IMG/VR virus record: IMGVR_UViG_3300030104_004030
Span: 1 to 27,650 of that record
Source: a virus
DNA: 27,650 nucleotides
Reading direction: 5' to 3' (one strand)
The position numbers were made by a program, and so were the translations under genes. Every line of letters begins with the position of its first letter. The first letter of the stretch is position 1. Below, one piece after another: positions 1 through 27,650 of the stretch. The notes under the pieces are model-generated. The model did no database searches and was not told the DNA's origin. It worked only from the letters and a program-made list of their open reading frames with translations.

Positions 1-1212
1 AAGCTTGTCCATGCCGAGACTGGCGAGCTTGTTGTCCCAAAAGCTCTTATTGAGAACAACCCTGAGTTAAGAGATTCTATCTTTGGTCATTTGAAGGACA
101 TGGGTATTGAAGACCCAGAGAGATATGTTGTTGGATCACGGGCAAACTCTATAAACCCTGACACTGGTTTGCCTGAGTTCTTTCTCAAAGATATATTTGA
201 TAAGGTTGGCGATGTAATAAGGAAAGTAGCCAAGCCTGTGTTGACTGTCGCAGGGGCTGTAATATTAGCACCTTTTGTTGGGCCGACCGCAGGGGCTTCC
301 ATAGGTGCGGGTATTGGCGGCTTGATACAAGGGGAGAGCTTTGAAGAAGCGTTAGGTAGTGCTTTAACCGCAGGTGCTACGGCTACTATTGGATCGGGCA
401 TCTCCGGTATGTTTGGTGGAGCGGGATTTACAGAGGGGGTTAAAGCAGGGTTTACCCCTGTTGGCGCCACAGGTATGCCGACTTTTGGTAAAATGCAAGA
501 AACTTTAGGTGAAATGAAAAAAATGTATGGCCCCGCAGAGGCGTCTGGGGGAGCAAGTGGTGCCGCCGGAGGAACAGGAGAACAGTCAACGTTTAGTAAA
601 TTAATGTTTGGCGAAAAACCTACGCCGGATGCAATTAGCGCTGCAAGAGATAAAGCTTTTGAAAGTGCAAGTGCTAAAGTAAAAGCGTTAGACCCTACCG
701 CTACAACTCAAGCCACCAGTAAAGGTCTTTTAGCGGCGGATGCGGCCGAGGCTGCTTTACAACCAAGTTTATTAAGAAAGTATGGACCATCCGCAGCTCT
801 AGCGGCCACCGCAAGTGGTTTCTTTGATGCTCCTCCACAAGAAGAGTTTGAAGATCCTGACACAGGACAAGACCTCATAGATGCAGATCCTAATAAGTAT
901 CTTGTGCAAAATACTCAGATACAAGGGACTACCCCTCCGTACATGGTACCCACTCAATTTCCTTTTATGCCTCAACCTAGCCCTCCCGTAACGTTTGCGG
1001 CTAAAGGTGGCGATGTCTTTCCACGACGAAACGGTGGAATAGGCCCAGAGGAAGGCACTCCCGGTGAAGATAGTGTGAGAGCCATGCTGATGCCGGGTGA
1101 GTTTGTGATGACCACTAATGCTGTAAAAGGCGCAGGCGGTGGAGATCTTAACAGAGGTATAAACAATATGTACTCAATGATGAGAAACTTTGAAGCAAAG
1201 GCGAGAGCATAA
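1..1212 (+). CDS. Phage virion protein, glycine-rich, 5' partial
   Basis: The frame is open from the first base, so the start lies outside the window; 403 residues are present. An internal ATG at 91 is unlikely to be the start because the sequence before it (HAETGELVVP) reads as conserved protein. After a conserved N-terminal part (DPERYVVGS, then NPDTGLPEFF) there is a hydrophobic Gly/Ala-rich segment of small residues, consistent with membrane insertion or tight packing. The C-terminus carries a block around MLMPGEFVMTTNAVKGAG, a motif I associate with phage tail and internal virion proteins. The next gene starts inside its stop codon (TAATG), so translation is coupled. The exact role (tail, internal core or ejection protein) is inference. 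Confidence 0.75.
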   Translation, partial: KLVHAETGELVVPKALIENNPELRDSIFGHLKDMGIEDPERYVVGSRANSINPDTGLPEFFLKDIFDKVGDVIRKVAKPVLTVAGAVILAPFVGPTAGASIGAGIGGLIQGESFEEALGSALTAGATATIGSGISGMFGGAGFTEGVKAGFTPVGATGMPTFGKMQETLGEMKKMYGPAEASGGASGAAGGTGEQSTFSKLMFGEKPTPDAISAARDKAFESASAKVKALDPTATTQATSKGLLAADAAEAALQPSLLRKYGPSAALAATASGFFDAPPQEEFEDPDTGQDLIDADPNKYLVQNTQIQGTTPPYMVPTQFPFMPQPSPPVTFAAKGGDVFPRRNGGIGPEEGTPGEDSVRAMLMPGEFVMTTNAVKGAGGGDLNRGINNMYSMMRNFEAKARA

Positions 1213-2150
1213 TGGCTACTGAAACACAACAAGTCGTACAGAGAGAAGCCCCTGAGATAGAAGCCTATAAACTCGGGTTATTACAATCGGCAAAAGAATT
1301 AGCCGACCAACGGGTAGGTCTTCCAAAACAAATGGTTGCAGGGATGTCTGGTTTGCAGGATCAGGCTATAAGAACAGCCTCTCCACAAGCAGGGGGTATT
1401 GGTGGTTATCAAGCATACCTAGACGCGGCAAGAGCAAGTATGGCAGGAGTACCGGGCATGGTAACAGGCGCCGTAACGGATGCAGGCCAGATGTATGGTC
1501 AAGGCGCAAGTGGTGTAACGGGTGAGCAGATACAAGGATACATGAACCCTTATCAACAGGCGGTACAGGACGAGATAAACCGTTCTTATGATATACAAGC
1601 CTCGCAGGCAGGGTTAGGTGCGGCAGGCGCGGGAGCTTTTGGAGGCAGCCGAGCAGGTATTCAACAAACCGAAATAGGTAGAAATAGAGCTTCAGCACTC
1701 GCGCAAGCACAAGCTCAAAACTTTATGCAGGCGCAACAGGCGGCTGAGCGTGAGAGACAACGGCAATTAGGTGCGGCACAAGGCATAGGCGCATTAGGGC
1801 TGCAAGGCGCAAGCGCACTCGGGCAGTTTGGGGTGCAACAAGCAGGTATCGGTGAGCTATCACAGGCAAGCGCATTAAAAGACATACAAACACAATTTGG
1901 ATTGGGTAAGCAACAACAAGCTCAACAACAAGCAGAACTAGAGGCGAAACGACAGAGTGATCTAGCACAGCTTTACGAGCCTTATCAAAGACTTGGCTTC
2001 TTATCAGACATATACAAGGGCGCACCAACTTCTCAAATGACATTATCAAGAGCGTCTTCGCCTAGTGTGTCTCCGGCGCAACAGTTTCTGGGCTTGGGTA
2101 TAGCAGGATTGTCCGCGTATGGCGGTGCTAAACAGGCGGGGTTATTCTGA
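1212..2150 (+). CDS. Phage virion protein, Ala/Gln-rich helical
   Basis: A 312-residue protein whose ATG overlaps the preceding TAA by one base. Conserved-looking blocks are YMNPYQQAVQDEINR and, about 30 residues later, GAFGGSRAGIQQTE, both familiar from marine podovirus late genes. Between and after them the protein is very rich in Ala, Gln and Gly, with a long helical stretch (AQAQNFMQAQQAAERERQR) typical of internal or tail-associated phage proteins. The C-terminus ends in a small-residue hydrophobic segment (FLGLGIAGLSAYGGAKQAG). There are no enzymatic motifs. It lies inside the structural gene run, so a role in the tail or ejection machinery is likely, but the function is not shown by the sequence. 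Confidence 0.72.
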   Translation: MATETQQVVQREAPEIEAYKLGLLQSAKELADQRVGLPKQMVAGMSGLQDQAIRTASPQAGGIGGYQAYLDAARASMAGVPGMVTGAVTDAGQMYGQGASGVTGEQIQGYMNPYQQAVQDEINRSYDIQASQAGLGAAGAGAFGGSRAGIQQTEIGRNRASALAQAQAQNFMQAQQAAERERQRQLGAAQGIGALGLQGASALGQFGVQQAGIGELSQASALKDIQTQFGLGKQQQAQQQAELEAKRQSDLAQLYEPYQRLGFLSDIYKGAPTSQMTLSRASSPSVSPAQQFLGLGIAGLSAYGGAKQAGLF

Positions 2151-5100
2151 TGAGTCCTATAATGGGAATAAGTGGTTTTTTACCCTCTATACTCGAAAGA
2201 ATTACAAAGACGCGGGAGGATGGTTCTAAATTTATACCTAATAAACCTCAACCTTTTTTTGAAAGAGATTCTTTTGGTATGCCTGTACTGGGGGATCGTC
2301 CCGTAGAGGACTCTATTAATTTTTCTGGTGGAATGGGTATGCTACAACAAGGACAAATGAGTCCGTTATCCGGGTTGGGTCAATATATAAACCAAGAGTT
2401 AGAACAACAAAACCAAGGCGAAGTAGATGAATTTATAGGAGAGGTAGGCGATATGGCAAATCAAAGATTTGGAGTGGACTTGGGCTCTGTGGGCCAACGT
2501 CCGATGTTCATGGCAGGAGGCGGAGCCGCTTTTCCTGACTTGAGCGGTGATGGCAAGATAACACAAAAAGATATACTTATGGGACGCGGTGTAATAGAAA
2601 AACAATACGGTGGCCCCATTGGTATGCAAGGCGGGGGTGATTTATTTGCTGCTGTTACAGGTGTATCAATCGCTAAGTTACAAGAGTTACCTATTGAAGA
2701 ACAACAAAGACTTCTTGCCGTTTTTAAAGAACGCCTTCAAAATCAACAAACTCCTGCGGAAGCCTTGAGCGGGTCTTTACAAAATCTTGAAAGAGACACA
2801 GCCGTGCAAGAGAGAAGAGCTGCTAATTTAAACCAAAACGTAGATGCTAGAAGCCAACAAATAGAAGAACTTAATAGAAAAATGAAAATGCTAGAGGAAG
2901 GCGTTCAAGGAATGCAGATGGGTGGAAGCCCAATGATGGCACCCCCAATGCCCATGCCTGCCCCCGAAGCAGCACCGCCAATGGAAGCGGCGGCGCCACA
3001 AGAACAATTAGACCCAAATGTTGTACAACAAGCCCTATCACAAGCGGCAGGCGGTATAGCATCACTGGATGAAGCACAAAATTATGAGGATGTTATGAAC
3101 TCAATGCGGGGCGACCAAGCCAGTGTTGAACAAAGACGACAGGAACTCGCAGGAGTAGTTGGACCCGGTGATGCCGGTCAAACACCAGATTCCGTGTTGA
3201 CTTTGGTACAGCCTGTAATGATGTTGGCAAATGTAGATCAAGGTATAGGCGGTCTAGCACAAGAAGAAATGACACAACCTATGGAGGGTCCGATGGCGCA
3301 AGGCATAATGTCCACGGTTCCCGAGCCACCGATGGAGGCCGGCGGGACCGCTCCCGTAAATTTTAACAAAGGCGGTGAAGTCCGCCCTGTAGAATACTTC
3401 GCTCCTCCAAACATGAACAGAGTTGCAGGAGGTGGCAACCAATTTACGTTTAATAAAAATTTTCCTTACATTCCTACAGGTAATTCTCCAATAAATTATT
3501 TGCGTGTGACCGGTCTTCTGGGGTCTTCTGGGGATGATGATGCTGAGAATAAAGCTAATGAAGCTTTGAACGAAGAAAACAAAAACCCTGGCACAGGTAA
3601 GACTAGATTAAATCAACTTTTTGAAAACCAACTAGCGCTATATCGTAAAGTAGGCTTAGGTGATGATGCTGACCGCTCCGCTATGGCAGAGCAACAAAAA
3701 CGTATGACGAAAGCGCAAATGCTCTTTGATATTGCAAGTACCGCCCTAGCGTTTGCAGCTCCTATGGAAGGAGAGCGACCAGGACTTAGCCCGGCAGAGA
3801 GACTGGCTATGGCAGCACGGTCCACGCAACTACCTGAAAAGATAGGCGCAAGAGCACAAGCACAACTTCAACTAGAGAAAGAATCTGCAAAAGAAGAAAG
3901 AGCTATAGAATTAGCTGCCTTACAATCTGCTGAAACGAAACTTGCAGCGGAGAAAGCAGCTGCTGATGCAATAGCGTTAGCTAGCGCAAAAGCAAAGGCA
4001 GCAAGTGGCGACTTAATGGTTGCAGAGATCCCTGGAGGACAGAATATATACTTTTATGAAACAGGTGCAGATGCAAAAAGCGTAAAACAAAAGGTAAATG
4101 AGGCCGGAGGTGCTATTTATAAGGTTAGTTCTAAGCCTGCCGGTAGTACAAAAGCCTTTAACGTACAATTTAAAGAAAAAACTTCAGGCAAATTATCTCC
4201 TATTTTTGATAAGAATAGTGTAGACGGTAAAGACTCTATGAAGAAATGGAAGGAAAATAACCCAGGCGATTGGGTAGAGGGTAAGCCTATTACCATTAAA
4301 GAAGACGTAGACATTACTGACCTAGATTTTTTCAAACAATTTAATATGAGAGAAGAACAGTTTAATGCTCTGCCCAAAGAAACTCAAGATGTTCTACGGG
4401 GTATTCCTACTTATGGTGAAGCTTATTATAGAGAAAAATTTAAAATGTCTAAGGCTGAGTTTGATGCACTGACAGCAGCAGAAAAGAAAATCCTAGTTGG
4501 ATTGCCGGCTATAACAGACAAAGATTACTTTTTGAGGTTTGGATTTAAGCAGAAAGAACTTGAAGCATTAAGTCCAGAAAATCAAGCATTCGTGAGAGGT
4601 TTACCTGTCGTTACAGAAAAAGATTTCTTTAACAAGTTTAAGATGAAGCGTGAAGATTTTGAAGCCTTGCCGCTTGAGACAAGACAATACCTACAAGGTC
4701 TACCTGTGGTGACAGGAAAAGATTATTTCCAAAAATTTGGTATGGATCGGGAAGACTTTAATAACGCACCTAGTGAGTTAAAGAATAAAATGCTTGGTTT
4801 AGCTCCAGAAAGAGATATTAAAGTCATTGATGGTGAGATATATGAGGTTGTCGAGGGACAAGCCCCCAAGATTATCGGTGGGGAAAAGTTAGGAAAGCCT
4901 GCTAATATCAGACGATTTACAATAGATGGCGTTGAACAAGTCATAGACATTAATGATCCTAACTTTGATGCGTTCTTAGAAAGATATAACAAAGCTCTTG
5001 CTGATCCTAAGAGAACCGCAACAGTTAATACTGTAACAGGAGAGGCAACACCGAAAGCTTACTACCAGGATAATAACCTTTACATCAGTTATGACAACGG

Positions 5101-5875
5101 TAAGACATATACAAACGAAGAGGGTAAATCTACACCTATGCCAACAGGGGCTGTGCCACTTAGTGACACTACTACTTTTGATGTCATTAAGAGCACGAAA
5201 GTAAGAAAGAAAGCGGCTGCTGAATTAGCACAACTAGACGGACTCGTACTGAACTCCATTACAAATAGTGGAGTATCCGGTGACTGGAGTTCTACAAATA
5301 ATAACATAAATACTGGAGGAGAAGGTCAGACACGGCAAGATATAGTCGCCGTTAGGGATGCTCTTGAAATGGCTAGAAAAGGCACTGGTTTTTATTCAGC
5401 AATCACGGCTCTTTTGGATAATGCAAGTTCTGTAGTACCAAGTTTTCTAAAGCCAGAATTTGTACAAGAGTTCGGAAGAAATACACAACAAGCTAAGCAA
5501 TACTTGAGAGCCATACGAGTGTTAGGTCGATCCGCACTTGTTGTAAATAACAGGTTTCCGGTGGCTGAAATGGCAACAGTTGGCGTATTGTTCCCGGACC
5601 CTGATGCTTTTTTCCGTGATCCAACAAGTGAAGCTGATAAATTTATAGCTTTAAAACGACAAGCTTTAGAGGTGTACAGAATTAATCTTAGGGAGTTAAA
5701 AACAGGATTACCTAAAGAGTTACAAAAAGCTGTACAAGCTAATAACTTAGAAATAAAACGATTATTGTCTTTACTACAAGGCGTAAACACAGGTAGCACT
5801 GGCGGTGTGTCACAAAGCACCATAGAAAACATAAATAGGCTAGATAAAATAGCTGAAGAAGCGGCGGGGTTATAA
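2150..5875 (+). CDS. Giant virion protein with five 33-residue tandem repeats
   Basis: A 1241-residue protein translated from an ATG that overlaps the previous TGA by one base. Visible parts in order: an N-terminal region with an EF-hand-type loop at residues 130-141 (DLSGDGKITQKD); a coiled-coil-like stretch near 215-255; a Met/Pro/Ala-rich linker; a block containing GDAGQTPDSVLTLVQPV that I recognise from marine phage structural proteins; an Ala/Lys/Glu helical stretch near 570-620; five gap-free 33-residue repeats at 722-886; and a C-terminal helical region. No catalytic motif is seen. Position and size suit a large internal/ejection or distal tail protein. The repeat module could contact another virion subunit or the host surface; that is inference. 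Confidence 0.75.
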   Translation: MSPIMGISGFLPSILERITKTREDGSKFIPNKPQPFFERDSFGMPVLGDRPVEDSINFSGGMGMLQQGQMSPLSGLGQYINQELEQQNQGEVDEFIGEVGDMANQRFGVDLGSVGQRPMFMAGGGAAFPDLSGDGKITQKDILMGRGVIEKQYGGPIGMQGGGDLFAAVTGVSIAKLQELPIEEQQRLLAVFKERLQNQQTPAEALSGSLQNLERDTAVQERRAANLNQNVDARSQQIEELNRKMKMLEEGVQGMQMGGSPMMAPPMPMPAPEAAPPMEAAAPQEQLDPNVVQQALSQAAGGIASLDEAQNYEDVMNSMRGDQASVEQRRQELAGVVGPGDAGQTPDSVLTLVQPVMMLANVDQGIGGLAQEEMTQPMEGPMAQGIMSTVPEPPMEAGGTAPVNFNKGGEVRPVEYFAPPNMNRVAGGGNQFTFNKNFPYIPTGNSPINYLRVTGLLGSSGDDDAENKANEALNEENKNPGTGKTRLNQLFENQLALYRKVGLGDDADRSAMAEQQKRMTKAQMLFDIASTALAFAAPMEGERPGLSPAERLAMAARSTQLPEKIGARAQAQLQLEKESAKEERAIELAALQSAETKLAAEKAAADAIALASAKAKAASGDLMVAEIPGGQNIYFYETGADAKSVKQKVNEAGGAIYKVSSKPAGSTKAFNVQFKEKTSGKLSPIFDKNSVDGKDSMKKWKENNPGDWVEGKPITIKEDVDITDLDFFKQFNMREEQFNALPKETQDVLRGIPTYGEAYYREKFKMSKAEFDALTAAEKKILVGLPAITDKDYFLRFGFKQKELEALSPENQAFVRGLPVVTEKDFFNKFKMKREDFEALPLETRQYLQGLPVVTGKDYFQKFGMDREDFNNAPSELKNKMLGLAPERDIKVIDGEIYEVVEGQAPKIIGGEKLGKPANIRRFTIDGVEQVIDINDPNFDAFLERYNKALADPKRTATVNTVTGEATPKAYYQDNNLYISYDNGKTYTNEEGKSTPMPTGAVPLSDTTTFDVIKSTKVRKKAAAELAQLDGLVLNSITNSGVSGDWSSTNNNINTGGEGQTRQDIVAVRDALEMARKGTGFYSAITALLDNASSVVPSFLKPEFVQEFGRNTQQAKQYLRAIRVLGRSALVVNNRFPVAEMATVGVLFPDPDAFFRDPTSEADKFIALKRQALEVYRINLRELKTGLPKELQKAVQANNLEIKRLLSLLQGVNTGSTGGVSQSTIENINRLDKIAEEAAGL
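2537..2572 (+). other. EF-hand-like calcium-binding loop in the giant virion protein
   Basis: Residues 130-141 read DLSGDGKITQKD. Ligand positions 1, 3, 5, 9 and 12 are Asp, Ser, Asp, Thr and Asp, with Gly at 6 and Ile at 8, which fits the EF-hand/dockerin loop pattern. Only one loop is present and the flanking helices are not obvious, so calcium binding is likely but not proven. Confidence 0.55.
4313..4807 (+). repeat. Five in-frame 33-codon tandem repeats
   Basis: Residues 722-886 of the giant virion protein split exactly into five units of 33 residues with no insertions or deletions. The shared pattern is roughly T-x-KDYFxKFxM, then about three residues, then FxALPxE, then about six residues, then GLPV. 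Units 3 to 5 are closest to each other; units 1 and 2 are more diverged. The repeats are clear in protein but weak in DNA, so they are old and kept by selection on the protein. Confidence 0.85.
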
Positions 5876-5880
5876 CTTAA

Positions 5881-8800
5881 ATGGATATGAACGTACCACA
5901 AATAACTAATCCGTACCCTAAGTTAAATTATTCAAAAGAGGTTTTTGAAGAATCTTTACAACGTGCAAGTGACGAAGTAGCAAAAGAAGATTCTCCTTAT
6001 TACGGAATGAACGGAGAAACTCTTTTTGCTCAAACGGTAGCTAAACAAATTAGTAAATTTAACCCAGGTATGCCCGGATACCTTAATTATCAGGGTTTAG
6101 TAAACGGAACAGCCGGGTGGTTTGATACACAACCAGATTTTCAAAATGTTCCGCCTAATGAACGAGGTCTTACTTCACAACAAATTCTTCAATTGTTTGT
6201 TAGAAGCAAGGAAACAGGAGATCCTGTTCAACTAGGGTCTGTATTACAAGGCATGAAAAAAGGAGCAGCGCCAGGCGCCGCCGGGTTTGTTGCTTTTAAT
6301 TTAGCAGCGTCCAAAACAAACGCTTTGATGCAAGCTAGTCCGTTTACGGCGGTTCCAATTACCTTACCTCAATACTTACTTAGGGTGGGTGCGCCTTTAT
6401 TCTCAGGAACAATAGCCGCAATTGCAGCACAAACTACAGCAAGAAATATTCAAGACACACTTAACCCGGATCAACGTTTACTGCTACCAAGCACCATGAT
6501 GGGTGAGACTTTTGGACAAATAGGTATGGAAAACTTTCCTTATATTTTTCAACCTAGATTTTTATCTGACAAAGTAAATTTAGGGGGGCTACAAGTTCTT
6601 TCTGTTAATCAATCTGCTTATACACCCGTGAAAATGTCAAAAAGTTTGTTAACGGGTAAGCATAAAGTAAAAATTCCATTGGGCTTTAGGCTTACACGAG
6701 GAACAGAAAACCTTTTAAATAAAATGAAAGCTGACTCTAAAGCTAATCCTTTTAGGTTTTACACTGCGGAAACAGGGGCACTTGCGGCCTCTACAGCAGC
6801 CGGAACAGCTGCCGTAGAGGCCGGCGCAGGTCCGATAGGTCAGCTTTTTGCTGAAATGGGTGGCGGTGTAAGCGGCGGTATTCTTTCAGACCTTATTTTT
6901 GGTGGTGTAGCAGGCACTCTTAAAGGTGCTTATGGTATAGCATCTAATGTTTCAGAAAAAGGTTTAATTCCTGCTGTAACAGAAGTTTATAGAGGTGTTC
7001 AATCAAGAAATCAAAAAGATGTTGAAAATTTTCTTTTAGAAACAATTTATAAACAATTTGATGATCCGGAAGAAGCAAGAAATCATATTAATGAAATAAT
7101 ATTTAATTTGTCTGATGCAAATTTATCAAAAGCTTTAAATAAATACGCCGCGGATAATAATACGGATGTTCCTAAAATTACTTCCGGTGTGGCTTCAAGA
7201 AGTCCTATTATCCTAGGGCTTGAAAAGGCTTTAGAAGCAACCAGTTCAAATATTCAAAAACAGCGTGGTACAGCAAATGTTCAAGCTATCGAGGCGTATA
7301 GAAACGCAATTTTGGCTATGTACGCCACCGGTAATCCTCAACTTGTAAAGAAGGCAGCTGAAATAACTAAACAAGTGTTTGAAGGAGATTTGCAATCTAA
7401 TTTAGACAAAAGCAATACTCGACTTTTAAATGCTTTTACACGTTTAAAGGGCGGAAAAGATAATGAATTTAGTGTTGAGTCTTTATCCGAGCTTGGCTTA
7501 GCCATAACCAAAAACATAAAAAGAAATAAAATAAATGATACAGCCAGAGGTACAAAGTTATGGAAAGAAATTAATAGTGACCTCGAGATAGAATCCTTCA
7601 TAGACTTTGACGGCAAAGAGTCTGAAGTGCCTAATTTTATAACAATTTGGGATGAAATTTTTTCTGGAGATGCTGCGGTAGAATCATGGCAAGATGAGGC
7701 AAAAATAGTAAGTGCTTTAATTAATTTTACGGAACGAAAAAGAAATGAGCTTGGACTAAACAACGTGCCGGTAAATACCTCCGCTCAGGGGTTAAATACT
7801 ACACCTAAAAAAGGTCCTATGTTTAATTATAACAAGCTATTAAACGAGGCACAGGGAACAAAGTATTTAGATAATTTTAAAGAAGCTATGCAAAAAGCCG
7901 GTTTATTAGATGAAGCGGATTTAACCGATGATAACTTTATAAATAAATTAAAGAATGACCCGGAAACAATTGCTGCGATTGCGGAAATAGAACGACGTTT
8001 TGCTCCAACAAAAAGTGACATAAGCGCATTTGGTGGGTCTAGCCCGGCAGTTAAAGGCATGAGAGAAGCTGAGAAGCTTACAAAACAATTACGGTTAGCT
8101 TTGCTTTCTAAGAAAAAAACATCAGAAGTCACGCCTCCTAGTGCCGAAGAAGTTTTAGAGGCAGCCCCAGACGAGATAAAACCAGTAACCATTGGTGAGT
8201 TAATTTCTATGAGAGGAAAAGCGTTGGCGCTTGGACGAGAAAACCCAGACAACAGTATTGTGCAAGGGATTGTAGGAAAGTTTATTTCAGCTATTGAACA
8301 GGATATAGATAGTTTTCCTCAAGGTGAAAACACAGCGTATGATATTGCTAGAGCCTATACAAAAGCGTTAAAAGATGTTTACACACGAAGTTATGTGGGA
8401 GACATTATACAAAAACAAAAAGATGGTGGGTACAAATTTGAACCAGAACAAGTAGCTCGAAACTTAATGTCTGGTAATGCAGCTTATAGACGTTCATTAG
8501 AATTAGATCAAATGAACCAATTTGCATTTAACACATTTATATCCGCAAGTTTTGAAACTGGTCTTGGCTCGCAAATAGATGCAGTGAATCAGGCTAAAAA
8601 CGTTTTACTCAAGAAAGCAGAAAAAACAAAAGATAAAAATGGTTTTTACAATCTTAAAAAACTTCGTAAGTTTTTAGCTGAAAACAAAGAAGAATTAGAG
8701 GGTTTACCTGGGATAGAATACAAAAAATTTGGGGAAAGAATACAAGCTGTAGAGGGTAGTAATTTATACAATAATCTTCTTGAAACGGTTCAGAGTGCCA

Positions 8801-10104
8801 CCAGTTTACGTTCAACAAAAGAAAATATACTACGAATAATTAGAGCGGAAGCTTTTAATGAAGATGATCCGGCAAAAGTAAACGCTCAAGCCTTATTAAA
8901 ATGGACTCAAAAATCTGAAAACAAGTTGTTGTTAAAGACATTTCCAGATTTAAAAAAAGATATTGATGATATTGTAGGCGGTAACTTTTCAAAACTAGAA
9001 ATGTTTAAGCAAGCCGGGTCTTTAAAAAGAGATAGTATTGCAGAGAAAAAAGGACTTTATTCTTTTTACTCATTGTTAGGAGATAAAGACGAAACACCTA
9101 CAACGGTTATAGCCCGAGCAATAGGTCCTGTTGTAAATAGACCTATTAAAAACCTTGATGCTTTGTATGACTCAATCAAAAAGTCACCGGATAAATGGAC
9201 AAGTCGCACTACGGGTGAAGAGTTTACAAAAAAAGAAGCACGAGATGGTTTTAGAACCGCTTTTTTAGAAGCTGTTCTTTTAAATACCGGTGAAGGAGCG
9301 CCCAAACCTATAAACGCATACCGGTTATTGTTTCAAAAGAGAGATAGATCAGAATCAAAAATGTCCATTGCCGAGTGGGCTACAAAAAATAAATTGTTTA
9401 CTGAAAACGAAATGAAAAATATAGAAGAAATGTTTGCTCGTATGATTGAGTTTGAAGGCACAATTATGGCAGGACAAACAGGACAGGACGTACAGGGTCT
9501 TTTAGGTCAACTTGGACCAGGGGCCGATTTAATATTAAGTGTTCTAGGTTCTAGTGTAGGTACACGTTTTCAACAAATGTTTACGGGAGGAGGTTCCGGG
9601 GCTCAGCTTATCGCTGCCGGTAGAGGTGCCTCAGCTTTTAGAGATACCTATCGTAGTGTTATGCTTAACACCCCAAACCTTTTAAAAATGGATTTATTAA
9701 AAGATATTATTCAAGACCCGCAACTGCTTGTAACGGCGCTTAGAAAAGGTAAAAACCCACAAGAAAATAGAGCTGTTATGCAATATGTTTTAGATTTTAT
9801 GGCTAAAAAGGGTTACATAACCGGCGTACAACTACCACGAGCTGCCGGTGTCACACTAGAACCAGGCCCCATGATTCCCCCTGTTAGCGAGGAGGAAGAA
9901 GCTACCACTACAAATGTGCAGCCGATTACGCCACAAAATCAACCCGTACAAACAAGACCAGGACCGCCACCTTCAAACATATCTCAAGTATCACCATCAC
10001 TTAACCCTGTGCCTAATACGCAACCGGTTAACAGACAACGGTTCGCGGCTCTTTTTCCAGAAGACAGGGCACTTATTGAAGGCATAGGTAGTCTGCGCGG
10101 ATGA
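5881..10104 (+). CDS. Giant virion protein, putative internal/ejection protein
   Basis: A 1407-residue protein, the last large gene of the structural run, starting six bases after the previous stop. Most of the chain looks helical and charged. Three small-residue hydrophobic stretches stand out: near residues 170-190 (APLFSGTIAAIAAQ), 299-355 (Gly/Ala-rich, with GGGVSGGILSDLIFGGVAG) and in the C-terminal third (GQLGPGADLILSVLGSSVG). The end is Pro/Gln/Thr-rich and closes with RFAALFPEDRALIEGIGSL, a tail I associate with the last internal virion gene of marine podoviruses. By analogy with the T7 core proteins it may enter the host envelope during DNA ejection; this is inference from position, size and membrane-prone segments. 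No lytic transglycosylase motif was recognised. Confidence 0.72.
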   Translation: MDMNVPQITNPYPKLNYSKEVFEESLQRASDEVAKEDSPYYGMNGETLFAQTVAKQISKFNPGMPGYLNYQGLVNGTAGWFDTQPDFQNVPPNERGLTSQQILQLFVRSKETGDPVQLGSVLQGMKKGAAPGAAGFVAFNLAASKTNALMQASPFTAVPITLPQYLLRVGAPLFSGTIAAIAAQTTARNIQDTLNPDQRLLLPSTMMGETFGQIGMENFPYIFQPRFLSDKVNLGGLQVLSVNQSAYTPVKMSKSLLTGKHKVKIPLGFRLTRGTENLLNKMKADSKANPFRFYTAETGALAASTAAGTAAVEAGAGPIGQLFAEMGGGVSGGILSDLIFGGVAGTLKGAYGIASNVSEKGLIPAVTEVYRGVQSRNQKDVENFLLETIYKQFDDPEEARNHINEIIFNLSDANLSKALNKYAADNNTDVPKITSGVASRSPIILGLEKALEATSSNIQKQRGTANVQAIEAYRNAILAMYATGNPQLVKKAAEITKQVFEGDLQSNLDKSNTRLLNAFTRLKGGKDNEFSVESLSELGLAITKNIKRNKINDTARGTKLWKEINSDLEIESFIDFDGKESEVPNFITIWDEIFSGDAAVESWQDEAKIVSALINFTERKRNELGLNNVPVNTSAQGLNTTPKKGPMFNYNKLLNEAQGTKYLDNFKEAMQKAGLLDEADLTDDNFINKLKNDPETIAAIAEIERRFAPTKSDISAFGGSSPAVKGMREAEKLTKQLRLALLSKKKTSEVTPPSAEEVLEAAPDEIKPVTIGELISMRGKALALGRENPDNSIVQGIVGKFISAIEQDIDSFPQGENTAYDIARAYTKALKDVYTRSYVGDIIQKQKDGGYKFEPEQVARNLMSGNAAYRRSLELDQMNQFAFNTFISASFETGLGSQIDAVNQAKNVLLKKAEKTKDKNGFYNLKKLRKFLAENKEELEGLPGIEYKKFGERIQAVEGSNLYNNLLETVQSATSLRSTKENILRIIRAEAFNEDDPAKVNAQALLKWTQKSENKLLLKTFPDLKKDIDDIVGGNFSKLEMFKQAGSLKRDSIAEKKGLYSFYSLLGDKDETPTTVIARAIGPVVNRPIKNLDALYDSIKKSPDKWTSRTTGEEFTKKEARDGFRTAFLEAVLLNTGEGAPKPINAYRLLFQKRDRSESKMSIAEWATKNKLFTENEMKNIEEMFARMIEFEGTIMAGQTGQDVQGLLGQLGPGADLILSVLGSSVGTRFQQMFTGGGSGAQLIAAGRGASAFRDTYRSVMLNTPNLLKMDLLKDIIQDPQLLVTALRKGKNPQENRAVMQYVLDFMAKKGYITGVQLPRAAGVTLEPGPMIPPVSEEEEATTTNVQPITPQNQPVQTRPGPPPSNISQVSPSLNPVPNTQPVNRQRFAALFPEDRALIEGIGSLRG

Positions 10105-10187
10105 TCTTTTGGGATTTGCCCCTATGGAAAATGCCAAAGGAGCTAATAAAAAGAATATTAAAGTTCTTTAAACGAACAAAGCCCTAG
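10101..10187 (+). CDS. 28-residue amphipathic basic peptide, possible membrane-active protein
   Basis: A short frame that starts with an ATGA overlap on the stop of the last structural gene and ends at TAG. The N-terminal third is hydrophobic and aromatic (MIFWDLPLW); the rest is a Lys/Arg-rich amphipathic helix (ELIKRILKFFKR). Its last 20 bases overlap the 3' end of the convergent helicase gene. The overlap, composition and place at the end of the late operon suggest a translated peptide acting at the membrane, perhaps in lysis. Length alone cannot exclude chance, and there is no independent ribosome-binding site beyond coupling. Confidence 0.42.
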   Translation: MIFWDLPLWKMPKELIKRILKFFKRTKP

Positions 10188-11616
10188 TGTTTTCACCTAA
10201 TACCGTCTGAGCTAAGTTAATTTTCTCTTGTAAAGCGGCTAATATCTTCTCATCAATAGTATCCGGCGATACCAAATCAATGTACGTCACCTTATTTGTT
10301 TGTCCAATACGATGAGCCCGGTCCTCAGACTGCAATCTAATCTCAAGATCATAGCTATTACTGTAGTATATCACCGTAGTTGCCGCTGTAAGCGTAATTC
10401 CGTACCCGCCAGTCCTCGGTTGCCCCACAAAGAAGCGCAGACTACTATCTTTGTCTTGAAAGCGCTCTACGAGCTCCTGACGCTCTTCCTGTGGGGTCGC
10501 ACCATAATAGGTTGCAACCGCTTCGGGCCCGAAGCGGTTGCGCAGGGCATCAGCTATCTGTTGAATGTCGTATGTATACGTCGCCCAAATGATAGCCTTA
10601 CCCTGAACTTCTTCACAAATGTCTAGCAGTTCCTTCTGCCGTCCATTTGGAAACGTCACTAAATTACCTTCATCGTCTTGTATATGACCGCAGCATATCT
10701 GTTGCAGTCGCATAATCTGTGTCAGAACGCTTTGTGTCGTGGCTAACTCACCATTATCAAGCTTAGTAAGTGCCAATCGTTTCATCTGTGTGTATGCCTT
10801 TTGTTGTTCATCGCTTAACGTTATATCTCGACGCATATATACTTTATCCGGTAAATCCAGGCATTCTTCTTTAAGTATTCTATTACTGAAGTTCTCTAGC
10901 TTGCTGTTTAATTCGTTTAACCGGCGATAGCCAACAATCTCTTGAAAGGACCGTGCACCCATAACCTTTCGTTTCACCAAGGCATAAGTGCTTTGAAAAG
11001 CATAGTAACTTTTAAAACCCAAGGCTCTTTCGGATAAAAAGATACATTGACTAAACAAATCCATCGGGCTCTTAGTGATAGGGGAACCTGTAAGGATACG
11101 TCTATACAAAGCTTCTTCCCCCAGGTTTATTATATTCTTGGTGCGTGTGGCTTTTCTGTTCTTAATGGTTGTACTTTCGTCCACAATCATCATGTTTGAC
11201 GGGTTCTTCGTTAGATATATGTGCGCTGCTTTCATACCACGAGGCGTGGACAACGCCTCAATGTTCATTACAAATATTTTAAGTCCATCAAACGTGTTAT
11301 ACACAATGGTTTTCATTTCGTTCTGAAACCATTTAGCCGTCGATGGCGTCCATCGAACCACGCTTCTGTTTATATGATCCGGTAGATGTGCCGGTATCTC
11401 ACCCTTCACCCAGTTATCATACACACCTTTTGGTGCCACAATAAAAGCTGCATTGATTCGTTTGTCCTCATATAAGAGCGCTAAAGTATCTATGGCTACC
11501 TTAGATTTTCCTGTACCCATCTCCATAAACAGGGCATAATACCTCGCGGACCACGATTCGTCCAAAGCTTTACTCTGATGTTTGAATGGTTTCGTTTTAA
11601 ATTTATATTTTTTCAT
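10168..11616 (-). CDS. SNF2-type (SF2) DNA helicase/translocase
   Basis: A 482-residue ATP-dependent DNA motor of superfamily 2, SNF2 class. Visible motifs: Gln at 14 in FKHQ ahead of the P-loop; Walker A MGTGKS at 33-38; motif Ia (FIVAPKGVYDNW); motif II VDEST in place of the usual DEAH/DEGH; motif III LTGSPI; motif V GGYGITLTAA; motif VI QSEDRAHRIGQ at 429-439. Length matches the minimal phage SNF2 enzymes. It would act in phage DNA replication, repair or recombination. The start is the ATG at 11616-11614, preceded by an AGAGG-type ribosome-binding site. It is the only minus-strand gene, convergent with the structural genes and divergent from the replication operon; no clear terminator separates it from the structural genes. 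Confidence 0.9.
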   Translation of the reverse strand: MKKYKFKTKPFKHQSKALDESWSARYYALFMEMGTGKSKVAIDTLALLYEDKRINAAFIVAPKGVYDNWVKGEIPAHLPDHINRSVVRWTPSTAKWFQNEMKTIVYNTFDGLKIFVMNIEALSTPRGMKAAHIYLTKNPSNMMIVDESTTIKNRKATRTKNIINLGEEALYRRILTGSPITKSPMDLFSQCIFLSERALGFKSYYAFQSTYALVKRKVMGARSFQEIVGYRRLNELNSKLENFSNRILKEECLDLPDKVYMRRDITLSDEQQKAYTQMKRLALTKLDNGELATTQSVLTQIMRLQQICCGHIQDDEGNLVTFPNGRQKELLDICEEVQGKAIIWATYTYDIQQIADALRNRFGPEAVATYYGATPQEERQELVERFQDKDSSLRFFVGQPRTGGYGITLTAATTVIYYSNSYDLEIRLQSEDRAHRIGQTNKVTYIDLVSPDTIDEKILAALQEKINLAQTVLGENTRALFV

Positions 11617-11625
11617 TTTTACCTC

Positions 11626-11654
11626 TTGACTACGGGAATATATACGCTTATATA
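11626..11654 (+). promoter_or_regulatory. Promoter of the replication operon
   Basis: TTGACT at 11626-11631 and TATATA at 11649-11654 are separated by 17 bp, a good sigma-70-type arrangement. Transcription would start near 11661, giving a leader of about 43 nt with AAGGAG seven bases before the ATG at 11704. The element lies almost wholly inside the opposing promoter of the helicase gene. Confidence 0.65.
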
Positions 11655-11666
11655 TGTAATTGTCAA
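11637..11666 (-). promoter_or_regulatory. Divergent promoter of the SNF2 helicase gene
   Basis: On the minus strand TTGACA (11666-11661) and TATATT (11642-11637) are 18 bp apart, close to sigma-70 consensus, with the helicase start codon about 20 bp downstream. It occupies the same DNA as the plus-strand promoter, so one polymerase would exclude the other. CTTGAC and GTCAAG flank the region as an inverted repeat. Confidence 0.65.
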
Positions 11667-11703
11667 GACCTGAAAAGGTTTTTAATCACGAAGGAGAATC
11701 ACG

Positions 11704-12318
11704 ATGAACGATATATTTGACGATATGGAAGCCGACTCAAATCAAGAGTCTTTATTTTCCAAACATAATTTAACTAACGAGGACCTGTCTACCCTCACAG
11801 GTATGGCTGATGCTATTATTAGACAGGATGAGTACACGAAGAAAGTTGAGGGCGAGCTAAAGGAAGCCAAAAAGAAGCTTCTTAAAATGACTGACGAAGA
11901 TCTACCTACCATGATGACTGAGGCTAACACCATTAAGTTTGTTATGGAAGATGGGTCTGAAGTATCTATTAAGCCACAGTACGGCGCCTCTATTCGCGTT
12001 GATAATAGACCAACGGCGTATCAATGGCTTAGGGACAATGGCTTTGGGTATCTCATTAAAAACCAAATTATAGTTAGCTTTGGTGTTGATGAAGATGAGA
12101 TAGCGACTGAATTTATGAATTTCATAGAGGGTCATCTCAAGGTTAAGTACCAAAAAGAAAACTTAGTTAGTCAAGTCGAAAAGATTGAGCCTATGTCTTT
12201 ACGAACCTGGGTTAAGGAGCGTAATGAAAACGGTGAAGAATTTCCCATGGAATTGTTCGGAGCTTTCATAGGTCAACGTGCTGTTATTAAAAAAGGAGTT
12301 AAAAATGGCGGAAAGTAA
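11704..12318 (+). CDS. Conserved phage protein, first gene of the replication operon
   Basis: A 204-residue acidic protein starting at an ATG with AAGGAG seven bases upstream. The N-terminal half is a charged helix (EGELKEAKKKLLKM) followed by a block with DEDLPTMMTEAN. The C-terminal half contains RPTAYQWLRDNGFGYLIKN and ends with EPMSLRTWVKERNENG, then FPMELFGAFIGQRAVIK, both of which look conserved across phages. I recognise the type as a phage hypothetical protein usually next to an SSB-like gene but know no assigned function. No catalytic or zinc motif is seen. It overlaps the next gene by 14 nt, so a partner or accessory role for SSB is a reasonable guess only. Confidence 0.78.
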   Translation: MNDIFDDMEADSNQESLFSKHNLTNEDLSTLTGMADAIIRQDEYTKKVEGELKEAKKKLLKMTDEDLPTMMTEANTIKFVMEDGSEVSIKPQYGASIRVDNRPTAYQWLRDNGFGYLIKNQIIVSFGVDEDEIATEFMNFIEGHLKVKYQKENLVSQVEKIEPMSLRTWVKERNENGEEFPMELFGAFIGQRAVIKKGVKNGGK

Positions 12319-13087
12319 GAAACAGGTAGCAGAGCCTAAATCTGCAAACGTAGTCCCATTGGAATCATTATTTGAGGCTGATGCGGGTAAAGGTAATGAG
12401 AATATTGGGCAGGATGATCTTGCGCTTCCTTTTCTTAAAATCTTGTCTGGATTAGACTCTATTCTTGATGACCACGAAACGGCAAGGAAGGGTGACATAT
12501 ATAATACTGTCACAGGCGGCGTTTACAAGGGCAAGGAAGGCATTAACGTAGTGCCCGTAGCCTACCAGAGGCGTTTTATACAATGGGCTCCTAGAGGCCA
12601 GGGTAGCGGCGCTCCGATAGCTATCTTTGCACCTAACGAAGATAGACCTCAGACAGAAAGATCCGCTGAGGATAACAAAGAGTATGTTGTTGGCGGCACG
12701 GGGGACTATATCGAGGAAACCCATCAGCACTTTGTTATTGTTCTTAATGAAGATGGGTCTGCCGAAACTGCTTTGATAGCGATGAAGTCTACGCAGTTAA
12801 AGAAGTCTCGAAAGTGGAACAGTATGATTGCGTCTGTTACATTACAGGGAAAGAATGGACCTTTCCAACCGCCACGTTTCAGTCATGTGTATCAACTCAA
12901 AACACTTGCTGAGGAAAACAGTAAGGGTAGTTGGCATGGATGGGAAATGTCGCGTGGAAACATCATTCAGGATGCTACTATATACGGTCAGGCAAAGAAG
13001 TTTGCCGAAAGTATTAGCTCAGGTGATGTAGTTGTTAAGCATACAGAGGGTTCTGAGCCTTCTGGTGATGATAACGTACCGTTCTAA
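12305..13087 (+). CDS. Putative single-stranded DNA-binding protein
   Basis: A 260-residue protein, start taken at the ATG at 12305 because AAAGGAG lies just upstream; an in-frame ATG at 12278 has no comparable site. The core begins with DDLALPFLKILSGLD and continues through beta-rich sequence (GINVVPVAYQRRFIQW; HQHFVIVLNEDG; AETALIAMKSTQLKKSRKWN). The last residues are Ser/Gly/Asp-rich and end exactly in DDNVPF, closely matching the DDDIPF tip by which bacterial SSB recruits partners. Together with its place ahead of primase, helicase and polymerase this supports coating of single-stranded DNA and tethering of replication proteins. The core is not a classical OB fold that I can trace, so the family assignment stays open. 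Confidence 0.72.
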   Translation: MAESKKQVAEPKSANVVPLESLFEADAGKGNENIGQDDLALPFLKILSGLDSILDDHETARKGDIYNTVTGGVYKGKEGINVVPVAYQRRFIQWAPRGQGSGAPIAIFAPNEDRPQTERSAEDNKEYVVGGTGDYIEETHQHFVIVLNEDGSAETALIAMKSTQLKKSRKWNSMIASVTLQGKNGPFQPPRFSHVYQLKTLAEENSKGSWHGWEMSRGNIIQDATIYGQAKKFAESISSGDVVVKHTEGSEPSGDDNVPF

Positions 13088-13094
13088 ACTTTAG

Positions 13095-13129
13095 AGGGTG
13101 GTGGGGTTACTCACCACCCTTGTTTATTG
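13095..13129 (+). terminator. Weak intra-operon terminator or attenuator hairpin
   Basis: AGGGTGGTG (13095-13103) pairs with CACCACCCT (13112-13120) around an 8-base loop, followed by the T-rich TGTTTATT. The stem is strong but the T tract is interrupted. It could lower readthrough from SSB into the primase gene or protect the SSB mRNA 3' end. Confidence 0.5.
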
Positions 13130-13137
13130 GAAAGACT

Positions 13138-14685
13138 ATGACAAATCATACAAAAAAATTTGCTTCCATATTTGACGGTTTAAAGCTCGCTTACGGCACG
13201 TTTAAGATAGAAAAGAAACAATTAAACGGTAAGAGCACGGGCCGAGCTGCGATTATACGCGAAACACGGACCACGGAATTATGGGAAGGACACCTCTCCG
13301 GCAAGGGAAGAGGTGTGGGTATCATACCTATAAACGAAGATAATAAATGTGTATGGGGTTGCATCGACGTAGATCAATATCCCCTGGACCATAAGTTATT
13401 AATAAAGAAAATAAGAAAGATAAAGCTGCCTTTGGTGATATGCCGGTCCAAATCCGGTGGAGCACATTGTTTTTTATTTGCAACCGATTGGATTGATGCC
13501 AAGGATATGCAAGAAACACTACAACAGATATCAGCTGCTCTTGGTTATGGCGGCAGTGAAATCTTTCCAAAGCAGATAAAACTTAACCTAGATAGAGATG
13601 ATGTTGGTAACTTCCTTAATCTACCGTACTTCGATGCGGAAGAGGGCCTGCGGTATGCTATCAAAGATGACGGCACAAGCGCCACGCTTGAAGAGTTCAT
13701 AGCCCTATACGAAAAGCATAAGCAAACGCCCGAGCAGATAACTAAGCTACAGTTAGGCGAGGATAAAAAGCAGAACACCATGAACGACGGTCCCCCTTGT
13801 CTGCAAATACTGGCAAGAAATAAAATATCAGAGGGCGGTAGAAACAATGGCTTGTTTAACCTTGGCGTATACTTGCGTAAAGCCTATCCCGATACATGGG
13901 ACGCAGAGCTATTGACCTATAATATGCAGTATCTGGACCCACCTTTACCGCTAAGTGAGGTAAATATTGTCGCTAAGCAGTTGGAAAAGAAGGATTATGC
14001 GTACAAATGTAGTGATGCGCCTATTAATGCTCATTGTAATAAGACGTTGTGCCTAACAAGAGCCCACGGCATAGGTGCCGCGGTCCAAGGTGCCGTTATT
14101 GCCAACTTACGAAAGTATAATTCCATACCTCCCGTGTGGTTTTTAGATGTTAATGGTGAGCCCCTGGAGATGGATACCGATGCCCTTCAAAACCAAGCTA
14201 CGTTTCAGAAATCATGTATGGAGCAGTTGAACTTCATGCCACGGTCCGTGAACAAACCCGTGTGGGAAAGCCGAATAGCGGCGCTTCTCGGTGAAATGCG
14301 TGACAATGATAGTGCTATTATAGAGGTGGCTGAAGATGCTAGTGTCACCGGACAGTTTTATGATTACTTAGAAGAGTTCTGTCAGCACAGACAACAAGCC
14401 GAGGATAAAGAAGAGATACTTCTAAAACGTCCTTGGACAGATGAGGACGAACAAAAAACCTATTTTAGGTTAAAAGATTTTGATGCGTATCTTAAACGTA
14501 ATAAGTTTTTTGAATACAAAACGTATAAGATGGCTCAGAGGCTACGGGACAGAGGTGGCGAAAGTGTGGTACTAAAGATTAAGGGAAGACCCGTCCGTGT
14601 ATGGCGGATACCTTCTTTTGATAATGGTGATATTACGCTCTCTGCACCTGATTTTGGTATAAATGAACAAAAAGAGGTATTCTAA
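13138..14685 (+). CDS. AEP-superfamily DNA primase (PrimPol/TOTE-type)
   Basis: A 515-residue primase of the archaeo-eukaryotic type, which makes primers for replication. The start is taken at ATG 13138, with GGAAAG just upstream; a TTG at 13120 is less likely. Catalytic signatures: CIDVDQY with metal-binding Asp77 and Asp79, then SKSGGAH with His110, then EIFPKQ and GNFLNLPYF, the pattern seen in TOTE-type primases. A helical PriCT-like region (PLPLSEVNIVAKQLEKKDYA) leads into a cluster C291, H299, C300, C305 that may bind zinc. The C-terminal 190 residues have no P-loop, so this is a primase without a fused helicase. It sits between SSB and the small genes ahead of UvrD and PolA. Confidence 0.85.
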   Translation: MTNHTKKFASIFDGLKLAYGTFKIEKKQLNGKSTGRAAIIRETRTTELWEGHLSGKGRGVGIIPINEDNKCVWGCIDVDQYPLDHKLLIKKIRKIKLPLVICRSKSGGAHCFLFATDWIDAKDMQETLQQISAALGYGGSEIFPKQIKLNLDRDDVGNFLNLPYFDAEEGLRYAIKDDGTSATLEEFIALYEKHKQTPEQITKLQLGEDKKQNTMNDGPPCLQILARNKISEGGRNNGLFNLGVYLRKAYPDTWDAELLTYNMQYLDPPLPLSEVNIVAKQLEKKDYAYKCSDAPINAHCNKTLCLTRAHGIGAAVQGAVIANLRKYNSIPPVWFLDVNGEPLEMDTDALQNQATFQKSCMEQLNFMPRSVNKPVWESRIAALLGEMRDNDSAIIEVAEDASVTGQFYDYLEEFCQHRQQAEDKEEILLKRPWTDEDEQKTYFRLKDFDAYLKRNKFFEYKTYKMAQRLRDRGGESVVLKIKGRPVRVWRIPSFDNGDITLSAPDFGINEQKEVF

Positions 14686-14933
14686 TGTTAAAAGCAGATG
14701 GTTTTGATAAAGCAGTTATAGGTGTAGGCAGCCGGTGTGGTCAAAAAGATATTATTGCCTATGACAGAGATGAGTGCATAGCTATATTATGCCGGCGTGA
14801 TGGTATGTCCTACGAAGAAGCTGTGGAGTATTTTGATTTTAATACTGCCGGTGCCTGGGTCGGGGAAACCACGCCTATATTCATAAAGAGATATGGAAGT
14901 ATGGAGGCTCTCGAGGATGCAATGGAAATATAA
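14685..14933 (+). CDS. Small conserved phage protein
   Basis: 82 residues, translated from an ATG that overlaps the primase stop (TAATG). The sequence has the blocks IGVGSRCGQKDIIAYDRDEC, GMSYEEAVEYFDFN and GAWVGETTPIF, which I recognise as a widespread short phage protein of unknown function found among replication genes of many tailed phages. There are two cysteines but no clear zinc site. It shares 17 nt with the next gene, so the two are translationally linked. No function is proposed. Confidence 0.82.
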   Translation: MLKADGFDKAVIGVGSRCGQKDIIAYDRDECIAILCRRDGMSYEEAVEYFDFNTAGAWVGETTPIFIKRYGSMEALEDAMEI

Positions 14934-15126
14934 GGAGCGTAACAACGAGATATACGCTCTTAGAACAGATAAATTAATGACGCTTACGGCTATTGGTAAG
15001 ATGTACGGTCTTACCCGTGAGAGAATCCGTGTAATTGTAAACAAAGTAGAAGAGAAGAATGCAAGCAAAGATCTTCAGAATATACGGTCCCCCGGGGACC
15101 GGGAAGACAACAACGCTATTGAATAA
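14917..15126 (+). CDS. Stand-alone sigma-region-4-like helix-turn-helix protein
   Basis: A 69-residue protein; the ATG at 14917 is preferred because GGAGG lies nine bases upstream, with an alternative ATG at 14893. Residues 21-45 (MTLTAIGKMYG, then LTRERIRVI) match the helix-turn-helix of sigma-70 region 4.2, which contacts the promoter -35 element; the TRERIR core is nearly identical to bacterial sigma factors. There is no region 2 and thus no complete sigma factor. Its last 68 nt are read in a second frame as the start of the UvrD helicase, so the C-terminus (about residues 48-69) is constrained by that overlap and lacks clear character of its own. It could bind DNA as a regulator or compete with host sigma; both are inference. 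Confidence 0.7.
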   Translation: MQWKYKERNNEIYALRTDKLMTLTAIGKMYGLTRERIRVIVNKVEEKNASKDLQNIRSPGDREDNNAIE

Positions 15127-16582
15127 AGTGGACGAGGCGTTGAGCCAGGGCATTCTACCATCAAAAATAGGATACTTTGCCTTTACGCGACAAGCTGCCC
15201 ACGAAGCAATAGAACGAGCGTGTCAACGGTTTGGCCTCGAAGAGAGCCAATTACCATGGTTTCGTACACTCCATAGCTTTGCCTTGCGTCTATCCGGCAT
15301 CCGCAGCGAGCAAGTGATGCAATCAGAGCATTACAAAGAGCTCTCACAAGCCATAGGTATAGATATAGGGGTCGATAAAAGCAATTCAGAGGACAATATA
15401 ATAGAATCTAACGCTGCTAATGACCCTTTTTTGGCTATTATCAACTTAGCTAGATTAAAAAAAGTGTCTTTACGCAAGGAATACAACAGTTCTAACACCG
15501 ATATTGACTGGGTAACCCTGTCCTATGTGGCTGAAGCGCTTACAAACTACAAAAAAAGAATGAAACTATATGATTTTACCGATATGCTAGAGATGTTTGT
15601 AAATCAAAGTTCTATGTTCTGTCCCAATCTCAGCGTTAGTTTTATTGATGAAGCCCAGGATTTGTCGCCCCTACAATGGGACGTTGCTCATATTATAGAA
15701 CAGCACTCTGATAAAATATACTGCGCCGGTGATGATGACCAGGCGATATATAAGTGGGCAGGCGCTGATGTAGATCATCTAATAGGGCTTAACGGGGGTT
15801 ATGAAGTGCTTGAACAGTCCTATCGTGTGCCCCAAAGTGTTCATGCCCTGGCCTCGCGTATATCTAAGCGTATACATAAACGTGTGCCAAAGAGCTATTT
15901 GCCCAAGCCAGAAGAAGGTATCGTGAAGCGTGTTACAGACATAATGGACCTTGACCTATCCGAGGGGTCGTGGCTGATATTAGCCCAGGCTAACTATTTG
16001 CTGTATGATTGCGTCGATAACCTACGCAGTAGAGGACATCTTTTCGCCTATAACGGCACACGGTCCATATCGCAGAAGATAAGCGAGGCGGTTAACGGGT
16101 GGGAACAAATGCGTAAAGGTAAAGTAATAACAGCTCACGCTGCCCGAACCGTGTATAATTATATGTCCGTCGGTAACAGAGTGAAGCGCGGCTTTAAAAA
16201 GCTGCCCCATGTTATGGATGATGATCTACTAGGCTTAGAGGAATTACAGAAAAACCACGGGCTCTTAGCCACTAAGGATATGATATGGCACGAAGCCATG
16301 GATAAAATACCAGATGGAGAACGAGCTTACATCACCGCATTACTGCGGCGTGGTGAGAAATTTAATAGTACGCCCCGTATAGAACTATCCACGATTCACG
16401 GGTCAAAAGGCGGTGAAGCCGATAATGTTGTGTTGTTTACCGATGTATCTCCCGCAGCATCAAAAGCAGCAGAAGACGATCCAGACGAACTTCACCGGGT
16501 ATTCTATGTGGGAGTAACAAGAACAAGACAAAATCTATATTTAATCGAGCCAGAAGACGCATTGAGGAGTTACAGCATATGA
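15059..16582 (+). CDS. UvrD/Rep-type SF1 DNA helicase
   Basis: A 507-residue 3'-5' helicase of superfamily 1A. Motifs in order: Walker A GPPGTGKT at 10-17; motif Ia AFTRQAAHEA; TLHSFALRL; motif II DEAQD at 197-201; motif III GDDDQAIYKWAGA; motif IV QSYRVPQSVHALA; motif V STIHGSKGGEADNVVL; motif VI VTRTR from 486. All key residues are present, so it should be active. It is shorter than UvrD (about 720 residues), with reduced 1B/2B insertions, as in other phage versions. It begins inside the preceding gene and ends in an ATGA overlap with the next. In the absence of a DnaB-type gene here it may be the replicative or repair unwinding enzyme of the phage. Confidence 0.92.
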   Translation: MQAKIFRIYGPPGTGKTTTLLNKVDEALSQGILPSKIGYFAFTRQAAHEAIERACQRFGLEESQLPWFRTLHSFALRLSGIRSEQVMQSEHYKELSQAIGIDIGVDKSNSEDNIIESNAANDPFLAIINLARLKKVSLRKEYNSSNTDIDWVTLSYVAEALTNYKKRMKLYDFTDMLEMFVNQSSMFCPNLSVSFIDEAQDLSPLQWDVAHIIEQHSDKIYCAGDDDQAIYKWAGADVDHLIGLNGGYEVLEQSYRVPQSVHALASRISKRIHKRVPKSYLPKPEEGIVKRVTDIMDLDLSEGSWLILAQANYLLYDCVDNLRSRGHLFAYNGTRSISQKISEAVNGWEQMRKGKVITAHAARTVYNYMSVGNRVKRGFKKLPHVMDDDLLGLEELQKNHGLLATKDMIWHEAMDKIPDGERAYITALLRRGEKFNSTPRIELSTIHGSKGGEADNVVLFTDVSPAASKAAEDDPDELHRVFYVGVTRTRQNLYLIEPEDALRSYSI

Positions 16583-16833
16583 ACAGGAAGCAAATACTAG
16601 CAAAAGCCGAGAAGATGATTAACGGTCCACGAGCCAAAGCCTACGGCGATGCTCACGAAAACCACAAGCGTATAGCTAAAATGTGGTCCGTAATACTCGA
16701 AAGAGAGGTTACCGTATCACAAGCCTACCAATGTATGATAGCCGTAAAGCTCTCACGGCTCATAGAAACACCGGACCATGAGGACAGTTGGCTCGATATC
16801 TGTGGCTACGGCGCCCTTGGTGGAGAAAAGTAA
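16579..16833 (+). CDS. DUF6378-like small protein
   Basis: 84 residues starting in an ATGA overlap with the helicase gene. The sequence has the pattern of a phage family I know as DUF6378: KAEKMINGPRAKAYGD, then ENHKRIAKMWS, then VKLSRLIETPDHEDSWLDI, then GYGALGGEK at the end. The conserved Asp/Glu/His positions in a small all-helical protein recall MazG-like nucleotide hydrolase folds, but I cannot show catalytic residues. The gene runs into the polymerase start by a TAATG overlap, which suggests a role close to dNTP supply or replication. The family name is from memory of the pattern. Confidence 0.75.
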   Translation: MNRKQILAKAEKMINGPRAKAYGDAHENHKRIAKMWSVILEREVTVSQAYQCMIAVKLSRLIETPDHEDSWLDICGYGALGGEK

Positions 16834-18725
16834 TGGCGTTGCAGTTAGCGTTTGACACGCCAAAGTCTGAATGGGTGCCCCCTAGTGAGCTCCCAAACAT
16901 CTTTGAGGCCAGGCAGATAGCCATAGATGTTGAAACCCGTGATCCAAACATAAAAAGCAGCGGTCCCGGATGGCCCACCGGCGATGGATACGTTGTCGGT
17001 TATGCCGTAGCCGTTGACGGGTGGTCCGGGTATCTACCCATACGCCATGAACATGGCGGTAACCTTGATGAACGCATCGTCAATAACTGGCTCAAGAAAG
17101 TATTTGAAAGCCCGGCAGATAAAATTATGCACAATGCCCAGTATGACGCCGGATGGATACGCCGCATGGGGTTTACTATCAAGGGACGCATTATAGATAC
17201 CATGCTCATTGCCGCTTTACTTGATGAAAATCGGTTCAGCTACAGTCTTAATGCGCTCGCTTACGACTATCTGGGTAAGGTAAAGTCAGAGAAAGGGCTC
17301 GTAGAAGCCGCTAGAGGCTTTGGTTTAGACCCAAAAGCCGATATGTGGAAGATACCGGCTATGTATGTAGGTCCCTATGCCGAAGGAGATGCCGATCTAA
17401 CCCTACAGTTGTGGAACTATTTCTCTGCTACTCTCTCCAAGGAAGAACTATGGCCCATCGCTAATCTTGAACTAGCGCTGCTGCCGTGCCTAATAGATAT
17501 GACATGGCGCGGTGTCCGTGTTGACCAGGATAAGGTCGAGAGAACACGCAACACGCTTCTCAAACGTGAGAAAGAGTTATTAAAAAAGATAAAAAGTCTG
17601 GTGGGAACCGATATAGAGATATGGGCAGCAGCGTCCATATCAAAAGCATTTGATAAACTTAGTATAGACTATCCACGCACAGAAAAAGGCGCCCCGTCGT
17701 TCACGAAACAGTTTCTAACAGAACATCCCCACGAATTACCGCAACTAATCGTGCAAACACGCAACCTAAACAAAACTTCCGGCACGTTTATCAATACCAT
17801 AATGAAGCATTGCCACTCCGATGGACGTATACATAGCCACATAAACCAAATTCGCTCTGATGATGGCGGCACCGTATCCGGTAGAATATCCATGAATAAC
17901 CCTAACTTGCAGCAAATACCGGCTAGAGATCCAGAGTTAGGTCCTATGATTCGCTCTCTGTTTCTCCCCGAAGAAGGTGAACAATGGGCTGCTATAGATT
18001 ACTCGCAGCAAGAACCACGCATCTTGGTCCATTATTCGTATATATATGGGCAAAGCCGAGGCATACCGCTTAAAGGTGTAGAAGAATTTGTCCACGGCTA
18101 CCGGAACGACGCCAGTATGGATTTTCATACCATGGTAGCAGAAATGGCAAACATCCCCAGAAAACAAGCCAAGACAATTAATCTAGGGCTTATCTACGGC
18201 ATGGGCGTTACAAAAATGTCAGAACAACTCGATATATCTATTGATGACGCTAAAGATCTAGTGCGCCAGTATAACGATAGAGTGCCCTTTGTCCGCGGAC
18301 TAATGACCGGGGTGCAGAATAGACTCAACGAACAAGGCGGAACCGGGGCCATACGCTCTCTCCTGGGAAGAAAATGCCGGTTTGATCTATGGGAACCCGA
18401 TACGTTTAAGATGAACAAAGCATTGCCGTACAAAGACGCCGTGCAAGAGTATGGGCCCACAACCAAATTAAAGCGAGCCTACAGTTATAAAGCGCTAAAC
18501 AGACTCATACAAGCCTCCGCCGCCGATATGACCAAAAAAGCCATGGTTGATATATACAAAACCGGGCAGCTACCTCTTATCCAGATACATGATGAGATAG
18601 CTATGTCAGTAAAAAGCCAGAAAGATGCAAAAAACATTGCCAACATTATGGAAAATGCTGTAAAGTTGGAGATACCAAATAAGTGCGACGTTGAAATTGG
18701 CCCCGATTGGGGCTCTGCCAACTAA
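16833..18725 (+). CDS. polA: Family A DNA polymerase with 3'-5' exonuclease
   Basis: A 630-residue replicative polymerase of the Pol I family. The start is the ATG overlapping the previous TAA, with a GGAGA site upstream; an earlier in-frame ATG at 16788 lies inside the upstream gene. The 3'-5' exonuclease is intact: D32 and E34 (DVET), N101 to D105 (NAQYD), Y182 and D186 (YAEGD). Polymerase motif A is DYSQQEPR with D389; motif B is R443 and K447 leading to LIYG; motif C is HDE at 586-588. The position equivalent to E. coli Phe762 is Leu451. There is no 5'-3' exonuclease domain. It closes the replication operon; a strong terminator follows 33 bp later. Confidence 0.97.
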   Translation: MALQLAFDTPKSEWVPPSELPNIFEARQIAIDVETRDPNIKSSGPGWPTGDGYVVGYAVAVDGWSGYLPIRHEHGGNLDERIVNNWLKKVFESPADKIMHNAQYDAGWIRRMGFTIKGRIIDTMLIAALLDENRFSYSLNALAYDYLGKVKSEKGLVEAARGFGLDPKADMWKIPAMYVGPYAEGDADLTLQLWNYFSATLSKEELWPIANLELALLPCLIDMTWRGVRVDQDKVERTRNTLLKREKELLKKIKSLVGTDIEIWAAASISKAFDKLSIDYPRTEKGAPSFTKQFLTEHPHELPQLIVQTRNLNKTSGTFINTIMKHCHSDGRIHSHINQIRSDDGGTVSGRISMNNPNLQQIPARDPELGPMIRSLFLPEEGEQWAAIDYSQQEPRILVHYSYIYGQSRGIPLKGVEEFVHGYRNDASMDFHTMVAEMANIPRKQAKTINLGLIYGMGVTKMSEQLDISIDDAKDLVRQYNDRVPFVRGLMTGVQNRLNEQGGTGAIRSLLGRKCRFDLWEPDTFKMNKALPYKDAVQEYGPTTKLKRAYSYKALNRLIQASAADMTKKAMVDIYKTGQLPLIQIHDEIAMSVKSQKDAKNIANIMENAVKLEIPNKCDVEIGPDWGSAN

Positions 18726-18758
18726 AATACTGCTTTTTTTCGTACTTTCCTTCCAACT

Positions 18759-18783
18759 AGCCCCGGTCCACGGGGCTTTTTTT
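18759..18783 (+). terminator. Rho-independent terminator after the replication operon
   Basis: AGCCCCG (18759-18765) pairs with CGGGGCT (18771-18777) around GTCCA and is followed by a run of T. It lies directly downstream of polA and just before the promoter of the right arm. Confidence 0.9.
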
Positions 18784-18784
18784 G

Positions 18785-18813
18785 TTGATTTCAAATATAT
18801 TATCCTATATAGT
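18785..18813 (+). promoter_or_regulatory. Promoter with recurrent TATCCTATA box
   Basis: TTGATT at 18785-18790 and TATAGT at 18808-18813 are 17 bp apart. The spacer holds TTATCCTATA, one copy of the box found at several right-arm units. It drives the small ribbon-helix-helix-like gene 28 bp downstream. Confidence 0.6.
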
Positions 18814-18840
18814 CTTGTAATTAAATCAAAAGGAATCCAA

Positions 18841-19005
18841 ATGGATACAGATAAATGGAAATCAATAGTCACTCCAAAAGACATTTATAAGAAAATAAAG
18901 CAAGATGGAGCGGAAAGAGGTCGAACTATAGGTAGCCAACTGAAAATGATGGCGCTTTTGTACGATAAAGTTAAAGAAAAGTTAGATCCAAAGCCTCTTA
19001 AATAA
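18841..19005 (+). CDS. Small ribbon-helix-helix-like protein, putative regulator
   Basis: 54 residues, starting at ATG 18841 behind AAAGGAA. An upstream extension of the frame crosses the polA stop and the terminator, so it is not used. The layout fits an Arc/CopG ribbon-helix-helix fold: a short strand (KWKSIVTP), a first helix (KDIYKKIKQDGAERG), the turn RTIGSQ and a second helix (LKMMALLYDKVKEKL). Such proteins bind short pseudo-palindromic operators as dimers. It is the first gene of the right arm, and its own promoter has the recurring box, so autoregulation and control of the other units is an attractive idea. Family assignment is from pattern only; a helical peptide without DNA binding is the alternative. 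Confidence 0.62.
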   Translation: MDTDKWKSIVTPKDIYKKIKQDGAERGRTIGSQLKMMALLYDKVKEKLDPKPLK

Positions 19006-19062
19006 AAAAAATTTGCTTATTTGTATGCGATATTACGGGATAAACTAAAAGAAAGGTTAGAT

Positions 19063-19299
19063 ATGACAACTAAAGCCCTATACTATGTATTGTACTTAAT
19101 TACAGTACCCAACGTTCTAGCAGAGAAAGAAATAATGACGCACCGACTCGCTTTTGAGCAACAAGAAAACTGTCTGTACATGGCTCACTTATTAAAGCAA
19201 GAGTTAGATCCGTTTGCCAGAAAGCAGCAATGCCAGGAAAATATTGAGTACTACAAAGAAATGAGAATACCACTACCAAAACCAGAGATAATGCAATGA
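19063..19299 (+). CDS. Small exported protein with signal peptide and two cysteines
   Basis: 78 residues from ATG 19063, chosen because GAAAGG lies about seven bases upstream; the frame also extends to a TTG at 19021 without a site. The N-terminus looks like a Sec signal peptide: Lys4, a hydrophobic core (ALYYVLYLITVPN) and a small-residue VLA cleavage site near residue 20. The predicted mature part has two cysteines (ENCLYMAH and QQCQENIEY) that could form a disulfide in the periplasm. No membrane anchor follows. Possible roles are host envelope modification or superinfection exclusion, but nothing in the sequence decides this. The next gene overlaps by ATGA. Confidence 0.65.
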   Translation: MTTKALYYVLYLITVPNVLAEKEIMTHRLAFEQQENCLYMAHLLKQELDPFARKQQCQENIEYYKEMRIPLPKPEIMQ

Positions 19300-19550
19300 A
19301 ACTAGAATATTTAGCTAACATAAACAATTTTATTAAAAAACAAACTACCGATCACTATGTACGGCACTTTAAAAAAGGTGTTGTAGAACAGTTTAAAACA
19401 ATGATGCGCCGCAGAAAGAAAGCCGAAAAAGAAGAATACCTAAAAATAATGGACGATGAAGAAACAATTAAGCGCATTCAAGCGGATATAAATAAATTAT
19501 TCATTACACCAGAGGAGTTTAATAATAAAAAACAAAAAAAAGACTTGTAA
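19296..19550 (+). CDS. Small lysine-rich protein of unknown function
   Basis: 84 residues, starting in an ATGA overlap with the exported-protein gene and therefore translationally coupled to it. It is strongly basic in the middle (FKTMMRRRKKAEKEEYLK), largely helical, and ends in a Lys/Asn-rich tail. I recognise no family. A promoter for a separate short transcript overlaps its last codons. Confidence 0.6.
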   Translation: MKLEYLANINNFIKKQTTDHYVRHFKKGVVEQFKTMMRRRKKAEKEEYLKIMDDEETIKRIQADINKLFITPEEFNNKKQKKDL

Positions 19551-19573
19551 TATCTTATATAGTCGCTTATATT
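19545..19573 (+). promoter_or_regulatory. Promoter of a short non-coding transcript
   Basis: TTGTAA at 19545-19550 and TATATT at 19568-19573 are separated by 17 bp. The spacer contains ATCTTATATAGTC, nearly repeated from the promoter at 18785 (ATCCTATATAGTC). Downstream there is only a terminator, no gene. Confidence 0.5.
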
Positions 19574-19579
19574 AGCAGA

Positions 19580-19647
19580 CATGGGGTTGTCATAGACCCT
19601 TTCCCGTAGTTAGAAGAGCCTCCTAGGAAACTAGGGGGCTTTTTTTG
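19580..19647 (+). ncRNA. Candidate small RNA of about 68 nt
   Basis: Between a predicted start near 19580 and the T run at 19640-19646 there is no frame with a ribosome-binding site. The transcript would hold GACA and TGTC flanking TGGGGT (a 4-bp hairpin) or alternatively GGGT and ACCC pairing, and then the long terminator stem with a GAAA loop. Promoter-leader-terminator spacing is that of a regulatory small RNA. It could also be a simple insulator. Confidence 0.4.
19617..19646 (+). terminator. Strong rho-independent terminator
   Basis: AGCCTCCTAG (19617-19626) pairs with CTAGGGGGCT (19631-19640) with one G-T pair, capped by a GAAA tetraloop and followed by six further T. Confidence 0.92.
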
Positions 19648-19650
19648 TTG

Positions 19651-19680
19651 TTGACACGGGTTTCTGTATGTGCTTATATG
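19651..19680 (+). promoter_or_regulatory. Promoter for the 19711-20693 unit
   Basis: TTGACA at 19651-19656 and TATATG at 19675-19680 are 18 bp apart. The -10 end overlaps an inverted copy of the recurring box (TTATATGGGATAAAGTCA, 19674-19691), and the leader then carries ACTATGGAGAAAAAG before the start at 19711. An operator over the -10 region is therefore likely. Confidence 0.6.
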
Positions 19681-19710
19681 GGATAAAGTCACTAACTATG
19701 GAGAAAAAGA

Positions 19711-19980
19711 ATGACTAAAACAAAAAATAAAAATGTTAAAACTATAAAAGTAACCGATTTTGATATCAAAAATATGTTGAACCTTGCCAATACAATAAAA
19801 AGCTTGCGTAACGACACCGCTGATCATTGCGATGTATCATATCGAAATATTCAAGATTTAGTACATAATATGTATCTTTTGACCAACATATTTAATTTTA
19901 AACAACCTAACTGTGACCACGGCCATCCAAATTATTATGCTGACTTTGAGATAGCGGAGAACGATAATGACATGGAATGA
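19711..19980 (+). CDS. Small protein of unknown function
   Basis: 89 residues from an ATG behind GGAGAAAAAG, first of five overlapping short genes. Lys-rich N-terminus, a helical centre (DIKNMLNLANTIKSLRND) and a Cys/His-containing part (QPNCDHGHPNYYADFE) near the end; a second CD pair occurs earlier (ADHCDVSY). I recognise no family, and zinc binding is possible but unproven. The acidic tail overlaps the next start by 14 nt. Confidence 0.62.
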   Translation: MTKTKNKNVKTIKVTDFDIKNMLNLANTIKSLRNDTADHCDVSYRNIQDLVHNMYLLTNIFNFKQPNCDHGHPNYYADFEIAENDNDME

Positions 19981-20125
19981 ATTAATCAATGCTTTAAATA
20001 AAGTTACAGACGATGTATCATATATCGCAATAGATGATGATGGATATGTAACATTAAAAATAGGTAAAATAGATGAAAATAGCCCCATACCTACCGGCGT
20101 CTTACGGGAAATACTAGGACTCTAG
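19967..20125 (+). CDS. Small acidic protein of unknown function
   Basis: 52 residues, starting at an ATG inside the end of the previous gene and closing at TAG, whose last base begins the next GTG start. The protein is compact and acidic with alternating strands and a turn (SYIAIDDDGYVTLKIG), ending GVLREILGL. GCGGAG lies upstream of the start. The tight overlaps on both sides and protein-like composition support translation; no family is recognised. Confidence 0.6.
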   Translation: MTWNELINALNKVTDDVSYIAIDDDGYVTLKIGKIDENSPIPTGVLREILGL

Positions 20126-20316
20126 TGGAACAGATACTTAGATATATTATAGAGTACGGGGACCGCGGACTACTGCCCAAGGATCACGAAACTGATAAAA
20201 TTAGAAAAATAGCTAAGTATATACAGTACACGAACATCGTTCATATCGCCCAGGACTTCGAGAACCTGGCTGATATGATTATGAATGAGGATACCGATGA
20301 ACACAAAAAACATTGA
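20125..20316 (+). CDS. Small helical protein of unknown function, GTG start
   Basis: 63 residues from a GTG that overlaps the previous TAG by one base, with AGGA about seven bases upstream. It is helical (EQILRYIIEYGDRG; FENLADMIMNED) with a charged tail ending HKKH. No recognised family. It overlaps the next gene by 20 nt. Confidence 0.6.
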   Translation: MEQILRYIIEYGDRGLLPKDHETDKIRKIAKYIQYTNIVHIAQDFENLADMIMNEDTDEHKKH

Positions 20317-20524
20317 TAAGGCGCAGCTAAAGTTAATTTTATCGCTAGAAATGAAAATACAAACTATTCTGGAGCAAACAGAAAAGAAAATATTAGATCT
20401 CAAAAAGAAAAATATACATAGCCCCAAAATATCGCCAGAAGAAGCATCCTATAATGTGGGCGCAGTAGAACATTTAACCAAAGTTGTTGAACTGTTAAGC
20501 AAAGATAGTAAGGATTTTGCCTGA
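20297..20524 (+). CDS. Small helical protein of unknown function
   Basis: 75 residues from ATG 20297, preferred over ATG 20285 because GAGG is correctly placed for it. The chain is almost entirely helical and charged with heptad-like hydrophobics (LKLILSLEMKIQTILEQ), so a coiled coil is likely. Between the two helices is NIHSPKISPEEASYNVG. It overlaps genes on both sides. Confidence 0.6.
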   Translation: MNTKNIDKAQLKLILSLEMKIQTILEQTEKKILDLKKKNIHSPKISPEEASYNVGAVEHLTKVVELLSKDSKDFA

Positions 20525-20693
20525 CGTATTTGTCATAAAACAAGTTCCCGGTCCTCTATACTACATAGAGGCTGCCGGTCATCCCGTCACCAATAAAGTA
20601 AAAAAGCTCGCGGACGCCGAACAAATGCTCAAGAAACAAAAAGAGTATAACGATGGTCGATTCCGAAACTCCTGGCATTTGTTGAAAAACTAA
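20517..20693 (+). CDS. Small basic protein of unknown function, TTG start
   Basis: 58 residues read from a TTG at 20517 that overlaps the previous stop; AAGGA sits directly upstream, and no in-frame ATG or GTG exists in the first half. The sequence opens with a likely strand (DVFVIKQVPGPLYYIEAAG), then a helix (KVKKLADAEQMLKKQKE) and ends SWHLLKN. The layout resembles small phage proteins with one strand-turn-helix. Protein-like composition and stop/start overlap support it. It closes the unit just before a consensus promoter. Confidence 0.58.
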   Translation: MPDVFVIKQVPGPLYYIEAAGHPVTNKVKKLADAEQMLKKQKEYNDGRFRNSWHLLKN

Positions 20694-20697
20694 GGGG

Positions 20698-20726
20698 TTG
20701 ACATTATCCTATAAGTATGTTATAAT
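20698..20726 (+). promoter_or_regulatory. Perfect-consensus sigma-70 promoter with operator-like box
   Basis: TTGACA (20698-20703), 17 bp, TATAAT (20721-20726): both hexamers match consensus exactly. The spacer contains TTATCCTATAA, a clean TTAT-CCT-ATAA dyad of the recurring box. Transcription would begin near 20733 and run through a leader of about 107 nt. Confidence 0.88.
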
Positions 20727-20732
20727 GGAGTT

Positions 20733-20839
20733 GTAGCTCGAAAAGGGCTCTTTGCTACTTGACATCGTTAAAAACAAATTCGTAGTCGGGATCGACGATA
20801 ATCGAAATCTACAAAAATTATAAAATAGAAGGAAAAAAA
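20733..20839 (+). promoter_or_regulatory. Long structured 5' leader
   Basis: About 107 untranslated bases lie between the consensus promoter and the ATG at 20840. GTAGC (20733-20737) pairs with GCTAC (20754-20758), with AAAG/CTTT inside; a second hairpin is GTCG (20785-20788) with CGAC (20793-20796), closed by GTAG/CTAC. The ribosome-binding site (AAGGAA) is outside the stems. It could be a regulatory leader, an RNA stabiliser or a protein-binding site. Confidence 0.45.
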
Positions 20840-21253
20840 ATGACTAAAAGATCTATTGAAAGAAAAGCTGAAAAGTTTGATAAAATTATGGCAAGAAAAG
20901 TTAAAACTATTCTGTCAAAATTAGCAGAAAAAACTTTGTGGAATATTTTTGGAGATGCGTATGCTATTTTGCCAAAGAAATTTTTTACGTCAAAAGATAA
21001 CTTTGAAGGTAAAGGTAATTTACCAAGAATGTATGTAGAAGACTTTGTTCACGTTTACAACAGTAAATCTATTGGTACAATTTATGTAAATGGTAACCCC
21101 GTAAAATCGTTAGAGGGTATATTAGCCGCCAGAATTGTAGAAGATTTAATAGACAAATTTGGTATAGAACACGAATCTACCGCTTTTTTGCATGGTAAGA
21201 AGGCAATTCATAGCATTAAAACGGGTGCTTTAATTGAATATTTAAAAAGCTAA
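20840..21253 (+). CDS. Protein of unknown function under the strongest promoter
   Basis: 137 residues, ATG at 20840 behind AAGGAAAAAA. The N-terminal 40 residues are strongly basic (TKRSIERKAEKFDKIMARK), followed by a compact mixed region with strands (SIGTIYVNGNPVKS) and helices (LAARIVEDLIDKFG), ending IEYLKS. The basic start could bind nucleic acid. It is a single-gene unit with a perfect sigma-70 promoter, a structured leader and its own terminator, which points to high early expression. No family is recognised. Confidence 0.68.
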   Translation: MTKRSIERKAEKFDKIMARKVKTILSKLAEKTLWNIFGDAYAILPKKFFTSKDNFEGKGNLPRMYVEDFVHVYNSKSIGTIYVNGNPVKSLEGILAARIVEDLIDKFGIEHESTAFLHGKKAIHSIKTGALIEYLKS

Positions 21254-21259
21254 AACCAT

Positions 21260-21286
21260 GGGGCGGTAGCAATATCGCCCCTTTTT
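21260..21286 (+). terminator. Rho-independent terminator with GCAA loop
   Basis: GGGGCGGTA (21260-21268) and TATCGCCCC (21273-21281) form a 9-bp stem with one G-T pair, a GCAA tetraloop and five T after it. Confidence 0.92.
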
Positions 21287-21287
21287 A

Positions 21288-21450
21288 GTTACATGGTTAC
21301 ATATATATAGCCAAAATAAAAAAAATATTTTTTTTCATTTGTACCCGTAACCGGTGTAACCGCGTAACCAGGCTCTGAAGCACCTTATTTATATATATAT
21401 AATGGTTACACGAAAGTTACACTACTCAAAATAGAGGTGTAACCGGTTAT
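21288..21450 (+). repeat. GTAAC iteron cluster, candidate replication origin or operator array
   Basis: Eight copies of GTAAC or its complement GTTAC lie in this gene-free stretch: starts at 21288, 21295, 21347, 21356, 21364, 21404, 21416 and 21439. The central three are direct repeats of GTAACC spaced 9 and 8 bp. Four copies extend to GTGTAAC or its complement. GTAACCGGTTAT at 21439 is nearly palindromic. AT-rich runs lie at 21301-21340 and 21387-21401. Iterons plus easily melted DNA are the classical look of an origin bound by an initiator; a repressor array is the alternative. The rest of 21254-21593 holds only a terminator, poly-T/A tracts and a promoter. Confidence 0.6.
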
Positions 21451-21534
21451 TGTACAATATGTTATATAAGGGGCGTTTTGGTTTTTTATTTTTTTTTTTT
21501 CTGTCTATATATAAAGGGGATAAAAAGAAAATGG

Positions 21535-21564
21535 TTGACAAGCATAGGTAGAGTCCCATATCAT
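21535..21564 (+). promoter_or_regulatory. Promoter for the 21594-22693 unit
   Basis: TTGACA at 21535-21540 and TATCAT at 21559-21564 are 18 bp apart, with TCCCATAT from the recurring box just before the -10. The leader carries ACTAAAAAGGAGAAAACT before the ATG at 21594. Confidence 0.65.
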
Positions 21565-21593
21565 CACATACACTAACTAAAAAGGAGAAAACT

Positions 21594-22166
21594 ATGACAA
21601 ATAAGCTAAAATATACTATTATTAAGTGTGAAAACGGCGTCGGTGAGTGGGAAATAGCAACTGATGACGGCGGTTTTGTAGAATCCACCGGTGAAACCTT
21701 TGATACCCGAGAAGAGGCTGAACGGCACATAAAGGACTTACAATTCGACGATAAACCCGTACTAGATGTAGGTAAATGGACGCAAATAAAGAAAGATTTG
21801 CTGCAATTAGTATATAAAAATGCTATTGATTCCGGCTACACAGAAAACCCAAACGACCCTTATACCTGGTCTAAGTTTAAAACTGACGATACTTTGGAAG
21901 AAATAGATAAGGTCCTTAGCGATCATTTTGTAAAAGATTTACCTAAAAACAGACCCACTCAAGTCTATCTTGATGTTAAGTGCGATAGCTTTGTGTCCCT
22001 GGAAACTAATTTAACTACTGAGTCTGCTGAACAAATGACAGAAGAAAGTATGTATGATTTCTTTGTGGATTTTTATAAAGAGAAAGCCATAGAGAAATAT
22101 AAAAGACGCTTTGAGGACGCAGATTTTGTTTTTGAAGTAGATTTCCATTACGTCGAAGATAATTGA
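21594..22166 (+). CDS. Acidic protein of unknown function
   Basis: 190 residues from an ATG behind AAAGGAGAAAACT. The N-terminal 50 residues form a strand-rich start that ends in a helix of a type common in small phage proteins (GETFDTREEAERHIKDL), possibly a short domain of its own. The middle has a run with YTENPNDPYTWSKFKTDD, and the end is helix/strand and very acidic. No catalytic or metal motif is seen and I recognise no family. The strong acidity would allow DNA mimicry or binding to a basic host protein, but nothing proves it. It heads a four-gene unit that ends at the terminator at 22699. Confidence 0.65.
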   Translation: MTNKLKYTIIKCENGVGEWEIATDDGGFVESTGETFDTREEAERHIKDLQFDDKPVLDVGKWTQIKKDLLQLVYKNAIDSGYTENPNDPYTWSKFKTDDTLEEIDKVLSDHFVKDLPKNRPTQVYLDVKCDSFVSLETNLTTESAEQMTEESMYDFFVDFYKEKAIEKYKRRFEDADFVFEVDFHYVEDN

Positions 22167-22177
22167 GGAGAATAAAG

Positions 22178-22408
22178 ATGATTAAAATGTCAGACACACC
22201 GGCAAATCATGTTCATCTAGGTAAGGTTGGAAATCTTACAATATATCAAATTATGGATATGGATAATGATGGCTTAATTGACGAGCCGGATTTAATTGAC
22301 AATCTTTGGAGTTATTTGTGTGACAGTCTTAAAATTAGAGCAAGAATGGAATATGACTGGAGCTTAGACCAACCTACTTACGTCGAACCAGATTTCATAA
22401 TGGGGTGA
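22178..22408 (+). CDS. Small acidic protein with an EF-hand loop
   Basis: 76 residues from ATG 22178, chosen because GAGGAG lies just upstream; the frame begins at TTG 22163, which is part of that site. Residues 27-38 read DMDNDGLIDEPD, matching the EF-hand loop with Asp at 1, 3, 5, 9 and 12, Gly at 6 and Ile at 8. It is flanked by helix-like sequence (LTIYQIM and LIDNLWSYLCDSL), so a single EF-hand unit is plausible and could dimerise. Calcium binding is predicted, not shown. Known phage families of this kind are not familiar to me. Confidence 0.65.
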   Translation: MIKMSDTPANHVHLGKVGNLTIYQIMDMDNDGLIDEPDLIDNLWSYLCDSLKIRARMEYDWSLDQPTYVEPDFIMG

Positions 22409-22412
22409 TTTT

Positions 22413-22586
22413 ATGGATAAGAACAACGAAATTATTAATAGAATTAAAAAGATGTGTCGTGAAAGAACTCGAGAGATAAACCGGATTTATCATGGTGGCT
22501 TTTCCTCTAGGGAACAATGTAACTTTGATGGTCAGTTAAAGATTATGAAAGAAATAATGAAACTTACAGACAGAAGAAGGAGGTGA
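22413..22586 (+). CDS. Small basic helical protein of unknown function
   Basis: 57 residues from ATG 22413, four bases after the previous stop, with GGGGTGA upstream. Highly basic and helical (IINRIKKMCRERTREINRI), with a Gly/Ser/Phe centre (YHGGFSSREQCNFDGQ) and a C-terminal run of Arg. The pattern with FSSREQCNFDGQL looks protein-like and constrained. The last codons overlap an exceptionally complete Shine-Dalgarno sequence for the next small frame. Confidence 0.6.
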   Translation: MDKNNEIINRIKKMCRERTREINRIYHGGFSSREQCNFDGQLKIMKEIMKLTDRRRR

Positions 22587-22588
22587 TT
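22577..22588 (+). promoter_or_regulatory. Near-perfect extended Shine-Dalgarno sequence
   Basis: AAGGAGGTGATT matches the complement of the 16S rRNA 3' end over 11 bases. It sits inside the 3' end of the preceding gene, ahead of the 31-codon frame at 22598. No other ribosome-binding site in the window is this complete. Confidence 0.6.
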
Positions 22589-22597
22589 AATATTTTT

Positions 22598-22693
22598 ATG
22601 TTATTTAATTGGATAAGTTATTTGATGTATGGTCCGGAACACAAGGAATTGAGGAAGAGAGCGGACCGGCAATTTAAAAATAAAAGAAAATAA
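22598..22693 (+). CDS. 31-residue peptide with hydrophobic start and basic tail
   Basis: A tiny frame from ATG 22598 to TAA 22693. The first ten residues are hydrophobic and aromatic (MLFNWISYLMYG), the rest is basic (ELRKRADRQFKNKRK), so it could insert at the membrane surface or bind nucleic acid. Support comes from the strong Shine-Dalgarno upstream and the terminator six bases downstream. Spacing from the core AGGAGG to the ATG is 14 bases, longer than usual, so an earlier non-ATG start is possible. Confidence 0.45.
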   Translation: MLFNWISYLMYGPEHKELRKRADRQFKNKRK

Positions 22694-22698
22694 ATACT

Positions 22699-22723
22699 AG
22701 CCCGTCACTTGACGGGCTTTTTT
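22699..22723 (+). terminator. Rho-independent terminator
   Basis: AGCCCGTC (22699-22706) pairs with GACGGGCT (22711-22718) around ACTT and is followed by TTTTT. Confidence 0.93.
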
Positions 22724-22737
22724 ATTTATGATAACAG

Positions 22738-22755
22738 TTGACTTTATCCTATAAA
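22738..22755 (+). promoter_or_regulatory. Recurring box upstream of the Cys-rich protein gene
   Basis: TTGACTTTATCCTATAAA contains the clean dyad TTTAT-CCT-ATAAA and lies just ahead of the leader ACTACGGAGAGAG. A normal -10 at 17-18 bp from the TTGACT is absent, so this copy is either an operator or part of a non-standard promoter. Confidence 0.5.
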
Positions 22756-22769
22756 CTACGGAGAGAGAA

Positions 22770-23498
22770 ATGTTAAAAACAGTTGAATATTCAAGAGGCA
22801 AAAAAACTAAGGGCTTAGCCATAACCTATCGTGCCGGCGGTAAAAACAAGTTTGGAACTTGTCCTTTAAGCTGCAAATTAAATGCGAGCGGTAAAGGTTG
22901 TAAACCCCAGGAAGTAGATAAGGAATATTTAGACGTTATTTGGAACAGTAAACCAAAAGACGGCGAGTCTTTTATATATACCCACTTTGACCCGAAAGTA
23001 TGGTTTAAGGATTTTACCCAGGAAGAGCGAAATAATTTTGCCACAATAAATTATTCTGCGGACTCTATTGACCAGGTAGAGAAAGCAGTTAGAAATAATG
23101 TCCCGACAGTTTTTGTAGCTAAGAAAGATTTTTGGCGAGGAAAGAAAACCAGGACAGAAAAAGGAATTAAGATTGTGCGCTGCCCGGAAGAAACAAACCC
23201 GGACAAAATTTCGTGCATGACTTGTGGCTCTGAAAAACCTTTATGCGCCAGACATGACCGGGACTATGTTATTGGATTTACTGCACATGGTAACCAGAAG
23301 AATAAAATTGAACGCGACGAAAAAGGCGGGTGTTATGCTGACGGCGGCAACACTAGAATATGGTGGGACGAAACCGCTGACCAGGAGCAGAAAGAAACCG
23401 ACGCTGAAGTTTTAAGAAAGTTTGTAAAATCATTACCGCCCAGGACAATATTAAGACACCATATTGCCGGAGATATTGGGAAGGAAAATAAACTATGA
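22770..23498 (+). CDS. Conserved Cys-rich phage protein of unknown function
   Basis: 242 residues from an ATG behind GGAGAGAG. Conserved-looking parts: an N-terminal Cys cluster (FGTCPLSCKLNASGKGC), a central block with ESFIYTHFDP and TINYSADSIDQ, then VPTVFVAKKDFW, then a second Cys cluster (RCPEET, ISCMTCGSEKPLCARHDRD) and the block YVIGFTAHG followed by GGCYADGGN. I recognise this as a phage/plasmid family of unknown function; the layout recalls proteins related to DUF5131 and radical-SAM-like folds. The cysteines probably bind zinc or an iron-sulfur cluster, which is inference. It heads a short unit with its own box-containing upstream region. Confidence 0.78.
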   Translation: MLKTVEYSRGKKTKGLAITYRAGGKNKFGTCPLSCKLNASGKGCKPQEVDKEYLDVIWNSKPKDGESFIYTHFDPKVWFKDFTQEERNNFATINYSADSIDQVEKAVRNNVPTVFVAKKDFWRGKKTRTEKGIKIVRCPEETNPDKISCMTCGSEKPLCARHDRDYVIGFTAHGNQKNKIERDEKGGCYADGGNTRIWWDETADQEQKETDAEVLRKFVKSLPPRTILRHHIAGDIGKENKL

Positions 23499-23686
23499 GC
23501 AATGAATGGGAAGTAGGTTTATCTAGCGTTTTCGATTTGACTACAGAAGAGGCACAAAAAGTTTATCGTATGAGTAATGAAGAAAAAAAAGAATGGCTAC
23601 GCAAACAAGTAGATGAAGGCAATATCAGTATTGTTGAAATCTATAATCCTAAGCTAGATTCATATGAGCCAAATAATTACACTTGA
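23495..23686 (+). CDS. Small acidic protein of unknown function
   Basis: 63 residues starting in an ATGA overlap with the Cys-rich gene and so coupled to it. Helical and acidic (TTEEAQKVYRMSNEEKKEWL), with a short beta-like end (ISIVEIYNPKLDSYEP). No family recognised. It may work together with the Cys-rich protein, as the overlap suggests. Confidence 0.62.
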   Translation: MSNEWEVGLSSVFDLTTEEAQKVYRMSNEEKKEWLRKQVDEGNISIVEIYNPKLDSYEPNNYT

Positions 23687-23702
23687 CTTAATCCCATATA
23701 AT
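23683..23702 (+). promoter_or_regulatory. Recurring box upstream of the zinc-ribbon gene
   Basis: TTGACTTAATCCCATATAAT overlaps the stop codon of the preceding gene. Distance to the TATAAT is only eight bases, unlike a sigma-70 promoter, so the repeated sequence itself is probably the functional site. The usual leader AACTATGGAGAAAACT follows before the start at 23737. Confidence 0.5.
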
Positions 23703-23736
23703 TATTAAGCTTAATTTTTTAACTATGGAGAAAACT

Positions 23737-24111
23737 ATGAAATGTATTTTGTGCGAAGGCGAGATAGATAAAAAGTATAATGATGACGGCGTTATGTATT
23801 GGGATCAAGGCGAGAATGCTCAGCCCATAGCAGACGGACAATGTTGTTTGAAATGTAATAACCATGTAGTTATTCCAGGAAGAGTTGTTCAGTTTACTGT
23901 ACTTAATAAAATATCAAAGCTTAAAGAAAGAGTTAAGGAGCTGAGCAAAGGACTAACTAGAACAGAGCCAAAGCACCGCAACAAAAGGAGAAATGTTGCG
24001 CTGCTTAAAGATGTTATTGACCTGGAAGAAAAATATCTTGATAAAAAAATTCAGCTTATTGCGTTAAGCTCAAGAGATGACGCAGAAGTTGATTTAAAAA
24101 CTGTATTGTAA
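23737..24111 (+). CDS. Small zinc-ribbon-like phage protein
   Basis: 124 residues from ATG 23737; an in-frame ATG at 23725 overlaps the ribosome-binding site and is unlikely. The N-terminus has two Cys pairs (MKCILCEGEI and CCLKCNNHVV) about 30 residues apart, with DGVMYWDQGENAQPIADG between them, a pattern I recognise from short phage proteins of unknown role. The second half is helical and basic (KLKERVKELSKG, then KHRNKRRNVALL). Zinc-dependent nucleic-acid binding is plausible. It is followed by one more small gene. Confidence 0.72.
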   Translation: MKCILCEGEIDKKYNDDGVMYWDQGENAQPIADGQCCLKCNNHVVIPGRVVQFTVLNKISKLKERVKELSKGLTRTEPKHRNKRRNVALLKDVIDLEEKYLDKKIQLIALSSRDDAEVDLKTVL

Positions 24112-24123
24112 GGGGACAAATAA

Positions 24124-24288
24124 ATGGAATGGAAATATGTAGTTTGGGTTGGTGGGTGTGATGATTATTACACCGACTATGCGCGAGCAAAAGAGCATTA
24201 TGACGAATGGGTTGAAAAAGGATATGATGACGTAATTTTACAGGAGATTTGTTTAGATGGAATGGTGCAGCCAGGGGAATGCAAATAG
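24124..24288 (+). CDS. Small conserved phage protein
   Basis: 54 residues from ATG 24124 behind AAGGGGA. The first part (KYVVWVGGCDDYYTDYARA) and the helix-turn (HYDEWVEKGYDDVILQEI) match a short protein common among marine phages, of unknown role. It ends at TAG 24288, immediately before the candidate structured RNA. Confidence 0.72.
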   Translation: MEWKYVVWVGGCDDYYTDYARAKEHYDEWVEKGYDDVILQEICLDGMVQPGECK

Positions 24289-24432
24289 CCCAAGTGTTGC
24301 TTTTATCGAAAGATAAAGATTAATAGAGGCTCTTGCGTCGGCGTTAACCTCTAAGCTCGAAAGAGAACTATTACCTGGGACAGTCCGACCTAAACAGATA
24401 AATTAGCCCTCACTTTTGTGGGGGCTTTTTTT
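24289..24432 (+). ncRNA. Candidate structured RNA with pseudoknot, ending in a terminator
   Basis: A gene-free segment full of complementary pieces. TTTATC and GATAAA (24302-24317) form a hairpin capped by GAAA. TAATAG (24321-24326) can pair with CTATTA (24368-24373), enclosing GAGG/CCTC (24326-24351) and a CTC-GAAA-GAG hairpin (24356-24365). The loop word GTCGG (24337-24341) matches CCGAC (24385-24389) outside the stem, giving a pseudoknot. A terminator follows at 24405-24432. No known RNA family was recognised. It may be the 3' end of the upstream mRNA or a processed RNA; no strong promoter of its own is seen. Confidence 0.48.
24405..24432 (+). terminator. Rho-independent terminator
   Basis: AGCCCTCAC (24405-24413) pairs with GTGGGGGCT (24418-24426) with one G-T pair around TTTT, then a run of T. 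Confidence 0.92.
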
Positions 24433-24436
24433 ATGC

Positions 24437-24511
24437 TTGCAACATATGGGATATTGTGAGATAAGAATATTGAGGGTTAATTGTGATCCTCATTTAACTA
24501 CGGAGAAAATT
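24437..24511 (+). promoter_or_regulatory. Promoter/leader region of the DUF932 gene
   Basis: TTGCAA at 24437-24442 is a weak -35 with no good -10 at normal distance. CATATGGGATA (24443-24453) is an inverted, partial copy of the recurring box. TGAGG (24471-24475) and CCTCA (24488-24492) form a small hairpin in the leader. The gene start is preceded by AACTACGGAGAAAATT. The exact promoter is uncertain. Confidence 0.4.
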
Positions 24512-25717
24512 ATGGAAACATATACATATCAAACTGATGCCGCAGCTAAAGGCATTTCAAAAGAGGGTCAGATAGTCGCTAATAATTGGGCTAACCGACC
24601 GGCGGACGAAAGATTTCTTTCGTTAACTGATCTTATCGACGTTAAGCAAAATAAACATAATCTTATGACCGGTGGACTTGTAGACGTTAAGACCTCCAAT
24701 TTTAAAGTAAGCGCTGAAGAAACCGGTACGGACCTAAAGCAAGGTAAAATTTTTATTGAGTATAAAGATGAAACCACCAACAAATGGTTTAAAACCGAGC
24801 CGACTAATTGGGCTTTTAACCAGGTATCGAGTTTAGGAAAAGCGCCTTCTTCCTATCTTAGAACTTTGCCGGCAACTTTATCAGCTGAAAATATTTTTTG
24901 GGGAATATCTCAAAATAGAAATAGACAGTTTGTTAAACCTTATGCGGCAGTACCTGGAGCAGCTGCGGAAGGTACACTTCACGCAATGACCGGTCCAGAC
25001 TATGGAAGAATATATGATTATGAAGTTGCCACTTCAGTTAAAGAGGCAATCTATAATACTGACTTTAAAGTACCAGGAGCATTAACCGGTAATAATACCT
25101 ATGATCCTTTTGTACCGGTAACAGCTGCAACGACTACATTGTTTGCCTCGGATAGAGATATATTTTTATTCCTGGTTGATGATTTAAACCCAATCGAAGT
25201 AGGCAAGTTAAAGAATGGTGACCCGGATTTAATGTTTAGAGGCTTTTACGTTTCTAATTCAGAAGTAGGCGCTAAATCTTTTAGACTTGGAACAATGTAT
25301 TTAAGAGGCATATGTATGAACCGCTGCTTATGGGGAGTTGAGAACTTCCAGGAGATTAAAATTAATCATACTAAATTTGCCCTGGATAGATTCAGAGATG
25401 AAGTAGCCCCGGCGTTAAAAGTTTATAGCAGCGGAAACTCTAATGATTTAATTGAGGGCGTACAGAAGGCAAAAGCTCAGAAGATCGCAGAGAATGACCA
25501 GGAGATGCTCGAGTATTTTCAAAAGCGAGTAGGACTTTCTCAACGCATGAGTCAGCAAGCTTTGGATCGTCACCTGGAAGAGGAGCAAGAGCCGGCGAGA
25601 ACTACCTGGGACGCCGTCCAATCAATAACCGCAATAGCTCGAGACATACCGCACCAGGATAACCGGTTCGAGCTCGAGAAAAAAGCCGGGCAGTTATTGG
25701 ATAAGATACCCGCCTAG
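24512..25717 (+). CDS. DUF932-type phage/plasmid protein
   Basis: 401 residues from ATG 24512, selected because GGAGAAAATT is just upstream; the frame extends to a TTG at 24416 inside the terminator and cannot start there. The core resembles the DUF932 family found in phages and plasmids: RFLSLTDLIDVKQNKHN at the start, GRIYDYEVATSVKEAIYN, then DPDLMFRGFYVSNSEVG and MYLRGICMNRCLWG toward the middle. A helical C-terminal part (QQALDRHLEEEQEP) ends the protein. DUF932 function is unknown; it often accompanies replication or host-takeover genes. It is a single-gene unit with its own leader and terminator. Confidence 0.83.
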   Translation: METYTYQTDAAAKGISKEGQIVANNWANRPADERFLSLTDLIDVKQNKHNLMTGGLVDVKTSNFKVSAEETGTDLKQGKIFIEYKDETTNKWFKTEPTNWAFNQVSSLGKAPSSYLRTLPATLSAENIFWGISQNRNRQFVKPYAAVPGAAAEGTLHAMTGPDYGRIYDYEVATSVKEAIYNTDFKVPGALTGNNTYDPFVPVTAATTTLFASDRDIFLFLVDDLNPIEVGKLKNGDPDLMFRGFYVSNSEVGAKSFRLGTMYLRGICMNRCLWGVENFQEIKINHTKFALDRFRDEVAPALKVYSSGNSNDLIEGVQKAKAQKIAENDQEMLEYFQKRVGLSQRMSQQALDRHLEEEQEPARTTWDAVQSITAIARDIPHQDNRFELEKKAGQLLDKIPA

Positions 25718-25743
25718 CAGCTGCACAAACACGCTTTAACTAG

Positions 25744-25775
25744 AGCCTCTATTTTTCGGAATAGGGGCTTTTTTT
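25744..25775 (+). terminator. Rho-independent terminator
   Basis: AGCCTCTATT (25744-25753) pairs with AATAGGGGCT (25760-25769) with one G-T pair around TTTCGG, followed by a run of T. Confidence 0.92.
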
Positions 25776-25782
25776 ATTTAAG

Positions 25783-25812
25783 TTGATTAAATCGCATAGT
25801 TGCGCTTATAAT
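25783..25812 (+). promoter_or_regulatory. Promoter for the 25854-27102 unit
   Basis: TTGATT at 25783-25788 and a consensus TATAAT at 25807-25812 are 18 bp apart. TTGATTAAATCGCATA here is a diverged copy of the recurring box. The leader ends in AACTACGGAGAAAATT, identical to that of the DUF932 gene. Confidence 0.68.
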
Positions 25813-25853
25813 CAGCCTAGGCACTAATGCTTTAATTAACTACGGAGAAAATT

Positions 25854-26666
25854 ATGTACGACGCTTTTTACACACGCAAAGATAAACCGGGGGCACAATC
25901 TTTAGTACCACCTCGAGCAAGTATTTTAGATATTACCAGGCACATTATCGACCGGTCGAGAGGCTTTACTTTTGATTATAAAAAAACCGATCATAAGTTT
26001 TTGGAATCAATAGATCAGATAATAGTGATGAACGGGCGCAATTTATACGGCGTTTATACCTGGGAAAAAACTAAGCATCAGATGTGGAGTGATCCAAAAA
26101 CGCACAAGCCCGGATACATGAAACTAGACAAGCAGCCGGTTTTAGCTTTACCAAATTTAAACGGCGGTCATCATTTGGTTATTAACCCCCGAGCAGCCAC
26201 GATTGAAAAAAATATTCTCAAGCCTGCAGCGGTCTATACCTTCAAAAAAAATTTAGATGAATATTTAAATAATGTTCCCAGTCGAGTTAAAGGAGAGTTT
26301 ACAAGCGCAGCTGCCACAAGCTCAGCCCCTGGCAATTTAGAGTTAAACGTAGTTGTACCGGCAGCAGCTCCGGAAGAGGCTTTAAACCTGCCCTGGGTCG
26401 CTAAGGTCAACGCCGGTTTAAATCAGTACGAGATCCGAACCAGTGACGGCAGCCGAACATTTCAGAGTTATAAACACCGGATTGTTTACCAAGATCCGAC
26501 CGGTAAAACTTATCTTGACCGGATACATTGGTGTTTTAGCTCGACTACTTCAAAATATCGCTGCCTTTTTCTGAATGAGGATCGGAAGACAACCCAGGCG
26601 AAGATCGACAACGGAGAGTATACCCTGGTTAATTTAAACCCTGGCAGAGCAGCAGCCACAAGATGA
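25854..26666 (+). CDS. Protein of unknown function beside DUF932
   Basis: 270 residues from an ATG behind GGAGAAAATT. The N-terminal half has KPGAQSLVPPRASILDITRH and IIVMNGRNLYGVYTWEK; an Ala/Ser/Pro-rich linker (TSAAATSSAPG, then VVVPAAAPEEA) divides it from a strand-rich C-terminal half (YEIRTSDGSRTFQSYKHR; GKTYLDRIHWCFSST). Two domains joined by a flexible linker is the best description. I recognise no family. It is the first of three coupled genes directly after DUF932, so it may act with it. Confidence 0.68.
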   Translation: MYDAFYTRKDKPGAQSLVPPRASILDITRHIIDRSRGFTFDYKKTDHKFLESIDQIIVMNGRNLYGVYTWEKTKHQMWSDPKTHKPGYMKLDKQPVLALPNLNGGHHLVINPRAATIEKNILKPAAVYTFKKNLDEYLNNVPSRVKGEFTSAAATSSAPGNLELNVVVPAAAPEEALNLPWVAKVNAGLNQYEIRTSDGSRTFQSYKHRIVYQDPTGKTYLDRIHWCFSSTTSKYRCLFLNEDRKTTQAKIDNGEYTLVNLNPGRAAATR

Positions 26667-26857
26667 GAGTAACACGACAACAACTCGAGCAGCTGCGCCG
26701 GTTCTACCTGGAGGCAAAAGAGCAGCGGAAATTTTCCGGCAGCTTTTTATCCTTCATTAGATCCACCAGGCAGCTGCTAGGCGGTGAAGGGGCTTTGATT
26801 ATTAAAGCCCGTAATCAGTTTATAGTTATTGAAACCGACGGGCATTCACACACATAA
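26663..26857 (+). CDS. Small conserved phage protein
   Basis: 64 residues starting in an ATGA overlap. The pattern SGSFLSFIRSTRQL, then ALIIKARNQFIVIETDGHSHT, recalls a short phage protein with a conserved Gly-x-x-His/Thr end that I know from other tailed phages, function unknown. The N-terminal helix (RQQLEQLRRFYLEAKEQ) is encoded by Leu/Gln/Arg codons whose DNA resembles the repeat downstream of 27222. Confidence 0.7.
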   Translation: MRVTRQQLEQLRRFYLEAKEQRKFSGSFLSFIRSTRQLLGGEGALIIKARNQFIVIETDGHSHT

Positions 26858-26877
26858 CCAAAGAAGGAGTTTTAAGA

Positions 26878-27102
26878 ATGAAAAGTAAATTCGAAGAATA
26901 TTTAAATAACCAGGGCTTTGCAGATACTAGAACGCCCAGGATCAGCGCAGCCCTCGAGCAGCTGCATGGGGCTATATGCTACCTGGACACATTCAACCTG
27001 GCGCTGCTTAAAAAGTATTATCCGGAGGCAATACCGCTTGCCCGTAAATATGCGAAACACTACCCGGTTGATAATCAACTAACTTGCAAACATTACGATT
27101 AA
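26878..27102 (+). CDS. Small helical protein of unknown function
   Basis: 74 residues from ATG 26878 behind AAGGAG. Helical, with RISAALEQLHGAICYLDTFN and ALLKKYYPEAIPLARKYAKH; one Cys near the middle and one near the end. Last gene of the unit; a terminator follows 24 bases after the stop. No family recognised. Confidence 0.65.
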   Translation: MKSKFEEYLNNQGFADTRTPRISAALEQLHGAICYLDTFNLALLKKYYPEAIPLARKYAKHYPVDNQLTCKHYD

Positions 27103-27125
27103 TAAACCGAAAACTTTTAATAATT

Positions 27126-27153
27126 AAGCCCGTTTTAGTACGGGCTTTTTTTT
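27126..27153 (+). terminator. Rho-independent terminator closing the right arm
   Basis: AAGCCCGT (27126-27133) pairs with ACGGGCTT (27140-27147) around TTTAGT, then a run of T. Confidence 0.93.
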
Positions 27154-27221
27154 GCCTTTTTAATAGTTAAACACGCCGAGGACCGCCGCCCAGGAGCAGC
27201 TCCAAACGTACCGGCAGCCGC

Positions 27222-27309
27222 AGATCCTGGCGCAGCTGCACCGGTTTCTGGTCCAGATCCTGGCGCAGCTCAGCGCAGATCCTGGCTAGATCCTGGCGCA
27301 GCTGCACCG
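27222..27309 (+). repeat. GC-rich repeats with 11-bp spacing
   Basis: AGATCCTGGC starts at 27222, 27255, 27277 and 27288, so the intervals are 33, 22 and 11 bp. Three copies continue as GCGCAGCT, two of them as CAGCTGCACCG. A partial copy (GCAGCTGCACCGGTTT) lies at 27342, and a related pair (GGTCCTGG) at 27472 and 27483 is again 11 bp apart. There is no frame with a start codon. The region 27154-27650 holds no gene that I can support. Confidence 0.8.
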
Positions 27310-27377
27310 AGAACCGGGAATAAAGCAGCGTTAATTTTGATGCAGCTGCACCGGTTTTTTTATTCAGGAGTTTTCGT

Positions 27378-27424
27378 TTTATGTTTCCGGATCAACATAA
27401 TTTATGTTTCTCAATCGACATAAA
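27378..27424 (+). repeat. Tandem pair of dyads, operator-like
   Basis: Two adjacent units of 23 and 24 bp, both beginning TTTATGTTTC. Unit 1 (27378-27400) has arms TTATGTT and AACATAA; unit 2 (27401-27424) has arms TTTATGT and ACATAAA. Such side-by-side palindromes of equal spacing are typical of repressor or recombinase binding sites. Confidence 0.68.
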
Positions 27425-27510
27425 CCCCAGGACCTAGCGCAGCTGCTTGCGGTCTTTGGTCCACGTTTACCGGTCCTGGAGCGGTCCTGGTGGCGTGGTT
27501 GATGTTTAGG

Positions 27511-27535
27511 GACCCCCGTTTATCGGGTCAAGTTT
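27511..27535 (+). terminator. Possible terminator hairpin
   Basis: GACCC (27511-27515) pairs with GGGTC (27525-27529), the stem extended inward by CG/CG across a one-base bulge, followed by AAGTTTTT. No gene is seen upstream, so it may end an unseen transcript or be part of the repeat region. Confidence 0.4.
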
Positions 27536-27650
27536 TTAAGGCTTAAAACGGCGGTTTCCGATCCCAGGTTCGAGCGGCGCGGTTGTTGGCTACGCTTGCA
27601 AGGGCCATGTTTTTCACGAATAATTACCAGAAAAATCATATGAATGTTTC

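Follow-up and report, generated by a model that had tools for sequence, protein, structure and literature searches.

A conserved six-site repeat array in marine phages whose word covaries with residues of a phage primase: a candidate iteron-type replication origin

In the SaPI Rep and SCCmec Cch2 proteins the C-terminal domain of the initiator recognises short iterons (PMC7581432), and Rep proteins of the ColE2 type are primases of the archaeo-eukaryotic type (AEP) which bind their own specific origin and prime synthesis there for a polymerase of family A (PMC4538821). A third system, TcpK with the oriT of pCW3, uses a winged helix to read tandem 9-bp boxes, the beta-wing lying in the major groove (PMC6137059). 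We analysed a repeat array in a virus record of 27,650 bases (hereafter the window, meaning this whole stretch of DNA), whose replication module is on the plus strand. The locus resembles SaPI Rep and Cch2 in having short repeats and a putative mobile-element initiator whose C-terminal domain would recognise them, and Cch (5dgk) matches our model of the window primase; however, the SaPI Rep/Cch2 initiators carry a helicase domain and their origin is directly downstream of the initiator gene, whereas the window primase has an AEP domain and a weak PriCT-1 match, the helicase is encoded by a separate gene and the array is kilobases away from the primase gene. The AEP primase and family A polymerase setting is also that of ColE2, but ColE2 is a small plasmid, while the locus studied here has six iterons in a phage genome of approximately 55 kb and the specificity-linked residues are in a predicted wing. 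With TcpK the locus shares a predicted winged-helix fold and tandem boxes of about 9 bp, and base reading by a beta-wing is proposed here from a model and from covariation; TcpK serves conjugative transfer as a free-standing dimer, in contrast to the candidate reader of the window, which is a domain of a primase.

In Cluster A mycobacteriophages, many stoperator sites change in concert with the repressor between close relatives. Those sites are dispersed and belong to repression and immunity, whereas here a single compact array and a primase seem to be involved. Initiator C-terminal domains reading short repeats and AEP primases binding their own origin are therefore already known; what is different here is an AEP primase encoded far from its putative origin, an apparent wing-based specificity and a fast, concerted turnover of the word.

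The repeat cluster and its conservation

An earlier note, made from the letters of the window, had proposed a cluster of eight GTAAC/GTTAC words with AT-rich DNA as a candidate phage replication origin. All eight words were found (Table 1), spanning 156 bp in a gene-free stretch (the ORFs end at 21253 and the next one starts at 21594), and the cluster holds four of the five GTGTAAC extensions of the window. When 300 copies of the window were generated with a second-order Markov model, their densest 170-bp stretch had five words at most, and the 45 words present in the whole window, against 48.7 expected, indicated that the word is clustered and not generally common, that is, not equally dense elsewhere. 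The three phased direct repeats described in the note are part of a larger arrangement that includes six of the eight words, in the order three direct, two inverted and one direct. The two outer copies, at 21288 and 21296, are probably accessory inverted sites: among relatives with copies at this place, 77 had an inverted match, 14 had the opposite orientation and 8 had both. In some close phage pairs these outer copies failed to switch with the other sites.

Table 1. Positions of the features of the window considered in this study
Feature	Position	Strand	Basis or remark
Primase gene, proposed initiator and array reader	13120..14685	+	AEP domain 51-172, weak PriCT-1 234-286
C-terminal winged-helix domain of primase, residues 396-521	14305..14682	+	Predicted structure
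Specificity-linked V484 (tracks word bases 2-3) and K486 (tracks bases 5-6)	14569..14577	+	Covariation; first beta-wing strand
P491, second wing strand	14590..14592	+	Weaker, loose association with base 6
UvrD-type helicase, member of primase replication module	15059..16582	+	
Family A DNA polymerase, same replication module	16788..18725	+	Served as query for relatives
Hairpin with T run closing upstream gene, probable transcription terminator	21260..21286	+	Sequence; same place in relatives
Probable accessory inverted copy, upstream of array	21288..21292	-	Orientation bias in relatives
Second probable accessory inverted copy, upstream of array	21296..21300	-	Orientation bias in relatives
Left AT block: TATATAG then A/T run	21301..21341	.	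Sequence; recurs in relatives
Iteron a1, GTAAC, first of direct triple	21347..21351	+	Fixed architecture in relatives; concerted switching
Iteron a2, GTGTAACC, 9 bp past a1	21356..21360	+	Fixed architecture, concerted switching
Iteron a3, GTAACC, 8 bp past a2	21364..21368	+	Fixed architecture, concerted switching
AT-rich spacer separating the two iteron sets	21369..21404	.	Sequence; length class varies in relatives
Inverted iteron b1, core of minus-strand GTGTAACC	21405..21409	-	Fixed architecture, concerted switching
Inverted iteron b2, 11 bp past b1	21416..21420	-	Fixed architecture, concerted switching
Iteron c1, GTGTAACC, lone direct copy	21439..21443	+	Fixed architecture, concerted switching
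Right AT block and CTATATATA element	21480..21515	.	Sequence; recurs in relatives

The search with the polymerase gave 80 contigs, 23 of which had the same arrangement downstream of the polymerase gene, and further array loci were added by pattern scans of the virus collection. The array, with its fixed spacings, was found in over 150 marine viral contigs, the number of distinct arrays also being above 150. The cluster, whose lack in relatives that keep the flanking genes would according to the note have spoken against an origin, was conserved in relatives even where the flanking genes are not. In the conserved layout the words of the direct triple are separated by 9 and then 8-9 bp, those of the inverted pair by 10-14 bp, and the last direct word is located about 22-24 bp beyond. 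The a3-to-b1 spacer of the relatives is either 40-44 or 51-55 bp long, a difference of one helical turn. With a detector that knew the layout and not the word, most relatives were seen to have the array ahead of the gene for the small terminase (TerS), and 600 kb of Markov control sequence gave 0 matches. Of 94 relatives, 71 have TATATAG at about -47 and 43 have AATATTTTT at about -24; beyond the array, AATATTTTT and TATATAG appear again, about +52 and +72 from c1. The array region is AT-rich (GC 0.23-0.34 vs 0.38-0.51 for the genomes) and each complete genome with a detected array has one such array. Short direct and inverted repeats at fixed spacing and AT-rich DNA in or beside them, two features of an iteron origin, are present.

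The named phages nearest to the window by polymerase (50-56% identity) are Phage DSL-LC04, 023Pt_psg01 and the Pelagibacter phages HTVC023P and HTVC027P, and the array detector found no array when these four were scanned. HTVC023P has CTAGGAAA repeats upstream of TerS (L302:11600-11800), unmatched by the detector, which are perhaps a distant equivalent of the array with another word. Neither a search of Rfam nor a search for direct relatives of the two window proteins flanking the cluster gave a match, and no paper describing these repeats was found in the literature search.

Arrays of the same kind, with three direct and two inverted GTAAC/GTTAC words, were also observed in bacterial contigs (Thauera, Oxalobacteraceae, Thermoclostridium and others) and in other phages (L481, L500, L445, L492, L452, L136, L165 and L276). 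One gene family is common to the array-adjacent position of L136, L165 and L276, and the gene of L165 at this position resembles a DUF927 or D5-type primase-helicase. Elsewhere in the window, a SNF2-type helicase is encoded on the minus strand, and positions 12278-13087 encode a Pam3 gp34-like protein whose relatives have an acidic DDVPF tail, as in single-stranded DNA-binding proteins.

Concerted change of the word and the search for its reader

The word differs between phages and agrees across the six sites of each array (GTAACC, GTTACC, GTAACA, GTTACA, GTAACG, GTAACT, GTAAT and GGTAC). At base 6, which played no part in finding the arrays, the six-site agreement was 5.18, against 3.68 when sites were shuffled between phages. 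The agreement at base 3 is inflated for the loci found by pattern scans, because these scans picked arrays with equal centre bases; loci found through the polymerase or TerS are free of this selection. Some pairs, L042/L189 and L175/L023 for example, were near-identical around the array and different at every array site. Mapped on the TerS tree, the centre bases of 108 arrays required 27 changes at the least. The switch of the word at all six sites in concert among close relatives suggests that something in trans reads it, and the same was indicated by the concerted change at bases 3 and 6, which was seen across all 15 site pairs and was equal between pairs, arguing against stems.

Several neighbouring genes were considered as the reader and rejected. 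With words different at all sites, L042 and L189 had TerS sequences that were 100% identical, and in other pairs the identity was almost complete. A terminase that stays constant under a changing word is not its reader, and in the column screen of TerS the MI was 0.28 of 1.06 bits, no column explaining the word. Site specificity, in short, does not follow the small terminase. The gene just upstream of the array accompanies different words, and no residue of DUF7227, DUF932, the SSB-like protein or the 83-aa protein beside the primase tracks the word. Presence or absence of accessory genes tied no family to the word, tiny sets excepted. Comparisons of whole-gene identity and nearest-neighbour concordance did not reveal the reader, so small is the number of residues that matter.

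When the proteins of 22 families of neighbouring genes were screened column by column, only a column of the primase was fully informative on the centre base (MI 0.99 of 0.99 bits), the highest of 400 label shuffles being 0.82. This column corresponds to residue 484 of the window primase. Among 38 distinct primase-array pairs, V484 was accompanied by TA in 20 of 20 cases, L, T or S484 by TT in 14 of 14 and Q484 by GT in three of four. As for residue 486, K was found with CC or CT (29 of 29), failing to distinguish C from T at base 6, R with CA (8 of 8) and A with TC (1 of 1). There were 11 word changes and 11 residue changes in these pairs, and all six supported independent pairs agreed (p 0.031). 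The rule, set beforehand, gave the correct centre base for L576, G012, G018, G019 and G015, which were outside the training pairs, most test cases being akin to training cases; the prediction of base 6 was wrong for G019, which carries T. A third class was formed by Q484 with GGTAC in G016, G021 and L565, and two Q484/S486 genomes that seemed to lack an array had the same layout with GGGAT/GGTAT. The sole conflict was G006 (same contig as L055), in which Q484 and K486 were found with five GTTAC and one GGTAC, and such a mixed array may be a specificity switch in progress. Mixed arrays of five GTTAC sites and one GGTAC were observed in the related loci L055, L363, L368 and L370.

Covariation with residues 484 and 486 of the primase thus matched the putative origin repeats to a candidate initiator, and the phage primase is in our best reading the reader of the array. 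The AEP primase domain was recognised (PF22548, E 1.3e-10), and the PriCT-1 match was weak (PF08708, E 0.0033, below the Pfam cutoff). The distance from the primase gene to the array is 5.8-9.9 kb in the relatives, and this separation counts against the reading. In an AlphaFold model of the C-terminal domain (mean pLDDT 72), the full-length model being too poor for use, the predicted fold was a winged helix with the order H-S-H-H-S-S and residues 484-491 were placed in its two wing strands. The top-ranked solved fold was TcpK bound to oriT (Z 7.2, identity about 11%), and Cch (5dgk), the initiator of SCCmec, came fifth with its winged helix (Z 6.7). When viral models were searched, two phage primases matched at E <1e-4, and DUF927-type and VapE-type proteins matched weakly. 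These middling Z values support the fold and not common descent. On the basis of the model, we propose that the beta-wing carries the base specificity.

The proposed origin and alternative readings

The covariation of the word with specific primase residues, the clustering of the word and the conservation of the cluster in relatives together support the origin proposal of the earlier note, and covariation of this kind fits an origin read by its own initiator. We consider it likely, from sequence comparison, that the cluster is an iteron-type replication origin bound by the phage primase. The AEP primase would bind the six GTNACN words through its C-terminal winged-helix domain, wing residue 484 reading bases 2-3 and residue 486 bases 5-6, and the copies of the primase bound on the triple would make contact, over the AT-rich spacer, with those on the inverted pair. 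The flanking AT blocks could then be melted and primer synthesis begun by the primase, after which the UvrD-type helicase and the family A polymerase of the same module would take over. A change in the wing would be accompanied by a change at all the sites, so that phages of one species would differ in origin specificity.

The GC-skew check suggested in the note did not mark the array: the cumulative minimum was about 5 kb downstream in most near-complete genomes, near TerL and the parS site described below. A second or different replication start is therefore possible.

The repressor array that the note had allowed for survives as an operator array, in which the primase or a linked protein would control transcription of the downstream operon instead of the start of replication. 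The array is indeed intergenic and ahead of an operon, in many cases flanked on each side by TATATAG-like elements, and covariation identifies a candidate reader and not the consequence of its binding. However, the proposed reader is a primase within the replication module, there is one such array per complete genome where it was detected, and an origin accounts better for the AT blocks on both sides and for an AT-rich spacer framed by two sets of iterons; we favour the origin and regard the operator reading as improbable.

That the array is a packaging start, a pac or cosB site to which the small terminase binds, is quite improbable, in spite of its position. TerS (Terminase_2, phrog_51) was in the contig for 106 of 137 array loci, its start almost always 40-270 bp downstream, and in L110 a TerS of a different family adjoins the array. 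Yet in addition to the identical or nearly identical terminases found with different words, TerS is about 5 kb off in the clade of the window while the array stays in place, and the contig ends, inspected by eye for a sign of cos ends, showed no obvious pile-up at the array. Pairing of direct and inverted copies in RNA or single-stranded DNA, compensatory changes giving the concert, is hardly tenable, for although shuffled sequences fold less well than the single strand (z -2.7), four direct copies against two inverted ones leave at least two direct copies unpaired yet changing too, direct-direct pairs covary as much as the others with no pair-specific extension, and the link with the primase residues would remain unexplained.

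With the array read as an origin, the word would have changed at least 27 times, all the sites together, which raises the question of what drives a fast turnover of specificity in lytic phages. It is possible, if somewhat doubtful, that these phages hold interchangeable origin specificities comparable to plasmid incompatibility groups, each made of one or two wing residues and six iterons and turning over quickly within a species, that the drive is escape from satellites or co-infecting phages sharing the origin signal, and that a simple code relates wing residues to bases. An origin and its reader can in this way be proposed from sequence alone for abundant and mostly uncultivated marine phages (relatives of HTVC023P), together with a residue-to-base rule open to a check by a single binding experiment. 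The approach of aligning variable DNA words and screening neighbour genes for a predictive column is applicable to other orphan repeat arrays.

A perfect bacterial parS palindrome, TGTTTCACGTGAAACA, was present once in each of about 60 fetched family loci and twice in L197, the chance expectation for a 16-mer such as this being about 3e-5 per genome. It precedes TerL, except in the clade of the window, where it precedes TerS; examples of loci with the palindrome are L346:14476-14491 and L010:14095-14110, and also L379, L384, L392 and L401, and the window itself ends inside parS (ATGTTTC, in 27580-27650). In five of the six near-complete genomes bearing parS (G001, G002, G003, G012 and G014; loci L379-L396) the GC-skew minimum was about 0.02-0.7 kb from it, as measured by hand. 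A conserved GGGNCCC...TATCGGGTCA element was found about 100 bp before parS (L346:14340-14370, L315:14640-14655 and window 27515-27535), and the gene-free stretch near the end of the contig, at 27170-27350 of the window, contains repeated GATCCTGGCGCAGCTGCACCGG units.
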